Source of the DNA: Micromonospora chokoriensis
GTDB taxonomy: Bacteria > Actinomycetota > Actinomycetes > Mycobacteriales > Micromonosporaceae
Direction: 5' to 3'
DNA length: 64,000 nt
Assembly: GCF_000718555.1 (NCBI RefSeq)
Contig: NZ_JOAN01000007.1
Span: 162,197 to 226,196 of the forward strand
The position numbers and the translations under genes are program-made. Positions 1 through 64,000 of this stretch are shown here, piece after piece. The notes beneath the pieces are model-generated. The model saw only the letters and a list, made by a program, of their open reading frames with translations. It made no database searches and was not told the DNA's origin. The first letter of the stretch is position 1. Every line of letters begins with the position of its first letter.

Positions 1-225
1 CCGATCGACGAGCTCCTCGAGAAGACGACGTCGAAGTACGCGCTGGTCATCTTCGCCGCCAAGCGCGCGCGCCAGGTCAACGCCTACTACAGCCAGCTCG
101 GTGAGGGTCTGCTGGAGTACGTCGGCCCGCTCGTCGAGACCACTCCGCAGGAGAAGCCCCTCTCGATCGCCATGCGTGAGATCAACTCGGGCCTGCTCAC
201 CGCCGAGCCGACCGACCAGCCGTAA
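1..225 (+). CDS. rpoZ: DNA-directed RNA polymerase omega subunit, 3' part
   Basis: The 5' end is cut by the window edge. The frame is open from base 1 and gives 74 residues before TAA at 223-225. The visible part starts [20 protein letters not shown] and continues with the [10 protein letters not shown] segment, which is typical of omega. Omega is a small non-catalytic subunit that helps beta-prime fold and assemble into the core polymerase. The order rpoZ-coaBC-metK-priA is the usual actinobacterial arrangement, which supports the call. Only 14 bp separate it from coaBC, so the two are probably co-transcribed. Only the start and promoter are unknown. Confidence 0.93.
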
Positions 226-239
226 GCCCTCGCTGGCCG

Positions 240-1445
240 ATGTCCGCCTCGATCGTCCTCGGGGTCGGCGGCGGCATCGCCGCCTACAAGGCGTGTGAGC
301 TGCTGCGACTCTTCACCGAATCGGGTCACCGGGTTCGGGTCGTGCCGACCGCGTCGGCGCTCCGCTTCGTGGGGGCGCCGACCTGGGCCGCGCTCTCCGG
401 CCAGCCGGTCGCCGACGACGTCTGGACCGACGTCCACGAGGTGCCGCATGTCCGGCTCGGCAAGCAGGCCGACCTGGTGGTGGTCGCGCCGACCACCACC
501 GACCTGCTCGCCAAGGCCGCGCACGGCCTCGCCGACGACCTGCTGACCAACACCCTGCTGACCGCCCGCTGCCCGGTCCTGCTGGCCCCGGCCATGCACA
601 CCGAGATGTGGGAGCACCCCGCCACCGTGGCCAACGTCGCCACGCTGCGCTCCCGGGGTGTGCGGGTCCTCGACCCGGCCGTCGGCCGGCTCACCGGCGC
701 CGACACCGGCAAAGGTCGGCTACCCGACCCGGCGGAGATCTTCGCCGTCGCTCGTCGGCTCCTGGCCCGGGGCTCCGACTCCGCCGATCTGGTCGGCCGC
801 CGGGTGGTCGTCACCGCGGGCGGCACCCGCGAGCCTCTGGACCCGGTCCGCTTCCTGGGCAACCGCTCGTCGGGCAAGCAGGGTTACGCGTTCGCCCGCG
901 CGGCGGTCGCCCGGGGTGCCCGGGTCACCCTGATCGCGGCCAACGTCGACCTCGCCGACCCGGCCGGCGTCGACCTGATCCGGGTGGGCACCACTGCCGA
1001 GCTGCGGGAGGCGACGCTTAAGGCCTCCGTCGAGGCCGACGCGGTGGTGATGGCGGCGGCTCCGGCCGATTTCCGGCCCGCGACCTACGCCCCTGGCAAA
1101 ATCAAGAAGGCGGACGACGGGGTGGCGCCCACCATCGAGCTCGTCACCAACCCGGACATCGCGGCGGAGCTTGGCCAGCGCAAACGACCAGGGCAGGTGC
1201 TTGTGGTGTTCGCCGCCGAGACCGGCGATGCCGAGGCCAACGGTCGAGCGAAACTCGCCCGGAAGCGGGCCGATCTGATCGTCGTCAACGAGGTTGGTCC
1301 GAACAAGGTCTTCGGCGCCGACACCAACACAGTGACGGTCATCGGCGCGGACGGCTCGGTCAGCCGGCTGCCCGAGCAGGCCAAGGAGGCAGTGGCCGAC
1401 ACCGTATGGGATCTGGTCGTGGCGCGGCTGCCCGAGCACTCCTGA
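240..1445 (+). CDS. coaBC: bifunctional phosphopantothenoylcysteine decarboxylase / phosphopantothenate-cysteine ligase
   Basis: 401 residues, full length. It carries out two steps of coenzyme A synthesis: joining cysteine to 4'-phosphopantothenate and then decarboxylating the product with FMN. The N-terminal CoaC flavoprotein half (about 1-185) begins with GVGGGIAAYKA and contains the substrate-clamp segment PAMHTEMW. The C-terminal CoaB half starts near VVVTAGGTREPLDPVRF and contains the conserved lysine-rich GKIKK. The ATG at 240 puts the first beta strand (SIVLGVGGG) at residue 4, as in the family. It is followed closely by metK, which has its own candidate promoter. Confidence 0.95.
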   Translation: MSASIVLGVGGGIAAYKACELLRLFTESGHRVRVVPTASALRFVGAPTWAALSGQPVADDVWTDVHEVPHVRLGKQADLVVVAPTTTDLLAKAAHGLADDLLTNTLLTARCPVLLAPAMHTEMWEHPATVANVATLRSRGVRVLDPAVGRLTGADTGKGRLPDPAEIFAVARRLLARGSDSADLVGRRVVVTAGGTREPLDPVRFLGNRSSGKQGYAFARAAVARGARVTLIAANVDLADPAGVDLIRVGTTAELREATLKASVEADAVVMAAAPADFRPATYAPGKIKKADDGVAPTIELVTNPDIAAELGQRKRPGQVLVVFAAETGDAEANGRAKLARKRADLIVVNEVGPNKVFGADTNTVTVIGADGSVSRLPEQAKEAVADTVWDLVVARLPEHS

Positions 1446-1493
1446 CGGGTGGTAAAGGTCGTGACCGATCCCGACACCGACCGCAATGGTGAT

Positions 1494-1499
1494 TACACT
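1494..1499 (+). promoter_or_regulatory. candidate -10 element of metK
   Basis: TACACT lies in the short coaBC-metK gap, 33 bp before the chosen metK GTG. No convincing -35 is visible. The element lies downstream of the earliest in-frame start of the metK frame (1449), so that start would not be in this transcript. This helps decide the start. Confidence 0.4.
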
Positions 1500-1532
1500 G
1501 CCGCGGAACGACCTCTAACGCTTAGGAGTGCC

Positions 1533-2722
<1,190 letters not shown>

Positions 2723-2726
<4 letters not shown>

Positions 2727-4696
2727 CCGCCACCACGCGCAGCGACCGGCGACCCGCAGATGGGTCGCCGGTCGCACGCGTCTGCGTGGATGTCGGCCTG
2801 GCGCACCTGGACCGGCCGTTCGACTACCTGGTGCCGGCGGAGCTGGACGAGGTGGCGGTGCCCGGCACGCGGGTGAAGGTGCGCTTCGCCGGGCAGCTCG
2901 TCGACGGGTGGCTGCTGTCGCGTGCCGACGAATCCGGGCACACCGGCCGCCTCGCGTACCTGGAGAAGGTGGTTTCGCCGGAGCCGGTGCTGGCCCCCGA
3001 GATCGCTCGGCTGGCCCGGGCGGTCGCCGACCGGTACGCGGGCAGCCTCGCCGACGTGCTCCGGCTCGCCGTGCCACCCCGGCACGCCCGGGTGGAGAAG
3101 GAGCCCCGCGAGGACCAGCCCCGCCCGGCGGCCCACAGCGAGGCGGTCGACCCGCGTGGGTGGCGGGACTACCCGACCGGCCCGGCCCTGCTGCGCGCGC
3201 TCACCGACGGCCGGGCGCCCCGCGCGGTCTGGTCGGCGCTGCCCGGCGAGGACTGGGCGGCCCGCTACGCCGACGCGGTGGCGGCCACCGTCGCCGGCGG
3301 GCGTGGCGCGGTGGTCGTGGTGCCCGACGCCCGCGACCTCGACCGCCTCGACGCCGCACTCACCGCTGTGCTCGGCCCGGGGCGGCACGTCAGCCTCTCC
3401 GCCGCGCTCGGGCCGGCGCGGCGTTACCGGGCGTTCCTCGCCGCCCGCCGCGGACAGGTGTCGGTGGTGATCGGCACCCGGGCGGCGATGTTCGCCCCGG
3501 TGCAGCGGCTCGGCCTCGTCGCCGTCTGGGACGACGGCGACGACCTGCACTCCGAGCCCCGGGCGCCGTACCCACACGCCCGCGACGTGCTGCTCACCCG
3601 CGTCCACCTCGCCGAGGCCGGGGCGCTGGTCGGCGGGTACGCCCGCACCGCCGAGGCGCAGCTGCTGGTGGAGACCGGCTGGGCTCGGGAGGTGGTCGCC
3701 GATCGCACCACCGTGCGGGCGCGGATCCCGGCCATCGCGCCGACCGGCGACGACCCCCAACTGGCCCGCGACCCCGGGGCCGCCACCGCCCGGCTGCCCA
3801 GCCTGGCCTGGACGGCTGCCCGCGACGCCATCCGGCAGGACCTGCCGGTGCTGGTGCAGGTGCCCCGCCGCGGCTACCTGCCGTCGATCTCCTGCGCCGA
3901 GTGCCGCACCCCGGCCCGTTGCGAGCACTGCGCCGGCCCGCTCGCGCTGCCGTCGGCCGGCGGCATCCCGGCCTGCCGGTGGTGCGCCCGGGTGGCGGCC
4001 GCGTACGCCTGCCCGCAGTGCGGTGGGCGGCGGCTGCGGGCCGCGGTGACCGGCGCTCGACGGACCGCCGAGGAGTTGGGCCGGGCGTTCCCCGGCGTCT
4101 CGGTGCGCACCTCGGGCCGGGAGGAGGTGCTGACCGACGTGCCCGGCGGCGCGGCGCTGGTGGTGGCCACTCCGGGGGCCGAGCCGGTCGCTGAGGGCGG
4201 CTACGGCGCGGTGCTGCTGCTCGACTCGTGGGCCCTGCTGACCCGGGCCGACCTGCGCGCCGGCGAGGAGGCGCTGCGCCGCTGGCTGGCGGCGGCGGCC
4301 CTGGCCCGCCCGGCGCCGGCCGGCCGGGTGGTGGTGGTCGCCGACGGCGCGCTCGCCCCGGTGCAGGCGCTGCTGCGGTGGGACGCCGGCTGGTTCGCCG
4401 GCCGGGAGCTGGCCGAGCGCCGGGAGCTGGGCTTCCCGCCGGCCGTACGGATGGCGAGCGTCACCGGCTCGGCCGAGGCGGTGGCGGACCTGCTCGCCGC
4501 GACCCGGCTGCCGGACGACGCCGAGGTGCTCGGGCCGGTGCCGGCCGAGGAGGGGCGGGAGCGGATGTTGGTCCGGGTGCCCCGGGCTCGGGCTGCCGCG
4601 CTCGCCGAGGCGCTGCACTCGGCCGCCGGCGTTCGGACCGCCCGCAAGGCCGTCGATCCGGTTCGTCTCCAGGTCGATCCGCTGAGCCTGTTCTGA
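2723..4696 (+). CDS. priA: primosomal protein N' (PriA), actinobacterial form lacking helicase motifs
   Basis: About 657 residues. PriA recognises stalled forks and reloads the replisome. The N-terminal DNA-binding domain begins with [21 protein letters not shown] cysteine cluster near residues 380-440 ([27 protein letters not shown]) is the zinc-binding insert. No Walker A GxGKT or DEAH box is present where an SF2 helicase needs them. Actinobacterial PriA proteins are described as lacking detectable helicase motifs, so this is probably a structural loader. Start uncertain: no ATG or GTG precedes the conserved N-terminus. CTG at 2723 overlaps the metK stop as CTGA; GTG at 2786 would cut into the first strand. 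Confidence 0.85.
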
Positions 4697-4854
4697 GTGT
4701 TTCCGCAGGTGCGGAGGGTGATGGATCTCGCACGCTGTGGTGGTCCTCGCACACCGCGTCCGGCAGGGCAGTGGCGTCCGAGTGGTAGCATCGCCCGTCA
4801 TGCCATGGCGTACGACGGGCTCCAGGTGAGCCGGTGATCAGGGGTGGACCAGTC

Positions 4855-5838
4855 GTGACCGTTGGACAATCGATCGTCTTCAACGGCGACCTCGGCAGCG
4901 GCAAGAGCACCGTGTCGGTCGAGATCGCCAAGCGGCTCGGCATGCGTCGGGTCAGCGTGGGGGACCTCTACCGGGAGATGGCGCAGCAGCGGCAGATGAC
5001 CGCCCTGCAGCTCAACCTGCACGCCGAGCTCGACCAGGCCGTCGACGGCTACGTCGATCAACTCCAGCGGGACATCGCCGCCTCCGGTGAGCGCCTGATC
5101 ATGGACTCCCGGCTGGCCTGGCACTTCTTCACCGATGCGCTCAAGGTGCACATGATCACCGAGCCGGGCGAGGCGGCCCGCCGGGTGCTGGCCCGACCGT
5201 CCGGGCCGGCGGAGAGTTACGCCTCCCTGGAGGAGGCCAAGAGCAAGCTCCGTGAGCGCAGCGCGAGCGAGCGCAGCCGGTTCATCATCCGCTACGGGGT
5301 GGACAAGGCCCGGCTGCGCAACTACGACCTGATCTGCGACACCACCCGGGCCTCGGCCGCCGAGGTGATCGAGCACATCGTGGCCGCGTACGAGGGCAAG
5401 CTCGGCGCCGAGGTGCTGCGCGACGCGCCGCCGCTGCTGCTGCTGGACCCGGCCCGGGTCTACCCGACCGAGGACATCGCCACCCTGCGGGGTCTGTGGG
5501 ACACCGACTTCGTCGGTGGCGTCGCCGAGGCCGGCGACGAGGCGCTAGAGCCGCTGAAGATCGGGTTCACCGGCGAGTACTTCTTCGTCGTCGACGGTCA
5601 CCGTCGCCTCAGCGCAGCCCTGCAGAACGGGTTCTCGCTGGTCCCCGCCCAGTTGGTCGCCGAGGTCGACGAGCCGGTCGTGGGTCAGATGACCGCCGTC
5701 GACTACTTCGCCGCCCAGGTGCGCCCCGGCCTGATCTACGACTGGGAGGCGGCTCACAAGATCCAACTGCCGCTGCCCGAGCCCGCGCTGCTCCGTGGCG
5801 ACGCCGTGCTCGCGGGGGACCAGAGCGCCAGCGTCTGA
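4855..5838 (+). CDS. nucleotide-kinase-like P-loop protein with C-terminal ParB/sulfiredoxin-like domain
   Basis: 327 residues. The N-terminal half (about 1-185) is a P-loop kinase of the cytidylate/adenylate kinase type, with Walker A GDLGSGKST, a YREMAQQR lid-proximal region and an RFIIRYGVD arginine-rich segment. The C-terminal part (about 210-300) contains EYFFVVDGHRRLSAALQNG. This resembles the DGHRRxxAA signature of ParB-N/sulfiredoxin-like folds, which bind nucleotides or DNA. The kinase call is secure as a fold, but the substrate is unknown. GTG at 4855 is preferred because of the purine-rich AGGGGTGG upstream; GTG at 4834 is an alternative. It sits alone between priA and def, with a possible TAGCAT -10 near 4787. 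Confidence 0.75.
   Translation: MTVGQSIVFNGDLGSGKSTVSVEIAKRLGMRRVSVGDLYREMAQQRQMTALQLNLHAELDQAVDGYVDQLQRDIAASGERLIMDSRLAWHFFTDALKVHMITEPGEAARRVLARPSGPAESYASLEEAKSKLRERSASERSRFIIRYGVDKARLRNYDLICDTTRASAAEVIEHIVAAYEGKLGAEVLRDAPPLLLLDPARVYPTEDIATLRGLWDTDFVGGVAEAGDEALEPLKIGFTGEYFFVVDGHRRLSAALQNGFSLVPAQLVAEVDEPVVGQMTAVDYFAAQVRPGLIYDWEAAHKIQLPLPEPALLRGDAVLAGDQSASV
5251..5280 (+). repeat. REP-like GAGCGCAGCG repeat inside a coding sequence
   Basis: The stretch is built from GAGCG and GCAGC units and resembles the start of the repeat near 34650. It is read in frame as LRERSASERSR, a low-complexity charged insert in the kinase domain. Confidence 0.45.
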
Positions 5839-5980
5839 ACCCAGGCGAAGGGCGGGGCCGACGCGCGGGGTACGTGCGCCGGACCCGGCCACCGACGTGC
5901 GCCGAAGCCTCCCGGTGGCGCTGGGCACACCGGCGGCAGTCGATCGAGGTACGCCGGCCGGCGCGCGGCCGGGCACTCCG

Positions 5981-5986
5981 TAGACT
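5981..5986 (+). promoter_or_regulatory. candidate -10 element of def
   Basis: TAGACT lies 44 bp before the def GTG, in a 192-bp gap that holds no other gene. No clear -35 is seen. Confidence 0.35.
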
Positions 5987-6030
5987 GGTACGGCACCGCT
6001 CGTCCCACCCGAAAGAAGGAGCCGTCCCGC

Positions 6031-6588
6031 GTGACCGTCCAGCCCATCCGTCTGTTTGGGGATCCGGTGCTGCGCACGCCGGCCGATCCGGTGGTCAACT
6101 TCGACGCCGAGCTACGTCGGCTCGTCGCCGACCTCACCGACACGATGCGTGAGCAGAACGGCGCCGGCCTGGCCGCGCCGCAGCTCGGTGTGAGCCTGCG
6201 GGTTTTCACCTTCGACGTCGACGACGTCCTCGGGCACCTGATCAACCCGGTGTTGGAGTTTCCCGACGAGGAGGAGCAGGACGGCCCGGAGGGCTGCCTG
6301 TCGATCCCCGGGCTCTACTTCGACACCAAGCGTCGGCAGAACGTCATCGCCAAGGGCTTCAGCTCGTTCGGCGACCCGATGCAGATCGTCGGCACCGGTC
6401 TGATGGCGCGTTGCGTGCAGCACGAGACCGACCACCTCGATGGGGTGCTCTTCCTGGACCGACTGGACCAGGAGGGGCGCAAGGAAGCCATGAAGGCAAT
6501 CCGTCAGGCCGAGTGGTACGACGCGGCGGCCCCGCCCACGGTCAAGCTCAGCCCACACATCAGCGACCCCTTCGGTCTGGGGCGCTGA
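6031..6588 (+). CDS. def: peptide deformylase
   Basis: 185 residues. It removes the N-formyl group from nascent proteins and uses a metal held by one Cys and two His. All three family motifs are present in order: [10 protein letters not shown] at about 44-53, EGCLSIPG near 88 (Cys ligand) and QHETDHLDG near 130 (His ligands and catalytic Glu). The GTG at 6031 follows a good Shine-Dalgarno (AAGAAGGAG) by about 7 nt. The neighbour fmt adds the formyl group that Def removes, a classic pairing; the gap is 5 bp. Confidence 0.95.
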
Positions 6589-6593
6589 CCCGG

Positions 6594-7520
6594 ATGCGCG
6601 TGATCTTCGCCGGTACGCCGGCTGTCGCTCTTCCCGCCCTGGCCGCCGTCGCCGCCTCCCGCCACGAGCTGGTCGCCGTGGTCACCCGGCCCGACGCGCC
6701 CGCTGGGCGTGGGCGGGGCCTGTCCCGCTCTCCGGTCGGTGCGTGGGCCGACGAGCACGGCGTCGAGGTGCTCACGCCGGCCCGTCCCCGCGACCCGGAG
6801 TTCCTCGACCGGTTGCGCGAGTTGGCGCCGGACTGCGTGCCGGTGGTCGCCTACGGCGCGCTGGTGCCGCCGGCGGCGCTGGAGATCCCCCGGTACGGCT
6901 GGATCAACCTGCACTTCTCGCTGCTGCCCGCGTGGCGTGGCGCCGCGCCCGTGCAGCACGCCGTGCTGCACGGCGACGAGCTGACCGGTGCCAGCGTCTT
7001 CCAACTGGAGGAGGGCCTGGACACCGGCCCGGTCTACGGCACCCTGACCGACGAGATCCGCCCCGCCGACACCTCGGGTGATCTGCTGGAGCGGCTCGCC
7101 GATTCCGGTGCCGGGCTGCTGGTGGCGGTCCTCGACGCGATCGCCGACGGCACCGCCCGGGCCGAGCCGCAGCCGGCCGACGGGGTGTCGCTGGCGCCGA
7201 AGCTGACCGTGGACGACGCCCGGGTGCGTTGGAGCGACCCGGCCTTCGCCGTGGACCGGCGGATCCGGGCCTGCACGCCCGCGCCGGGCGGCTGGACGAC
7301 GTTCCGCGACGAGCGGGTGAAGCTGGGGCCGGTCGTTCCGGTGCCCGACGGCCCTGCGCTGAAGCCGGGGGAGTTGTTGGTGGAGAAGTCCCGGGTGCTG
7401 ACTGGCACGGCGACCGTGCCGGTGCGTCTCGGTGAGGTCCGCGCCGCGGGCAAGCGGGCCATGGGCGCTACCGACTGGGCGCGCGGCGTCCGGGTCGGCA
7501 CTGGAGAGGAATTCGCGTGA
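6594..7520 (+). CDS. fmt: methionyl-tRNA formyltransferase
   Basis: 308 residues. It transfers a formyl group from 10-formyl-THF to initiator Met-tRNA. The N-terminal Rossmann domain begins [16 protein letters not shown]. The catalytic Asn/His and [13 protein letters not shown] loop lie around residues 104-120. The C-terminal OB-like domain binds tRNA. ATG at 6594 is 5 bp after the def stop and begins exactly at the conserved first strand. Its stop overlaps the start of rsmB by 4 bp (GTGA), so def-fmt-rsmB is one operon. Confidence 0.95.
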
Positions 7521-8953
7521 CGGCACCGGAGGGAACCCGACCGACGCGCTCCGGCCCGTCGACCGGCCGTGGCGGGGATCGCCGTCCGGTCCGGCCACCA
7601 CTGGACCGGCCGCGCCGCGCCGCGTACGAGGCGGTGGCGGCGGTGCACCGCGACGACGCGTTCGCCAACCTGGTGCTGCCCATCATCCTGCGGGAGGAGG
7701 GGCTGTTCGGTCGGGACGCGGCCTTCGCCACCGAGCTGACCTACGGCACCCTGCGTCACCTGGGCACGTTGGACGCGATCCTGACCGCCGCGGCCGGCCG
7801 GGACGTGGCTCGGATCGACCCGCCGGTGCGCGACGCGCTGCGCCTCGGGGCGTACCAGCTGTTGCACACCCGGGTGCCGGCGCACGCCGCGGTCTCCTCG
7901 ACGGTGGACCTGGTCCGCTCGGTCGCGCCGGGCGCCACCGGCTTCGCCAACGCGGTGTTGCGCGAGGTGTCCAGCCGGGACGCGGACGCCTGGGTGACGA
8001 AGCTGGCCCCGCCGATGGAGACCGACCCGGTCGGGCACCTCTCCTTGGCGTACAGCCATCCGCAGTGGATCGTGCGGGCCTTCTCCGAGGCGCTCGGCGG
8101 CGATCTGGGCGAGACGGAGCGCCTCCTGATCGAGGACAACGAGCGTCCGCCGGTGCACCTGTGCGCCCGGCCCGGGTTGATCGACCCGGTCGAGCTGGCC
8201 GACCAGGTCGGCGGTGCGCCCGGTGCCTTCTCGCCGTACGCCGTCTATCTGCCCGGCGGTGCGCCGGGCGAAATCCCGGCGGTGGTCGACGGCCGTGCCC
8301 ACGTCCAGGACGAGGGCTCCCAACTGGTGGCCACCGCGCTTGCCGACGCGCCGTTGGACGGCCCGGACGGTCGTTGGCTGGATCTGTGCGCCGGGCCGGG
8401 TGGCAAGGCCGGGCTGCTCGGCGCTCTGGCCGCGCAGCGGGGTGCCCGGGTGACCGCGGTGGAGGTTGCCGAGCACCGGGCCCGACTGGTCTCGTTGGCG
8501 ACCCGGGACCTGCCGGTGGCCGTGCTGACCATGGACGGCCGTGAGGTCGGCGCTGACCCGAAGCTGCCGGAGCAGCACTTCGACCGGGTGCTGGTGGACG
8601 CACCGTGCACGGGGCTGGGCTCGCTTCGTCGCCGGCCGGAGTCGCGCTGGCGACGCCAGCCGTCGGACCTGCCGCCGCTGACCCGGCTGCAACGCGAGTT
8701 GCTCGGCGCGGCGTTGCGGGCGGTCCGCCCGGGTGGCCTGGTCGCCTACGTCACCTGCTCGCCGCACACGGTCGAGACGCACGTGACGGTGACCGAGGCG
8801 GCCCGCCGCAGCGGGGTTGCAGTGGACTTCGTGGACGCCCGGCCGCTGCTGCCGGCCGGCATGCCCGGTCTCGGCGACGGGCCGACCGTGCAGCTCTGGC
8901 CACACCGCCACGGCACCGACGCGATGTTCCTCGCCGTCCTGCGCCGAGGCTGA
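7517..8953 (+). CDS. rsmB: 16S rRNA m5C967 methyltransferase
   Basis: 478 residues. It methylates C967 of 16S rRNA. A basic, Pro/Arg-rich N-terminal extension of about 30 residues precedes a NusB-like RNA-binding domain (about 35-180). A Rossmann methyltransferase domain follows, with SAM motif [15 protein letters not shown]. The two cysteines of the family are VDAPCTGLG and [10 protein letters not shown]; one forms the covalent RNA adduct and the other releases it. The GTG overlaps the fmt stop. A hairpin at 8964-8997 closes the operon. Confidence 0.93.
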
Positions 8954-8963
8954 CCCGACCCCG

Positions 8964-8997
8964 CGTCCGGCCGATCGGTCACCCGGTCGGCCGGACG
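8964..8997. terminator. bidirectional hairpin between convergent genes
   Basis: CGTCCGGCCGA pairs perfectly with TCGGCCGGACG around a 12-nt loop. It sits in the 52-bp gap between the converging rsmB and the lipoprotein gene. There is no long T run, as is common in GC-rich actinobacteria. Confidence 0.6.
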
Positions 8998-9005
8998 TGG
9001 CGTGC

Positions 9006-9896
9006 TCAGGTGACCGGAAGGCCCTTCGTGCCGGCGTTCTTCATCGAGCGGGTCAGGTCCCGGTCGGAGATCCAGAGGAAGCACTGCACGCCACGGTTAC
9101 CGTTGCGCCACTCCTCCTCGTACGGCTGGTAGTAGATCGTTCCGGCGCGGAAGTCGAGCTGGGAGTTGTCCGGGACCTTGGCGAACTTGGCGATCATCGT
9201 CTGGCAGGCCTGGTGGGTCCGCTTGACGCCGCGGGTGAAATCGGCGTAGCTGGTATCCGGGGCCTGCCAGACCCCGACGAACTCGGCGTGGTGCTTGGCG
9301 GTGCAGGAGACCGGCACCATCTCTTCGATCTCGTCCTTGAGCAGCTTCGGGTTGAAGCAGCGGTACGCCAGCGGCGCCGCGCCGGAGAGCGCACCCCGGA
9401 GGCTGCCGGTACGCAGGTCGACCGCGGTGCTGTCGATGCTGGCGATCTCGGTGACGTCGCAGCGGTACCAACGGGCCCCGCCCGACCAGGCCGGCACCGA
9501 CGGCAGCACGACGGTCAGGCCGAGCCGCCCGGAACGCCAGTCGGCGCCCAACGCCTTGTTGACCACCGTGTCGCACGCGGCGTGCGCGGCTCGCATGCCC
9601 TTCGAGCCGGGCTGCGGCGGCGTGCCGCCCTGAGCGTCCGGGCCGGTGAAGGTGCCGACGTGCATGGTCTCCACCCGGTGCCCCTCGGTGCACGCCATCG
9701 GGTTGTAGCCGGTCAGGAAACCGACCTGCTGGGAGCTGTGGTGGCAGACGTCGGCGGCGGGGACGAACTGCTGCGCCGCGACGGGCGCCGGCCAGTCGTC
9801 GATGAGGTCACGGTCGACTCCGGCGGGTGCGCCGCACCCGGCCAGCGCCAGGGCCAACGCCCCACCCCCGGCGAACGCCGCCAACCACCGTCGCAT
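9006..9896 (-). CDS. septum-formation-domain lipoprotein, copy 1
   Basis: 296 residues. A signal peptide MRRWLAAFAGG is followed by lipobox LAGC with Cys at residue 21, so the protein should be lipid-anchored outside the membrane. The mature part has paired-cysteine segments (PMACTEGHRVETMHVGTF, YRCDVTEIAS, VSCTAKHHAEFVGVW, QCFLWIS). These match what I recall of the actinobacterial Septum_form family. The biochemical function is unknown. The start is the ATG at 9896, directly before the signal peptide; the frame is open further upstream but without a signal. The next gene upstream on the same strand is a paralogue of identical length. Confidence 0.75.
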   Translation of the reverse strand: MRRWLAAFAGGGALALALAGCGAPAGVDRDLIDDWPAPVAAQQFVPAADVCHHSSQQVGFLTGYNPMACTEGHRVETMHVGTFTGPDAQGGTPPQPGSKGMRAAHAACDTVVNKALGADWRSGRLGLTVVLPSVPAWSGGARWYRCDVTEIASIDSTAVDLRTGSLRGALSGAAPLAYRCFNPKLLKDEIEEMVPVSCTAKHHAEFVGVWQAPDTSYADFTRGVKRTHQACQTMIAKFAKVPDNSQLDFRAGTIYYQPYEEEWRNGNRGVQCFLWISDRDLTRSMKNAGTKGLPVT

Positions 9897-9977
9897 CCCG
9901 ACCTCCCGCCGCTGGTGGCCTCCGCCGAACCCCGCCGGTCGGTAGCCCCACGGCGCAGCAGCATACGGCACCGATAC

Positions 9978-10868
9978 TCAGATCGCGGGCAGTCCCTCGG
10001 GGCCGGCGCCGCGCATCGAGCGGGTGAGTTTGCGGTCGTCGCTCCACAGGAAACAGCGCACTCCACGGTCACCCTCCTCCCACTCCCGCTGCGACGGTGG
10101 GTAGTAGATGGACCCGGCCCGGTACGGCAGATCGCTGTTGTTCGGCACCGCCGCGTACTCGGCGATCAGCGCCATGCAGCGCTTGTGCGCCCGCTCGGCG
10201 GACTTGGTGAACTCCGCCCAGCTCATGTCCTGTTCCTCGTAGACGCCCACGAACTCGGCGCGGTGCGGCTCGGTGCAGAGCACCGGCGCCATGTAGTTGA
10301 GGTTGTCGCCGATCAGCTTGGGGTCGAAGCAGCGGTGCGTCAGGGGTGTGTCGCCGATCAACGCGCCGCGCAGGCTGCCGGTGCGGTTCACCGGGCGGGT
10401 GTTGTCGATGCTGCCGGTCTCGCTGAGATCGCAGCGGAACCAGCGTGCGCCGCCGGCCCAGGCCGGCGCGGAGGGCAGCGCGAGGGACAGCGCGAGTCGG
10501 GCCGTGTGCCAGTCGCCGCCGAGCACCTGCCGGGCCCGCTGATCGCACTCGGCGCGGGCCGTGCGCAGCGCCGACGAGCCGGGTTCAGGTCGGGCCTCGG
10601 TCAACGCGTCGGGCCCGACGAAGGTGCCGACGTGGATGGTCTCGGCCAGGTGGTTACGCGCGCAGTCCACCGTCTCGTACGTGCTGGCCTGCACGACCGT
10701 GGCGATCCGTGGCAGGCAGGTGTCGGTGGCGGGGGTGAACGGTTTCGGCACCCGCAGCGCCGGCCAGTCGTCGGTGAGATCACCGTCCGCGCCGCGCGCC
10801 GGCGCACAGCCGGCCAGCAGCATCGTCGTGACGCCGGCCAGCACCAGCGCTGGAAACCACCGTCGCAT
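9978..10868 (-). CDS. septum-formation-domain lipoprotein, copy 2
   Basis: 296 residues, with signal peptide MRRWFPALVLAG and lipobox LAGC at Cys21. It is collinear with the downstream copy along its whole length: ETIHVGTFVGPDA matches ETMHVGTFTGPDA, CTEPHRAEFVGVY matches CTAKHHAEFVGVW, and RCFLW matches QCFLW. It is therefore a tandem duplication, with 81 bp between the genes. It lies upstream of copy 1 and probably leads a two-gene transcript. ATG at 10868 is chosen because it starts the signal peptide. Function unknown; a cell-envelope or division role is only suggested by the family name. Confidence 0.75.
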   Translation of the reverse strand: MRRWFPALVLAGVTTMLLAGCAPARGADGDLTDDWPALRVPKPFTPATDTCLPRIATVVQASTYETVDCARNHLAETIHVGTFVGPDALTEARPEPGSSALRTARAECDQRARQVLGGDWHTARLALSLALPSAPAWAGGARWFRCDLSETGSIDNTRPVNRTGSLRGALIGDTPLTHRCFDPKLIGDNLNYMAPVLCTEPHRAEFVGVYEEQDMSWAEFTKSAERAHKRCMALIAEYAAVPNNSDLPYRAGSIYYPPSQREWEEGDRGVRCFLWSDDRKLTRSMRGAGPEGLPAI

Positions 10869-11110
10869 CGTCCGCCCTTTCGGGAGCTGGCGGCCGGTCG
10901 CCGCGCCCCGCGGCGAGACCCCGGCGGGCGTGCAGCCTACGGCACCGTCCCGGTTGGAGTGTCGTCGCGTTTCCGTCGATCGGCCAGCCACTCATGTCTG
11001 TTCGTCCGGATTCGGGGGTCCGGAGCGACTAATTCTGCACCACTGGTCACTACTGGGTCACAGCGCGTCCCCGATGGTGGCGCGATGCGGGTCGCGGGCG
11101 GCCACGTTCG

Positions 11111-11116
11111 TACACT
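11111..11116 (+). promoter_or_regulatory. candidate -10 element giving a leaderless rpe transcript
   Basis: TACACT is followed by 6 nt and then the rpe GTG at 11123. A start point 6-7 nt after the -10 would coincide with the start codon, and no Shine-Dalgarno is seen. Confidence 0.5.
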
Positions 11117-11122
11117 GGCCCC

Positions 11123-11803
11123 GTGACCGTACCGCCGCCGATCGTCGCGCCGAGCATCCTGGCCGCCGATTTCGCCCGTCTCGCCGAAGAGGTCCGTGCC
11201 GTCGAGGACGCCGCGGACTGGTTGCACGTCGATGTGATGGACAACCACTTCGTGCCGAACCTGACAATTGGGCTGCCCGTGGTGCAGAGCCTGCGGGCTG
11301 TCACGGCGATGCCCTTCGACGTGCACCTGATGATCGAGGACCCGCGCCGGTGGGCTCCCGGGTACGCCGACGCCGGGGCGTACAACGTCACCTTCCACGC
11401 GGAGGCGGCCGACGACCCGGTGGCGCTCGCCAAGGACCTGCGCTCGGCTGGCGCGAAGGCGGGTCTGGCCATCGACCGGGACACCCCGATCGAGCCGTAC
11501 CTGGACCTGCTGCCCAGCTTCGACACCCTGCTGATCATGACGATCAAGGCGGGCTTCGGTGGGCAGCGCTTTCTTCCGCAGCTGCTGGAGAAGGTGCGCA
11601 CCGCCCGGCGGCACGTGTCGGCGGGGCACCTGGAGCTGCGTATCGAGGTGGACGGCGGGATCGCCGCCGACACCATCGAACAGGCGGCCGCCGCCGGCGC
11701 GGACGCGTTCGTGGCCGGCACCGCCGTGTACGGCGCGGCCGACCCGGCGGAGGCGGTACGGCACCTTCGGGCACTGGCGGAACGCGCGGCTCCCGGGGCT
11801 TGA
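11123..11803 (+). CDS. rpe: ribulose-phosphate 3-epimerase
   Basis: 226 residues. It interconverts ribulose 5-phosphate and xylulose 5-phosphate in the pentose phosphate pathway. The TIM barrel motifs are intact: [10 protein letters not shown] at the N-terminus, the metal/catalytic [30 protein letters not shown] and EVDGGI. Ribulose 5-phosphate is also a substrate of the riboflavin pathway encoded 1.7 kb downstream, although the two units are separated. The GTG start is probably leaderless. The next gene begins one base after this stop. Confidence 0.95.
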
Positions 11804-11804
11804 G

Positions 11805-12761
11805 GTGGAGCCCGAGGCCGACCGCAAGGACATCATCCTCGTCGTGGACGACGACGCGGACATCGCTCGTTTCGTCGAGTTCAACCTGCGGCTGCACGGC
11901 TTCGAGGTGATCCACGCCAGCGACGGCCAGGAGGCCCTGGAGGTCATCGAGCGCCAGCGACCGGACCTGGCGGTGGTCGACCTCATGATGCCCCGGATCG
12001 ACGGGTTGGAGCTGACCCGGCGGCTGCGCGCCGACCCGATGACCTCCGCCCTTCCGGTGATCATGCTGACGGCCAAGGGGATGACCGTCGACAAGGTGCA
12101 CGGGCTCAGCGCCGGCGCGGACGACTACCTGGTCAAGCCGTTCGACACCGCCGAGTTGGTGGCCCGGGTCTCGTCCACGCTGCGCCGCAACAAGGAGTTC
12201 CGGGAGGTCTCCCCGCTGACCGGGCTGCCCGGCAACAGCCGGATCCGTCGGGAGATCAGCGACCGGGTCCGGCAGGGCGTGGACTACGCGGTCGGCTACG
12301 TCGACATCGACCGGTTCAAGAGCGTCAACGACCGGTACGGCTTCGTTCGTGGCGATGACTTCATCTCCGCGCTGGCCCGCAGCCTGCACCGGGCGGTGGT
12401 GGGCGTCGGGCTGCCGCCGGCCTTCCTCGGCCACGTCGGCGGCGACGACTTCGTCATCGTCTGCGCCCCGGACCAGGTGCGCCCGCTGACGTCCCAGGCG
12501 GTGGTCGACTTCGAAAACGCCGCCGACACGCTCTACGACCCGACCGACCGTGAGCGCGGCTTCGTCGAGTTGAAGGACCGACGGGGCAACATCCGGCGCG
12601 CGGCCCTGGTCACGCTCTCCATCGGGGTGTCCCTCTCCGATGCCGGCAAGCGGTTCTCCGACCCTCTCGAAGCGATCGCGATGGCCTCGGAGATGAAGAC
12701 GGTCGCCAAGAGCCAACCGGGCTCCTACGTGGCGGTGGACCGGCGTCGCGGCGTCACCTGA
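11805..12761 (+). CDS. response regulator with receiver and GGDEF-like output domain
   Basis: 318 residues. The receiver domain (about 1-120) shows the acidic pair in LVVDDDADIARF, phospho-acceptor Asp in VVDLMMPRIDG and Lys in DYLVKPFD. A GGDEF-type domain follows, with YVDIDRFKSVNDRYGF and active-site loop HVGGDDFVIV. The loop reads GGDDF instead of GGDEF. The Glu-to-Asp change keeps an acid, so diguanylate cyclase activity is possible but not assured. No partner kinase is adjacent. The GTG at 11805 lies one base after the rpe stop and overlaps nothing. The frame runs back into rpe but has no plausible domain there. Confidence 0.85.
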   Translation: MEPEADRKDIILVVDDDADIARFVEFNLRLHGFEVIHASDGQEALEVIERQRPDLAVVDLMMPRIDGLELTRRLRADPMTSALPVIMLTAKGMTVDKVHGLSAGADDYLVKPFDTAELVARVSSTLRRNKEFREVSPLTGLPGNSRIRREISDRVRQGVDYAVGYVDIDRFKSVNDRYGFVRGDDFISALARSLHRAVVGVGLPPAFLGHVGGDDFVIVCAPDQVRPLTSQAVVDFENAADTLYDPTDRERGFVELKDRRGNIRRAALVTLSIGVSLSDAGKRFSDPLEAIAMASEMKTVAKSQPGSYVAVDRRRGVT

Positions 12762-12842
12762 GCGTGATACGGCTGTGAAGTAGCTCGCCTAGGTGGCGGC
12801 AGAGCCGGATCGGCGTGTAAGACTTCCGGTGTACCCACCACG

Positions 12843-13011
12843 CGCTGGCGGGACTCGGTGAAATTCCGAACCGGCGGTGATCCACGGTCCAACCGTGGTC
12901 AGCCCGCGACCCGGACGGCTCTGCCGTCCGGTGGACCTGGTGAAAATCCGGGGCCGACGGTTGGGGGCGGTTCGTCCGCTCCCAGACAGTCCGGATGGGA
13001 GACAGCGCGCG
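12843..13011 (+). promoter_or_regulatory. FMN riboswitch (RFN element)
   Basis: The conserved RFN blocks occur in order: GGTGAAATTCCGAACCGGCGG at the 5' side, AGCCCGCGACCCG, TGGTGAAAATCCGGGGCCGA and finally AGTCCGGATGGGAGACAGCG. The variable P-stem hairpins (CCACGGTC/AACCGTGG and ACCGGACGG-type) lie between them. It precedes ribD by 166 nt. It binds FMN and lowers expression of the riboflavin operon. With the segment up to 13176 it accounts for the 415-bp gene-free stretch 12762-13176. Confidence 0.97.
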
Positions 13012-13127
13012 GGACGGACGGGTCCGAGCCGGCCGCTGGCTTCAGCGTGCCGTTTCGACCCTCCGGGGGCGGCTGTGCCGTTCCCGGAATCCGCCACCGC
13101 CTGCCCGTGGCCCCATGGCCACCGCCT

Positions 13128-13174
13128 CCCTGACCGCCCGCGCGCGGACCGGCGAGTGAGAGGGCAGGTCAGGG
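13128..13174 (+). promoter_or_regulatory. candidate riboswitch expression platform sequestering the ribD ribosome site
   Basis: CCCTGACC (13128-13135) is perfectly complementary to GGTCAGGG (13167-13174). The latter ends 2 nt before the ribD ATG and overlaps its purine-rich ribosome-binding region. No U-run terminator is seen, so control at translation is more likely than termination. Confidence 0.5.
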
Positions 13175-13176
13175 CG

Positions 13177-14238
13177 ATGGCCAGCGTCTCCGTTGACGAG
13201 GCGATGCGGCGTGCGATCGAGTTAGCCGCCCGCGGGCTCGGCACCACAAGCCCCAACCCGGTGGTCGGGTGCGTGCTGCTCGACGAGGACGGCCAGGTCG
13301 TGGGGGAGGGCTTCCACGCGTACGCCGGGGGGCCGCACGCCGAGATCGTCGCCCTGGCGCAGGCCGGACGGCGGGCCAAGGGCGGCACCGCGATCGTCAC
13401 TCTGGAACCCTGCGATCACACCGGCCGCACCGGCCCCTGTAGCTCCGCGCTCGTCCAGGCGGGCGTGGGGCGGGTGGTCATCGCCGTACCCGATCCCAAC
13501 CCGGTCGCTTCCGGTGGCGCCGCCACCTTGCGCGCCGCCGGGGTCCGGGTCGATCTGGGGGTACGCGGTGAGGAGGCCGAGGCCGGCAACGTCGCGTGGC
13601 TGACCTCGATGCGCCGGGGCTGGCCGTACGTGATCTGGAAGTACGCCGCCACGCTCGACGGGCGCTCCGCCGCGGCGGACGGCACCAGCATGTGGATCAC
13701 CTCGGAGGCGGCCCGGATCGACGTGCACGCGCTGCGCGGCACTGTCGACGCGGTCATCGCCGGGGTGGGCACCGTGCTCGCCGACGACCCCCGGTTGACC
13801 GCCCGCAACCTGCGCGACGGCAGCCTGGCCATTCGGCAGCCGCTGCGGGTGGTGGTGGACAGCTCGGGGCGTACCCCGGCTGACGCCCGGGTCCGCGACG
13901 GCGCCGCGCGGACGTGGATCGCGACCGCCGACGAGGTCGGCGCCGACCCGGACGGCCGGGTCGACCTGGCGGCGCTGCTCGCGGCGCTGCACCAGCGCGG
14001 GGTCCGCGCGGTGCTGCTGGAGGGTGGCCCCCGGCTGGCCGGCGCGTTCCTGAAGGCCGGCCTGGTCGACAAGATCGTCGGGTACGTCGCGCCGCGGTTG
14101 CTCGGCGCTGGCCCGACCGCCCTGGTCGACGCGGGAGTGACCACCATCGCTGAGGCCATCGATCTGGAGTTGGTCGACGTTACGCAGATCGGTCCGGATC
14201 TTCGGATCACCGCTTTGCCCCGTAAACGGGAGGTCTGA
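13177..14238 (+). CDS. ribD: bifunctional riboflavin deaminase/reductase
   Basis: 353 residues. It deaminates the first pyrimidine/pyrimidinone intermediate and then reduces its ribose with NADPH. The N-terminal deaminase carries the zinc site HAE (residues 54-56) and PCDHTGRTGPC (about 80-90). The C-terminal reductase starts near WPYVIWKYAATLDGRSA and contains LLEGGPRLAGAFL. ATG at 13177 is chosen because it starts at the conserved VDEAMRRAIELA helix and has a purine-rich site upstream. GTG at 13156 would add 7 residues. It is the first gene of a tightly coupled operon. Confidence 0.95.
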   Translation: MASVSVDEAMRRAIELAARGLGTTSPNPVVGCVLLDEDGQVVGEGFHAYAGGPHAEIVALAQAGRRAKGGTAIVTLEPCDHTGRTGPCSSALVQAGVGRVVIAVPDPNPVASGGAATLRAAGVRVDLGVRGEEAEAGNVAWLTSMRRGWPYVIWKYAATLDGRSAAADGTSMWITSEAARIDVHALRGTVDAVIAGVGTVLADDPRLTARNLRDGSLAIRQPLRVVVDSSGRTPADARVRDGAARTWIATADEVGADPDGRVDLAALLAALHQRGVRAVLLEGGPRLAGAFLKAGLVDKIVGYVAPRLLGAGPTALVDAGVTTIAEAIDLELVDVTQIGPDLRITALPRKREV

Positions 14239-14239
14239 C

Positions 14240-14863
14240 ATGTTCACCGGCATCATCGAGGAATTGGGCGAGATCGTCCGGGTCGCGCCAACGGCGAGCG
14301 ATTCGGCGCTGCTCGGCGTACGCGGTCCGCTGGTCACCTCCGACGCCCGCCACGGCGACTCCATCGCCGTCAACGGTGTCTGCCTGACCGTCGTGGAGGT
14401 GGCCGACGGGGTCTTCACCGCCGACGTGATGGGGGAGACGCTGCGCCGCTCCGCGCTGGGTGCGCTGCGCCCCGGCGACCCGGTCAACCTGGAGCGGGCC
14501 GCCGCGCTCGGCAGCCGGCTCGGCGGGCACCTCGTGCAGGGCCACGTCGACGGGGTCGGTGAACTGATCTCCCGGGAGCCGGCCGAGCAGTGGGAGACGG
14601 TCCGGTTCCGACTGCCCGCCGGCCTCTCCCGGTACGTGGTGGAGAAGGGCTCGATCACCATCGACGGCGTCTCGTTGACCGTGGCCACCGTCGGCGCGGA
14701 CGAGTTCGCCGTCGGGCTGATCCCGACCACGCTCAAGCTGACCACGCTCGGCGCGAAGGGCGTCGGCGACCCGGTCAACCTGGAGGTCGACGTGCTGGCC
14801 AAGTACGTCGAGCGGCTGCTCGGCGACCGGCTCAACAACGCCGACACTCGCGGGGTGGCCTGA
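14240..14863 (+). CDS. ribE: riboflavin synthase, alpha chain
   Basis: 207 residues. It dismutates two lumazine molecules into riboflavin plus the pyrimidine precursor. It starts with the signature MFTGIIEELG and has two tandem lumazine-binding barrels. The repeats show as SIAVNGVCLTVVEV in the first and SITIDGVSLTVATV in the second. It begins 1 bp after ribD and ends in a TGATG overlap with the transporter gene. The symbol ribC is used for this enzyme in some species. Confidence 0.95.
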   Translation: MFTGIIEELGEIVRVAPTASDSALLGVRGPLVTSDARHGDSIAVNGVCLTVVEVADGVFTADVMGETLRRSALGALRPGDPVNLERAAALGSRLGGHLVQGHVDGVGELISREPAEQWETVRFRLPAGLSRYVVEKGSITIDGVSLTVATVGADEFAVGLIPTTLKLTTLGAKGVGDPVNLEVDVLAKYVERLLGDRLNNADTRGVA

Positions 14864-15542
14864 TGGGCCCGCTCAGCTGGCTGCTCGACGCCCAGGTGCA
14901 GGTCGCCGGCTCGCCGGTGCTGGCCCGGGAGATCGTCGGCAACGTGTTCGGGCTGGTCTCGGCGCTGCTCGGGCTGCGTCGGCTGGTCTGGGCGTGGCCG
15001 GTCGGCATGATCGGTAACGCGCTGCTGCTCACCGTCTTCCTCGGTGGGGTGTTCGCCACCCCGCAGGAGCACGACCTGTACGGGCAGGCCGGTCGTCAGG
15101 TGTTCTTCTTCGCGGTAAGCGTCTACGGCTGGTGGCGTTGGCAGCGCAACCGTCGCGCCGACGCCGGGCAGGCTGCGGTTACCCCGCGCTGGGCCACCGG
15201 ACGGGAGCGACTGATGCTGCTGGTGGCCGCCGTGATCGGCACCGCCGCGGCGTACCCGGTGCTCAAGGCGCTGGGCTCGTGGGGCCCGCTGCCCGACGCC
15301 TGGATCCTCACCGGCAGCCTGCTGGCCACCTACGGCATGGCCCGCGGCTGGGTGGAGTTCTGGCTGCTCTGGATCGCGGTGGACGCGGTCGGCGTGCCGT
15401 TGCTGCTGCGCGGCGGCTTCTACCCGTCGGCGGTCATGTACCTGATCTACGGCGCACTCTGCGCCTGGGGCTTCGCCGCCTGGTGGCGCACCTCGCGCGC
15501 CACGGCGGCCGCCCCTACGCCCAACTACCGGGAGGCCGTGGC

Positions 15543-15546
<4 letters not shown>
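14863..15546 (+). CDS. ribM: PnuC-family riboflavin transporter (RibM type)
   Basis: 227 residues with about six to seven hydrophobic segments, including [20 protein letters not shown], a [20 protein letters not shown] span and a second half repeating the pattern ([20 protein letters not shown]). The WxxGxxGN-type signature and aromatic [15 protein letters not shown] are typical of PnuC proteins. PnuC-like proteins inside FMN-riboswitch rib operons of actinobacteria (RibM, formerly PnuX) import riboflavin. The operon position is therefore the main argument for riboflavin rather than nicotinamide riboside. It overlaps both neighbours by a few bases. Confidence 0.85.
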
Positions 15547-16804
<1,258 letters not shown>

Positions 16805-16808
<4 letters not shown>

Positions 16809-17311
16809 CGATGGCGGGTTTCGGTGAGCCGGGAGTCGAGGCGGTGGACGCCGCAGGGCTGACCGTCGGGGTCGTTGCCGCCCGTTGGCACGGCGAGCTG
16901 ACCGATCACATGGTGGAGCGTGCGGTGGCCGCCGCCGAGGCGTGCGGGGCTCGCTCCGTGGTCGCCCGGGTCGCCGGGTCGGTCGAGCTGCCGGTGGTCG
17001 CGCAGGCCCTCGCCCGCCGCTGCGACGTGGTGGTCGCCATCGGCGTGGTCGTCCGCGGCTCCACCGCCCACTTCGACTACGTCTGCCGCTCGGTCACCGA
17101 CGGGCTGACCCGGGTGGCGCTGGACGAGGGCAAGCCGGTGGCGCACGGGGTGTTGACCGTGGAGACCATCGAGCAGGCCCGGGACCGCGCCGGTCTGCCC
17201 GGCTCGGCGGAGGACAAGGGCTGGGCCGCCACCGTCGCGGCGCTCGACGCGGCGCTGGCCGTACGGACCGTGGCGGCGGGCAACGCCCAGCGGGTCGGCT
17301 TCGGCGGCTGA
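16805..17311 (+). CDS. ribH: 6,7-dimethyl-8-ribityllumazine synthase
   Basis: 168 residues. It condenses the products of the two branches into lumazine, the substrate of RibE. Family segments are [17 protein letters not shown], a [17 protein letters not shown] helix and [15 protein letters not shown] with the catalytic His. ATG at 16805 overlaps the ribBA stop; ATG at 16811 is an alternative that shortens it by two residues. It is the last gene of the operon. Three copies of a 9-bp unit (CTGACGCCT) start at its stop codon, followed by the terminator hairpin. Confidence 0.95.
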
Positions 17312-17334
17312 CGCCTCTGACGCCTCTGACGCCT
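17308..17334. repeat. three tandem 9-bp units at the end of ribH
   Basis: CTGACGCCT is repeated perfectly three times (17308-17316, 17317-17325, 17326-17334). The first unit contains the ribH stop codon. Confidence 0.9.
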
Positions 17335-17335
17335 C

Positions 17336-17369
17336 GGCCGGCTCTGAAGGCCCGCCCTCAGAGCCGGCC
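17336..17369. terminator. bidirectional terminator hairpin
   Basis: GGCCGGCTCTGA (17336-17347) pairs perfectly with TCAGAGCCGGCC (17358-17369) around a 10-nt loop. It separates the converging riboflavin operon and amino acid transporter operon. The right arm encodes the last codons of the ATPase gene. Confidence 0.75.
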
Positions 17370-18101
17370 GGCCTCGATGATCCGGTGCAGGAACTGCCGG
17401 GTCCGGGGCTGCGTCGGCTCGCCGAGCACCTGCTCGGGTGGGCCGCTCTCGACGACCCGCCCGGCGTCGAGGAAGCAGACCTCGTCGGCGACCTCCCGGG
17501 CGAAGCCCATCTCGTGGGTGGCCAGCACCATTGTCATGCCGTCGGCCTTCAGGTCGCGGATCATCGCCAGCACCTCACCGACGAGCTCCGGGTCCAGCGC
17601 GGAGGTGACCTCGTCGAGCAGCATCAGTCGAGGTGAGTTCGCCAGCGCCCGGACGATCGCCACCCGCTGCTGCTGCCCGCCGGAGAGACGGTCCGGGTAG
17701 GCGTCGGCCTTGGCGCCGAGCCCCACCCGGTCGAGCAGGTCCCGGGCCTGCGCCTCGGCCTCCGCCCGACCCCGCCGGTGTACGCGGCGCGGCGCGAGAG
17801 TGATGTTGTCCAACACGCTCAGGTGCGGGAAGAGGTTGTACGCCTGGAACACCATGCCGATCCGCCGCCGGACCCGGTCCGGGTCCACCCGGGGATCGGA
17901 GATGTCCTCCCCGTCCAACTCGATGGTGCCGTCGTCGATCTCCTCCAGCAGGTTCACACACCGCAGCAGGGTCGACTTGCCGGAGCCGGACGCGCCGATC
18001 AGGGCCACCACCCGGTGCTCGGTGACGGTCAGGTCAAGTTGGTCGAGCACGGCGTGCCCGCCGAACTCCTTGCGCAGACCCCGACAGCGCAGCAGTGCCA
18101 T
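17358..18101 (-). CDS. polar amino acid ABC transporter, ATP-binding protein
   Basis: 247 residues. It drives import of a polar amino acid through the neighbouring permease. Walker A GASGSGKST, Q-loop VFQAYNLFPH, signature LSGGQQQRV, Walker B LMLLDEVTSALDPE and the switch His in LATHEMGFA are all intact and of the GlnQ/HisP type. The ATG at 18101 begins the conserved LLRCRGLRKEFGGHAVL. It is the last gene of a three-gene minus-strand operon (binding protein, permease, ATPase), 2 bp after the permease stop. Confidence 0.93.
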   Translation of the reverse strand: MALLRCRGLRKEFGGHAVLDQLDLTVTEHRVVALIGASGSGKSTLLRCVNLLEEIDDGTIELDGEDISDPRVDPDRVRRRIGMVFQAYNLFPHLSVLDNITLAPRRVHRRGRAEAEAQARDLLDRVGLGAKADAYPDRLSGGQQQRVAIVRALANSPRLMLLDEVTSALDPELVGEVLAMIRDLKADGMTMVLATHEMGFAREVADEVCFLDAGRVVESGPPEQVLGEPTQPRTRQFLHRIIEAGRL

Positions 18102-18103
18102 GG

Positions 18104-18949
18104 TCAGCCTCCCGACTGTCGGCGGGCCGCGCGCAGCGTCACCCAGTCGGTGACCGCGATCAGCGGGATCGCGAGGAGCACGAAGAGCACCCCCGCCACG
18201 ATGTACGGCGTGTAGTTGAACGACTGGGCGGTGGCGATCTGGGCGGCGCGGACCGCGTCGATCGGCCCGGCGAGCGAGACCAGCCCCACGTCCTTCTGCA
18301 ACGCCACCACATCGTTGAGCAGGGGTGGCGCCACCCGGCGGACGGCCTGCGGCAGGACCACGTGCCGCATCGTCTGCCGATAGGTCAGGCCCAACGAGCG
18401 GGCCGCGGCGAGCTGGCTGGGATGCACCGACTCGATGCCGGCCCGGAACACCTCGGCGAGATAGCCGCCGTAGGTGAGGACCAACGCGATCCCACCGAGC
18501 ACCAGCACCGGCGGCATGCCCTGCAGTCGCAGCCCCGGCACGCCGAGGGTGAGCAGGTAGAGCACGATGATCAGCGGTAGGCCGCGGAAGGTGTAGGTGT
18601 AGCCGGCGGCCAGCGCGCGAACCGGGAAGAAGACCGGGCCGCGCAGCGTCCGCAGCACGGCGATCACCAGCCCGAGCAGCAGCGCGCCGACGGCACAGCA
18701 CACCAGCAGTCGTACGTTGAGCCAGAGCCCGGTCAGCACCGCCGGCAACGCGTCCCGGGCGATCTCCGGATCCAGGAACGACTGCCGCACCCGATCCCAG
18801 CCCGGCGCACCGGTAACCGCGATCACCAGCAACGTGCCGAGCGCCGCCGTGGAGGACGCCGCGACGAACACGCTGTAGACGGTCTGCCGCCGCCGGTACG
18901 CCGAGCGCCGCAGCTGCGCCTCGGACGGAACATGATCCAGAAGTGTCAC
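18104..18949 (-). CDS. polar amino acid ABC transporter, permease
   Basis: 281 residues with about five to six membrane spans; a cytoplasmic N-terminus of about 25 residues precedes the first. The EAA loop that contacts the ATPase is visible near LAAARSLGLTYRQTMRHVVL. GLPLIIVLYLLTLGV and GGYLAEVFRAGIESVHPSQL are typical of the HisM/GlnP family. A single permease gene suggests a homodimeric channel. The GTG start overlaps the binding-protein stop (GTGA), so the two are translationally coupled. Confidence 0.92.
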   Translation of the reverse strand: MTLLDHVPSEAQLRRSAYRRRQTVYSVFVAASSTAALGTLLVIAVTGAPGWDRVRQSFLDPEIARDALPAVLTGLWLNVRLLVCCAVGALLLGLVIAVLRTLRGPVFFPVRALAAGYTYTFRGLPLIIVLYLLTLGVPGLRLQGMPPVLVLGGIALVLTYGGYLAEVFRAGIESVHPSQLAAARSLGLTYRQTMRHVVLPQAVRRVAPPLLNDVVALQKDVGLVSLAGPIDAVRAAQIATAQSFNYTPYIVAGVLFVLLAIPLIAVTDWVTLRAARRQSGG

Positions 18950-19809
18950 CGCAGCTCGGCCGCCCCCGCCACCTGCGCGAGCCACTTCTGCTCCAGTTGC
19001 TTCAGCGTGCCCGCCGTGGTGAGCTGACCGACCGCGCCGGTCACGCATTTGGTCAGCGGGGAGTTCTTGTCCAGCAGCAACCCGAACGCCTCGGGCGTAC
19101 CGACCTGCGGCACCTGCCCGACGATCGTCGCGTCGGTGATCTCCGCCCCGGTGATGTAGAAGGCGGTCGGCAGGTCCACCACGAGACCGTCGAGCTGCCC
19201 GTTCTGCAGGGCCTTCTTGGCGTCGTCGTTGCTGTTGTAGACCTGCGGCTCGACGGTCGGCTTGAGCACTTCGGTGATCGCCTGGTAGCTGGTGGTGCCG
19301 ACCTGGGCGCCCAGCCGCGCGTCGCGCAGGTCGGCCAGCGACTTCTTGCCAGCGATCTTCGAGGACTTCAACGCGATGACGGTCTGCCGCACCAGGTAGT
19401 ACGGCGCGGAGAAGTCGACCGCCTGCTTGCGTTCCTCGGTGATGGAGAACTGGTTGATGTCGAAGTCGAACTCCTTGGGCCCCGGGGCGATCGCGGTGTC
19501 GAACTTGACCCGGGTCCAGGTGACATCGGTGCGGGCGTACCCGAGCTTCTCGGCCACCGCGTACGCGACGGCGGACTCGAAGCCCTCGCCGTTGTCCGGC
19601 TTGTCGTCGGAGAACCACGGCTCGTACGCGGGCTGGTCGGTCGCGATGGTCAGCTTGCCCGGCGTACGGGTGGGCAGGCTGTCCTTGGCGCACGACAGCG
19701 CCGAGGTGACGACGGGGGTCGGTAGCTCCTTTTGTGGCGCGCATCCGGCGGTGGCTACGACGGCGGCACCGGCGAGGGTGAGCGCGAGGAGACGTGAGCT
19801 GCTGGCCAT
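18946..19809 (-). CDS. polar amino acid ABC transporter, lipid-anchored substrate-binding protein
   Basis: 287 residues. A signal peptide ends in lipobox ATAGC with Cys23, followed by a family-3 periplasmic-type binding fold: LTIATDQPAYEPWF, GFESAVAYAVAEKLGY and INQFSITEERKQAVDFSAPY. The position equivalent to the carboxylate-binding Arg appears in APYYLVRQTVIALK. The substrate is a polar amino acid of the glutamate/glutamine/arginine range and cannot be fixed from sequence. The ATG at 19809 starts the signal peptide. It is the first gene of the operon; two repeated AATTGTCC-type sites lie just upstream. Confidence 0.9.
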   Translation of the reverse strand: MASSSRLLALTLAGAAVVATAGCAPQKELPTPVVTSALSCAKDSLPTRTPGKLTIATDQPAYEPWFSDDKPDNGEGFESAVAYAVAEKLGYARTDVTWTRVKFDTAIAPGPKEFDFDINQFSITEERKQAVDFSAPYYLVRQTVIALKSSKIAGKKSLADLRDARLGAQVGTTSYQAITEVLKPTVEPQVYNSNDDAKKALQNGQLDGLVVDLPTAFYITGAEITDATIVGQVPQVGTPEAFGLLLDKNSPLTKCVTGAVGQLTTAGTLKQLEQKWLAQVAGAAELR

Positions 19810-19842
19810 GGCGGACAGCGTAGAGCTTGATGGGGATCGATC

Positions 19843-19877
19843 GGCAATTGTCCCACCATGTTGATAGGGAATTGTCC
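19843..19877. promoter_or_regulatory. pair of direct repeats, possible operator of the transporter operon
   Basis: GGCAATTGTCC (19843-19853) and GGGAATTGTCC (19867-19877) are spaced 24 bp, about two helical turns apart. They lie 34-68 bp upstream of the binding-protein start. Each is nearly palindromic (GGNNAATTNNCC-like). The sites are also upstream of hisE on the other strand. Confidence 0.4.
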
Positions 19878-19942
19878 GCTTGCTGGATTCCGGCGGACCC
19901 GGACGCGGGGCGTCGGACGGGTGGCTGGAAGAATCGTTGCTC

Positions 19943-20206
19943 GTGAAGACGTTCGAGGAGTTGTTCGCCGAGCTGCAGGCCAAGGCCGCCGCCGGCACCC
20001 CGGGCTCGGGCACCGTCGCCGCTCTGGACAAGGGCGTGCACTTCATCGGCAAGAAGGTCGTCGAGGAGGCGGCCGAGTCGTGGATGGCCGCCGAGCACGA
20101 AGGGCCGGAGCGCACCGCCGAGGAGATCTCCCAGCTTCTCTACCAGGTCCAGGTGCTGATGCTCGCCAGTGGTCTCGAACTCAAGGACGTCTACCGACAT
20201 CTGTGA
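19943..20206 (+). CDS. hisE: phosphoribosyl-ATP pyrophosphatase
   Basis: 87 residues, the normal size for a free HisE. It hydrolyses phosphoribosyl-ATP to phosphoribosyl-AMP, the second step of histidine synthesis. [11 protein letters not shown] at the start and the metal-binding helix [14 protein letters not shown] with [15 protein letters not shown] match the all-alpha pyrophosphatase fold. GTG at 19943 is preferred because the product then begins at KTFEELF; an in-frame ATG at 19880 would add 21 unrelated residues. It precedes hisG by 53 bp, the usual actinobacterial hisE-hisG pair. Confidence 0.93.
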
Positions 20207-20259
20207 GTGCCCCACCCCGTTGATCGCCATCCGGATCCGGATCGAAGGAGCACTCCGTC

Positions 20260-21105
20260 ATGCTGCGTGTCGCCATTCCCAACAAGGGCACCCTGGCCGA
20301 ACCGGCCGCCCAGATGCTGCGCGAGGCGGGCTACCGCCAGCGCACCGACCCCAAGGACCTCGTCTGCCGAGACGAGGCCAACGACGTCGAATTCTTCTAC
20401 CTGCGCCCGAAGGACATCGCCACCTACGTCGGCTCCGGTGACCTCGACCTCGGGATCACCGGTCGAGACCTGCTGATCGACTCGGCGGCGCCGGCCGAGG
20501 AGGTCGTCGACCTCGCCTTCGGTCGGGCCACCTTCCGCTTCGCCGCCCGCCCCGACGACATCGCCTCCGTGCAGGAGTTGGGCGGTCACCGGATCGCCAC
20601 CGCGTACCCGGGGCTGGTCGAGCGGCACCTCGGCGAGGTGGGGGTCAAGGCCGACGTGATCCGCCTCGACGGCGCGGTGGAGAACGCCGTACGCCTCGGT
20701 GTCGCCGACGTGATCGCGGACGTGGTGGAGACCGGAGCGACCCTGCGCCAGGCGGGCCTGGTGGTCTTCGGCGAGCCGCTGCTGCGCTCGTCGGCGGTGC
20801 TGGTCCGTCGGGCCGGCGCGCCCGCACAACCGCAGGCCGAGCAGTTGCTGCGCCGCCTGCACGGCGTGCTGGTGGCCCGCCGCTACGTGATGCTCGCCTA
20901 CGACGTGCCGGCCGGTCTGCTGGACCGGGCCAGCGGCCTCACCCCGGGCATCGAATCGCCCACCGTGTCACCGCTGCACCGCGAGGGCTGGGTGGCGGTG
21001 CAGGCGATGGTGCTCCGCGACGACGTCCACCGCATCATGGACGAGCTGTACGAGCTGGGCGCTCGCGCCATCCTCGTCACCAACATCCACGCCTGCCGCC
21101 TCTGA
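20260..21105 (+). CDS. hisG: ATP phosphoribosyltransferase, long form
   Basis: 281 residues. It catalyses the first and feedback-controlled step of histidine synthesis, ATP plus PRPP to phosphoribosyl-ATP. MLRVAIPNKGTLAEPAAQML starts the catalytic domain, GDLDLGITGRDLL follows, and DVIADVVETGATLRQAGL is the PRPP-binding segment. The length and the C-terminal part after about residue 205 (TVSPLHREGWVAVQAMV) indicate the long form with an ACT-like domain for histidine inhibition. A GAAGGAG site lies before the ATG. Downstream is the 84-bp inverted-repeat element. Confidence 0.95.
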   Translation: MLRVAIPNKGTLAEPAAQMLREAGYRQRTDPKDLVCRDEANDVEFFYLRPKDIATYVGSGDLDLGITGRDLLIDSAAPAEEVVDLAFGRATFRFAARPDDIASVQELGGHRIATAYPGLVERHLGEVGVKADVIRLDGAVENAVRLGVADVIADVVETGATLRQAGLVVFGEPLLRSSAVLVRRAGAPAQPQAEQLLRRLHGVLVARRYVMLAYDVPAGLLDRASGLTPGIESPTVSPLHREGWVAVQAMVLRDDVHRIMDELYELGARAILVTNIHACRL

Positions 21106-21118
21106 GGCGGGCTAGAAC

Positions 21119-21202
21119 CGGCAAGATCGCGCTCGATCATTGAAGTAGTGGCCTCGGGCTCGACCGAGGCCACTAGATCATGGATCGAGCACGATCTTGC
21201 CG
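21119..21202. repeat. 84-bp imperfect inverted-repeat element, copy 1
   Basis: The inner stem TAGTGGCCTCGG / CCGAGGCCACTA is perfect, with a 6-nt loop. The outer arms CGGCAAGATCG...CTCGATC and GATCGAG...CGATCTTGCCG pair with a few mismatches and a bulge. A second copy in the opposite orientation lies at 41440-41524. This copy sits 14 bp after hisG and could form a long RNA hairpin ending that transcript. It carries no coding capacity, which suggests a mobile palindromic element (REP or MITE-like). Confidence 0.85.
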
Positions 21203-21309
21203 CCGTGGCCGGTGGCCGGCGGTGGGGCGCCGGGTGGCGGGGTGGGCTCGGGGTGGTGGGTCGGCGGGTGGTGCGACTGATGGGCGAGTGCGAGTGGCAG
21301 ACTGGTGGG

Positions 21310-21783
21310 GTGAGTGAAACCGAGCTGGTCCGCCTGAAGCCCCGCCGCATTCGCGTGGTCTGCTGGTCGGCGGCGGCTGCCCTGGTGGTGGTCTTCGCTC
21401 TGGTCGCCACGTCGCTGAGCGGGCCGACCGGCGACGGTTACGGCAGCTTCCAGCGCGGCGACCAGATCGCCATGATCGGCCTGGGCATCTTCGGCGCGCT
21501 GGGTTTCCTGCTGTTCACCCGCCCGCGGGTGGAGGCGGACGCGCGCAGCATTCGGGTGCGTAACGTGATCAGCTCTTACGAGCTGCCCTGGGAGGTTGTC
21601 CGGGGTGTCCGCTTCGACCGGGGTGCCCCGTGGGCCAGCCTGGAGCTGCACGATGACGACCTGCTGCCGATGGTCGCCTTGCAGGCCGCCGACAAGGAGT
21701 TGGCCGTCGACGGGGTCCGCGCGCTGCGCCGGCTGCATGAAGCCCACCAGGCCCGCCTCGCCGAGCGCGCCGTCGGCCGCTGA
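21310..21783 (+). CDS. small membrane protein with PH-like domain
   Basis: 157 residues. Two membrane segments are visible (about 16-34, VVCWSAAAALVVVFALVATSL; and about 54-74, IAMIGLGIFGALGFLLF). A cytoplasmic domain follows, in which RSIRVRNVISSYELPWEVVR resembles the bacterial PH-like (DUF2581 type) fold common in actinobacteria. The C-terminal helix RRLHEAHQARLAER is charged. The function is unknown. The GTG at 21310 is chosen because the frame further upstream runs into the inverted-repeat element; ATG at 21280 is possible. Confidence 0.75.
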   Translation: MSETELVRLKPRRIRVVCWSAAAALVVVFALVATSLSGPTGDGYGSFQRGDQIAMIGLGIFGALGFLLFTRPRVEADARSIRVRNVISSYELPWEVVRGVRFDRGAPWASLELHDDDLLPMVALQAADKELAVDGVRALRRLHEAHQARLAERAVGR

Positions 21784-21867
21784 CCCAGCGCCGCTGACCC
21801 GCTGACCTGCGGCTGACCCGCAGACCCCGCCGACCTCGGCGTCTCTGAACACCAGGTCGTGCCCGGT

Positions 21868-21897
21868 TTGGGAGTGGCCGGGGCGTCGGTGTAGTGT
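21868..21897 (+). promoter_or_regulatory. candidate infC promoter
   Basis: TTGGGA (21868-21873), an 18-bp spacer and TAGTGT (21892-21897) would start a transcript near 21904, leaving an infC leader of about 255 nt. Confidence 0.4.
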
Positions 21898-21903
21898 AAT
21901 CAA

Positions 21904-22158
21904 GTCGACCAGGCTGTCTCCGCGTGCGAGCAGACAGCCTTGAAAGTGGGGCGCCTGCTCCCACCCGAGTCACCGCTACGGTGTCCGGGTCCGGTCACCG
22001 GTTCCGGGCATGTCCCGGTGCTGGATGCGCGATCCTGTGATCGTGCTGACCGGTCGAGCGGGCCCTGGCATATGCCGGGGCCTTCTGCTTTTCGGGTCGG
22101 TTCCCTCCTGGGAGCCGCAGGGGTCGGCGACAGAGCAGAAACGACTCGAGGAGGCCCC
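21904..22158 (+). promoter_or_regulatory. structured infC leader
   Basis: This fills most of the 375-bp gene-free stretch before infC. It contains at least three hairpins: AGGCTGTCT/AGACAGCCT (21911-21940), a CACCGG/CCGGTG stem around 21995-22019 and the terminator-like hairpin at 22061-22082. It ends in the Shine-Dalgarno GAGGAGG (22148-22154). Leaders of this sort in infC-rpmI-rplT operons of other bacteria bind L20 or IF3-dependent signals; which applies here cannot be told. Confidence 0.6.
22061..22092 (+). terminator. intrinsic terminator/attenuator in the infC leader
   Basis: GGCCCTGGCA pairs with TGCCGGGGCC (one G-T pair) over a tiny loop, followed by TTCTGCTTTT. It stands 77 nt before the infC start, so it can only act as an attenuator of this operon. 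Confidence 0.6.
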
Positions 22159-22827
22159 ATCAGCGTCGAACCACGCGTGAACGAGCAGATCCGGGCACGT
22201 GAGGTCCGACTGGTCGGCCCAGAGGGTGAGCAGGTGGGCATCGTCCCGCTGGAGCGCGCTCTTCAGCTGGCCGCGGACGTCGATCTGGACCTGGTCGAGG
22301 TTGCGCCGATGGCGCGCCCGCCGGTGTGCAAGCTCATGGACTTCGGCAAGTTCAAGTATGAGAGCGCACTGAAGGCGCGCGAAGCGCGGCGTAATCAGCA
22401 GCAGACCGTCATCAAGGAAATGAAGCTTCGGCCGAAGATCGACCCGCACGACTACGAGACCAAAAAGGGTCACGTGGTGCGGTTCCTCAAGGCGGGCGAC
22501 AAGGTCAAGGTGACGATCATGTTCCGCGGTCGCGAGCAGAGTCGTCCGGAGCTGGGTTACCGGCTCCTGCGCCGGCTCGAGTCCGAGATCACGGAACTGG
22601 GATACGTCGAGGCCGCTCCGAAGCAGGACGGCCGGAACATGATCATGGTTCTCGCCCCGCATCGGGCCGTCAAGGCCTCCGCGGTCGCCGCCACGGCGTC
22701 TCGCGGCGGACCTCGGGACCGGGCAGCGGACGAGTCCGCCGCTCCGGAAGCCGATGAGACCGCGGCGGTCAGCGAGACCGCAGCAGCCGGTGACACCGGC
22801 CTCGCCGCCGACACCAGCAGCGAGTAA
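22159..22827 (+). CDS. infC: translation initiation factor IF-3
   Basis: 222 residues. It prevents premature subunit joining and proofreads start codon choice. The N-terminal domain begins [20 protein letters not shown]. The linker [19 protein letters not shown] and the C-terminal domain with [19 protein letters not shown] are canonical. A tail of about 45 residues rich in Ala, Glu and Asp is extra, as in many actinobacteria. No ATG is available. The Shine-Dalgarno GAGGAGG is followed after 4 nt by ATC at 22159, which probably serves as start; GTG at 22177 is the alternative. Rare AUU/AUC starts in infC are a known self-control device. Confidence 0.93.
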
Positions 22828-22847
22828 CAGGGGAGAAGACGTTCCAC

Positions 22848-23042
22848 ATGCCGAAGATGAAGAGCCACACGGGTATGGGTAAGCGGGTCAGGGTGACCGG
22901 CAAGGGCAAGATCGTTGCCCAGCAGGCCGGCCTGCGCCACAACCTGGAGAAGAAGCCCTCCACCCAGACCCGCCGGCTGACCGGCACGGTCGTGCTGGCC
23001 AAGGCCGACGTCAAGCGCATCAAGAAGCTGCTCGGCCGCTGA
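22848..23042 (+). CDS. rpmI: 50S ribosomal protein L35
   Basis: 64 residues, very basic. MPKMKSHTGMGKRVRVTGKG and the C-terminal KRIKKLLGR are the family landmarks. A GGGGAGAAGA site precedes the ATG. It sits between infC and rplT in the standard operon, with a 20-bp gap upstream. Confidence 0.97.
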   Translation: MPKMKSHTGMGKRVRVTGKGKIVAQQAGLRHNLEKKPSTQTRRLTGTVVLAKADVKRIKKLLGR

Positions 23043-23074
23043 CGCGCGCCACCTTTACGTAATTAGGAGTTGAG

Positions 23075-23467
23075 ATGGCACGCGTCAAGCGGGCTGTAAA
23101 CGCCCAGAAGAAGCGTCGTACCCTGCTGGAGTCCGCGAGTGGTTACCGCGGTCAGCGCTCCCGCCTGTACCGCAAGGCCAAGGAGCAGGTGCTGCACTCG
23201 ATGCAGTACGCCTACCGGGACCGTCGCGACCGCAAGGGCGACTTCCGGCAGCTGTGGATTCAGCGGATCAACGCGGGCGCCCGGGCCAACGGGATGACCT
23301 ACAACCGTCTGATCCAGGGCCTGCGTCTGGCCGGCATCGAGGTCGACCGCAAGATCCTGGCCGACATGGCTGTCAACGACGCCGCCTCGTTCGCGGCGAT
23401 CGTCGAGCTGGCCCGGGCCGCGGTCACGGCCGAGGGCACCGGCGGCGCGGCGGCTCAGGCCGCCTGA
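23075..23467 (+). CDS. rplT: 50S ribosomal protein L20
   Basis: 130 residues. Begins [20 protein letters not shown] and contains the RNA-binding stretch [20 protein letters not shown]. The globular part shows [21 protein letters not shown]20 binds 23S rRNA early in assembly and in several bacteria represses its own operon through the leader mRNA. TAGGAG precedes the ATG. Confidence 0.97.
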
Positions 23468-23550
23468 TCCCCACGCACCAGAGCGAGGCGTCTCCCGTGT
23501 CGGCACCGCCGTCCGGGGGGCGCCTCAATCGTGTCGGAGGAACGCACATC

Positions 23551-24348
23551 ATGGCCTTCACCCCGCGTACACCCAGGGTTGTCGCCGCCCGCCGCCTGCA
23601 ACGCCGCCGGGACCGCGACGCCACTGCCCAATTCCTGGCCGAGGGCCCGCAGGCGGTCCGCGAGGCCCTCGCGCGGCCGGAGGTGGTCACCGAGTTGTTC
23701 GGTACGCCCACCGCGCTCGACCGGTATCCGGAGTTGGCCGCCACGGCGGCCCGCGCCGACGTGCCGGTCTCCGAGGTGACCGACGATGCCCTCGCGGCGC
23801 TGACCGAGACCGTCGCCCCACAGGGGTTGGTCGCCGTCTGCCGGCACCTGGACGTCTCACTGGAGCAGGCCCTCGCGGGTGCGCCCCGGCTGGTGGCGGT
23901 GCTCGCCGAGATCCGTGACCCGGGCAACGCCGGCACCGTGCTGCGCACCGCCGACGCGGCCGGTGCGGGTGCGGTGATCTTCGCCGGCGACGCCGTCGAC
24001 CCGTACAACGGTAAGTGTGTGCGGGCCTCGGCCGGCAGCCTCTTCCATGTCGACGTGGTGCGCGCTCCCGACCCGGTCGCGGTGGTCGACGCGCTGCGCG
24101 CCGCCGGGCTGTCGATCTTCGCCACCACCGGGTACGGCGACAACGACCTGGACGACCTGACCGACTACGGCCGGCTCGTCGGGCCCACCGCCTGGCTGTT
24201 CGGCTCCGAGGCGCACGGGCTGCCCGAGGAGTTGACCGCCGCCGCCGACACCACGGTGCGGGTGCCGCTGTACGGGCGCGCGGAGAGCCTCAACCTGGCT
24301 GCGGCCGCCGCGGTCTGCCTGTACGCTTCAGCGAGAGCGCAGCGCTGA
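23551..24348 (+). CDS. TrmH/SpoU-family RNA 2'-O-methyltransferase
   Basis: 265 residues. A small N-terminal substrate-binding domain (AAQFLAEGPQAVREAL type, about 1-100) precedes a SPOUT knot domain. The three motifs are visible: EIRDPGNAGTVLRTADAAGA, LFGSEAHGLPEEL and PLYGRAESLNLAAAAAVCLY. This pattern suits an rRNA ribose methyltransferase. The exact nucleotide cannot be assigned. ATG at 23551 follows GGAGGAA with 8 nt spacing. It lies in the classic actinobacterial place between rplT and pheS. Confidence 0.9.
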   Translation: MAFTPRTPRVVAARRLQRRRDRDATAQFLAEGPQAVREALARPEVVTELFGTPTALDRYPELAATAARADVPVSEVTDDALAALTETVAPQGLVAVCRHLDVSLEQALAGAPRLVAVLAEIRDPGNAGTVLRTADAAGAGAVIFAGDAVDPYNGKCVRASAGSLFHVDVVRAPDPVAVVDALRAAGLSIFATTGYGDNDLDDLTDYGRLVGPTAWLFGSEAHGLPEELTAAADTTVRVPLYGRAESLNLAAAAAVCLYASARAQR

Positions 24349-24408
24349 GGGGTGACCGCCTCCGGCGCGTCTGAAAGCGCGACTGACAGCAGGGGAGAGC
24401 ATCCGCCC

Positions 24409-24501
24409 ATGAACGCGACACGGCGTTCGTTTAGCCAGCCCGCCGGTGTCGGCGGGCGGCGGGCCTGACCTGCTCCCTGCGCAACTCCTACCGGCGGGCT
24501 G
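24409..24501 (+). promoter_or_regulatory. possible pheST leader with short ORF and alternative stems
   Basis: A 19-codon ORF (24409-24468) with an upstream AGGGGAG reads MNATRRSFSQPAGVGGRRA and has a single Phe codon. CAGCCCGCCGG (24436-24446) can pair with the local GGCGGG or, perfectly, with CCGGCGGGCTG (24491-24501). A separate -10-like TAGACT at 24521-24526 would start pheS transcription downstream of all this, so regulation by this leader is only a possibility. Confidence 0.25.
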
Positions 24502-24580
24502 CGGCACAGCCGCGCGTCCGTAGACTCGCCTAGCCGCCCCGGTGAGGGCTGGCGCCGCCGTGAGGGAGTGCCCGTACGCC

Positions 24581-25660
24581 ATGAGCTATCGCAACGATCC
24601 GTATGACCCGAAGCAGGTCGCCCTGCTCGACCCCGCTGCCCTGGCCGAGGCCGTCGCGGACGCCACGAAGGCGTTCGAGGCTGCCGCCGACCCGGACGCG
24701 CTGACCGCGCTGCGCTCGGTGCACCTGGGTGACCGGTCACCGATCTCGCTGGCCCGCCGGGAGATCGGCGCGTTGCCGCCGGCTGCGAAGTCCGACGCCG
24801 GCAAGCGGGTTAACGAAGCCCGCCGGGCGATCGAGTCCGCGTACGCCGAGCGTGCCGAGGTGGTGGAGCGCGAGCAGGCCGAGCGGGTGCTGGTCGAGGA
24901 GCGGGTGGACGTCACCCTGCCCTACGACCGGCGTCCACGCGGTGCCCGGCACCCGTTGAGCACCCTGATGGAGTCGATCAGCGACCTCTTCGTCGGGATG
25001 GGCTACGAGGTGGCCGAGGGGCCCGAGGTCGACCTGGAGTGGGTCAACTTCGACGCGTTGAACATCCCCGCCGACCATCCGGCGCGCGGGTTGATGGACA
25101 CCTTCCACATCGCATCCTCCGATGGCTCCGCGGGCTCGGGCCTTGTTCTACGCACGCACACCTCGACGGTGCAGACCCGGACGATGCTCAGTCGCAAGCC
25201 GCCGATCTACGTGATCGTGCCGGGTCGCGTCTACCGCACCGACGAGATCGACGCCACCCACAGCCCGGTGTTCCACCAGGCCGAGGGTCTGGTGGTCGAC
25301 AAGGGCATCACGATGGCGCACCTGCGGGGCACCCTCGACCACTTCGCCCGGGCGATGTTCGGCCCCGAGGCGAAGACGCGGTGGCGGCCGCACTACTTCC
25401 CGTTCACCGAGCCGTCGGCGGAGTTCGACGTGTGGTTCCCGGAGCACCGCGACGGCCCGCAGTGGGTCGAGTGGGGTGGCTGCGGCATGGTCAACCCGCG
25501 GGTGCTGCGCGCCTGCGGCGTCGACCCGGAGGTCTACTCCGGATTCGCCTTCGGCATGGGCATCGACCGGACCCTGATGATCCGGCACGGGGTCAGCGAC
25601 ATCCGCCATCTCTTCGAGGGCGACGTGCGGTTCAGCCGCGCGCTCGGGACCGGGGCGTAG
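24581..25660 (+). CDS. pheS: phenylalanyl-tRNA synthetase, alpha subunit
   Basis: 359 residues. It forms the catalytic half of the alpha2-beta2 enzyme that charges tRNA-Phe. An N-terminal coiled-coil (about 20-100) binds tRNA. Class II motif 2 occurs at [20 protein letters not shown] and motif 3 at [23 protein letters not shown] at 24581 is preferred over GTG/ATG codons upstream because it lies just after the candidate TAGACT -10 (24521) and gives the usual short N-terminus. It is followed by pheT after 40 bp. Confidence 0.95.
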
Positions 25661-25700
25661 GCGATGCGGGTACGAGACACGGGAACGGTGGTCTGAAGTC

Positions 25701-28247
25701 ATGCGAGTTTCTGTCAGTTGGCTGCGGGAGTACGTCGACCTCCCCGCCGACCTGCCCACCGGTGACCTGGAGCAGGCCCTGGTCGACCTCGGCATCGAGG
25801 TCGAGTCCGTGGTGGACCTGGCCGCGACCGTCACCGGTCAGCTCGTCGTCGGTGAGGTGCGCGAGATCGAGGAGCTCACCGGCTTCAAGAAGCCGATCCG
25901 GTTCTGCCGGGTCGACGTCGGTGCCGCCAACGGCACCGGTGAGCCGCAGGAGATCGTCTGCGGGGCCCGTAACTTCGCCCCGGGCGACCGGGTCGTGGTG
26001 ATCCTGCCCGGTGGCGTGCTGCCCGGCGGCTTCGCCATCGGCGCCCGCAAGACGTACGGGCACAACTCCGCGGGCATGATCTGCTCGGCCAAGGAGCTGG
26101 GCCTGGGCGACGACCACTCCGGCATCATCGTGCTGGGGCCGGACGTGACGGCGAAGCCGGGCGACGACGCCCGCCCGCTGGTCGGCCTCGACGACGTCGT
26201 GTTCGATCTGGAGATCACCCCCGACCGGGGGTACGCGCTGAGCCTGCGCGGCCTGGCCCGGGAGCTGTCGCACGCGTTCGACGTGCCGCTGCGCGACCCG
26301 GCCCTGATGCCGGCTCCGGGCGGCACCGAGACGCCGGCGTACCCGGTGGAGGTCCGCGACACGGTCGGCTGTGACCGGTTCACGGCCCGCCTGGTGCGGG
26401 GCGTCGACCCGACCGCGCCCACGCCGTCCTGGATGGCCCAGCGGCTCGTCACCGCCGGCATCCGCAGCATCTCGCTGCCCGTCGACATCACCAACTACGT
26501 GATGTTGGAGCTGGGCCAGCCGATGCACGCCTTCGACGCCGACCGGATCGCCGGGCCGCTGGTGGTCCGTCGCGCCGAGGCGGGGGAGAAGCTGACCACG
26601 CTCGACGGGGTCAGCCGGGTGCTCACCGCCGACGACATGGTGATCTGTGACGACACTGGTCCGATCTCGCTCGCCGCGGTGATGGGCGGCGAGACCAGCG
26701 AGGTCGTCGCCGGCACCACCACCGTGCTCTTCGAGGCGGCGCACTGGGACCCGGCGATGGTCGGGCGCACGGCCCGCCGGCACAAGCTGTTCAGCGAGGC
26801 CGCGAAGCGCTGGGAGCGGGGCGTCGACCCGGCCGTGGCGCTTGTCGCGCTGGAGCGCGCCGTGCGACTGCTCACCGAGCACGGCGGCGGCACCCCGAGC
26901 GCGGAGATCCTGGACATCGACCACGTCCGGCCGCGTACCCCGATCAGCCTTCCGGCGGACCTGCCGACCCGGCGGGTCGGCGTCGAGTACCCGCCGGCGC
27001 GGGTGGTCGCCCTGCTGGAGCGGGTCGGCTGCACTGTCGCGCAGGGCACGGACCGGTTGTCCGAGGACCCGGGCACGGTCGGCGTGGCCAGCGGCGTCGG
27101 GGCGGTGCTGAGTGTCACCCCGCCGACCTGGCGGCCCGACCTGACCGACCCGGCCGACCTGGTCGAGGAGGTGGTCCGCCTCGACGGGTACGACCGGGTG
27201 CCGTCGGTGTTGCCGACCGCGCCTGCGGGCCGCGGTCTGACCCCGCGCCAGCGTCGCCGCCGGGCGGTCGCCGGGTCGCTGGCCGAGCGGGGGTACGTGG
27301 AGGTGCTCGCGCACCCGTTCGTGTCACCGGAGTTGGCCGACCAGCTCGGCCTGCCGGCCGACGACCCGCGCCGACCCGCGGTGCGGGTGGCCAACCCGCT
27401 GTCCGAGGAGGAGCCGCTGCTGCGCACCACGCTGCTCGGCCCGCTGCTCGGGATCCTCAAGCGCAACCTCGGCCGGGGTCACCGCGACCTCGCCCTCTAC
27501 GAGATCGGTGCGGTCTTCCACCCGCGTCTCGGCGCCGGCAGCCCGCCGGCGATGGGCGTGGACCGGCGCCCCACCGACGCGGAGTTCGCGGCCGCCGACG
27601 CGGTGGTGCCGGCGCAGCCCGTGCACGTCGCGGTGGTGCTCTCCGGCGACCTGGACCCGGCCGGCTGGTGGGGTGCGGGTCGACCGGCCGGCTGGGCGGA
27701 CGCGATCGAGGCGGCCCGTGACGTGCTGGCCGCCGCCGGGATCCCCGACGAGCGGGTCGAGGTGCGCGCCGCCGAGTACGCCCCGTGGCACCCGGGCCGC
27801 TGCGCCGAGCTGCGGGTCGACGGCTCGGTCGTCGGTCACGCCGGCGAGCTGCACCCGGTGGTGGCCGCGGCGTTGGAGCTGCCCCGCCGCACCAGCGCGA
27901 TGGAGTTGGACCTCGACGCGCTGCCGCCGACCCCGGTGACGCCCGCGCCGACGGTCTCCGGCTTCCCGCCGGCGCTGATCGACGTGGCGCTGGTGGTGGA
28001 CGACTCGGTGCCGGCGGAGCAGGTGCGCCGGGCGCTGGAGGCGGGCGCCGGTGAGCTGCTGGAGGATGTGCGGCTCTTCGACGTGTACGCGGGCGCGCAG
28101 CTCGGCGAGGGCCGTCGGTCGCTGGCGTACAAGCTCACCTTCCGGGCGCCGGACCGGACGCTGACCGTAGAGGAGGCGGTCGCGGCCCGGGATGCGGCGG
28201 TCGCGGTAGCGGCCGAGCGTCTCGGCGCCACCCTGCGCGGCGCATAA
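25701..28247 (+). CDS. pheT: phenylalanyl-tRNA synthetase, beta subunit
   Basis: 848 residues. Starts MRVSVSWLREYVDLPADLPT. The EMAP-like tRNA-binding domain (about 40-160) contains CGARNFAPGDRVVVILPGG. B3/B4 editing, B5 and catalytic-like core segments follow, with NITNYVM-type PVDITNYVMLELGQPMHAFD. A C-terminal FDX-ACB domain (FPPALIDVALVVDDSVPAEQ to LTVEEAVAARDAAV) binds the anticodon region. It is full length. The accessory islet begins right after its stop. Confidence 0.95.
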   Translation: MRVSVSWLREYVDLPADLPTGDLEQALVDLGIEVESVVDLAATVTGQLVVGEVREIEELTGFKKPIRFCRVDVGAANGTGEPQEIVCGARNFAPGDRVVVILPGGVLPGGFAIGARKTYGHNSAGMICSAKELGLGDDHSGIIVLGPDVTAKPGDDARPLVGLDDVVFDLEITPDRGYALSLRGLARELSHAFDVPLRDPALMPAPGGTETPAYPVEVRDTVGCDRFTARLVRGVDPTAPTPSWMAQRLVTAGIRSISLPVDITNYVMLELGQPMHAFDADRIAGPLVVRRAEAGEKLTTLDGVSRVLTADDMVICDDTGPISLAAVMGGETSEVVAGTTTVLFEAAHWDPAMVGRTARRHKLFSEAAKRWERGVDPAVALVALERAVRLLTEHGGGTPSAEILDIDHVRPRTPISLPADLPTRRVGVEYPPARVVALLERVGCTVAQGTDRLSEDPGTVGVASGVGAVLSVTPPTWRPDLTDPADLVEEVVRLDGYDRVPSVLPTAPAGRGLTPRQRRRRAVAGSLAERGYVEVLAHPFVSPELADQLGLPADDPRRPAVRVANPLSEEEPLLRTTLLGPLLGILKRNLGRGHRDLALYEIGAVFHPRLGAGSPPAMGVDRRPTDAEFAAADAVVPAQPVHVAVVLSGDLDPAGWWGAGRPAGWADAIEAARDVLAAAGIPDERVEVRAAEYAPWHPGRCAELRVDGSVVGHAGELHPVVAAALELPRRTSAMELDLDALPPTPVTPAPTVSGFPPALIDVALVVDDSVPAEQVRRALEAGAGELLEDVRLFDVYAGAQLGEGRRSLAYKLTFRAPDRTLTVEEAVAARDAAVAVAAERLGATLRGA

Positions 28248-28320
28248 CCGGCCCGTCCCCGGCTTGCGACTTCTTCAATCCGCGGGTTCGGGGATGGAGT
28301 CGCTCGCGGCGCACCTGCGA

Positions 28321-28364
28321 TTAAGGCTCTGGCCAGGTGATTTCTCACCTGGCCAGAGCCTTAA
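28321..28364. repeat. perfect 20-bp inverted repeat (possible terminator or islet boundary)
   Basis: TTAAGGCTCTGGCCAGGTGA and TCACCTGGCCAGAGCCTTAA are exact complements separated by TTTC. It lies 73 bp after pheT. No T run follows, but the hairpin would be very stable and could end the pheST transcript. It also marks the left edge of the accessory islet. Confidence 0.8.
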
Positions 28365-28391
28365 TAACGGTGGATTGGAGGGCGATTTATC

Positions 28392-28586
28392 GTGGGTAGC
28401 TACTCAATGGATGAGCGTGAGGCATTTGAGGCGATGTCAAGGTTCATCTGGCAATTCGCAAATCGAGCGGGGGATGATCTCCTTACGCTGTTGGGCGATA
28501 TCTCCCTCGAGGCGGATGGGAACCCTACTGATCCAGCCGCATGGACGGACTGGTTGGAATGTGTTCGGGTGACCCTGGACAAGTGA
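28392..28586 (+). CDS. small acidic hypothetical protein
   Basis: 64 residues, acidic. It reads as a helical protein (MDEREAFEAMSRFIWQFANR, then DDLLTLLGDISLEADGNP and a final DPAAWTDWLECVRVTLDK). Similar small proteins with an EAxxAMxxFL...DDL...DPAxWxDWL pattern are familiar from actinobacterial accessory regions, sometimes near toxin-like genes, but their role is not known. The GTG has a good site (GGAGGG) 11 nt upstream. No toxin gene is adjacent. Confidence 0.6.
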   Translation: MGSYSMDEREAFEAMSRFIWQFANRAGDDLLTLLGDISLEADGNPTDPAAWTDWLECVRVTLDK

Positions 28587-28680
28587 CGCCGCATCGACGC
28601 CCGTTCCCAGTTTCATGGCACCGGTGGTTGAACCGTGACTGAGGAGCTTTAGCCGCCCGAGCCAGGTGCCCTGCCGTCCT

Positions 28681-29391
28681 TCAGGCGCGCAGTATGGGGA
28701 TACTGTCGAGCTGATCTTGGCGGAGGTTTGATCCGATGATGCCGGACGGGCGTCCCCGCTCGGGTCGGCAAGCAACCACCTCGTTCGGCGTGATCGCGAA
28801 GTCGACGCTGAAATCATGGTCGGCGTCGGGCAGTACCTCATCGAGGAGTTGGGTCTGGTGGATCGTGGTGGCGATGGTGGTCTCGGTGGTGACGAGGCCG
28901 GCCTCGGTGAGGAGGGCGATCTCCAGGTCGGAGTAGCCGGCGCCCTTGCCGACCCTTACGCCGCTTGCGCGGCTGACAGCGACGCTGCCACAGACGATGA
29001 GGTCCACCGGACGCATCTCGGCGGGCCCCACCGTGGGAGCGACCTGCGGCGCACCGCTACTTGTAACTGCGGTCTCGATTGGTGCGGTGAGGCTGGCGGG
29101 GTCAAGCAGATAGAAGGGCTTGGGGGTAGCGAGTCTCGGTACCGCCATGTAGAGCAGCTTGCCTTCCTGCAGGGCTCGTACCCGGACGGGAAGCTGTGCC
29201 CGGTCCGGGTTGCACTTGATCACTCGGGCGTTCTTCCAGACGTCCAGCACCGCGAGGTGGGCTGCGGCTTCTTCCTTGCCGACGAAGTCAGGGATGTGAC
29301 CCTGTACGCCGGGTGGGACGGCACCTTGACGTTCGAGGAGGTCCCATACGTGTTGCCGAACGGCGTGTTTGGCGCGGTCGATGTTGGTCAC
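28681..29391 (-). CDS. 5-formyltetrahydrofolate cyclo-ligase family protein
   Basis: 236 residues. The C-terminal half shows the family signature around GVRVGKGAGYSDLEIALLTE, which in true cyclo-ligases binds ATP. VDLIVCGSVAVSRASG corresponds to the strand before it. The N-terminal half (AKHAVRQHVWDLLERQGAVP) is longer and less typical than in housekeeping cyclo-ligases. Whether it acts on 5-formyl-THF is uncertain. It lies 10 bp downstream of an XRE/TPR regulator gene on the same strand. I have the impression this pair recurs in actinobacteria, so a shared function is likely. GTG start. Confidence 0.65.
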   Translation of the reverse strand: MTNIDRAKHAVRQHVWDLLERQGAVPPGVQGHIPDFVGKEEAAAHLAVLDVWKNARVIKCNPDRAQLPVRVRALQEGKLLYMAVPRLATPKPFYLLDPASLTAPIETAVTSSGAPQVAPTVGPAEMRPVDLIVCGSVAVSRASGVRVGKGAGYSDLEIALLTEAGLVTTETTIATTIHQTQLLDEVLPDADHDFSVDFAITPNEVVACRPERGRPSGIIGSNLRQDQLDSIPILRA

Positions 29392-29401
29392 GTGGGTGCT
29401 C

Positions 29402-30643
29402 CTACGGGCTCATGAGGGTGAGGAGTCGGTCGTTCACGTCTTGAACCGAGGGCTCGTTGCGCCAGGGGCGTAGCTGCCGGGCGGCGGCGAAGGCGAGGTT
29501 GAGTCCGCCGCCGGCACGTGTCCGCTCGATGACGTCGATGGCCTGATGCAGGTAGGACGTTGCGGCGTCGACGTCGCGTTGCAGGATGCTGGCGAGGGCG
29601 AGATTGCCGAGGATGACAGTGGTGGATTTGCGGCGTGCGGCGATCAGTTGTCGGGCATTCTCTAACGCTGGCACGGCTTGGTCTGGCTTGTTGAGCGAGA
29701 GCCAGCAGGAGCCCGCGAGCCTCGTGTAGTGGCTGGGGCAGAAGATGTCGGTGGCGGGGTCTCTGGCGTCGACGGCGGCGAAGTGAGCTTCAGCGATACC
29801 GAGAGCGTTGGAGCAGTCCCCGGCCTGGCCGAGCATCGCATGTGCCTCGGCCCGATGCAGCTGGGCGAGGCCGGCGATGACGTGACTGTCGCTGTGGCTG
29901 ACGGCGGCGGCGCGGGTCGTCAGGACAAGACCGGCGTTGGGTTGCTTGGTGCCGTAGAGGGCGAGGTAGCTCTTGCGGAGCAAAGCGTTGGCCTCGGTGA
30001 CTGGGTCTCGCGTTTCCTGGGCTGCGCTGATCGCTTGGTCGAAGTAGGCGGCGCTGGCGACATGGTCGCGTCGCTGCGAGGCGTCCCAGACGAGCTGACC
30101 CATCAACGTCGCGGACTCGGCGACTGCTGCCGCCAGTTCGCGCTGGACCGGCCCGTTGCTGGCGTGCTGGCGAAGGAAGACTGCCTGACCGTGAAGTTGT
30201 CCGGCCTCGGCGATTAGGAGCGTCGAGGGCGTCTGGTCGTAGCGCTCGTCGAGGCGCCGTACGCGCTCCCTCAGGTGCGCCACGGCGATCAGGTCGACGC
30301 GGCCGGGGTTGCGCAGCACGTAGCCGAGACGCTGGTCGGGCGGCGACGGTGCCTGGCCGACGTCGGCCAGGAGGTCGGCCAGTTCCTCGATCGATAGCTT
30401 GAGGGCCGCAGCGGGACGCGGCCGGTGCCAGGGCTGCGGGTCAGTCTCCGCCCGTTCCCACCGCACGATGGTGGAGCGATCGACGCCGAGGGCTTCGGCG
30501 AGGCGTTCCTGGCTCAGGCCGATCGTCTTGCGGCGTTGGGCGAGCCGGTGCCGACGCCTATCCGCCACGTACCGACTCCCATCGCCGCCATCCGTCACTG
30601 TCCATTCATCCAGCTCACACCCTGTCGCGCAATGGGGATGCAT
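29402..30643 (-). CDS. XRE-family transcriptional regulator with TPR-like C-terminal domain
   Basis: 413 residues. A helix-turn-helix (about 30-75) contains LAQRRKTIGLSQERLAEALG and VDRSTIVRWERAETDPQPW. About 300 residues of helical repeats follow, with segments such as AAYFDQAISAAQETRDPVTE and ATSYLHQAIDVIERTRAGGG, consistent with TPRs that sense a peptide or protein partner. ATG at 30643 is the earliest start; GTG at 30598 would remove 15 non-conserved residues. It is divergent from the gene at 30730 and probably autoregulates across that short gap. Confidence 0.75.
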   Translation of the reverse strand: MHPHCATGCELDEWTVTDGGDGSRYVADRRRHRLAQRRKTIGLSQERLAEALGVDRSTIVRWERAETDPQPWHRPRPAAALKLSIEELADLLADVGQAPSPPDQRLGYVLRNPGRVDLIAVAHLRERVRRLDERYDQTPSTLLIAEAGQLHGQAVFLRQHASNGPVQRELAAAVAESATLMGQLVWDASQRRDHVASAAYFDQAISAAQETRDPVTEANALLRKSYLALYGTKQPNAGLVLTTRAAAVSHSDSHVIAGLAQLHRAEAHAMLGQAGDCSNALGIAEAHFAAVDARDPATDIFCPSHYTRLAGSCWLSLNKPDQAVPALENARQLIAARRKSTTVILGNLALASILQRDVDAATSYLHQAIDVIERTRAGGGLNLAFAAARQLRPWRNEPSVQDVNDRLLTLMSP

Positions 30644-30729
30644 CAGTTCTGCGTCGTTGCCGCGCTGGGCACCAGCGACCGCCGGGGCTTGTGTAGACGC
30701 ATGGCCGAAACGGGTGAGTGGGGAAAGAA

Positions 30730-31137
30730 GTGAGCGATCAGGAGCGGGACCGGCTTGATGCCACCGGAGCGTCTTCTGCCGCCCAGACCCACGGAGAGAC
30801 CGCGCGCCTTACGCAAGCCCAGCGCCTCGACTCCAAACCCAGAGAACACACCCCGCTGCGCCCGATCTGGCTCTGCCGTGCCTGCGGCCAACCCTGGCCC
30901 TGTGGGCGGGCGAAGCTCGCGCTCGTCACCGAGTACGACGGCAACCCGGTCAGCCTGTTCCTCTACCTGGCCAGTCTGCTCCATGACGCCATCGACGACC
31001 TGCACAAGCTCAACCCCACCACCACGGGTTGCGCCAGTGACATGTTCGATCGGTTCCTTGGCTGGCCCGCCCGACACACCCGCTCCTACCGGATCACAGA
31101 GATCGACTCTCCGCGGCCCGAGGAGTCAGAAGCGTGA
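30730..31137 (+). CDS. hypothetical protein with CRACGxxWPC motif
   Basis: 135 residues. A disordered N-terminus of about 45 residues precedes PIWLCRACGQPWPCGRAKLAL, in which three cysteines could bind a metal. A helical part follows (LVTEYDGNPVSLFLYLASLL, HDAIDDLHKLNP), ending in an FDRFLGWPARH segment. Proteins with this CRACG...WPC pattern are common in Micromonospora and Streptomyces next to XRE regulators, but no function is known to me. GTG at 30730 has AAAGAAG just upstream; GTG at 30718 is the alternative. Confidence 0.65.
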   Translation: MSDQERDRLDATGASSAAQTHGETARLTQAQRLDSKPREHTPLRPIWLCRACGQPWPCGRAKLALVTEYDGNPVSLFLYLASLLHDAIDDLHKLNPTTTGCASDMFDRFLGWPARHTRSYRITEIDSPRPEESEA

Positions 31138-31239
31138 GAGGCTTCCCGCTCGACATTGCCGGCGGGAGCGGCGACGTCGCACCCCCTTGTACCGACGCGC
31201 GGTGGCGAGCCCTTTCCCTCCATGAGAGGTTGAGGACAC

Positions 31240-31902
31240 GTGCGTACCACGACAGTCGGCGATGTGAAGATCCTGCTACCGGACCTCGACCCGGCGGGCC
31301 TCGACCGCGTGACCGACCTGGCTGATGGCCTCACGGAGGCTTTCGTCGAGGGCGTGTCGTGGCGCGGTGTGCCGCTGGAGGATCACCGCATCCGCAGCAG
31401 TCTGATCACCGGCGTGGACCTGAGCGAGAGCACCTGGGAGGCCGGCAGCCTCTACGGCTGCGAGATCACCCGCACCGACTTCTCCGGCGCGACCCTGACC
31501 GGCATGACCATCGAACGCTGCGCCATCACCGGCTCCCGGTTCACCGGCACCAGACTCAACGACGTACGCCTCAAGGACGTCCTGTTCGACGGCTGCCGCT
31601 TCGACTACGCCACCTTCCAACGCGTTACCGCCGCCGGCTCGGTCGCCTTCACCGACTGCACCTTCACCAACGGCGCGTGGTCCTCCTGTCGACTACCTCG
31701 CATCGCGCTGCGGTCATGTGACCTCGCCGGACTGGAATTGGACTCCTGCCACCTCGACGGCACCGACCTGCGCGGCAGCCGGCTCCAGGGAATCAAGACG
31801 CCGCTGGACAACCTGCGCGGCGTGACCCTCGGCGAGGACCAGCTTCCTGACCTCACTCAGCTGACCGTGGCCGCCCTCAAGCTCACCGTACGCACCGACT
31901 GA
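31240..31902 (+). CDS. pentapeptide-repeat protein
   Basis: 220 residues. From about residue 45 to 190 the sequence follows the A(D/N)LXX five-residue rhythm: DLSESTWEAGSLYGCEITRT, DFSGATLTGMTIERCAITGS, RFTGTRLNDVRLKDVLFDGC. This gives a right-handed quadrilateral beta helix. Some such proteins mimic DNA and protect gyrase; others have unknown roles. The last 25 residues are helical. GTG at 31240 has GAGAGG upstream. It is followed by a very short ORF with a strong ribosome site. Confidence 0.8.
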   Translation: MRTTTVGDVKILLPDLDPAGLDRVTDLADGLTEAFVEGVSWRGVPLEDHRIRSSLITGVDLSESTWEAGSLYGCEITRTDFSGATLTGMTIERCAITGSRFTGTRLNDVRLKDVLFDGCRFDYATFQRVTAAGSVAFTDCTFTNGAWSSCRLPRIALRSCDLAGLELDSCHLDGTDLRGSRLQGIKTPLDNLRGVTLGEDQLPDLTQLTVAALKLTVRTD

Positions 31903-31917
31903 AGCCGAGGAGGCATC

Positions 31918-32007
31918 GTGCTCGCCGAACCCACTGGCAGCCCGGATACTGGCGGGTTCGGAAATCAGAACGTGCGGAATGCCAGGGTCAATTGGCGGCC
32001 ATCGTGA
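31918..32007 (+). CDS. 29-codon ORF, possible small peptide
   Basis: A GTG with GAGGAGG 4-5 nt upstream starts a 29-residue reading frame, 15 bp after the pentapeptide gene. It begins VLAEPTGSPDTGGF and ends RVNWRPS. It is hydrophilic, with no signal or membrane segment. The strong Shine-Dalgarno is the only evidence; it may be translated with the gene upstream or may be the broken 5' end of a longer gene. Confidence 0.3.
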   Translation: MLAEPTGSPDTGGFGNQNVRNARVNWRPS

Positions 32008-32014
32008 TGCTGGC

Positions 32015-33124
32015 TCAGCCGTCGAACCCCGTCCACGGGATCTCGAGATCACGCAGTGGGCGTAGCACGCTACGGTGCGACGCGCCGATCCACATCGAGA
32101 TCTTCCCGTTCCCGGAGTCGGTCACTTCGGCGATCATGCCGGGCGCAACGAAGAAGCGCGTCGAGTCATTCGGCCAGCGCCATGGCTTCCACGGCAGCGG
32201 TGTCAATCTTGCGGTGACTGTCTCAACGTGCTCGGCTTCGAGCTCGTTGCTCAGGGCCTTGTAATGGGCGTTCATCATCGTCTCGTATACGGCGAACTTG
32301 AGAAGGAAGCCGCTCATCCGCTCGTGCTCAGGTCGCAGCCCGTAGTCGTCTTGGTCGATCCACACCACGGGGTCGGCGTCCGAAGGGTCGAAGAGCCAGA
32401 TGAAGCCTCCCTGGTTTTCGTGTCCGAATTCGATGAGGCCATCGTGTGCCAGCTCCCACTTCTCCGGGCGTCTCAGGAAGTTTTGCTGGCCGAGGAGGGC
32501 TGGCCGACGCCGGGCCAGCCGGTAGAAGGCGGTCAGTGGTTCGGGCAGAGTCCAGCCACTCGAGGAGAACTCGCCGAGGTCCTCGTCGGTTTCGGGGACC
32601 CAGCCTTCGACGAATTGCTTGAGTGCAGTGGTCGGGCTGGCCTGGATGTTGGCGAGCCAGGTCTGGTCAGGCAAAGTGTCGGGTTCGGTCGGCGGCCGGA
32701 CGCGGTCCAAGAGGTCGCCGGTCAATTCTGGGGTGATTGTCAGCTCGGCACTGATCATGACCCCGTTGCTGTGGTGGCTCTGTTCGTGCTTGCCGAGCCC
32801 GAGGTAGAGGCAGCCCGCGGGAAGGCGGGTCAGCAGGTGGATTGGCCGGACGTCGCGTCGTCCCGCCCAGCTCCATTGCGGCGAGGTTGGCGGGTGTCCG
32901 AACAGCCGGACTCCGACTGCCTCGACGAGTGGCCCGTGCAGATGGAACCGTCGACTGTTCCATACGCCGCTGACATCCAGACCGTTTCCCCGCTCGGCGA
33001 TGATCACCATGGCGTCGTTGCCGAGAAAGATGGACGCGCCGTCTGTCTCGCAGACGACGGTGTCGTCGCCGGCGAGGCGTATCGCGGCCTGCTCGGTCAG
33101 GATGTCGTGCGGGGCAAGCGGCAC
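32015..33124 (-). CDS. hypothetical protein with SMI1/KNR4 (SUKH)-like region
   Basis: 369 residues. The N-terminal 150 residues are beta-rich without a recognised domain. From about 195 the pattern PEPLTAFYRLARRRPALLGQ, then HDGLIEFGHENQGGFIWLFD and DPVVWIDQDD, resembles the SMI1/KNR4 fold, in which LPxxLxxFY...ENQG.. is typical. Many bacterial members are immunity proteins for polymorphic toxins, but no toxin gene is in view. GTG start at 33124 is weakly supported and overlaps the frame of a recombinase remnant. It lies in the islet, with lower GC than the neighbours. Confidence 0.6.
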   Translation of the reverse strand: MPLAPHDILTEQAAIRLAGDDTVVCETDGASIFLGNDAMVIIAERGNGLDVSGVWNSRRFHLHGPLVEAVGVRLFGHPPTSPQWSWAGRRDVRPIHLLTRLPAGCLYLGLGKHEQSHHSNGVMISAELTITPELTGDLLDRVRPPTEPDTLPDQTWLANIQASPTTALKQFVEGWVPETDEDLGEFSSSGWTLPEPLTAFYRLARRRPALLGQQNFLRRPEKWELAHDGLIEFGHENQGGFIWLFDPSDADPVVWIDQDDYGLRPEHERMSGFLLKFAVYETMMNAHYKALSNELEAEHVETVTARLTPLPWKPWRWPNDSTRFFVAPGMIAEVTDSGNGKISMWIGASHRSVLRPLRDLEIPWTGFDG

Positions 33125-33520
33125 GGCGGGGAGCCTATCGGCTCGGTGTTCGGTGAGGTTGCCGCTGGCGAACTCGAAGTGTCGTGGTCATTTGCTGCGT
33201 CGTCTAGATGTCGCTGCGTGGCGCGGCCAGCGTGGGTGAAGAAGCCGAGATCGGTCAGTCGGATGCCCGTGCGGGCGGCACTGATGTGGCACCCCGCATG
33301 CCCTTCTGGGAAGAGCCAGGGATGCTGGGCTCCGCGTCCGATAATGCTGCGGCCGGTCGGACGGGTTCGTTCAGCGACCAGGGTCCGGATGACATCGGCC
33401 AATGCGAGCACGGCAGGGTCGGCGCCGGGACGCCTCGCACTGGCCCTTCCCGCTCCGGCGGTGCTGTGGTGACCGACAACGCCAGCAGCACCGACCCCCT
33501 CTTCCTCTCCTGCCGAAGGT
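33097..33520 (-). pseudogene. remnant of a tyrosine-recombinase-like protein (probable)
   Basis: A minus-strand frame open from about 33520 (after a TGA) to 33097 reads VLALADVIRTLVAERTRPTG, then GAQHPWLFPEGHAGCHISAA. It resembles the segment xSPWLFPGGRPGxPISAxxL found in actinobacterial recombinase/integrase-like proteins. The part after ISAARTGIRL no longer follows the family and there is no catalytic RHxxxY. So it looks like a decayed tail fragment. It fills most of the 524-bp stretch before argC. The assignment rests on one short similarity. Confidence 0.35.
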
Positions 33521-33571
33521 CAAACCGTCGGGATTGGGGACACAACACCACGCAGTCGATCTATTAATTAC

Positions 33572-33589
33572 CATGCACTGCGCTGCATG
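33572..33589. promoter_or_regulatory. candidate ARG box 1 (ArgR operator)
   Basis: CATGCA-CTGCGC-TGCATG is a perfect inverted repeat just upstream of the argC -35. It fits the TGCAT/ATGCA half sites described for actinobacterial ArgR operators. Confidence 0.6.
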
Positions 33590-33592
33590 AAC

Positions 33593-33620
33593 TTGCACTC
33601 GTGAGTCGTCCTTGTTAATC
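33593..33620 (+). promoter_or_regulatory. candidate argC promoter
   Basis: TTGCAC (33593-33598), a 16-bp spacer and TTAATC (33615-33620). It lies between the two candidate ARG boxes. Confidence 0.5.
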
Positions 33621-33625
33621 TTCGC

Positions 33626-33639
33626 TGCATAGTCATGCG
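33626..33639. promoter_or_regulatory. candidate ARG box 2
   Basis: TGCAT-AGTC-ATGCG is an imperfect inverted repeat over the presumed transcription start and next to the argC ribosome site, a place where a bound repressor would block transcription. Confidence 0.5.
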
Positions 33640-33648
33640 GAGGTGGGT

Positions 33649-34650
33649 ATGGGGATCCGAGTCGCGGTCGCCGGAGCGAGTGGGTACGCCGGGGGTGAGC
33701 TGCTGCGCCTGATCGCCGGGCACCCGGAGCTCGACCTGGTCGCCGCCACCGCGCACAGCCAGGCCGGGCATCGCGTCGACGTGGTGCACCCGCAGCTCAC
33801 CGGGCTCGACCTGGTGCTCGGCGAGACCAACCCGACGGCCCTGGCCGACGCGGACCTGGTCTTCCTGGCCCTGCCGCACGGTGAGTCGGCGGCCCTCGCG
33901 GCGCAGCTCCCGGCCGAGGTGCGCATCGTCGACCTGGGCGCCGACCACCGGCTTACCGACCCGTACGCCTGGGCGCAGTACTACGGCGGCACGCACGCCG
34001 GGTCGTGGACCTACGGTCTGCCCGAGCTGCCCGGCCAGCGGGAGTTGATCGCCGGCTCCACCCGGGTGGCGAACACCGGCTGCTACGCCGCCGCGATCAC
34101 CCTGGCGCTCGCGCCGCTGATCGCCGCCGGCGCGGCCAACCCCGCTGACGTGGTGGTGGTCGCCGCCTCCGGCACCTCCGGCGCCGGCCGGGCGGCCAAG
34201 CCGCACCTGCTGGCCAGCGAGGTGCTGGGCGACCTGTCGCCGTATCGGGTGGGCACCCACCAGCACGTACCGGAGATCAAGCAGGCCACCGGCGCGACCG
34301 GCCTGTCGTTCACGCCGGTGCTGGCGCCGATGCCGCGCGGCATCCTGGCCACGGTCACCGCGGTGCCGGCGCGCGGCGTCGACCCGCAGGAAGTGCTTGC
34401 GCGGGCGTACGCGGACGCGCCGTTCGTGCACGTGCTGCCGGAGGGCCGCTGGCCGCACACCGCCGCCACGCTGGGCTCCAACTCGTGTCACCTGCAGGCC
34501 ACCGTCGACGTCGACTCGGGTCGTCTGATCGTGCTCAGCGCGTTGGACAACCTGGGCAAGGGCGCTGCCGGTCAGGCCGTGCAGAACGCCAACCTGATGC
34601 TCGGCCTGCCGGAGACGACGGGCCTGTCGACCTGGGGAGTCACCCCGTGA
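33649..34650 (+). CDS. argC: N-acetyl-gamma-glutamyl-phosphate reductase
   Basis: 333 residues. It reduces N-acetylglutamyl phosphate to the semialdehyde, step three of arginine synthesis. The N-terminal NADP fold has VAVAGASGYAGGELLRLIAG, and the catalytic Cys lies in VANTGCYAAA near residue 146. C-terminal NSCHLQATVDVD and ALDNLGKGAAGQAVQN are typical. ATG at 33649 is chosen because GGAGG ends 5 nt upstream; GTG at 33643 is too close to that site. It is the first gene of an arginine operon. Confidence 0.95.
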   Translation: MGIRVAVAGASGYAGGELLRLIAGHPELDLVAATAHSQAGHRVDVVHPQLTGLDLVLGETNPTALADADLVFLALPHGESAALAAQLPAEVRIVDLGADHRLTDPYAWAQYYGGTHAGSWTYGLPELPGQRELIAGSTRVANTGCYAAAITLALAPLIAAGAANPADVVVVAASGTSGAGRAAKPHLLASEVLGDLSPYRVGTHQHVPEIKQATGATGLSFTPVLAPMPRGILATVTAVPARGVDPQEVLARAYADAPFVHVLPEGRWPHTAATLGSNSCHLQATVDVDSGRLIVLSALDNLGKGAAGQAVQNANLMLGLPETTGLSTWGVTP

Positions 34651-34705
34651 GCGCGAGGAGTGCAGCGCAGCGGAGCCCCGCAGTCGCGAACGAAAGGCAG
34701 GCGTC
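34648..34705. repeat. REP-like repeat, copy in the argC-argJ gap
   Basis: The gap consists of a GAGCGCGAGGAGTGCAGCGC part and a second part CCCCGCAGTCGCGAACGAAA (34676-34695) continuing GGCA. The second part recurs with one change at 39441-39464. Confidence 0.8.
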
Positions 34706-35878
34706 GTGAGCGTCACCACCCCCCGGGGGTTCCGGGCGGCCGGAGTGGCCGCCGGCCTCAAGGCCAGCGGCAACGCGGACGTCGCCCTGGTGGTCAACGA
34801 CGGCCCCGACGCCGGTGTGGCCGGTGTCTTCACCACCAACCGGGTCAAGGCCGCGCCGGTGCTCTGGACCCAGCAGGTCGTGCAGGGCGGTGTGGTCCGT
34901 GCCGTGGTGCTCAACTCCGGTGGCGCCAACGCCTGCACCGGCCCGGCTGGCTTCCAGGACACCCACGCCACCGCCGAGCACACCGCCGCCACGCTGACCT
35001 CGGTCAGCCCACGGCTGATCCTCGGTGCCGGTGAGGTCGCGGTCTGCTCCACCGGGCTGATCGGTGAGCGGCTGCCGATGCCGAAGCTGCTGCCCGGCGT
35101 CCGCTCGGCGATCAAAGGGCTGTCCCGCGACGGCGGTCTGGCCGCCGCCGAGGCGATCATGACCACGGACACCCGGCCGAAGACCACGGTGGCCCGGGGC
35201 AGCGGTTGGACGGTCGGCGGCATGGCCAAGGGCGCCGGAATGCTCGCGCCGGGGATGGCGACCATGCTCTGCGTGTTGACCACCGACGCGGTGGCCGGGC
35301 CGGAGATGCTTGACGAGGCGTTGCGGGCGGCGACCCGGGTCAGCTTCGACCGAGTCGACTCCGACGGCTGCATGTCCACAAACGACACCGTGCTGTTGCT
35401 GGCCAGCGGCGCGAGCGGCATCGAGCCGACGCCGGCCGAGTTGGCCGCCGCCGTTACCGCGGCCTGTCACGACCTGGCCCAGCAGTTGGTGGCCGACGCC
35501 GAGGGCGCCACGAAGCAGATCGCCATCGACGTGGTCGGCGCGGCGGACGAGGACGAGGCGGTCGAGGTGGGCCGTACGGTGGCCCGCAACAACCTGGTCA
35601 AGACGGCGCTGTTCGGCAACGACCCCAACTGGGGTCGGATCCTCGCCGCCGTCGGCACGACGGCCGCGGCGTTCGACCCGGACGAGGTGGACGTGGCGGT
35701 CAACGGGGTGTGGGTGTGCCGGGGCGGTGCCGCCGCCGAGGACCGCTCGAAGGTCGACCTGACCGGGCGGGACGTGACCATCCGGATCGACCTGCACGCG
35801 GGCACGTCGGCCGCGACGATCTGGACCAACGATCTGTCGCACGCGTACGTCCACGAGAACTCGGCCTACTCGTCATGA
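34706..35878 (+). CDS. argJ: bifunctional ornithine acetyltransferase / N-acetylglutamate synthase
   Basis: 390 residues. It recycles the acetyl group from acetylornithine to glutamate. The self-cleavage site is in [20 protein letters not shown], where Thr of MATML becomes the N-terminus of the beta chain. GDVALVV-type [11 protein letters not shown] and [10 protein letters not shown] oxyanion residues are present, as is [13 protein letters not shown]. Whether it also makes acetylglutamate from acetyl-CoA cannot be read from sequence, but no argA is in the cluster. The GTG start lies directly behind the REP-like repeat. The stop overlaps argB. Confidence 0.95.
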
Positions 35879-36776
35879 GTCTCAGCTCCGATCTTTCGCG
35901 TGCCCAGGTCAAGGCGGAGACGCTGATCGAGGCGCTGCCCTGGCTGGCTCGTTTCTCCGGTTCGACGGTCGTGGTCAAGTACGGCGGCAACGCCATGACC
36001 GACCCCGAGTTGCAGCGGGCGTTCGCGGCCGACATGGTCTTCCTGCGCTACGCCGGCCTGAAGCCCGTGGTGGTGCATGGCGGTGGTCCGCAGATCTCCG
36101 CCATGCTGGGTCGCCTCGGCATCGCCAGCGAGTTCCGGGGTGGCCTGCGGGTGACCACCGCCGAGGCGATGGACGTGGTCCGGATGGTGCTGGTCGGGCA
36201 GGTGGGCCGGGAGCTGGTCGGGCTGATCAACTCGCATGGTCCGTACGCCGTGGGCCTCTCCGGCGAGGACGCCCGGCTGTTCACCGCGGTGCGCCGCCCG
36301 GCGTACGTGGACGGGCTGCCGGTCGACGTCGGTCAGGTCGGGGACGTCGAGTCGGTCGACGTGTCCGCGGTGACCGACCTGATCGAGGCCGGTCGGATTC
36401 CGGTGATCTCCACGGTGGCCCCGGACGCGGAGGGGGTGCTGCACAACCTCAACGCGGACACCGCCGCCGCGGCGCTGGCCATCGCGTTGCAGGCGCGCAA
36501 GCTGGTCGTGCTCACCGACGTGGCCGGCCTGTACGCGGACTGGCCGGACACCACAAGCCTGGTCTCCGAGATCACCGCGGACGACCTGGCCAAGCTGCTG
36601 CCCGGCCTCGAGTCGGGGATGGTGCCGAAGATGGAGGCCTGCCTGCGGGCGGTGCGTGGGGGAGTACCCGCCGCGCACGTCGTCGACGGTCGGGTGGCGC
36701 ACTCCACGTTGCTCGAGGTGTTCACCTCGGAAGGGTTCGGAACGATGGTGGTGCCGGGAGACGGGACGGTCGCGAC

Positions 36777-36780
<4 letters not shown>
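35875..36780 (+). CDS. argB: acetylglutamate kinase
   Basis: 301 residues. It phosphorylates N-acetylglutamate. Motifs [31 protein letters not shown] and [19 protein letters not shown] are of the amino acid kinase family. An N-terminal helix ([20 protein letters not shown]) like that of arginine-inhibited hexameric enzymes is present, so feedback inhibition is likely. ATG overlaps the argJ stop (ATGA). Confidence 0.96.
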
Positions 36781-39473
<2,693 letters not shown>

Positions 39474-39477
<4 letters not shown>

Positions 39478-40940
39478 TGGGCGACGTGGACGACAAGAGC
39501 CTGACCGAGAACAGCGCCGCCACCAACCGGACGAGCCTCTGGGGTGGTCGGTTCGCGGGCGGCCCCGCCGAGGCGCTCGCCCGACTGTCGGTGAGTGTGC
39601 AGTTCGACTGGCGCCTGGCCCCGTACGACCTCGCCGGTTCCCGGGCGCACGCCCGGGTCCTCGCCGGTGCCGGCCTGCTCGATCCCGAGGAACTGGGTCG
39701 GATGCTGGCCGCGCTGGACGACCTGGAGGCCGCCTGCGCCTCCGGGGCGTTCCGCCCCACCATCGACGACGAGGACGTGCACACCGCGCTGGAGCGTGGC
39801 CTGCTGGAGCGCCTCGGCACCCTCGGTGGCAAGCTGCGCGCCGGCCGGTCCCGCAACGACCAGGTCGCCACCGACCTGCGGCTCTACCTGCGCGACCACG
39901 CCCGGGGCGTGGCCAGCCGCCTGGTTGAGCTGGCGGAGGCGCTGGTCGAGCAGGCCGAACGGCACATCGACACCGCCGCGCCCGGCATGACCCACCTCCA
40001 GCACGCCCAGCCGGTCACCTTCGGGCACTGGCTGCTGGCTCACGTGCAGCCGCTGCTGCGCGACCTGGAGCGGCTGCGCGACTGGGATTACCGGGCGGCG
40101 ATCAGCCCGCTCGGCGCAGGCGCACTGGCCGGTTCCGGGCTCCCGCTGGACCCGGTGGCGGTGGCCAAGGAGTTGGGCTTCCGTACGTCGTTCGCCAACT
40201 CGATGGACGCCGTCGCCGACCGGGACTTCGTGGCCGAGTTCCTCTTCACCACCGCCCTGATCGGGGTGCACCTGTCCCGGCTCGGCGAGGAGGTGGTGCT
40301 CTGGACCTCGCACGAGTTCGGCTGGGTGGAGCTGGACGACTCGTTCGCCACCGGCTCGTCGATCATGCCGCAGAAGAAGAACGCGGACATCGCCGAGCTG
40401 GCCCGGGGCAAGTCCGGGCGTCTGGTCGGCGGCCTGATGACCGTGCTCACCATGCTCAAGGGCCTGCCGATGACCTACGACCGGGACATGCAGGAGGACA
40501 AGGAGCCGGCCTTCGACGCGGTCGACACCCTGGAGCTGTTACTCCCGGCCCTGGCGGGAATGATCTCCACGATGACGGTCCGGGTGGATCGCCTCGTCGC
40601 CGCCGCCCCGGTCGGCTTCTCCCTCGCCACCGAGGTCGCCGACTGGCTGGTCCGACGTCACGTGCCGTTCCGCGACGCGCACGAGATCACCGGCCGGCTG
40701 GTGGCGCTCTGCGCCGCTCGGGAGTGCGAGCTGGAGGACGTCTCCGACGAGGACCTGGCCATGGTCAGCGAGCACCTCGACCCGTCGGTGCGCGATGTGC
40801 TCTCGGTCCGTTCGGCTCTCGCGGCCCGGACCACCCCCGGTTCCACCGGCCCCGGCCCCGTCGCAGACCAGCTCGCCGCCGCCGCGGACCGGCTGGCCGG
40901 CTGGCGGGAGTGGGCCACCGAACGGGTCGTTCCGCGCTGA
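39474..40940 (+). CDS. argH: argininosuccinate lyase
   Basis: 488 residues. It splits argininosuccinate into arginine and fumarate. The superfamily signature [20 protein letters not shown] is complete. N-terminal [20 protein letters not shown] and [20 protein letters not shown] are typical. argG is not in the cluster and must lie elsewhere. ATG at 39474 overlaps the argR stop; the codon at 39477 is a second ATG. A short GC-rich gap separates it from a converging gene. Confidence 0.96.
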
Positions 40941-40983
40941 GGTGCGCCGTGGCGTCGGCGCTCGCCGCCGGCGCCGCGGCGGT

Positions 40984-41337
40984 TCAGGCCGTCGGGCGCT
41001 CCCGCTTCGGGAGCTTGGCCACCACCATGTCGTACGACGAGTCGACCGCCTCGGTCAGCTCCTCGTCGTCGATCCCGCCGTTCAGGCGCAGCGTGTTCCA
41101 CCCGGACCGGCCGATGTAGGCCATCACGCTGGCGTCGGCGGGGTACCGGTGCAGCCACTCGTCGGCCACCTCCCGGGTCTGCCCGCACTTGATGCCGACC
41201 GTCGGCTTGCCCTCGTCGCTTCCAAGGAATGCGAAGATCCGGCTGCCGACCTTCACCACATCGTCGCCCTCCCATGGCCGGTCCAGCCACGCTCCCGGCT
41301 TGGCCAGGCAGTACGCCAGCATCTCCGCGCGCTTCAT
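40984..41337 (-). CDS. MmcQ/YjbR-family protein
   Basis: 117 residues. The small alpha/beta fold of this family is recognised from LAYCLAKPGAWLDRPWEGDD, VVKVGSRIFAFLG and the C-terminal HWNTLRL-type SGWNTLRLNGGIDDEELTEA followed by SYDMVVAKLPKRER. The family is sometimes called DNA-binding by structural likeness, but its role is unknown. ATG at 41337 has an AGGAGGTG site. Upstream lie a 20-bp palindrome and the second copy of the 84-bp inverted repeat. Confidence 0.85.
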   Translation of the reverse strand: MKRAEMLAYCLAKPGAWLDRPWEGDDVVKVGSRIFAFLGSDEGKPTVGIKCGQTREVADEWLHRYPADASVMAYIGRSGWNTLRLNGGIDDEELTEAVDSSYDMVVAKLPKRERPTA

Positions 41338-41400
41338 GGGCACCTCCTCGTCGTGCGCACAGTGTGCCCGCCCAGCCGCCGTCGTACGCGCGGCGTGCCC

Positions 41401-41420
41401 GATCCGGCGCGCGCCGGATC
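41401..41420. promoter_or_regulatory. perfect 20-bp palindrome
   Basis: GATCCGGCGCGCGCCGGATC is self-complementary. It lies 64-83 bp upstream of the YjbR-family gene and 20 bp from the inverted-repeat element. It could be an operator or a cruciform; no partner is identified. Confidence 0.5.
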
Positions 41421-41439
41421 GCCCCGTCCTGCCTCGCCC

Positions 41440-41524
41440 CCGCAAGATCGTGCTCGATCCACGATCTAGTGGCCTCCGTCAGAGCTGAGGCCACTACTTC
41501 CACGTTCGCGCATGATCTTTCCGG
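41440..41524. repeat. 85-bp inverted-repeat element, copy 2
   Basis: Opposite orientation to the copy at 21119-21202. Matching parts include GCAAGATCGTGCTCGATCC, GATCTAGTGGCCTC and GAGGCCACTACTTC. The right arm is more decayed (CATGATCTTTCCGG). It begins 15 bp downstream of the stop of the DNA-binding protein gene (41539), the same 3'-end location as copy 1 after hisG. Confidence 0.85.
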
Positions 41525-41538
41525 TACGAGCGCGGTCG

Positions 41539-41964
41539 TCAGTGGGTCTGCTCGGACGAGCGGGCGGCGACCCGCTCGTAGCGCTGCCGAGCCGCCTGCG
41601 CGCTGCCCAGCCCCAGCCCGTACGCGATCGCCTGCCAGGTCAGCCCTCGGTCGCGGGCCAGCGTCAACAGCCCGGCCTCCAGGGCGTCCAGCTCGGCGCG
41701 GACGTGTGGCAGCAGGGTCAGCGCGGCGGTGAGGTCGGCGGCGTCGATCGGCTCCTCCGTGGGCTCGCGCTCGGCCCCGCCAGCGGCGAGCGCGGTGACC
41801 AGGGCCACCGCCTCCCACGGGTCCAGCACGTACGGGTGGGCCCAGCGGCCCCGCTGGCGCCCGGTGCCGGCGTGCCGCTCGCTGATGCGCTGGAGCGCCT
41901 CGTGGGTGCGGTGTGCGCGGGCCTGGGCCGGGTGCGGCGCGGTGAACGGCTCGTCCGTCGTCAT
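41539..41964 (-). CDS. small helix-turn-helix DNA-binding protein
   Basis: 141 residues. Mostly helical; the C-terminal part LTWQAIAYGLGLGSAQAARQ with RYERVAAR reads as a helix-turn-helix. An N-terminal helix carries AQARAHRTHEALQRISERHA. ATG at 41964 is chosen because the frame upstream runs through the palindrome and into mpg without a site. A 31-bp near-perfect palindrome lies 17 bp before its start, between it and the divergent mpg, and is a good candidate for its own operator. The target genes are unknown. Confidence 0.7.
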   Translation of the reverse strand: MTTDEPFTAPHPAQARAHRTHEALQRISERHAGTGRQRGRWAHPYVLDPWEAVALVTALAAGGAEREPTEEPIDAADLTAALTLLPHVRAELDALEAGLLTLARDRGLTWQAIAYGLGLGSAQAARQRYERVAARSSEQTH

Positions 41965-41980
41965 ACCCCGAGCACACACC

Positions 41981-42011
41981 ATCAACGAGTTGTTGTCAAC
42001 AGATCGTTGAT
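41981..42011. promoter_or_regulatory. 31-bp near-perfect palindrome in a divergent promoter
   Basis: Outer arms ATCAACGA (41981-41988) and TCGTTGAT (42004-42011) and inner arms TGTTG and CAACA around a central T pair exactly; only the 2-bp spacers between them do not. It is placed between the DNA-binding protein gene and mpg. Confidence 0.75.
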
Positions 42012-42054
42012 AAAACAGCTTGTCGATTCCCGTTCCCTGACGTTTCCTGGACCG

Positions 42055-42681
42055 GTGGATTACTCGTGGCTGAACGCGCCCGCCGGTCAGGTGGCCGAGA
42101 CGGCGCAGCGGCTGCTGGGCTGGGAGATCACGGCCGGTGGGGTGCGGATCAGGCTGACCGAGGTCGAGGCGTACGCGGGCACGGGGGAGGATCCGGCCTC
42201 GCATGCTCATCGGGGCCCCACGCCCCGTACCCAGGTGATGTTCGGCCCGGCCGGGCACGCCTACACCTACTTCGTGTTCGGCGTGCACTGGTGTCTGAAC
42301 ATCGTGTGCGGACCCGAGGGGGAGGCGTCCGCCGTCCTGCTGCGCGCCGGCGAGGTCGTTGACGGCCTGGACATCGCCCGGAGGCGTCGGGGGGAGCAGG
42401 TGCCCGATCGTGATCTCGCCCGCGGGCCCGCGCGGCTGGTGGTCGCGCTGGGGATCACCGCGTCGGCCAACGGCACGTCCCTGCTCGACGGCGCGGGGCC
42501 GCTGTTGTTGACGCCGCCGACCCGCCCGGTTGAGAGATCGGCCATCTCCGCCGGGCCGCGAGTCGGAGTTGCCGCCGCGCACGACGTTCCGTGGCGCTTC
42601 TGGATCACCGGCGACGCCACCGTGAGCAGCTACCGGCGGCACACTCCCCGCCGGCGGGCCGCGAGGGCCTCCGGGGGCTAA
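42055..42681 (+). CDS. DNA-3-methyladenine glycosylase (AAG/MPG family)
   Basis: 208 residues. It removes alkylated purines from DNA. The family pattern is clear: LLGWEITAGGVRIRLTEVEA with catalytic Glu, YAGTGEDPASHAHRGPTPRT, VMFGPAGHAYTYFVFGVHWC and LARGPARLVVALGI. GTG at 42055 starts at the usual N-terminus; a TTG at 42007 is in frame but lies in the palindrome. No clear Shine-Dalgarno is present. Being opposite a DNA-binding protein gene and its likely operator, it may be controlled by that protein. Confidence 0.9.
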   Translation: MDYSWLNAPAGQVAETAQRLLGWEITAGGVRIRLTEVEAYAGTGEDPASHAHRGPTPRTQVMFGPAGHAYTYFVFGVHWCLNIVCGPEGEASAVLLRAGEVVDGLDIARRRRGEQVPDRDLARGPARLVVALGITASANGTSLLDGAGPLLLTPPTRPVERSAISAGPRVGVAAAHDVPWRFWITGDATVSSYRRHTPRRRAARASGG

Positions 42682-42739
42682 CCCGGTCGAGGACCCCGTC
42701 TCCACCATTGTCGGGATAGGGTCCGCCGGGAGGTGCGGG

Positions 42740-43207
42740 GTGAGTTTCCGGCTGGCGGCGTACGCCGTGTGTATGAAGGACGAGCGGGTGCTGCTCGCCC
42801 ACTGCGTGCGGCCGACCGGCGAGAGGCACTGGACCCTGCCGGGTGGCAAGGTCGAGCACGCGGAGGATCCGTTCGACGCGGTGATCCGGGAGGTCGCCGA
42901 GGAGACCGGTTACGAGGCGGTCGTCGAGCGCCTGCTGGGCGTGGATTCGCGGGTGATTCCCGCTGCCGAGGCGCTGCGGGGTGTCGAGCACCAGAATGTC
43001 GGCATCTTCTACCGGGTCCGCGTCGTCGGCGGCACGCTCCGGCCCGAGCCGAACGGCGAGACCGCCGAGTCGGTCTGGACTCCGCTGCCGGACGTGGTGG
43101 GCCTGCGCCGATCGGCGGTGGTCGACATCGGCCTCGCCCTGGCGCGGACGCTTCCACCGACGGGCCACGTCGGCCCCGTCCCGGTCGGCGGCCTCGTCGA
43201 GCACTGA
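42740..43207 (+). CDS. Nudix hydrolase
   Basis: 155 residues. The complete Nudix box runs from residue 36: GGKVEHAEDPFDAVIREVAE followed by ETGYEA (G-x5-E-x7-REUxEExGU). It should cleave a nucleoside diphosphate linked to another group; the substrate is not evident. N-terminal FRLAAYAVCMKDERVLLAHC is the first sheet. GTG at 42740 has GGGAGG upstream. Confidence 0.9.
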   Translation: MSFRLAAYAVCMKDERVLLAHCVRPTGERHWTLPGGKVEHAEDPFDAVIREVAEETGYEAVVERLLGVDSRVIPAAEALRGVEHQNVGIFYRVRVVGGTLRPEPNGETAESVWTPLPDVVGLRRSAVVDIGLALARTLPPTGHVGPVPVGGLVEH

Positions 43208-43316
43208 GAACGCGCGAGGGCGATGTCCGCGCAGGGGGCGGCGTGTGCCTCGCCGAATCTGTCGGAGGGTGTGGCCATAATCACCGCACCTGCTCACCGA
43301 CGGTTCGGAGGACGTC

Positions 43317-44402
43317 ATGGCAACGCTGCTCGCGATCGGCACAGCAAAGGGATTGTTTCTCGCCACCAGCACCGACGACCGGCGCAGTTGGGAGATCACC
43401 GGTCCGCACTTCCCGATGACCGGTGTCTACGCGGTCGCGGTCGACACCCGTCGCCCCACCCCCCGGCTGCTCGCCGGCATGACCAGCTCACACTTTGGCC
43501 CCAGCGTCGCGACCAGCGACGATCTCGGCGCGTCCTGGGACGAGCCCGACCAGGCGCCGGTCGCGTTCCCGGCGGACACGGGTGTCTCCCTGGGGCGGGT
43601 CTGGCAGTTGATGCCGGCCGGTCCCGACGAGCCGGACGTCATCTGGGCCGGCACCGAGCCCTCGGCGCTGTTCAAGTCCACCGACGGTGGCCGCAGCTTC
43701 GAGCTGGTCCGTTCCCTCTGGGACCACCCGCACCGTCCGCAGTGGGAGGCCGGCTTCGGTGGTCAGGCCGTGCACACCGTGCTGCCGCACCCGCGTGACC
43801 CGGCCCGACTGCTGGTCGCCATGTCCACCGGCGGCGTCTACCGCTCGGAGGATGCGGGGGCCACCTGGGCGCCGGGCAACACCGGCATCCGCGCCTACTT
43901 CATGCCCGACGAGTGGCCGGAGTTCGGCCAGTGCGTGCACAAGGTCGCCCGGGACGCCGGCAACCCCGAGCGGCTCTACGCGCAGAATCACCACGGCGTC
44001 TACCGCTCCGACGACGATGGCCGCACCTGGTCCTCGATCGCCGACGGGCTGCCCAGCGACTTCGGCTTCCCGATGGTGGCCCATCCCGGCCGCGGCGGCA
44101 TGGTGTGGACCTTCCCGTTGGTGGCCGACAGCGAGCGGTTCCCCACCGACCACCGCTGCCGGGTGTTCCGTTCCGACGACGCGGGCGGCAAGTGGGAGCC
44201 GCTGTCGGTGGGGCTGCCCGAGGGCCCGTTCTACCCGGCGGTGCTGCGGGACGCGATGTGCGCCGACGACTCCACCCCGGGTGGGGTCTACTTCGGCACC
44301 CGCTCCGGCTCGGTCTTCGCCAGCCGCGACGAGGGTGATTCCTGGTCGTCGGTCGCGGCACACCTGCCCGACGTGCTCTGCGTCCGCGCTGCGACGGTGT
44401 GA
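43317..44402 (+). CDS. BNR/sialidase-type beta-propeller protein
   Basis: 361 residues, no signal peptide. Repeated Asp-box segments S/T-x-D-x-G-x-(S/T)-W are seen: SDDLGASWDE, STDGGRSFEL, SEDAGATWAP, SDDDGRTWSS, SDDAGGKWEP and SRDEGDSWSS. They give a six-bladed propeller. It is often annotated exo-alpha-sialidase, but the catalytic Arg triad/Tyr is not evident and a cytoplasmic protein is unlikely to be one. The next gene, a ThiS/MoaD-type carrier, begins 1 bp after its stop. ATG at 43317 follows CGGAGGACGTC. A CATAAT -10 is possible at about 43276. Confidence 0.8.
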   Translation: MATLLAIGTAKGLFLATSTDDRRSWEITGPHFPMTGVYAVAVDTRRPTPRLLAGMTSSHFGPSVATSDDLGASWDEPDQAPVAFPADTGVSLGRVWQLMPAGPDEPDVIWAGTEPSALFKSTDGGRSFELVRSLWDHPHRPQWEAGFGGQAVHTVLPHPRDPARLLVAMSTGGVYRSEDAGATWAPGNTGIRAYFMPDEWPEFGQCVHKVARDAGNPERLYAQNHHGVYRSDDDGRTWSSIADGLPSDFGFPMVAHPGRGGMVWTFPLVADSERFPTDHRCRVFRSDDAGGKWEPLSVGLPEGPFYPAVLRDAMCADDSTPGGVYFGTRSGSVFASRDEGDSWSSVAAHLPDVLCVRAATV

Positions 44403-44403
44403 C

Positions 44404-44679
44404 GTGGTCACCGTGCTGCTGCCCGGTCCGCTGCGGGGCGAGGCCGGCGGTGCCAGTCGACTGAGCGTCGCCGCCATCGGCACGCTCCGGGCGGTCCTCG
44501 ACGAGATGGCCGTCGCGCACCCCCGGCTGGCCCGGCGCATCCGCGACGAGCGTGGCGAGTTGCGCCGCTACGTCAACGTCTTCGTCGACGGGGAAGACTG
44601 CCGGCACTCCGGCGGTCTGGCCACCCCGGTCAGCGACGGTGCCGAGGTGCAGGTGTTGCCCTCGGTGGCGGGCGGTTGA
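44404..44679 (+). CDS. ThiS/MoaD-family sulfur carrier protein
   Basis: 91 residues. A beta-grasp fold with VTVLLPGPLRGEAGGASRLS, a central IGTLRAVLDEMAVAHPRLAR and YVNVFVDGEDCRHSGGLATP, ending in VLPSVAGG. The C-terminal Gly-Gly is the site that is adenylated and loaded with sulfur in this family. It is directly coupled to the propeller gene upstream, so the two probably work together. No adenylating enzyme (ThiF/MoeB) is next to them. Function beyond sulfur carrier is unknown. Confidence 0.85.
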   Translation: MVTVLLPGPLRGEAGGASRLSVAAIGTLRAVLDEMAVAHPRLARRIRDERGELRRYVNVFVDGEDCRHSGGLATPVSDGAEVQVLPSVAGG

Positions 44680-44765
44680 GCCACCGGGCGTCGGTGGTTT
44701 GTCCGACCGAATGCCGTGCTGAGCAGTGACCGGCGCCACTTCGAGGCGTCCCGCCGACGGAATAG

Positions 44766-44777
44766 TTGACGCGTCAA
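44766..44777. promoter_or_regulatory. 12-bp perfect palindrome upstream of the monooxygenase pair
   Basis: TTGACGCGTCAA, extended by TA on each side after one mismatch, lies 63 bp before the ATG. It looks like a MarR-type operator overlapping a TTGACG -35. Confidence 0.5.
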
Positions 44778-44839
44778 ATAAGTTGTGAGCTGCGTCCGGG
44801 TACCACGGCGGCATCCGGTTGACACGCGAGGAGCTGGTC

Positions 44840-45982
44840 ATGCAGTTCGGAGTCTTCACCGTCGGCGACGTCACGGTCGACCCGACCACCGGCCGGGAGC
44901 CGACCGAGCATGAGCGGATCAAGGCGATGGTGGCGATCGCGTTGAAGGCCGAAGAGGTCGGTCTGGACGTCTTCGCCACCGGCGAGCACCACAACCCGCC
45001 CTTCGTGCCGTCGTCACCGACCACCATGATGGGCCACATCGCGGCGCGTACCGAGCGTCTGCTGCTCTCCACCGCCACCACGCTGATCACCACCAACGAC
45101 CCGGTGAAGATCGCCGAGGACTACGCGATGCTCCAGCACCTGTCCGACGGTCGGGTAGACCTCATGATGGGCCGCGGCAACACCGGTCCGGTCTACCCGT
45201 GGTTCGGCAAGGACATCCGGGCCGGCATCCCCCTCGCCATCGAGAACTACGACCTGCTGCACCGGCTGTGGCGCGAGGACGTGGTCGACTGGAAGGGCAA
45301 GTACCGCACTCCGTTGCAGTCGTTCACCTCGACGCCGCGTCCGCTCGACGGGGTGCCCCCGTTCGTCTGGCACGGCTCGATCCGCAGCCCGGAGATCGCC
45401 GAGCAGGCCGCGTACTACGGCGACGGCTTCTTCGCCAACCACATCTTCTGGCCCAAGGAGCACACCCAGCGGATGGTCGCGCTCTACCGCCAGCGGTACG
45501 CCCACTACGGCCACGGCACCGCCGACCAGGCCATCGTCGGTCTGGGCGGGCAGGTGTTCATGCGACGCAACTCGCAGGACGCCGTCCGGGAGTTCCGTCC
45601 CTACTTCGACAACGCCCCGGTCTACGGGCACGGGCCGTCGCTGGAGGAGTTCACCCGGGAGACCCCGCTGACCGTGGGCAGCCCGCAGCAGGTCATCGAC
45701 CGCACCCTGGGCTTCCGGGAGTACGTCGGTGACTACCAGCGGCAGCTGTTCCTGATGGACCACGCGGGCTTGCCGCTGAAGACGGTGCTGGAGCAGCTCG
45801 ACCTGCTCGGCGAGGAGGTCGTGCCGGTGCTGCGCAAGGAGTTCGCCGCGCTGCGTCCGGCGCACGTGCCGGAGGCGCCCACGCACGCCTCGCTGGTCGC
45901 CGCCGCCGGCGGCGCCAAGGACAGCACCGTGCACGCCGTCGACGACGTGACGGGCAAGGCACCGGAGGGGGCGACCCGATGA
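44840..45982 (+). CDS. luciferase-like FMN-dependent monooxygenase (CE1758-type)
   Basis: 380 residues. A TIM-barrel LLM protein: MQFGVFTVGDVTVDPTTGRE, GLDVFATGEHHNPPFVPSSP, LDLMMGRG-type VDLMMGRGNTGPVYPWFGKD and SPEIAEQAAYYGDGFFANHI. It overlaps by 4 bp with a partner FMN reductase that should supply FMNH2. This is the arrangement known as the LLM/reductase duo (CE1758/CE1759 families). The substrate is unknown. ATG at 44840 has GAGGAGCTG upstream; the upstream TTG at 44819 would add 7 residues containing that site, so it is rejected. Confidence 0.88.
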   Translation: MQFGVFTVGDVTVDPTTGREPTEHERIKAMVAIALKAEEVGLDVFATGEHHNPPFVPSSPTTMMGHIAARTERLLLSTATTLITTNDPVKIAEDYAMLQHLSDGRVDLMMGRGNTGPVYPWFGKDIRAGIPLAIENYDLLHRLWREDVVDWKGKYRTPLQSFTSTPRPLDGVPPFVWHGSIRSPEIAEQAAYYGDGFFANHIFWPKEHTQRMVALYRQRYAHYGHGTADQAIVGLGGQVFMRRNSQDAVREFRPYFDNAPVYGHGPSLEEFTRETPLTVGSPQQVIDRTLGFREYVGDYQRQLFLMDHAGLPLKTVLEQLDLLGEEVVPVLRKEFAALRPAHVPEAPTHASLVAAAGGAKDSTVHAVDDVTGKAPEGATR

Positions 45983-46614
45983 CCCACCGCACCCTGGCCG
46001 TGGTCTCGGCGGGGCTGAGCCAGCCCTCGTCGACCCGGCTGCTCGCCGACCAGCTCGCCGCGGCAACCCGCGACGAGTTGGTCCGGCGCGGCTCCGAGGT
46101 GGAGCTGCACGTCGTCGACCTGCGGGAGTACGCCCACGACGTGGTGAACAACCTGCTCACCGGGTTTGCGCCAGCGGCGCTGCGCCAGGTCATCGACATG
46201 GTGACCGGGGCGGACGGGCTCATCGCCGTCACCCCGATCTTCAGCGCCTCGTACAACGGGCTCTTCAAGTCCTTCTTCGACGTGTTGGACAAGGAGTCGC
46301 TTGTCGACCGGCCGGTGCTGATCGGGGCCACCGGCGGCACCGCCCGGCACTCCCTCGCGCTGGAGCACGCGGTCCGCCCGATGTTCGCGTACCTGCGGTC
46401 GGTGGTGGTCCCGACCGCGGTCTTCGCCGCACCGGAGGACTGGTCCGATGGCAGCGCCGACGGCGCGCTTCGCGGTCGGATCCGGCGCGCCGCCGGGGAG
46501 CTGGCTGACCAGATCGAGCGCCGGCCACCGGCCACCGGGCCGGCCGACCCGTTCGCCCTCACCACCGACTTCCTGCAGATGCTCGGCCGAGGTAACGACG
46601 CGCCGGTCAGCTGA
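45979..46614 (+). CDS. NAD(P)H-dependent FMN reductase (CE1759-type)
   Basis: 211 residues. A flavodoxin-like fold with TLAVVSAGLSQPSSTRLLAD, VVDLREYAHDVVNNLL and GLIAVTPIFSASYNGLFKSF. It should reduce FMN for the monooxygenase it overlaps. Its last 8 bp overlap tail-to-tail with the stop of the universal stress protein gene on the other strand. Confidence 0.9.
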   Translation: MTHRTLAVVSAGLSQPSSTRLLADQLAAATRDELVRRGSEVELHVVDLREYAHDVVNNLLTGFAPAALRQVIDMVTGADGLIAVTPIFSASYNGLFKSFFDVLDKESLVDRPVLIGATGGTARHSLALEHAVRPMFAYLRSVVVPTAVFAAPEDWSDGSADGALRGRIRRAAGELADQIERRPPATGPADPFALTTDFLQMLGRGNDAPVS

Positions 46615-47479
46615 CCGGGTGGGCGACCAGCACCGGGCAGTGCGCGTGCTGGATCGCCGCCTGACTGACCGACCCGAGCAGCATCCCGGTGAACCCGGCC
46701 CGGCCCCGGGTGCCCACGACCAGCAACGACGCAGTGCCGCTGGCCTCGACGAGCCCTTGGGCCGCGCCGGCCGCCCAAACCGGATGCTCTCGCACCACCA
46801 GGTCCGGGTGCTCCGCGCGCACCACGGCGGAGGCGTCGGCCAGTAGCCGCACCGCCTCGGCCTGGTACGCGGCCTGCGACTCCTCGATCTCCTCCGGCAC
46901 CGTCCGGCCCCCGTCCGGCGGGCCGACGTGCACCAGCACCAACGGCACATCCCGCAGCGCCGCCTCGTCGGCGGCGTAGCCTGCGGCGAGCCGGGACGAC
47001 TCGGACCCGTCGACGCCGACGAGCACCGGGCCGTCCACCGGGATCGGCTGCTCGTCCGGGCGGACCACCAGCACCGGGCAGTGCGCGTGCGCGGCCACCT
47101 GCGCGCCGACCGAGCCGAGTAGCAGCCCGGCGAACCCGCCCAGCCCTCGACTGCCCACCACGACGAGGTCGGCCCGGCGGGACTCCTCGACCATGGTGAT
47201 GCCGGGACCGCCGGCGACCTGGCGGACCTCGACGACCAGGCCGGGCCACCGGTCGGCCAGCTCGGCCGCCGTACGCTCCAACATTTTCTGCGCCTCCTCG
47301 GAGGGAGCCGGCACCCCGAGGTCGTACGGGTTGAGCGGCACGCCGTAGCCGAGCGGGTGCAGGAAGCCGTGCACCAGGTGCAGCGGCCGGGACCGGAGCA
47401 GCGCGGCGCGGGCCGCGTGCTCGGCGGCGACGAGGCTGGACGGCGATCCGTCCACACCTACCACGACAGGTCGGTTCAT
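46607..47479 (-). CDS. universal stress protein, two UspA domains (copy 1)
   Basis: 290 residues. Two UspA domains in tandem (about 1-140 and 148-290), each beginning VVVGVDGSPSS or VLVGVDGSESS and ending in the ATP-binding G2xG9G(S/T): SRGLGGFAGLLLGSVGAQVA and TRGRAGFTGMLLGSVSQAAI. Such proteins bind ATP and are induced by hypoxia or starvation in mycobacteria. It lies in the putative hypoxia cluster. No clear GGGACC-type box is seen in its own 112-bp upstream gap, and a terminator separates it from the next USP gene. Confidence 0.92.
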   Translation of the reverse strand: MNRPVVVGVDGSPSSLVAAEHAARAALLRSRPLHLVHGFLHPLGYGVPLNPYDLGVPAPSEEAQKMLERTAAELADRWPGLVVEVRQVAGGPGITMVEESRRADLVVVGSRGLGGFAGLLLGSVGAQVAAHAHCPVLVVRPDEQPIPVDGPVLVGVDGSESSRLAAGYAADEAALRDVPLVLVHVGPPDGGRTVPEEIEESQAAYQAEAVRLLADASAVVRAEHPDLVVREHPVWAAGAAQGLVEASGTASLLVVGTRGRAGFTGMLLGSVSQAAIQHAHCPVLVAHPVS

Positions 47480-47548
47480 CGGGGCTCCCTGGGTTGGTCA
47501 GGTCATTGTCGACCGCGCACCCGCGCCGCGCCGCCGAACGCGCCGCAC

Positions 47549-47588
47549 CCCGTCCGCGCCGGCCAGGAGAGCGGCCGGCGCGGACGGG
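47549..47588. terminator. strong hairpin after the second universal stress gene
   Basis: CCCGTCCGCGCCGGCC (47549-47564) pairs perfectly over 16 bp with GGCCGGCGCGGACGGG (47573-47588), with an 8-nt loop. It lies 3 bp after the stop of the minus-strand USP gene at 47592. Confidence 0.75.
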
Positions 47589-47591
47589 CGT

Positions 47592-48482
47592 TCAGGCGTC
47601 TCGGCGGTGCCGGACGATCGCCAGCGGGCTGTGCGAGTGGTGCAGCACCGCGTGGCTCACCGAGCCGAGCAGAGCACCGGCGAGGGCGCCCCGGCCGTGT
47701 GCTCCGACCACGGTGAGCTGGGCGGTGGCGGACTGCTGCACCAGCACCCGCGCCGCCGCGCCGTACGCCACACACTGGCGTACCGGCACCTCGGGGTAGC
47801 GCTGCGACCAACCGGCCAGGGATTCGGCGAGCACCCGCTTCTCGTCGGCGGCCAGCGCGTCGACGTCGTACACCAGCGGCAGGATGTCGCCGGGGCCGCT
47901 CGGCGTGGGGGTGAGCCAGGCGTGCACGGCCACCAGGTCGGTGCCGCGCAGCGCGGCCTCCTCGAAGGCGAAAGCCAGAGCCTCGGTGGACAGGGCCGAG
48001 CCGTCGACGCCGACGAGCACCGGGCCGTCGGCGCGCGCCTCACCCTTGACCACCAGCACCGGGCACTCGGCGCGGGCGGAGACCTGCACGGCCACCGAGC
48101 CGATCAGCAACTCGGCGAAACCTCCCAGGCCCCGGCTGCCGAGCACCAGCAGCGCCGCGTCGCGGGATTCGCCCAGCAGCACCGGCGTGGCGGCGCCGTC
48201 GATCACCGCGCCGGTGACGACGAGCTCCGGCGCGGTCTTGCCGGCCTCGGTCACCGCCTCGGCGACGGTCAGCTCAGCCTGGTGGCGAAGCCCGGCGTCG
48301 ACGGGAGCGCCGGGCGCCGGAATCAGCGGTACGTCGTAGAGGGGCCAGATGAACGCGTGCACCACCCGCAGGGGGCGCTGCCGCACCGTCGCTTCCTGGG
48401 CGGCGACCCGCACCGCCTCCAGCGCCGAGGTCGAGCCGTCCACCGCCACCACAACGGGAGCACCGGATCTGATGGTCATCAT
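47592..48482 (-). CDS. universal stress protein, two UspA domains (copy 2)
   Basis: 296 residues. Two UspA domains: VVVAVDGSTSALEAVRVAAQ with SRGLGGFAELLIGSVAVQVS, then VLVGVDGSALSTEALAFAFE with AHGRGALAGALLGSVSHAVL. It is a diverged paralogue of the downstream USP. The ATG at 48482 follows AGGAGGAC; the adjacent ATG at 48479 is an alternative, and an ATG at 48494 leaves no ribosome site. A GGACCAACGGCCC site lies 75 bp upstream of the start. Confidence 0.92.
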   Translation of the reverse strand: MMTIRSGAPVVVAVDGSTSALEAVRVAAQEATVRQRPLRVVHAFIWPLYDVPLIPAPGAPVDAGLRHQAELTVAEAVTEAGKTAPELVVTGAVIDGAATPVLLGESRDAALLVLGSRGLGGFAELLIGSVAVQVSARAECPVLVVKGEARADGPVLVGVDGSALSTEALAFAFEEAALRGTDLVAVHAWLTPTPSGPGDILPLVYDVDALAADEKRVLAESLAGWSQRYPEVPVRQCVAYGAAARVLVQQSATAQLTVVGAHGRGALAGALLGSVSHAVLHHSHSPLAIVRHRRDA

Positions 48483-48556
48483 GTCCTCCTTCATCCGTCT
48501 TCATCCTCGTGCGAGGTGGGTCGGGCGGTCAGGGGCATATGGCAACGGACCGGGGG

Positions 48557-48569
48557 GCCGTTGGTCCTG
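48557..48569 (-). promoter_or_regulatory. DevR/OsdR-like box upstream of universal stress gene
   Basis: On the minus strand GGACCAACGGCCC, identical over 13 bp to the site before the P-type ATPase gene, 75 bp upstream of the start at 48482. Confidence 0.55.
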
Positions 48570-48576
48570 TCCCTCG

Positions 48577-51168
48577 TCACGCCGCGTCAGCGTCCCGGCG
48601 GGGCGATGCCAGCGACGGCCGGCGACGGGCCAGCCGCAGCATCAGCCCGGGCACGACGCTGACCGCCGCGCAGGCCAGCAGCACACTCGGCCCCAGCGGG
48701 TCGGTGCCGAGCAACTCCCGCAGCGGAGCGAACAGCACCCCACCGACCTGGAGCAGCGCCGACGCCGCCACCGCGACGAGGAGGCCGGGGTTGCGGTGTC
48801 GGGCCCCGGGCAGCCGGGGCGCTCGGACCGCCAGCGCCACACCGAGCTGGGCGAGCCCGAGCACCACGAAGACCACCGACTGCCACGGCAGGCCCCGATG
48901 TGCGGCGAACACGCCGGCGCCGAGTACCACGGCGGCGATCAGCGCGCCGGTGACCAGGACGTCCCGACCCAGCCCAGCGCCGAGCACCGACTCCTGGGGC
49001 GAGCGCGGCGGGCGGCGCAGGGTGCCGGGCTCGGCCGGCTCGGCACCGAGCGCCACGCCGGGCACCCCGTGGGTCAGCAGGTTGACCCAGAGGATCTGGG
49101 CGGGCAGCAGCGGTACGGCCAACCCGAACAGCGGGCCGGTCAGCATCACCATGATCTCCGCCACCCCACCGGCGAGGGCGTACCGCAGGAACCGGCGGAT
49201 GTTGTCGTAGATCCGGCGGCCCTCGCCGATCGCGGTGGCCACGGTGGACAGCTCGTCGTCGACCAGCACCAGGTCAGCGGCCTGCCGGGCGACCTCGGTG
49301 CCACTACCCATCGCCACCCCGATGTCGGCGCGCCGAAGCGCCGGGGCGTCGTTCACCCCGTCACCGGTCATCGCCACCACCTCGCCACGGGCCTGCAGGC
49401 CGGCGATGATGTCGAGCTTCTGTTCCGGCTGGGTCCGGGCGAAGACCCGGGTGTCCGGGTGCGCCGTCTGGTCGTCGTCGCCGCTGGCGAGGGGGTCGCC
49501 AACCCGCCAGAGGCCGAGCTGACCACCGATCGCCGCGGCCGTGGCCGGGTGGTCGCCGGTGATCAGCAGCAGCCGTACGCCGGCGGTGTCGAAGCTGTCG
49601 GCGATCTCCGGGGCGCCGACGCGCAGGGGGTCACCGACGGCGACCAGCCCCACCGGACGCAGCCCGGTGGGTGCGGCGAGGTTGGGCATCCGGTCCACCA
49701 GGGCGGCCGCGACGGCGAGCACCCGCAACCCGTCGGCCGCCAGCCGCCGCGCGGTGGTGGTCAGTTCGTCGATCTCCTCGGCGGTCGCGTCGACCAGCGG
49801 CGCGCCGAGGATGCTCTCGGGTGCGCCCTTGCAGACCACCAGGTAACGCTTGTCGCAGGAGCGGTGCACCGTGATCATCCGGCGTTGTGCCTGGTCGAAG
49901 GGGTGCTCAGCGACCCGGGGCCAAGCGGCGCGGGTGGGCTGCGGGTCGAGGCCGCACCGGGCCGCGAAGGCGACCAGGGCCGCTTCCAGGGGGTCACCGA
50001 CCGCAGCCCAGTCGGATCGCTCGTCGTCCGGCGGTGACAGGGCGGCGTCGTTGCAGAGCAGCCCGGCGCGCGCCAGTCGGCGTAGCCCTTCCGGTACGGC
50101 CACCGCCGTGCCGTCCCGGTGCACCCTGCCGTACGGGGCGTACCCGGTGCCGGTGATCCCATATCGGGCACCGTCGGACGTGACCACCTGCTGCACCGCC
50201 ATCCGGCCTTCGGTGAGGGTGCCGGTCTTGTCGGAGGCGATCACCGTCACCGAGCCGAGTGTTTCGACCGCGTGCAGTTGGCGCGGGATGGCGTGCGCGG
50301 CGGCCATCCGGCGCGCGCCGAGCGCGAGGGCCAGGGTCACCACGGCCGGCAGCGACTCGGGCACCGCCGCGACCACCAGGCTCACCGCGGTGATCGCCAT
50401 GTCCACCACCGGCCGGCCACCGACCACGCCGATGGCGAACACCAGCCCGGACAGGGCCACCGCGACCAACCCGAGCACCCGGCCCAGGGCAGAGAGCCGG
50501 CGCTGCAGTGGTGTGGTGGTGGGACGGGTGCCCGCCACCAGTGCGCTGATCCGGCCCAGGGCGCTCCCTGCTCCCGTGCGGAGCACGGTGCCGGCTGCCC
50601 GTCCGGTGGTGACGACCGTCCCGGCCAGCGCCTCCTCGCCGGGGATACGCCCCACCGTCACCGACTCACCGGTCAGCGCGGACTCGTCCAGGTGCAGCCG
50701 GCTCGCTTCGATCAGCAGCAGGTCGGCCGGCACGATGTCGCCTGCCTCGACGCGGACCAAATCGCCGGGGACGAGGTCGGCGGCGGGCACCGCCAGTTCC
50801 TGGCCGTCGCGCACCACCCGGGCGGCGGGCGCGGCGAGCCGGTCCAGAGCGGCGATCGCGCGGTCGGCGCGTACCTCCTGCACCACCCCGATGACGGTGT
50901 TCACCAGCACGACCAGGACGATCACCGCGGTGTCCGGGTAGTCGCCGAGCACCGTGGTGACGGCCGCCGCGGCAAGTAGAAGTGCCACCAGCGGGTCGGT
51001 GAACTGGTGCAGGACCCGTACGGCCAGGTGGTGGCGGGGTGGCGGGGCGACCGTGTTGGGGCCGGTGGCGCGCAGCCGGGCGGCGGCCTCTGCCGCGTCG
51101 AGCCCGACCGGCACGGCCAGGTCGACGGGGTCCTCCAGGATCCCGCCTCGTCCTCCGGTCGTCGTCAC
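48577..51168 (-). CDS. cation-transporting P-type ATPase (P2 type)
   Basis: 863 residues. N-terminal cation-ATPase domain, actuator motif LTGESVTV, M4 VAAVPESLPAVVTLALALGA, phosphorylation site DKTGTLTEGR, nucleotide-domain FDQAQRRMITV and KGAPES, hinge GDGVNDAPALRRADIGVAMG and about ten membrane spans. It resembles Ca/Mn-type pumps such as mycobacterial CtpF. M5 keeps the acidic residue (GGVAEIMVM), but M6 reads WVNLLTHGVPG, where Ca pumps have Asp in NLxTDG. The ion is therefore uncertain. GTG at 51168 has a GGGAGGTCAC site. A GGGACCAACGGCCC box lies 104 bp upstream. Confidence 0.92.
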   Translation of the reverse strand: MTTTGGRGGILEDPVDLAVPVGLDAAEAAARLRATGPNTVAPPPRHHLAVRVLHQFTDPLVALLLAAAAVTTVLGDYPDTAVIVLVVLVNTVIGVVQEVRADRAIAALDRLAAPAARVVRDGQELAVPAADLVPGDLVRVEAGDIVPADLLLIEASRLHLDESALTGESVTVGRIPGEEALAGTVVTTGRAAGTVLRTGAGSALGRISALVAGTRPTTTPLQRRLSALGRVLGLVAVALSGLVFAIGVVGGRPVVDMAITAVSLVVAAVPESLPAVVTLALALGARRMAAAHAIPRQLHAVETLGSVTVIASDKTGTLTEGRMAVQQVVTSDGARYGITGTGYAPYGRVHRDGTAVAVPEGLRRLARAGLLCNDAALSPPDDERSDWAAVGDPLEAALVAFAARCGLDPQPTRAAWPRVAEHPFDQAQRRMITVHRSCDKRYLVVCKGAPESILGAPLVDATAEEIDELTTTARRLAADGLRVLAVAAALVDRMPNLAAPTGLRPVGLVAVGDPLRVGAPEIADSFDTAGVRLLLITGDHPATAAAIGGQLGLWRVGDPLASGDDDQTAHPDTRVFARTQPEQKLDIIAGLQARGEVVAMTGDGVNDAPALRRADIGVAMGSGTEVARQAADLVLVDDELSTVATAIGEGRRIYDNIRRFLRYALAGGVAEIMVMLTGPLFGLAVPLLPAQILWVNLLTHGVPGVALGAEPAEPGTLRRPPRSPQESVLGAGLGRDVLVTGALIAAVVLGAGVFAAHRGLPWQSVVFVVLGLAQLGVALAVRAPRLPGARHRNPGLLVAVAASALLQVGGVLFAPLRELLGTDPLGPSVLLACAAVSVVPGLMLRLARRRPSLASPRRDADAA

Positions 51169-51271
51169 CCGTGACCTCCCCGTCTTGTGCGGCGTGTCGC
51201 CGGCACGCCGTCCCCTCCCACCATCGGGCTGTGCGATCGCGTCGGGCAGAGGCGTTGCGCCCGTGCGGCCC

Positions 51272-51285
51272 GGGACCAACGGCCC
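51272..51285 (-). promoter_or_regulatory. DevR/OsdR-like box upstream of the P-type ATPase gene
   Basis: GGGACCAACGGCCC; interrupted palindrome with GGGNCC-type arms, as bound by DevR/DosR-family response regulators. It is read on either strand. Confidence 0.55.
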
Positions 51286-51385
51286 TCGCGCCGGGTACCC
51301 GGGCGGCAGCGCACGCTTCGGCTCATGGCCGTGGCCGTCTCCCAGACATCGCGGTGCCGGCTGCTCGACCGGTACGGCTGCCGCG

Positions 51386-52171
51386 TCAGTAGACGGCCAG
51401 CCCTCGTTCGGCGAACTGCCCGCGGACCCGGGCCAGCAGCTCGGGGTTGGGCGGCTCGGTGTTGGCCAGTGGGAAGGTGAGGCCCAGTTCGGCGTACTTG
51501 TGTGCGCCGAGCCGGTGGAACGGCAGCACCTCGACCCGCTGCACGGTGGCCAGCCCGGCGGCGAAGTCGGCGACGCCCGCCACGTTCTGCACCGCGTCGG
51601 TCAGGCCGGGCACCAGCACGAACCGAATCCAGATCGGCGTGCCCCGCTGCGCCAGCCGGCGGCCGAAGCGCAGGGTCGGGCTGACCGACCCCGTCCGGGT
51701 GATCTGCCGGTACGTTGCCGGGTCCCACGACTTCACGTCCAGCAGCACCAGGTCGGTGGCGTCGAGCATGTCGTCGTCGGCGCGCACCCCGAGGAAGCCG
51801 GACGTGTCCAGCGCGGTGTGCAGACCGAGGTCGTGGCAGCGACGCAGCACCTCGCGGGTGAAGTGGGGTTGCTGCAGCGGCTCGCCGCCGCTGAGGGTCA
51901 CCCCGCCACCGGCGACGGTGATGAACCGTTGGTACCGCTCGATGTCCGCCATCAGTTCGTCCACGGTGCGGGTTCGACCACTGCGCCGATACCAGGTGTC
52001 CGGGCTGTGGCAGTAGCGGCAGCGCAGTGGGCAGCCGGCGAGGAACGCCACGAAGCGGACCCCCGGCCCGTCCACCCCCACGGAGATGTCCCACGAGTGC
52101 ACGCTCCCGACGGTTGGCGCGTCGGTCCGCCCGGGCCGGTGCCCGGGCGGCGGCGCCGGCCGCATGGTCAC
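51386..52171 (-). CDS. pflA: pyruvate formate-lyase activating enzyme (radical SAM)
   Basis: 261 residues. It cuts S-adenosylmethionine to place the glycyl radical on PflB. The iron-sulfur motif [14 protein letters not shown] (CxxxCxxC) is intact, followed by [17 protein letters not shown] and [12 protein letters not shown] at 52171 overlaps the pflB stop (GTGA), giving coupling; ATG at 52165 is possible and removes two residues. It is the last gene of the adh-pflB-pflA run. Confidence 0.93.
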
Positions 52172-54411
52172 AGCGAACCGTGGAAGGTACGCGACACCAC
52201 GTCGCGTTGTTGCTCGGGCGTGAGCCGGACGAAGTTCACCGCGTATCCGGAGACCCGCACGGTCAGCTGCGGGTAGCGCTCCGGGTGCGCCATCGCGTCG
52301 ACGAGGGTGGCCCGGTCCAGGACGTTGACGTTGAGGTGGAAGCCGCCCGCGTCGGTGTACCCGTCGAGCACCCCGGCTAGGTTGTCGATGCGCTCCTGGC
52401 GGGTACGTCCCAACCCGTCGGGGGTGACCGTGCCGGTCAGCGAGATTCCGTCCCGGGCGGCGTCGTAGGGCAGCTTCGCCACCGACAGCGCCGCCGCGAC
52501 CAGGCCGTGGGTGTCTCGCCCGTTCATCGGGTTCGCCCCGGGGGCGAAGGGCTCGCCAGCGCGCCGGCCGTCCGGGGTGTTGCCGGTGTGCTTGCCGTAC
52601 ACCACGTTCGAGGTGATGGTGAGCACCGACATGGTCAGCTCGGCGTCGCGGTAGGTGCGCTGCCGGCGCAACTTCGCCGCAAACGCTTCGGTCAGCCACA
52701 CGGCGATGGCGTCGGCCCGGTCGTCGTTGTTGCCGTACGTGGGGGGCGCACCCTCCAGGACGTAGTCGACCGCGAGGCCGGTGGCGTCGCGCAGCACCGT
52801 GACCCGGCCGTGGCGGATCGCGGCGAGGCTGTCCACCGCCACCGACAGGCCGGCGATGCCGGTGGCCATGAACCGGCGCACCGGGTGGTCGTGCAGCGCC
52901 ATCTCCAGCCGTTCGTACGCGTACCGGTCGTGCTGGTGGTGGATCACGTTCAGGGCGTCGACGTACGTCTCGGCGAGCCAGTCCAGCGTCCGGTCGTACG
53001 CGGCCAGCACGGTGTCGTAGTCGAGGACCTCGCCGTCCACTGGTGGTGTGGCCGGGGCGATCTGTTCGCCGGTCAGCTCGTCGCGACCGCCGTTGATCGC
53101 GTAGAGCAGCGCCTTCGCCAGGTTCGCCCGTGCTCCGAAGAACTGCATGTCCCGGCCGACCCGCAGGGCCGACACGCAGCAGGCGATGGCCGTGTCGTCG
53201 TCGTACGCCGGGCGGATCAGCTCGTCGTTCTCGTACTGGATGGCGCTGGTGTCCAGCGACACCTGCGCGCAGAACCGCTTGAAGCCGGCGGGCAGCCGCG
53301 GCGACCAGAGCACGGTCAGGTTGGGCTCCGGGGCCGGACCCAGGTTGTAGAGGGTCTGTAGGTAGCGGAAGCTGGTGCGGGTGACCAGCGGACGCCCGTC
53401 CGCGCCCATCCCGCCGAGCGCCTCGGTGACCCAGGTGGGGTCGCCGGAGAAGAGTTCGTCGTACTCCGGGGTGCGCAGGAACCGGATGATCCGCAGCTTG
53501 ATCACGAAGTCGTCGATCAGCTCCTGGGCCTCCATCTCGGTCAGCCGCCCCTCGGAGAGGTCCCGCCGCAGGTAGACGTCGAGGAACGTGGCGGTGCGCC
53601 CGAGCGACATCGCCGCGCCGTTCTGTTCCTTGGTGGCGGCGAGGTACGCGAAGTACAACCACTGGATCGCCTCCCGGCCGGTCGTGGCCGGTCCGGAGAT
53701 GTCGTGGCCGTAGCTCGCGGCCATCCGCTTCAGCTCGCCCAGGGCCCGGATCTGCTCGGCCAGTTCCTCCCGGTCGCGGATCACGTGGTCGGTCGACGGA
53801 CGATCGTCGAGTGCCTCCTTGATCGCCCGTCGTTCGGTGACCAGCCGGTCCACGCCGTAGAGCGAGACCCGGCGGTAGTCGCCGATGATCCGACCCCGGC
53901 CGTACGAGTCGGGCAGACCGGTGATGACGTGCGAGCGCCGCGCGGCGAGCACGTCGGCCGGGTACGCGTCGAACACCGCGTCGTTGTGTGTCTTGCGGTA
54001 TTCGGTGAAGATCTGGTGCACACCCGGGTCGGGTTGGTACCCGTACGCCCGCAGTGCGGTCTCCACCATCCGCAGGCCGCCGTTCGGCACGATGGCCCGG
54101 CGCAGTGGCGCGTCGGTCTGCAGGCCGACGATGAGCTCCTTCTCCCGGTCGATCCAGCCGGGGGCGTGCGCGGTGATCGTCGACGGGGTGGCGGTGTCGA
54201 CGTCGAGGACCCCGCGTCGACGCTCCTCGACGAAGAGCTTCGCCAGCCTGCCCCAGACCTCCAGGGTGCGGCAGGTCGGCCCGGTGAGGAAGCCGCCGTC
54301 GCCGGTGTACGGCTCGTGGTTGGCCTGGATGAAGTCGGCGACGTCGATGGTGTCCTGCCACGTCGCGTGGGTGAAACCACGCCAGGGTGCGCGGGGTGCG
54401 GTGTCTAACAT
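52168..54411 (-). CDS. pflB: formate C-acetyltransferase (pyruvate formate-lyase)
   Basis: 747 residues. It splits pyruvate with CoA into acetyl-CoA and formate without oxygen. The adjacent active-site cysteines are in [20 protein letters not shown], and the glycyl radical site is Gly722 in [18 protein letters not shown]-terminal [20 protein letters not shown] is also typical. Cys-Cys and the close activase favour true PFL over other glycyl radical enzymes. This implies fermentative or hypoxic metabolism in an otherwise aerobic lineage. ATG at 54411; the gap to adh is 44 bp. Confidence 0.95.
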
Positions 54412-54455
54412 GGCTGCTCCGGTGCGAGCGCTCGGGGGTGATGGTCGGACGGCGG

Positions 54456-55466
54456 TCATGGCTGGAGAACCAGACGGGCGGTGACCCGGCCGGCGAGGAC
54501 GTCCTCGACCGCCGTGTTGATCTCGTCGAGCTTGCGGATCTCGTAGGCGACCCGGGTGCGGCCGGCGGCGTGCAGCCGGAACACCTCGGCGAGGTCGGCG
54601 CGGGTGCCGACGATCGAGCCGACCACCGTGATCCCCTTCAGCACCGTCTCGAAGACCGGCAGGTTGATCGTGTTCTCCTTGGGCAGCGATACCAGCACGA
54701 GGCGCCCGCCGCGACGCAGGCACCGGTACGCCTGCTCGATCACGGTGGGGTTCGCGGCGAGGACGATCGCCACGTCCGCGCCACCGAGGCGGGTGATCGC
54801 CTCGACCGGGTCGACCTGGGCGGCGTTCACGGTGTGCGTGGCGCCGAGCGCGGTGGCCAGGGCGAGCTTCTCGGCGGTGACGTCGACGGCGATGGTCTCG
54901 CCGCCGAAGAGTTGCGCGTACTGCTGCGCGAGGTGGCCGAGACCGCCGATGCCGAAGATCGCCACCCGGTGGCCGGGGCGTACCCCGGCCACCTTCACGG
55001 CCTTGTACGTGGTGACCCCGGCGCAGGTCAACGGTGCTGCCTCGAACGGATCGACACCCTCGGGTACGCGTACCGCGTAACGGGCGGCGGTGACGGCGTA
55101 CTCCGCGTGCGCGCCGTCGATGCTGTAGCCGGTGTTGCGCTGCGACTCGCAGAGGGTCTCCCAGCCGGTCACGCAGTAGGAGCAGGTGCCGCAGGCCCAG
55201 CCGAGCCAGGGCAGGGCCACCCGGTCGCCGACGGCGTGTTCGGTGACGCCGGGGCCGACCCGATCCACGATGCCGACGCCCTCGTGGCCGGGCACGAACG
55301 GCGGGTTCGGCCGGACCGGCCAGTCGCCGCGGGCGGCGTGGATGTCGGTGTGGCACAGCCCACTCGCCTCGATCCGGACCAGCATCTCGCCGGGGCCGGG
55401 TTCTGGCACGGGCAGGTCGAGCAGCTCCAGTGGACGGTCGAACGCAGTGACGACTGTTGCGCGCAT
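54456..55466 (-). CDS. zinc-dependent alcohol dehydrogenase (AdhP type)
   Basis: 336 residues. Catalytic zinc ligands are in [10 protein letters not shown] and PGHEGVGIV, structural zinc cysteines in [18 protein letters not shown], and NAD-binding [14 protein letters not shown]. This is the AdhP-like class, which reduces acetaldehyde to ethanol or oxidises simple alcohols. It is co-directional with pflB and pflA and probably leads their operon. A GGGACCAAAGTC box lies 90 bp upstream. Ethanol production from acetyl-CoA would also need an acetaldehyde dehydrogenase, not seen here. Confidence 0.92.
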
Positions 55467-55555
55467 CGGGGGCCTCCTGTGTCGTTTCTTCGCTTCCAGG
55501 ACCAGCCTGGGCTGCGGTGCCGGACCGGGGCAGGGGCACGAGACCGCGATCGGTC

Positions 55556-55569
55556 GGGACCAAAGTCAC
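55556..55569 (-). promoter_or_regulatory. DevR/OsdR-like box upstream of adh-pflB-pflA
   Basis: GGGACCAAAGTCAC, preceded by GGTC; close to the mycobacterial GGGACTWWAGTCCC. It lies in the 317-bp gene-free stretch 55467-55783, which otherwise holds only the terminator at its far end. Confidence 0.5.
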
Positions 55570-55740
55570 GGATATGAGCTGGCCATCCTCACCGCGGCGG
55601 CCGCTGAGCCACACCCGTCGGTCCCGACCCGCGCGCGACAACCAGGAAGGGGCGGTGGCCTTCACCTTCATTTGGCGGCCTCTCCCTGCGCGGCACCGCC
55701 CGCCGCCGCGCTGGCGGTCGGCCGTCAACGACTGAGCCAG

Positions 55741-55783
55741 GCACGGTCCGCCGGGGTCGCTGGCCGAACCCGGCGGCCCGTGC
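55741..55783. terminator. hairpin after the ppdK operon
   Basis: GCACGGTCCGCCGGG pairs with CCCGGCGGCCCGTGC with a single mismatch, ending directly at the stop codon of the gene at 55784. Confidence 0.65.
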
Positions 55784-56236
55784 TCAGCGTTCGACGACCA
55801 GTCGGCGGGCCCGCAGCGCCCGCGCCCACCACGGGCGCGGTGTCGCCGGGCGTAGCGCTGGCGCGCGGACGCCTCGCAGGCTGACCCAGCCGCCCGGCCC
55901 CATCGTCACCGCGCCGATAGCCGGCGGCCTGCGGCGGCCGACCACGGCGACGGCCGCGGTGAGCACCGCGACCGCGAACGCGCCGGTCGCCGCGGCGAGC
56001 AACCGGTCCGGGTCGGTCACCGGCCGGTAGCGGACCCGCCCGCCGGAGAGGACGTAAGCCCCTATCGCCCGGCCGTCACGGACCACCGGCACCAGCGCGG
56101 CCGCCGGTGTTCCCGGCAGTTCCAGCACCGGGCCCACCGGCCCCTCGGTGATCGGCGCGGTCGGCGGTTCGGGCACCCGTCGGGGCGTGGGTGGGCTCAG
56201 CGGTACGGCGCTGGTCGGGTTGAGGATGGCGGTCAT
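55784..56236 (-). CDS. small single-span membrane protein, unknown
   Basis: 150 residues. A proline-rich N-terminus ([20 protein letters not shown]) is followed by a beta-rich part ([20 protein letters not shown]), one membrane span (about 86-105, [18 protein letters not shown]) and a basic tail. No family is recognised. An AGGAGG site 7 nt before the ATG overlaps the ppdK stop, so it is translated from the same message and may share its regulation. Confidence 0.7.
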
Positions 56237-56247
56237 GGTGCTGCCTC

Positions 56248-58908
56248 CTAGCGGGAGTCGGACGTAGCAGTGGTGGCGTACACGGCGGCCTGTCCGGCGG
56301 CCAACCGGGCGATCGGCACCCGGTACGGCGAGCAGGAGACGTAGTCCACGCCGGCGTCGGCGAAGAACGCGATCGAGTCGGGGTCGCCGCCGTGCTCGCC
56401 GCAGACCCCGATGGTGAGTTCCGGTTGGGCCGCCCGACCCTCGGCGACGGCCAGCCGCACCAGGCGGCCCACGCCGACGGGGTCGATGCGCTCGAACGGA
56501 GACAGCTCGAAGATCCCCCGCTCCAGGTAGGCGTCGAAGAACGAGCCCTCCACGTCGTCGCGGGAGAACGCCCACGCGGTCTGGGTCAGGTCATTGGTGC
56601 CGAAGGAGAAGAAGTGCGCCGCGCCGGCGATCTCCCCGGCGGTCAGCGCCGCCCTCGGCACCTCGATCATCGTGCCGAGGGGGATCTCCGGCGCGTCGGG
56701 CACCCCGGCGAGGACCGGTTCGATCTCGGCGCGCACCGCCCGGAGTTCCCGCACGTCGCCGACCAACGGCACCATGATCTCCGGACGCGGGTCGCCGCCG
56801 TCGCCCAACCGCTGCGCCGCGGCCTCGGCGATCGCCCTGACCTGCATCGCGAACAGTCCCGGGATCACCAGCCCGAGCCGCACCCCGCGCAGCCCGAGCA
56901 TCGGGTTGGCCTCGTGCATTCGGCGTACGGCCGTCAGCAGCCGGCCGTCCCGGCCCAGGTCCTCGCCGAGTGCCTCGGCGCGGGCCACCCGTGCGGTCAG
57001 CTCGTGCAACGGGGGGAGAAACTCGTGCAGCGGGGGGTCGATCAGGCGGATCGTCACCGGTAGCCCGTCCATCGCGGTCAGGATCTCCACGAAGTCGGCC
57101 CGCTGCAACGGCAACAACGCGTCCAACGCGGCGCTCACCTCGTCCGGCCCGTCGGCCAGGATCAGCCGTTCGATCAGCTCCCGACGCTCGCCGAGGAACA
57201 TGTGCTCGGTGCGGCACAGCCCGACGCCGGTGGCACCGAGGCGTCGTGCCCGCCGGGCGTCCGCCCCGGTGTCCGCGTTGGCCCGTACGCCCAGTCGGCG
57301 CACCGCGTCGGCGTGCCCGAGCAGCCGGTGCACCGCCGCGACCAGCGGGTCGGCCTGCGGCTGCAGTTCACCGGCCAGGTAGCGGGCGACCGGGGAGGGC
57401 TGCACCGGCAACTCGCCGAGGTAGACCTTTCCGGTGGTCCCGTCGATGGAGATCACCTCGCCGGCCCGGACGACCCGGTCGCCGACGGTGAACTCGCCGC
57501 GCTCGGCGTCGATGCGCAGCTCGTCCGCGCCGCAGACGCAGGTACGCCCCATGCCCCGGGCCACCACAGCGGCGTGCGAGGTCTTGCCGCCGCGCGAGGT
57601 GAGCACCCCCGCCGCGGCGATCATGCCGGGCAGGTCGTCCGGGTTGGTCTCCCGGCGGACCAGGATCACCGGTCCGTCCGCCGCCTCGGCGGCTGCCGAG
57701 TCGAAGACGACGCGGCCCACCGCGGCGCCGGGGGAGGCGCCGAGGCCGACGGCCAACGGTCGTGCCGCGCCGGCCAGGTCGAACGCGGGGAACATCAGCT
57801 GGGCCAACTGGGCGCCGGTGACCCGGTGCAGCGCCTCGTCCAGCGTGATCAGCCCTTCGTCGACCAGCTGCGCGGCGATCACGAACGCCGCCGCTGCCGT
57901 CCGCTTGCCCACCCGGGTCTGCAACATCCAGAGCCGCCCCCGCTCGATGGTGAACTCGATATCGCACAGGTCCCGGTAGTGCCGCTCCAACGTCGCCATG
58001 ATCTCGAGCAGTCGGCGGTAACTCGCCGGGTCGATGCGCGCCAGCTCGGGTAGGCCGACCGTGTTGCGGATGCCGGCCACCACGTCCTCACCCTGGGCGT
58101 TGGCGAGGTAGTCGCCGTACACGCCGGGCGTGCCAGTGGCCGGGTCGCGGGTGAACGCCACACCGGTGCCGGAGTCCGGGCCGAGGTTGCCGAAGACCAT
58201 TGCCATCACGTTGACCGCCGTGCCCAGGTCGTCCGGGATGTGCTCCTGGTGGCGGTACAACCGTGCCCGCTGGGAGTTCCACGACTCGAACACCGACCGG
58301 ATGGCCAGGTAGAGCTGCTCGTGCGGGGCCTGCGGAAAGTCGTGCCCCACCCACGCGGCGAAGATCTTCTTGTACGTCTCCACCAGGTCGCGCAACTGCT
58401 CGGCGTTGGGCCCGGCCGGCCCGGCCGTCGCGCGCAGGGCCTCAAGCTCCCGTTCGAACTCCTCCGCTGGCAGCCCGTGCACCGTTCGGCCGAACATCTG
58501 GATCAACCGTCGGTACGAGTCCCAGGCGAACCGGGCGTCACCGCTGTGCGCCGCGAGCCCGCCGACCGTGGTGTCGTTGAGCCCGATGTCCAGGACCGTG
58601 TCCATCATCCCCGGCATCGAGTACCGCCCACCGGAACGGACCGCCAGCAGCAGCGGGTCGCGCGGGTCGCCGAGCCGGCGGTCCAGTCGCGCCTCCACAT
58701 CCCGCAAATGCGCGTTGACCTCGGCGAAAAGCCCGTCCGGCGGTGCGCCGGTCACCAGGTACGCCCGGCAGGCGTCGGTGCTGATGGTGAACCCCGGCGG
58801 CACCGGCAACCCCAGCCTCGTCATCTCGCTCAGGTTCGCGCCCTTGCCGCCCAGCAGGTCGGCCCTGCCCCGGTCACCCTCGATGAAGTCGTAGACGTAC
58901 TTGGGCAT
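56248..58908 (-). CDS. ppdK: pyruvate, phosphate dikinase
   Basis: 886 residues. It interconverts pyruvate + ATP + Pi and PEP + AMP + PPi. N-terminal ATP-grasp: GGKGANLSEMTRLGLPVPPG and RSGGRYSMPGMMDTVLDIGL. The phospho-His is in TSRGGKTSHAAVVARGMGRT (about residue 450). The C-terminal PEP/pyruvate barrel has TEHMFL, FFSFGTNDLTQTAWAF and catalytic Cys in GVCGEHGGDP. PPDK can save ATP or make PEP under low-energy conditions. ATG at 58908 has GGAGGCCGGAG upstream; a GGGCCAGAGGTCCC box lies 97 bp before it. Confidence 0.95.
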   Translation of the reverse strand: MPKYVYDFIEGDRGRADLLGGKGANLSEMTRLGLPVPPGFTISTDACRAYLVTGAPPDGLFAEVNAHLRDVEARLDRRLGDPRDPLLLAVRSGGRYSMPGMMDTVLDIGLNDTTVGGLAAHSGDARFAWDSYRRLIQMFGRTVHGLPAEEFERELEALRATAGPAGPNAEQLRDLVETYKKIFAAWVGHDFPQAPHEQLYLAIRSVFESWNSQRARLYRHQEHIPDDLGTAVNVMAMVFGNLGPDSGTGVAFTRDPATGTPGVYGDYLANAQGEDVVAGIRNTVGLPELARIDPASYRRLLEIMATLERHYRDLCDIEFTIERGRLWMLQTRVGKRTAAAAFVIAAQLVDEGLITLDEALHRVTGAQLAQLMFPAFDLAGAARPLAVGLGASPGAAVGRVVFDSAAAEAADGPVILVRRETNPDDLPGMIAAAGVLTSRGGKTSHAAVVARGMGRTCVCGADELRIDAERGEFTVGDRVVRAGEVISIDGTTGKVYLGELPVQPSPVARYLAGELQPQADPLVAAVHRLLGHADAVRRLGVRANADTGADARRARRLGATGVGLCRTEHMFLGERRELIERLILADGPDEVSAALDALLPLQRADFVEILTAMDGLPVTIRLIDPPLHEFLPPLHELTARVARAEALGEDLGRDGRLLTAVRRMHEANPMLGLRGVRLGLVIPGLFAMQVRAIAEAAAQRLGDGGDPRPEIMVPLVGDVRELRAVRAEIEPVLAGVPDAPEIPLGTMIEVPRAALTAGEIAGAAHFFSFGTNDLTQTAWAFSRDDVEGSFFDAYLERGIFELSPFERIDPVGVGRLVRLAVAEGRAAQPELTIGVCGEHGGDPDSIAFFADAGVDYVSCSPYRVPIARLAAGQAAVYATTATSDSR

Positions 58909-59004
58909 GGCTCCGGCCTCCACTTCCGTTCACCGCACGGACCTCTCCATCTGTTCGTACCAATGTGGGGAGGGCTGTCGGCAGGGCCGGACGGTACGGT
59001 CGGA

Positions 59005-59018
59005 GGGCCAGAGGTCCC
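59005..59018 (-). promoter_or_regulatory. DevR/OsdR-like box upstream of ppdK
   Basis: GGGCCAGAGGTCCC, an almost perfect interrupted palindrome (GGGNCC arms). It lies between ppdK and the divergent acetyltransferase gene. Confidence 0.55.
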
Positions 59019-59050
59019 GCACTGTCACAGCCCGTGCGTACCCTCGGCGG

Positions 59051-59551
59051 ATGACCTCCGATCTGCTGCTGCGCCCGGTCCTCGAGGACGACCTCGTCGA
59101 GTTCTTCCTGCACCAGCAGGACCCAGAGGCCAACCGGATGGCCGCGTTCGGCCCGAAGGACCCGACCGACCACCGCGAGTTCGCCCAGCACTGGGCCCGG
59201 GTGCTCACCAACCCGGCGAACCTGGTCCGCACCGTCGAGGTCGACGGCGAAGTGGTCGGCTACGTCAGCGCCTTCCCGGTCGACGACCAGACCGAGGTCA
59301 GCTACTGGATCGACCCGGCCCGCTGGGGTCGGGGTCATGCCACGGCGGCGCTGGCCGCCCTGCTGCGCGAGCTGCCCCGACCGGTGCACGCCCGCGCCGC
59401 CAAGGACAACGCCGCGTCCCTCGCGGTGCTGCGCAAGTGCGGGTTCGTGGTGGTCGGTGAAGACTCGGGGTACGCCAACGGCCGCGGCGAAGACGTCGAG
59501 GAGTGGCTGCTGGAGCTGCCCGCCGACGCCGCTGACCTGGGCGGGCACTAG
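59051..59551 (+). CDS. GNAT-family N-acetyltransferase
   Basis: 166 residues. RimJ/RimL-like: LLLRPVLEDDLVEFFLHQQD, VSYWIDPARWGRGHATAALA with the acetyl-CoA loop RGHAT (RxGxA variant) and ASLAVLRKCGFVVVGEDSGY. It should acetylate an amine on an unknown protein or small molecule. The ATG has GGCGG just before it. The next gene begins 9 bp later. Confidence 0.88.
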   Translation: MTSDLLLRPVLEDDLVEFFLHQQDPEANRMAAFGPKDPTDHREFAQHWARVLTNPANLVRTVEVDGEVVGYVSAFPVDDQTEVSYWIDPARWGRGHATAALAALLRELPRPVHARAAKDNAASLAVLRKCGFVVVGEDSGYANGRGEDVEEWLLELPADAADLGGH

Positions 59552-59560
59552 TCTCGCGGA

Positions 59561-60202
59561 GTGAACTGGTTAGATCTCGTCGGCTGGGCCGGCTCCGCGG
59601 TGCTGGTCTGGTCGCTGCTGCAGTCACGCATCCTGCGGCTGCGTGCGCTCAACCTCATCGGCTGCTTCGTGCTGATCGGCTACAACGCTGCGATCGAGGT
59701 TTGGCCCGGGGTCGGGCTCAACGTCGTGCTCGCGGTGATCAACATCTGGTACCTGCGCGGGATGCTCGCCACCCGGCACGACGAGAAGACCTACCAGGTC
59801 GTCGAGGTCGGCGTCGGCGACCAGTTCCTCGCGCACACGCTGCGTGTGCACGCCACCGACATCGCCCGGTTCAACCCCGACTTCCACTGGGATCCGCGTG
59901 CGTCGGGGCGCTCCGCGTTCCTGGTGGTCACGGCCGACGAGGTGGTCGGGGTGGTGCTGTCGCACGCCGAGGCGCCCGGCGTCGCCCAGATCGACCTGGA
60001 CTACGTGACCCCGAAGTTCCGTGACTTCACCCCGGGCGAGTTCGTCTACCGGCGCAGCCACCTGTTCACCGAACGAGGTTTCCACCGGGTGGTCAGCCCG
60101 CCCCGGATGGTCGCCCCCTACTACCACCGGCTCGGCTTCCGCCCAGAGGGCGACTCGTACGTGCTCGACCTGCCCGTGCCGGTGAGCACCGATTCGCCCT
60201 AG
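59561..60202 (+). CDS. membrane protein with YgjV-like N-terminus and GNAT-like C-terminus
   Basis: 213 residues. Three membrane segments in the first 70 residues (WLDLVGWAGSAVLVWSLLQS, LNLIGCFVLIGYNAAIEVWP, VGLNVVLAVINIWYL) resemble YgjV-type inner membrane proteins. A soluble part follows (about 85-205), with FLVVTADEVVGVVLSHAEAP, VTPKFRDFTPGEFVYRR and HLFTERGFHRVVSPPRM, which looks like a degenerate acetyltransferase fold. GTG start; a TAGTCT at 59549-59554 could give a leaderless message. Function unknown. Confidence 0.75.
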   Translation: MNWLDLVGWAGSAVLVWSLLQSRILRLRALNLIGCFVLIGYNAAIEVWPGVGLNVVLAVINIWYLRGMLATRHDEKTYQVVEVGVGDQFLAHTLRVHATDIARFNPDFHWDPRASGRSAFLVVTADEVVGVVLSHAEAPGVAQIDLDYVTPKFRDFTPGEFVYRRSHLFTERGFHRVVSPPRMVAPYYHRLGFRPEGDSYVLDLPVPVSTDSP

Positions 60203-60236
60203 CGTCACCGACGCCCGATTCGGCGTAGCGTCGCCG
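60191..60236. repeat. two diverged 20-bp tandem units
   Basis: GATTCGCCCTAGCGTCACCG (60191-60210) and GATTCGGCGTAGCGTCGCCG (60217-60236) are 26 bp apart and differ at three positions. The first contains the stop codon of the membrane protein gene. Confidence 0.7.
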
Positions 60237-60355
60237 GAGCAGGATTCGGCCGGCGCCGGACGGGGCAAAGACAGGCCTACGCCGGGCGGGCTCGCTGACC
60301 GGCGGGCGCCGCGCGTACTGGCCGGTGCCACCACCGGAGAGGGAGCGAACCGGGC

Positions 60356-61693
60356 GTGCAGAGCTACGGGAGCCAACTGGCCCTGGTCGGGATCCTCGTC
60401 GTGATCAACGCGCTCTTCGCCGGCAGCGAGATGGCGCTTGTGTCATTGCGAGACAGCCAGATCCAGCGGCTGGAGCGCACCAGTCGGGCCGGGCGAGTGC
60501 TGGCCCGGCTCGCCAAGGACCCGAACCGCTTCCTGGCCACCATCCAGATCGGCATCACCCTCGCCGGCTTCCTGGCTTCCGCCGCCGCGGCGGTCTCGCT
60601 GGCCAAACCCCTCGTGCCTCTGCTCGGGGCGTTCGGCGGCGCCGCCGAGACGGTGGCGATCGTCGTGGTCACCCTCGCGCTGACCTTCGTCACCCTGGTC
60701 TTCGGCGAGCTGGCACCCAAGCGGATCGCCATGCAGTCGGCCGAGCGGTGGGCGCTGCTGGTGGCCCGCCCACTCGATCTGCTCGCCAGCCTCACCCGGC
60801 CGGCCGTCTGGGCGCTCGGTGCCACCAGCGACGTGGTCGTCCGCCTGGTCGGGCTCAACCCGAAACACCAGCCGGAGGAGATCGGCCCGGACGAGCTGCG
60901 CGACATCGTCGCCGGCAACCACGGCTTCACCAAGGAGCAGCGCACAATCATCGCGGGGGCGGTGGAGATCGCCGACCGGCGGTTGCGGGCTGTCCTCGTA
61001 CCCCGGTTGCGGGTCTTCACGCTCGACAGCGGGACCACCGCGGAGGCCGCGCGGCTCGTGCTGGCCGCCACCGGTCACTCCCGTGCTCCGGTCGTGCGCC
61101 ACGGCGGCCTGGACGACACGGTCGGGGTGATCCACCTGCGTGACCTGGTGGGCGTGCCCGATGACCGGCCGGTCGACGAGATCGCCCGGCCGCCGATGCT
61201 GCTGCCCGACTCGCTGCCCGTCGTGGACGCGCTGCGTCAGTTCAAGGCCGAGCGTCAGCACATCGCGCTCGTCGTGGACGAGCGCGGCGCCGTCGACGGC
61301 ATCGTGACGCTGGAGGACATCCTGGAGGAGATCGTCGGCGAGATCTACGACGAGACCGACCGGGATGTGCGCTCGGTACGCCGCGACCCTGACGGCGCGC
61401 TGCTGCTGCCCGGCACCTTCCCGGTGCACGACCTGCCGGACATCGGCGTGGAGCTGCCGTCGCGTCCGGCCGGCGACTACACCACCGTCGCCGGGCTGGT
61501 GTTGGCCCGGCTCGGGCACATCCCCACCGTCGCCGGGGAGGACGTCACGCAGGACGGCTGGGTGCTGGTCGTGGCCGGCATCGACCACCGGGCGATCACC
61601 GAGGTGCGGCTCAGCCGCGTACCCGATGACGCCGACACCGATGCCGACCCCGACCAGGCCGCGGAGCCGGTGTTGGACGAAGCCCGCAGTTGA
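60356..61693 (+). CDS. CNNM/CorC-HlyC-type transporter-associated protein
   Basis: 445 residues. A DUF21/CNNM membrane domain with about three to four spans ([60 protein letters not shown]) precedes two CBS domains. The second contains RQHIALVVDERGAVDGIVTL, followed by EDILEEIVGEIYDETD. A CorC_HlyC C-terminal domain begins near LPGTFPVHDLPDIGVELP. Members are linked to Mg/Co efflux or Na-coupled transport; the older name hemolysin is misleading. GTG start. Confidence 0.92.
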   Translation: MQSYGSQLALVGILVVINALFAGSEMALVSLRDSQIQRLERTSRAGRVLARLAKDPNRFLATIQIGITLAGFLASAAAAVSLAKPLVPLLGAFGGAAETVAIVVVTLALTFVTLVFGELAPKRIAMQSAERWALLVARPLDLLASLTRPAVWALGATSDVVVRLVGLNPKHQPEEIGPDELRDIVAGNHGFTKEQRTIIAGAVEIADRRLRAVLVPRLRVFTLDSGTTAEAARLVLAATGHSRAPVVRHGGLDDTVGVIHLRDLVGVPDDRPVDEIARPPMLLPDSLPVVDALRQFKAERQHIALVVDERGAVDGIVTLEDILEEIVGEIYDETDRDVRSVRRDPDGALLLPGTFPVHDLPDIGVELPSRPAGDYTTVAGLVLARLGHIPTVAGEDVTQDGWVLVVAGIDHRAITEVRLSRVPDDADTDADPDQAAEPVLDEARS

Positions 61694-61715
61694 CCTGCGC
61701 GGCGGATGCCGTGAC

Positions 61716-62105
61716 TCAGTCGCGCGAGAGGTTCTGCAGCCGGACCTGACCACGGGCGACCAGCCGCTCGTCGGCATCGCTGATCTCCACCTGCCAGAGC
61801 TGCTGGCTGCGACCCCGGTGCACCGGGGTGCCGACCGCGGTCAGCTCGCCGTCCCGGACGGCCCGCAGGAAGTCGGTCTGGTTCGACACCCCGACCACCG
61901 TGCCCCGGTCGGCCAGCCAGAGGGCACCACCCACGCTGGCCGCGGACTCCACGACCGCGCAGTACACCCCGCCGTGCAGGATGCCGAACGGCTGGTGCAG
62001 CTCCGGTCGGACCTGCCAGCTGATCACCACCCGGTCGCCGCTCGCCTCCTCGAACTTGAGGCCGAGCAGGGCAACGAAACCGCCCGTCAGATCCGGAATC
62101 TCCAT
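61716..62105 (-). CDS. PaaI-family hotdog thioesterase
   Basis: 129 residues. A hotdog fold with HQPFGILHGGVYCAVVESAA, where the HGG loop and the acidic residue in VES form the active site, and VHRGRSQQLWQVEISDADER at the end. It should hydrolyse an acyl-CoA. ATG at 62105 is chosen because GAGGAGGG lies 7 nt before it. It converges on the CorC-type gene with a 22-bp gap. Confidence 0.9.
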   Translation of the reverse strand: MEIPDLTGGFVALLGLKFEEASGDRVVISWQVRPELHQPFGILHGGVYCAVVESAASVGGALWLADRGTVVGVSNQTDFLRAVRDGELTAVGTPVHRGRSQQLWQVEISDADERLVARGQVRLQNLSRD

Positions 62106-62199
62106 CGCAAAGCCCTCCTCGATCAACGGGGCGCAAGCCTAACCGGGGCGGGTTGCGCCAAACCCGGTACGGGTCGGTGCCGGCGATGGGGGAGAATCG

Positions 62200-63498
62200 G
62201 TGACCGTGACCGACAGCAGCCTCCCGCCGTCCGGGCGGGACTCCCTGACCGACGACCTGCTCTGGCGTGGCCTCATACAGGACTCGACCGGCCTCGACGA
62301 GCTGCGTGAGCTGCTCGACGGCGGGACGGCCGCCACCTATTACGTGGGCTTCGACCCCACCGCGCAGAGCCTGCACGTCGGCTCGCTCATGCAGGTCACC
62401 ACCGCTCGTCGCCTGCAACTCGCCGGCCACCGCCCGTTGCTGCTGGTCGGCGGGGCGACCGGGCAGATCGGTGACCCGAAGGAGAGCGCCGAACGGACCC
62501 TCAACCCGCCCGAGGTGATCGCCGGGTGGGTCGAGCGGATCCGCGAGCAGCTCGCCCCCTTCGTGTCGTACACCGGCGAGAACGCGGCGCAACTGGTCAA
62601 CAACCTGGACTGGACCGGCGAGATGTCGGTGGTCGAGTTCCTCCGCGACGTGGGCAAGCACTTCCCGGTGAACAAGATGCTGGCGCGGGAGGTGGTGCGG
62701 GCCCGGCTCGAGACCGGCATCAGCTTCACCGAGTTCAGCTACCAGCTGTTGCAGGCCAACGACTTCTTCGAGCTGCACCGCCGGCACGGCTGTCAGCTCC
62801 AGTTCGGCGGGTCCGACCAGTGGGGCAACATCACCGCCGGGGTCGACTACGTACGTCGGCGGGGCGCAGGGCCGGTGCAGGCGTTCACCACGCCGCTCGT
62901 CACCAAGTCCGACGGCACGAAGTTCGGCAAGACCGAGGGCGGCGCCGTCTGGCTCGACCCCACGATGACCAGCCCGTACGCCTTCTACCAGTTCTGGCTC
63001 AACGTGGATGACCGCGAGGTCGACCGTTACCTGCGGTACTTCAGCTTCCGTACCCGCGACGAGTTGGAAGAGCTGGCGAAGGCGACCGCCGAGCGGCCGG
63101 CGGCCCGCTTGGCGCAGCGGGCGCTCGCCGAGGAGTTGACCACCCTGGTGCACGGTGCCGACGAGACCCGGCAGGCGGTCGCCGCCAGTCAGGCGCTCTT
63201 CGGCCGTGGCTCGTTGGACGACCTGGCACCGGAGACGCTGCGTGCGGCCCTGACCGAGGCGGGTCTGGTGCGCCTCGCCGGCGAATTGCCGGATGTGGCG
63301 GGTCTGCTGCGGGACTCCGGGCTCGTGAGCGGCCTCAAGGAGGCCCGGCGAGTGATCGCCGAGGGCGGCGCCTACGTCAACAACAACCGGGTGACCGAGG
63401 TGGACGCCGGGGTGTCACCGGCCGACCTGCTGCATGGGCGGTACCTGGTGCTGCGCCGCGGAAAACGTTCGTTCGCGGGCGTTGAGCTGGCAGAATAG
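62200..63498 (+). CDS. tyrS: tyrosyl-tRNA synthetase
   Basis: 432 residues. A class I enzyme: HIGH-type motif in DPTAQSLHVGSLMQVTTA, tyrosine-binding SYQLLQANDFFELHRRHGCQ and FGGSDQWGNI, and KMSKS-type SDGTKFGKTEGG. The C-terminal S4-like domain has SGLVSGLKEARRVIAEGGAY and NNNRVTEVDA. A short extra N-terminus of about 20 residues follows the GTG. An intrinsic terminator follows, and then what appears to be an rRNA operon promoter. Confidence 0.95.
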   Translation: MTVTDSSLPPSGRDSLTDDLLWRGLIQDSTGLDELRELLDGGTAATYYVGFDPTAQSLHVGSLMQVTTARRLQLAGHRPLLLVGGATGQIGDPKESAERTLNPPEVIAGWVERIREQLAPFVSYTGENAAQLVNNLDWTGEMSVVEFLRDVGKHFPVNKMLAREVVRARLETGISFTEFSYQLLQANDFFELHRRHGCQLQFGGSDQWGNITAGVDYVRRRGAGPVQAFTTPLVTKSDGTKFGKTEGGAVWLDPTMTSPYAFYQFWLNVDDREVDRYLRYFSFRTRDELEELAKATAERPAARLAQRALAEELTTLVHGADETRQAVAASQALFGRGSLDDLAPETLRAALTEAGLVRLAGELPDVAGLLRDSGLVSGLKEARRVIAEGGAYVNNNRVTEVDAGVSPADLLHGRYLVLRRGKRSFAGVELAE

Positions 63499-63523
63499 CC
63501 GTCTGTCGACGATGTGACGGGGG

Positions 63524-63575
63524 ACGCGTCCGGCAGATTTGACGATCATCGCGCCGGACGCGTAACTTTCTCTCT
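63524..63575 (+). terminator. intrinsic terminator of tyrS
   Basis: ACGCGTCCGGC (63524-63534) and GCCGGACGCGT (63553-63563) pair perfectly, followed by AACTTTCTCTCT. Confidence 0.8.
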
Positions 63576-63875
63576 GTCAGCGCGGAACGGACGAAACAGG
63601 CGAAAGCCGAAACGGCCGGAGCGCAGGCCAACGGCCTGGGGGTCGGGTGGGCATGCCCATCGGAGCTCCAACCGGGAGGTGCCACCAGAAACGCCGCGAG
63701 GCGGATTTGGTGCGGCGAAACCGACCGGGTATGGTTACGAGCCGGCAGGGCACCGGGCGGGTCGCGGGAAATCGCGACGGCCGGCCTGCCGAATCCATGA
63801 CGAGAGCGGCGTAAGCCGGTTACGACATGGTGCCTGCATTATCGGGTGAAGCACGACGAACCGGGAAACACCGGT
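63576..63875. other. gene-free stretch before the rRNA promoter
   Basis: About 300 bp with no supported gene. Plus-strand reading frames here have no family resemblance or ribosome site. Upstream regions of actinobacterial rRNA operons often hold extra promoters; TGCATTATC near 63834 could be part of one, but I cannot support it. Confidence 0.5.
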
Positions 63876-63904
63876 TTGACACGGCGGAAACGAGCGGGTA
63901 ACGT
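63876..63904 (+). promoter_or_regulatory. strong promoter, probably of an rRNA operon
   Basis: TTGACA (63876-63881), a 17-bp spacer and TAACGT (63899-63904), followed by AGTAAAAGTGCC. Perfect -35 and spacing are rare in this genome and are typical of rRNA promoters. Confidence 0.7.
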
Positions 63905-63910
63905 AGTAAA

Positions 63911-64000
63911 AGTGCCTGGCGCTGAAAGCGCTGGTCGCGGAGCGGGAAATGCCCCGGGTTGGGGTTCCACTGTGGTGGGGCTTTGGGTCGGTGTGTGGTT
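63911..64000 (+). other. probable leader of an rRNA operon, cut by the window end
   Basis: No coding frame. It contains GT-rich segments (GGGTTGGGGTTCCACTGTGG, then TGGGTCGGTGTGTGG) of the sort found just before 16S rRNA genes of Micromonosporaceae. The 16S gene itself is outside the window. Confidence 0.5.

Follow-up and report, generated by a model that had tools for sequence, protein, structure and literature searches.

The boxes that precede a group of stress and fermentation genes in Micromonospora chokoriensis are very probably sites of a DevR/OsdR-type regulator encoded on a second contig (C8), through which it would drive a low-oxygen programme from two loci. Taken together, the boxes, their conservation and the regulator, kinase and targets found on C8 point to an OsdR/DevR regulon in Micromonospora whose genes are divided between two loci. 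The first locus lies in the window (the whole 64,000-nucleotide stretch analysed, G000:C7:162197-226196 in a draft genome of 6.97 Mb) and comprises the following features:

46607..47479, minus strand: USP1, tandem universal stress protein (Pfam Usp, two stretches)
47592..48494, minus strand: USP2, tandem universal stress protein (Pfam Usp)
48554..48569, no strand: DevR/OsdR-type box before USP2 (9.1 bits, rank 9 of 63,985)
48577..51168, minus strand: cation P-type ATPase (Pfam E1-E2_ATPase, Cation_ATPase_N/C; putative GTG start)
51271..51286, no strand: box before the P-type ATPase (14.1 bits, rank 1 of 63,985)
51386..52165, minus strand: PflA, PFL-activating radical SAM enzyme (TIGR02493, 292 bits, cut-off 231.75)
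52168..54411, minus strand: PflB, pyruvate formate-lyase (TIGR01255, 1114.6, cut-off 994.2)
54456..55466, minus strand: zinc alcohol dehydrogenase (Pfam ADH_N, ADH_zinc_N; AdhP 343.7, cut-off 344)
55555..55570, no strand: weak box before adh (1.9 bits, rank 176 of 63,985)
55784..56239, minus strand: small conserved protein between adh and ppdK (longer frame scanned, no Pfam family)
56248..58908, minus strand: accessory pyruvate, phosphate dikinase, PPDK (TIGR01828, 1182.3, cut-off 843.45)
58983..58998, no strand: second ppdK box (8.8 bits, 21 bases from the first)
59004..59019, no strand: first ppdK box (8.4 bits, rank 13 of 63,985)

A sequence-only reading of the window had named these genes, and its identities stood for the universal stress proteins, the P-type ATPase, the PFL and the PPDK; the alcohol dehydrogenase, which leads the adh-pflB-pflA unit, fell just under the AdhP cut-off, and "CtpF-like" proved a loose label for the pump, because the latter scored above the cut-off of the general P-type model and below every ion-specific NCBIfam cut-off. 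USP1 lacks a box and is probably cotranscribed with USP2; among relatives, a box upstream of USP1 was rare (2/17). The small conserved protein also adjoins ppdK in relatives, and a second, housekeeping ppdK copy is located at G000:C9:2863-5535. Next to USP1, the window encodes a luciferase-like monooxygenase and an FMN reductase (44819-46614), the latter adjoining USP1 in many sister species, yet without a box. Direct reading of the sequence confirmed the four palindromes at the places given earlier (16-base sites 48554-48569, 51271-51286, 55555-55570 and 59004-59019), and the USP and ATPase sites do share 13 identical bases (GGACCAACGGCCC). Distances of 75 to 104 bp to the start codons had been claimed; with the gene starts used here, box starts lay 75 (USP2) and 104 bases (adh) upstream as claimed, but 115 and 111 bases upstream for the ATPase and ppdK, respectively.

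PflB matched Escherichia coli PFL (1h16) with 1003 bits over its full length and retained the Cys-Cys pair and the glycyl-radical motif RVSGY; with a dedicated activase alongside, it has the sequence hallmarks of a PFL1, and the enzyme and its activase both look intact in this genome. All 101 aligned PFLs keep the catalytic Cys, Cys and Gly. Among the best 80 of 585 matches, the closest named pflB came from Micromonospora haikouensis (88%). The island genes scanned (Pfam, NCBIfam) included no acetaldehyde dehydrogenase, so the ethanol route is incomplete in the island, and acetate formation via acetyl-CoA or acetyl phosphate seems more likely than ethanol formation.

The window holds no DevR-type relative at E ≤ 1e-20 (21 occur in the genome), consistent with the earlier observation that it lacks a devR/devS-like pair. 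The DevR orthologue is encoded on C8 (G000:C8:127749-128384); its best solved relative was DevR of Mycobacterium tuberculosis (3c3w, 248.8 bits, residues 1-208), with which it shares an identical EKTVKNYVS in the DNA-binding domain, and the next best regulator in the genome matched the orthologue at 142 bits (self-match, 433). Convergent with devR, at a distance of 15 bases, lies the gene for a GAF-HisKA_3 kinase whose GAF domain was best matched by DosT and DevS (183 and 167 bits). This GAF domain keeps the HPPM histidine, which by counting along the alignment would correspond to the proximal haem ligand (His149 in DosS, His147 in DosT; PMC4082495); a haem-binding GAF domain is therefore predicted from sequence, and the DevS/DosT-like kinase is the likely partner of DevR. 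A longer kinase frame of 894 aa was rejected because its upstream part belongs to a second nitroreductase-family gene. Around the NarL-type response regulator and the GAF-HisKA_3 kinase, Pfam and NCBIfam scans of this C8 locus (L037, L038) identified universal stress proteins, a nitroreductase-family protein, a phosphoketolase (XFP_N, 560 bits), an Rv3131/Acg-family FMN oxidoreductase (NF047509, 309 bits, cut-off 199) and a haemerythrin-domain P-type ATPase of the heavy-metal type. The spacer between devR and the Rv3131-type gene contains boxes of 15.5 and 10.7 bits upstream of devR, giving the orthologue a box of its own in the same genome. The box at L037:14003-14018 overlaps the end of a USP frame, but a reading of it as misplaced was rejected because it lies 92 bases before the phosphoketolase start. 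What had been proposed as a compact anaerobic-survival module is supported as a regulon, but is one of two unlinked parts rather than self-contained, with the regulator pair on C8; in one relative (G092) the island and devR are ∼0.74 Mb apart on a single contig.

A genuine regulon whose main signal is stress or development instead of low oxygen, with PFL rarely active, is possible if unlikely. OsdR has been linked to development and stress in Streptomyces coelicolor, and a study of Streptomyces lividans describes induction of the corresponding gene group during secretion of a foreign protein, a role of hypoxia that its authors could not confirm, and an activase listed as a pseudogene fragment (PMC6302529). 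Against this stand the haem-ligand histidine predicted in the kinase, a PflA and a PflB that appear intact and the catalytic residues kept throughout the aligned PFLs. It is improbable that the boxes are real and read by another NarL/LuxR-type regulator, with DevR limited to the C8 locus: the genome offers 21 regulators of this type and DevR binding in the window is a prediction, but the 16-base box of the window ATPase is identical to that before the C8 phosphoketolase, devR has boxes of its own, the motif corresponds to the OsdR one, and the second-best regulator stands well apart from DevR.

To score the boxes, a symmetric matrix was derived from the 26 published OsdR sites of S. coelicolor (PMC5069765, Table 1; mostly predictions, part of them EMSA-tested) and from no others, which avoids circularity. 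This independent matrix placed the ATPase, USP2 and ppdK boxes first, ninth and 13th in the window and the adh-pfl box 176th, so that the proposed DevR/DosR/OsdR form held for the first three and is weak locally for the last. On its own the matrix is unspecific, because 14 window positions reached at least 8 bits where 11.9 per 64 kb were expected from a first-order simulation. Nor did the box patterns exceed their reversed controls genome-wide (65 strand-matches of GGGACNNNNGNCCC versus 181; 49 places with GGGMCSNNSGKCCC versus 172). Grouping was nevertheless striking among the GGGACNNNNGNCCC places, with two in the island of the window and four on a 9.5-kb stretch of C8. Boxes stood before USP, nitroreductase and devR-like genes and the pfl unit, as the sequence-only reading had anticipated.

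It is fixed position and conservation, not sequence alone, that decide the case. Across 101 genomes of the genus (pflB in 29, this one included; devR in 91), the comparison took in 20 pflB loci (28 exist outside this genome) and 20 devR loci (of 90), the best matrix score in the 250 bases upstream of each gene being counted if at least 8 bits. Window promoters reached this score in 13/15 (USP2), 9/9 (ATPase), 5/9 (adh) and 15/15 (ppdK) sister species; devR and the Rv3131-type gene did so in 17/20 each, two counts that are not independent because most loci have one common spacer. Inside-gene controls gave 0 (USP2), 0 (ATPase), 0 (adh), 4 of 15 (ppdK), 0 (devR) and 1 (Rv3131-type), and of 200 permuted symmetric matrices 0, 0, 0, 1, 0 and 0, in the same order, reached the observed median. 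Sister species are related, so these counts are not independent events; even so, the predicted conservation was far above both controls, and in alignments the boxes formed islands of identity amid diverged promoters. Boxes of at least 8 bits were absent upstream of PflA (0/20), the FMN reductase (0/13), DevS (0/20) and the first and second C8 USPs (0/2 and 0/18), and were found in 4/20 loci for PflB, 1/16 for the small protein, 1/16 for the C8 ATPase-haemerythrin and 6/20 for the second nitroreductase, so that a box before either of these last two genes is doubtful. The phosphoketolase promoter carried one in 14 of 17 usable loci (19 matched, two of them cut off; the 17 include this genome and L145, a pflB locus). 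Conserved DevR-type palindromes are present in the promoters, then, with the adh site weak in this genome: it is degenerate (1.9 bits) both here and in the nearest relative, and in 8/9 relatives the best adh site lies at -97 to -104, the same place as the weak local box. Where pflB has no adh before it (11 loci in the genus), a box of at least 8 bits occurred within 300 bases in four, one of them at -285. Because the local site is weak, the case for pfl leans more on relatives and on published co-expression in Streptomyces. That the boxes are chance G+C-rich palindromes would suit the window count and the missing genome-wide excess, but is very improbable given their fixed position and conservation, matched by 0-1 of 200 permuted matrices, and given that a box of at least 8 bits stood upstream of none of the 13 housekeeping ppdK paralogues; for USP2, the ATPase and ppdK it is already hard to hold. 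Control by Rex or an FNR-type regulator instead is the least credible alternative, since, with patterns taken to represent their sites, Rex-like matches were at chance (8 versus 8.6) and the FNR-like matches, in excess with two mismatches allowed (9 in the window versus 2.2 in shuffles), lay outside the four promoters, one overlapping the USP2 start. The nine FNR-like places may reflect codon usage.

The promoters share a two-part layout. The second ppdK box starts 21 bases downstream of the first (58983 and 59004 here), and this offset averaged 4.5 bits over 16 loci versus -20 over all offsets; a scan of all offsets gave a clear peak for ppdK only (+21), and with all promoters pooled the offsets -9 and +9, which overlap the strong box, scored about as high as +21. 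The USP2, ATPase and adh promoters have a half-box rather than a full box in the downstream position. Its pattern, G[CG]C[CT]CTG[AC]C, was picked after viewing the promoter alignments and has a background of one per 12,214 bases and strand; it begins 31-33 bases away from the strong-box start in 13/16, 6/10 and 9/10 loci, respectively, and in 11/16 for ppdK. M. tuberculosis promoters have been described with a high-affinity DevR site and an adjacent low-affinity one, the proximal site lying over the -35 element (PMC3029386), and the pairing seen here, of a strong box with a full or half box some two helical turns further downstream, appears to fit this layout. The half-box may be occupied by DevR, or may alternatively be a core promoter element.

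The ppdK paralogues and the patchy occurrence of pfl provide internal comparisons. A ppdK was found in all 101 genomes and, as judged by eye from the matches, the window type (at least 80% identity) in 30, two of them partial. Twenty-two genomes had both pflB and this accessory ppdK, seven pflB only, eight ppdK only and 64 neither (Fisher P = 4.6e-10, uncorrected for relatedness); two of the seven pflB-only genomes carry a 73% ppdK copy. In seven of the eight pfl-less genomes with an accessory ppdK this copy was compared, and a box of at least 8 bits preceded it in five of the seven. Five of these seven have the ATPase, USP2 and USP1 beside ppdK (one also adh), a sixth has only the USPs, and the seventh lies on a short contig. 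The pfl genes, present in 29/101 genomes, are accessory and, since pfl-less genomes keep the rest of the island, form a cassette within this island of DevR type. Before the housekeeping ppdK copy (L177-L187, L195, L196), a TGTGCC..TGTCACC-like element is conserved at about -175 to -184; it ranks first or second by score in 12/13 loci and looks like the site of another regulator. Three genus loci (L143, L144, L145) carry a different pflB lineage (80-82%), which groups with Actinoplanes and Pseudosporangium and lacks the USP-ATPase island; L145 also has, in the same stretch as pflB, a phosphoketolase relative with an 18.8-bit box.

Among the best 80 of 585 pflB loci, 24 had a match to a dormancy-type gene within ∼10 kb, and eight had a devR relative of 59-66% within 10 kb of pflB (a ninth, L091, 33%). 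The best box within 350 bases of pflB reached at least 8 bits in 14/24 dormancy-neighbour loci versus 7/56 of the rest (P = 1.2e-4, uncorrected for relatedness). A simpler palindrome score of at least 13 was reached in 20/33 mycelial-type actinomycetes (shuffles, 16%), 8/25 other Actinomycetota (11%) and 0/22 others (2%). DevR relatives at E ≤ 1e-40 were found in 23/23 Actinomycetota and 2/7 other genomes tried, though several of the 23 match at just 40-52% and may not be orthologues. In a tree of 101 PFLs, 21 dormancy-neighbour loci (hand-marked from the 24, with L058, L091 and L113 omitted as weak) fell in one clade of 46 (support 0.97), which also includes loci without dormancy neighbours; some inner nodes have near-zero support. 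DevR-like palindromes also occur some 100 to 160 bases upstream of pflB in Cellulomonas-type and Cryobacterium loci outside any recognised dormancy cluster (L062, L063, L065, L070, L083, L084), and PFL may therefore be under DevR-type control more widely.

Under the low-oxygen reading, a fall in oxygen (or a rise in NO) would lead the haem-GAF kinase to phosphorylate DevR, which would bind the strong box and cooperatively help occupancy of the second box or half-box ∼21-23 bases downstream. DevR would then switch on the USPs, the ion pump, the accessory PPDK and adh-pflBA, and on C8 act on itself, the Rv3131-type nitroreductase and the phosphoketolase, the outcome being an energy-saving programme for oxygen-starved mycelium. 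Metabolic flux through PFL and phosphoketolase would yield acetyl-CoA and acetyl phosphate, and PPDK would be able to use pyrophosphate. More broadly, and with about even chances of being right, mycelial actinomycetes supposed to be strict aerobes may have joined a modular fermentation and energy-saving cassette (PFL with its activase, its own PPDK paralogue, ADH, and phosphoketolase at the regulator locus) to the old DevR dormancy switch, gaining and losing it in a DevR-controlled island whose promoters combine a strong box with a weaker site in phase with it. The regulon proposed here would bring the dormancy switch of mycobacteria and Streptomyces into Micromonospora, a genus of antibiotic producers, and points to likely carbon-metabolism targets of its DevR. 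The presence or absence of the pfl cassette among sister species, and the contrast between a ppdK with a box and one without, offer a natural experiment in soil bacteria for probing how DevR controls an oxygen-sensitive fermentation enzyme.

Among the literature matches listed, in which subscription journals are thinly covered, there was no paper on a Micromonospora DevR/DosR/OsdR regulon; one review (PMC7464533) contains Micromonospora and DevR/DosR/OsdR words. A single paper mentions pyruvate formate-lyase together with OsdR. The system resembles the M. tuberculosis DevR/DosR regulon in the regulator over its full length, the predicted haem-ligand histidine of the sensor GAF domain, the Rv3131-type nitroreductase adjoining devR, the USPs and a strong site with a neighbouring weak one (PMC3029386). 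It differs in a more G+C-rich box and in having PFL, the accessory PPDK and phosphoketolase among its putative targets. To our knowledge, the mycobacterial regulon has no PFL. Closer still is the OsdR-OsdK regulon of S. coelicolor and S. lividans (PMC5069765, PMC6302529), with the same box type, a regulator with its own box and USP, PPDK, nitroreductase and ADH (there cotranscribed with a USP) as targets in common. The S. coelicolor table gives boxes before osdR, USPs, PPDK and nitroreductase (PMC5069765), and PFL (SCO0206), PPDK (SCO0208), ADH (SCO0199), USPs and nitroreductase are reported as co-expressed with osdR in S. lividans (PMC6302529), so the kind of regulon is already known. In the Streptomyces sources, however, the regulon occupies one chromosomal region around osdR and osdR-osdK is an operon, whereas M. 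chokoriensis has two unlinked loci and a convergent devR/devS; the word phosphoketolase is absent from PMC6302529, and PflA, listed as a pseudogene fragment in S. lividans, appears intact in M. chokoriensis. New features are the genus, the division between two loci, phosphoketolase as a putative target, and a PFL whose activase appears intact alongside it.
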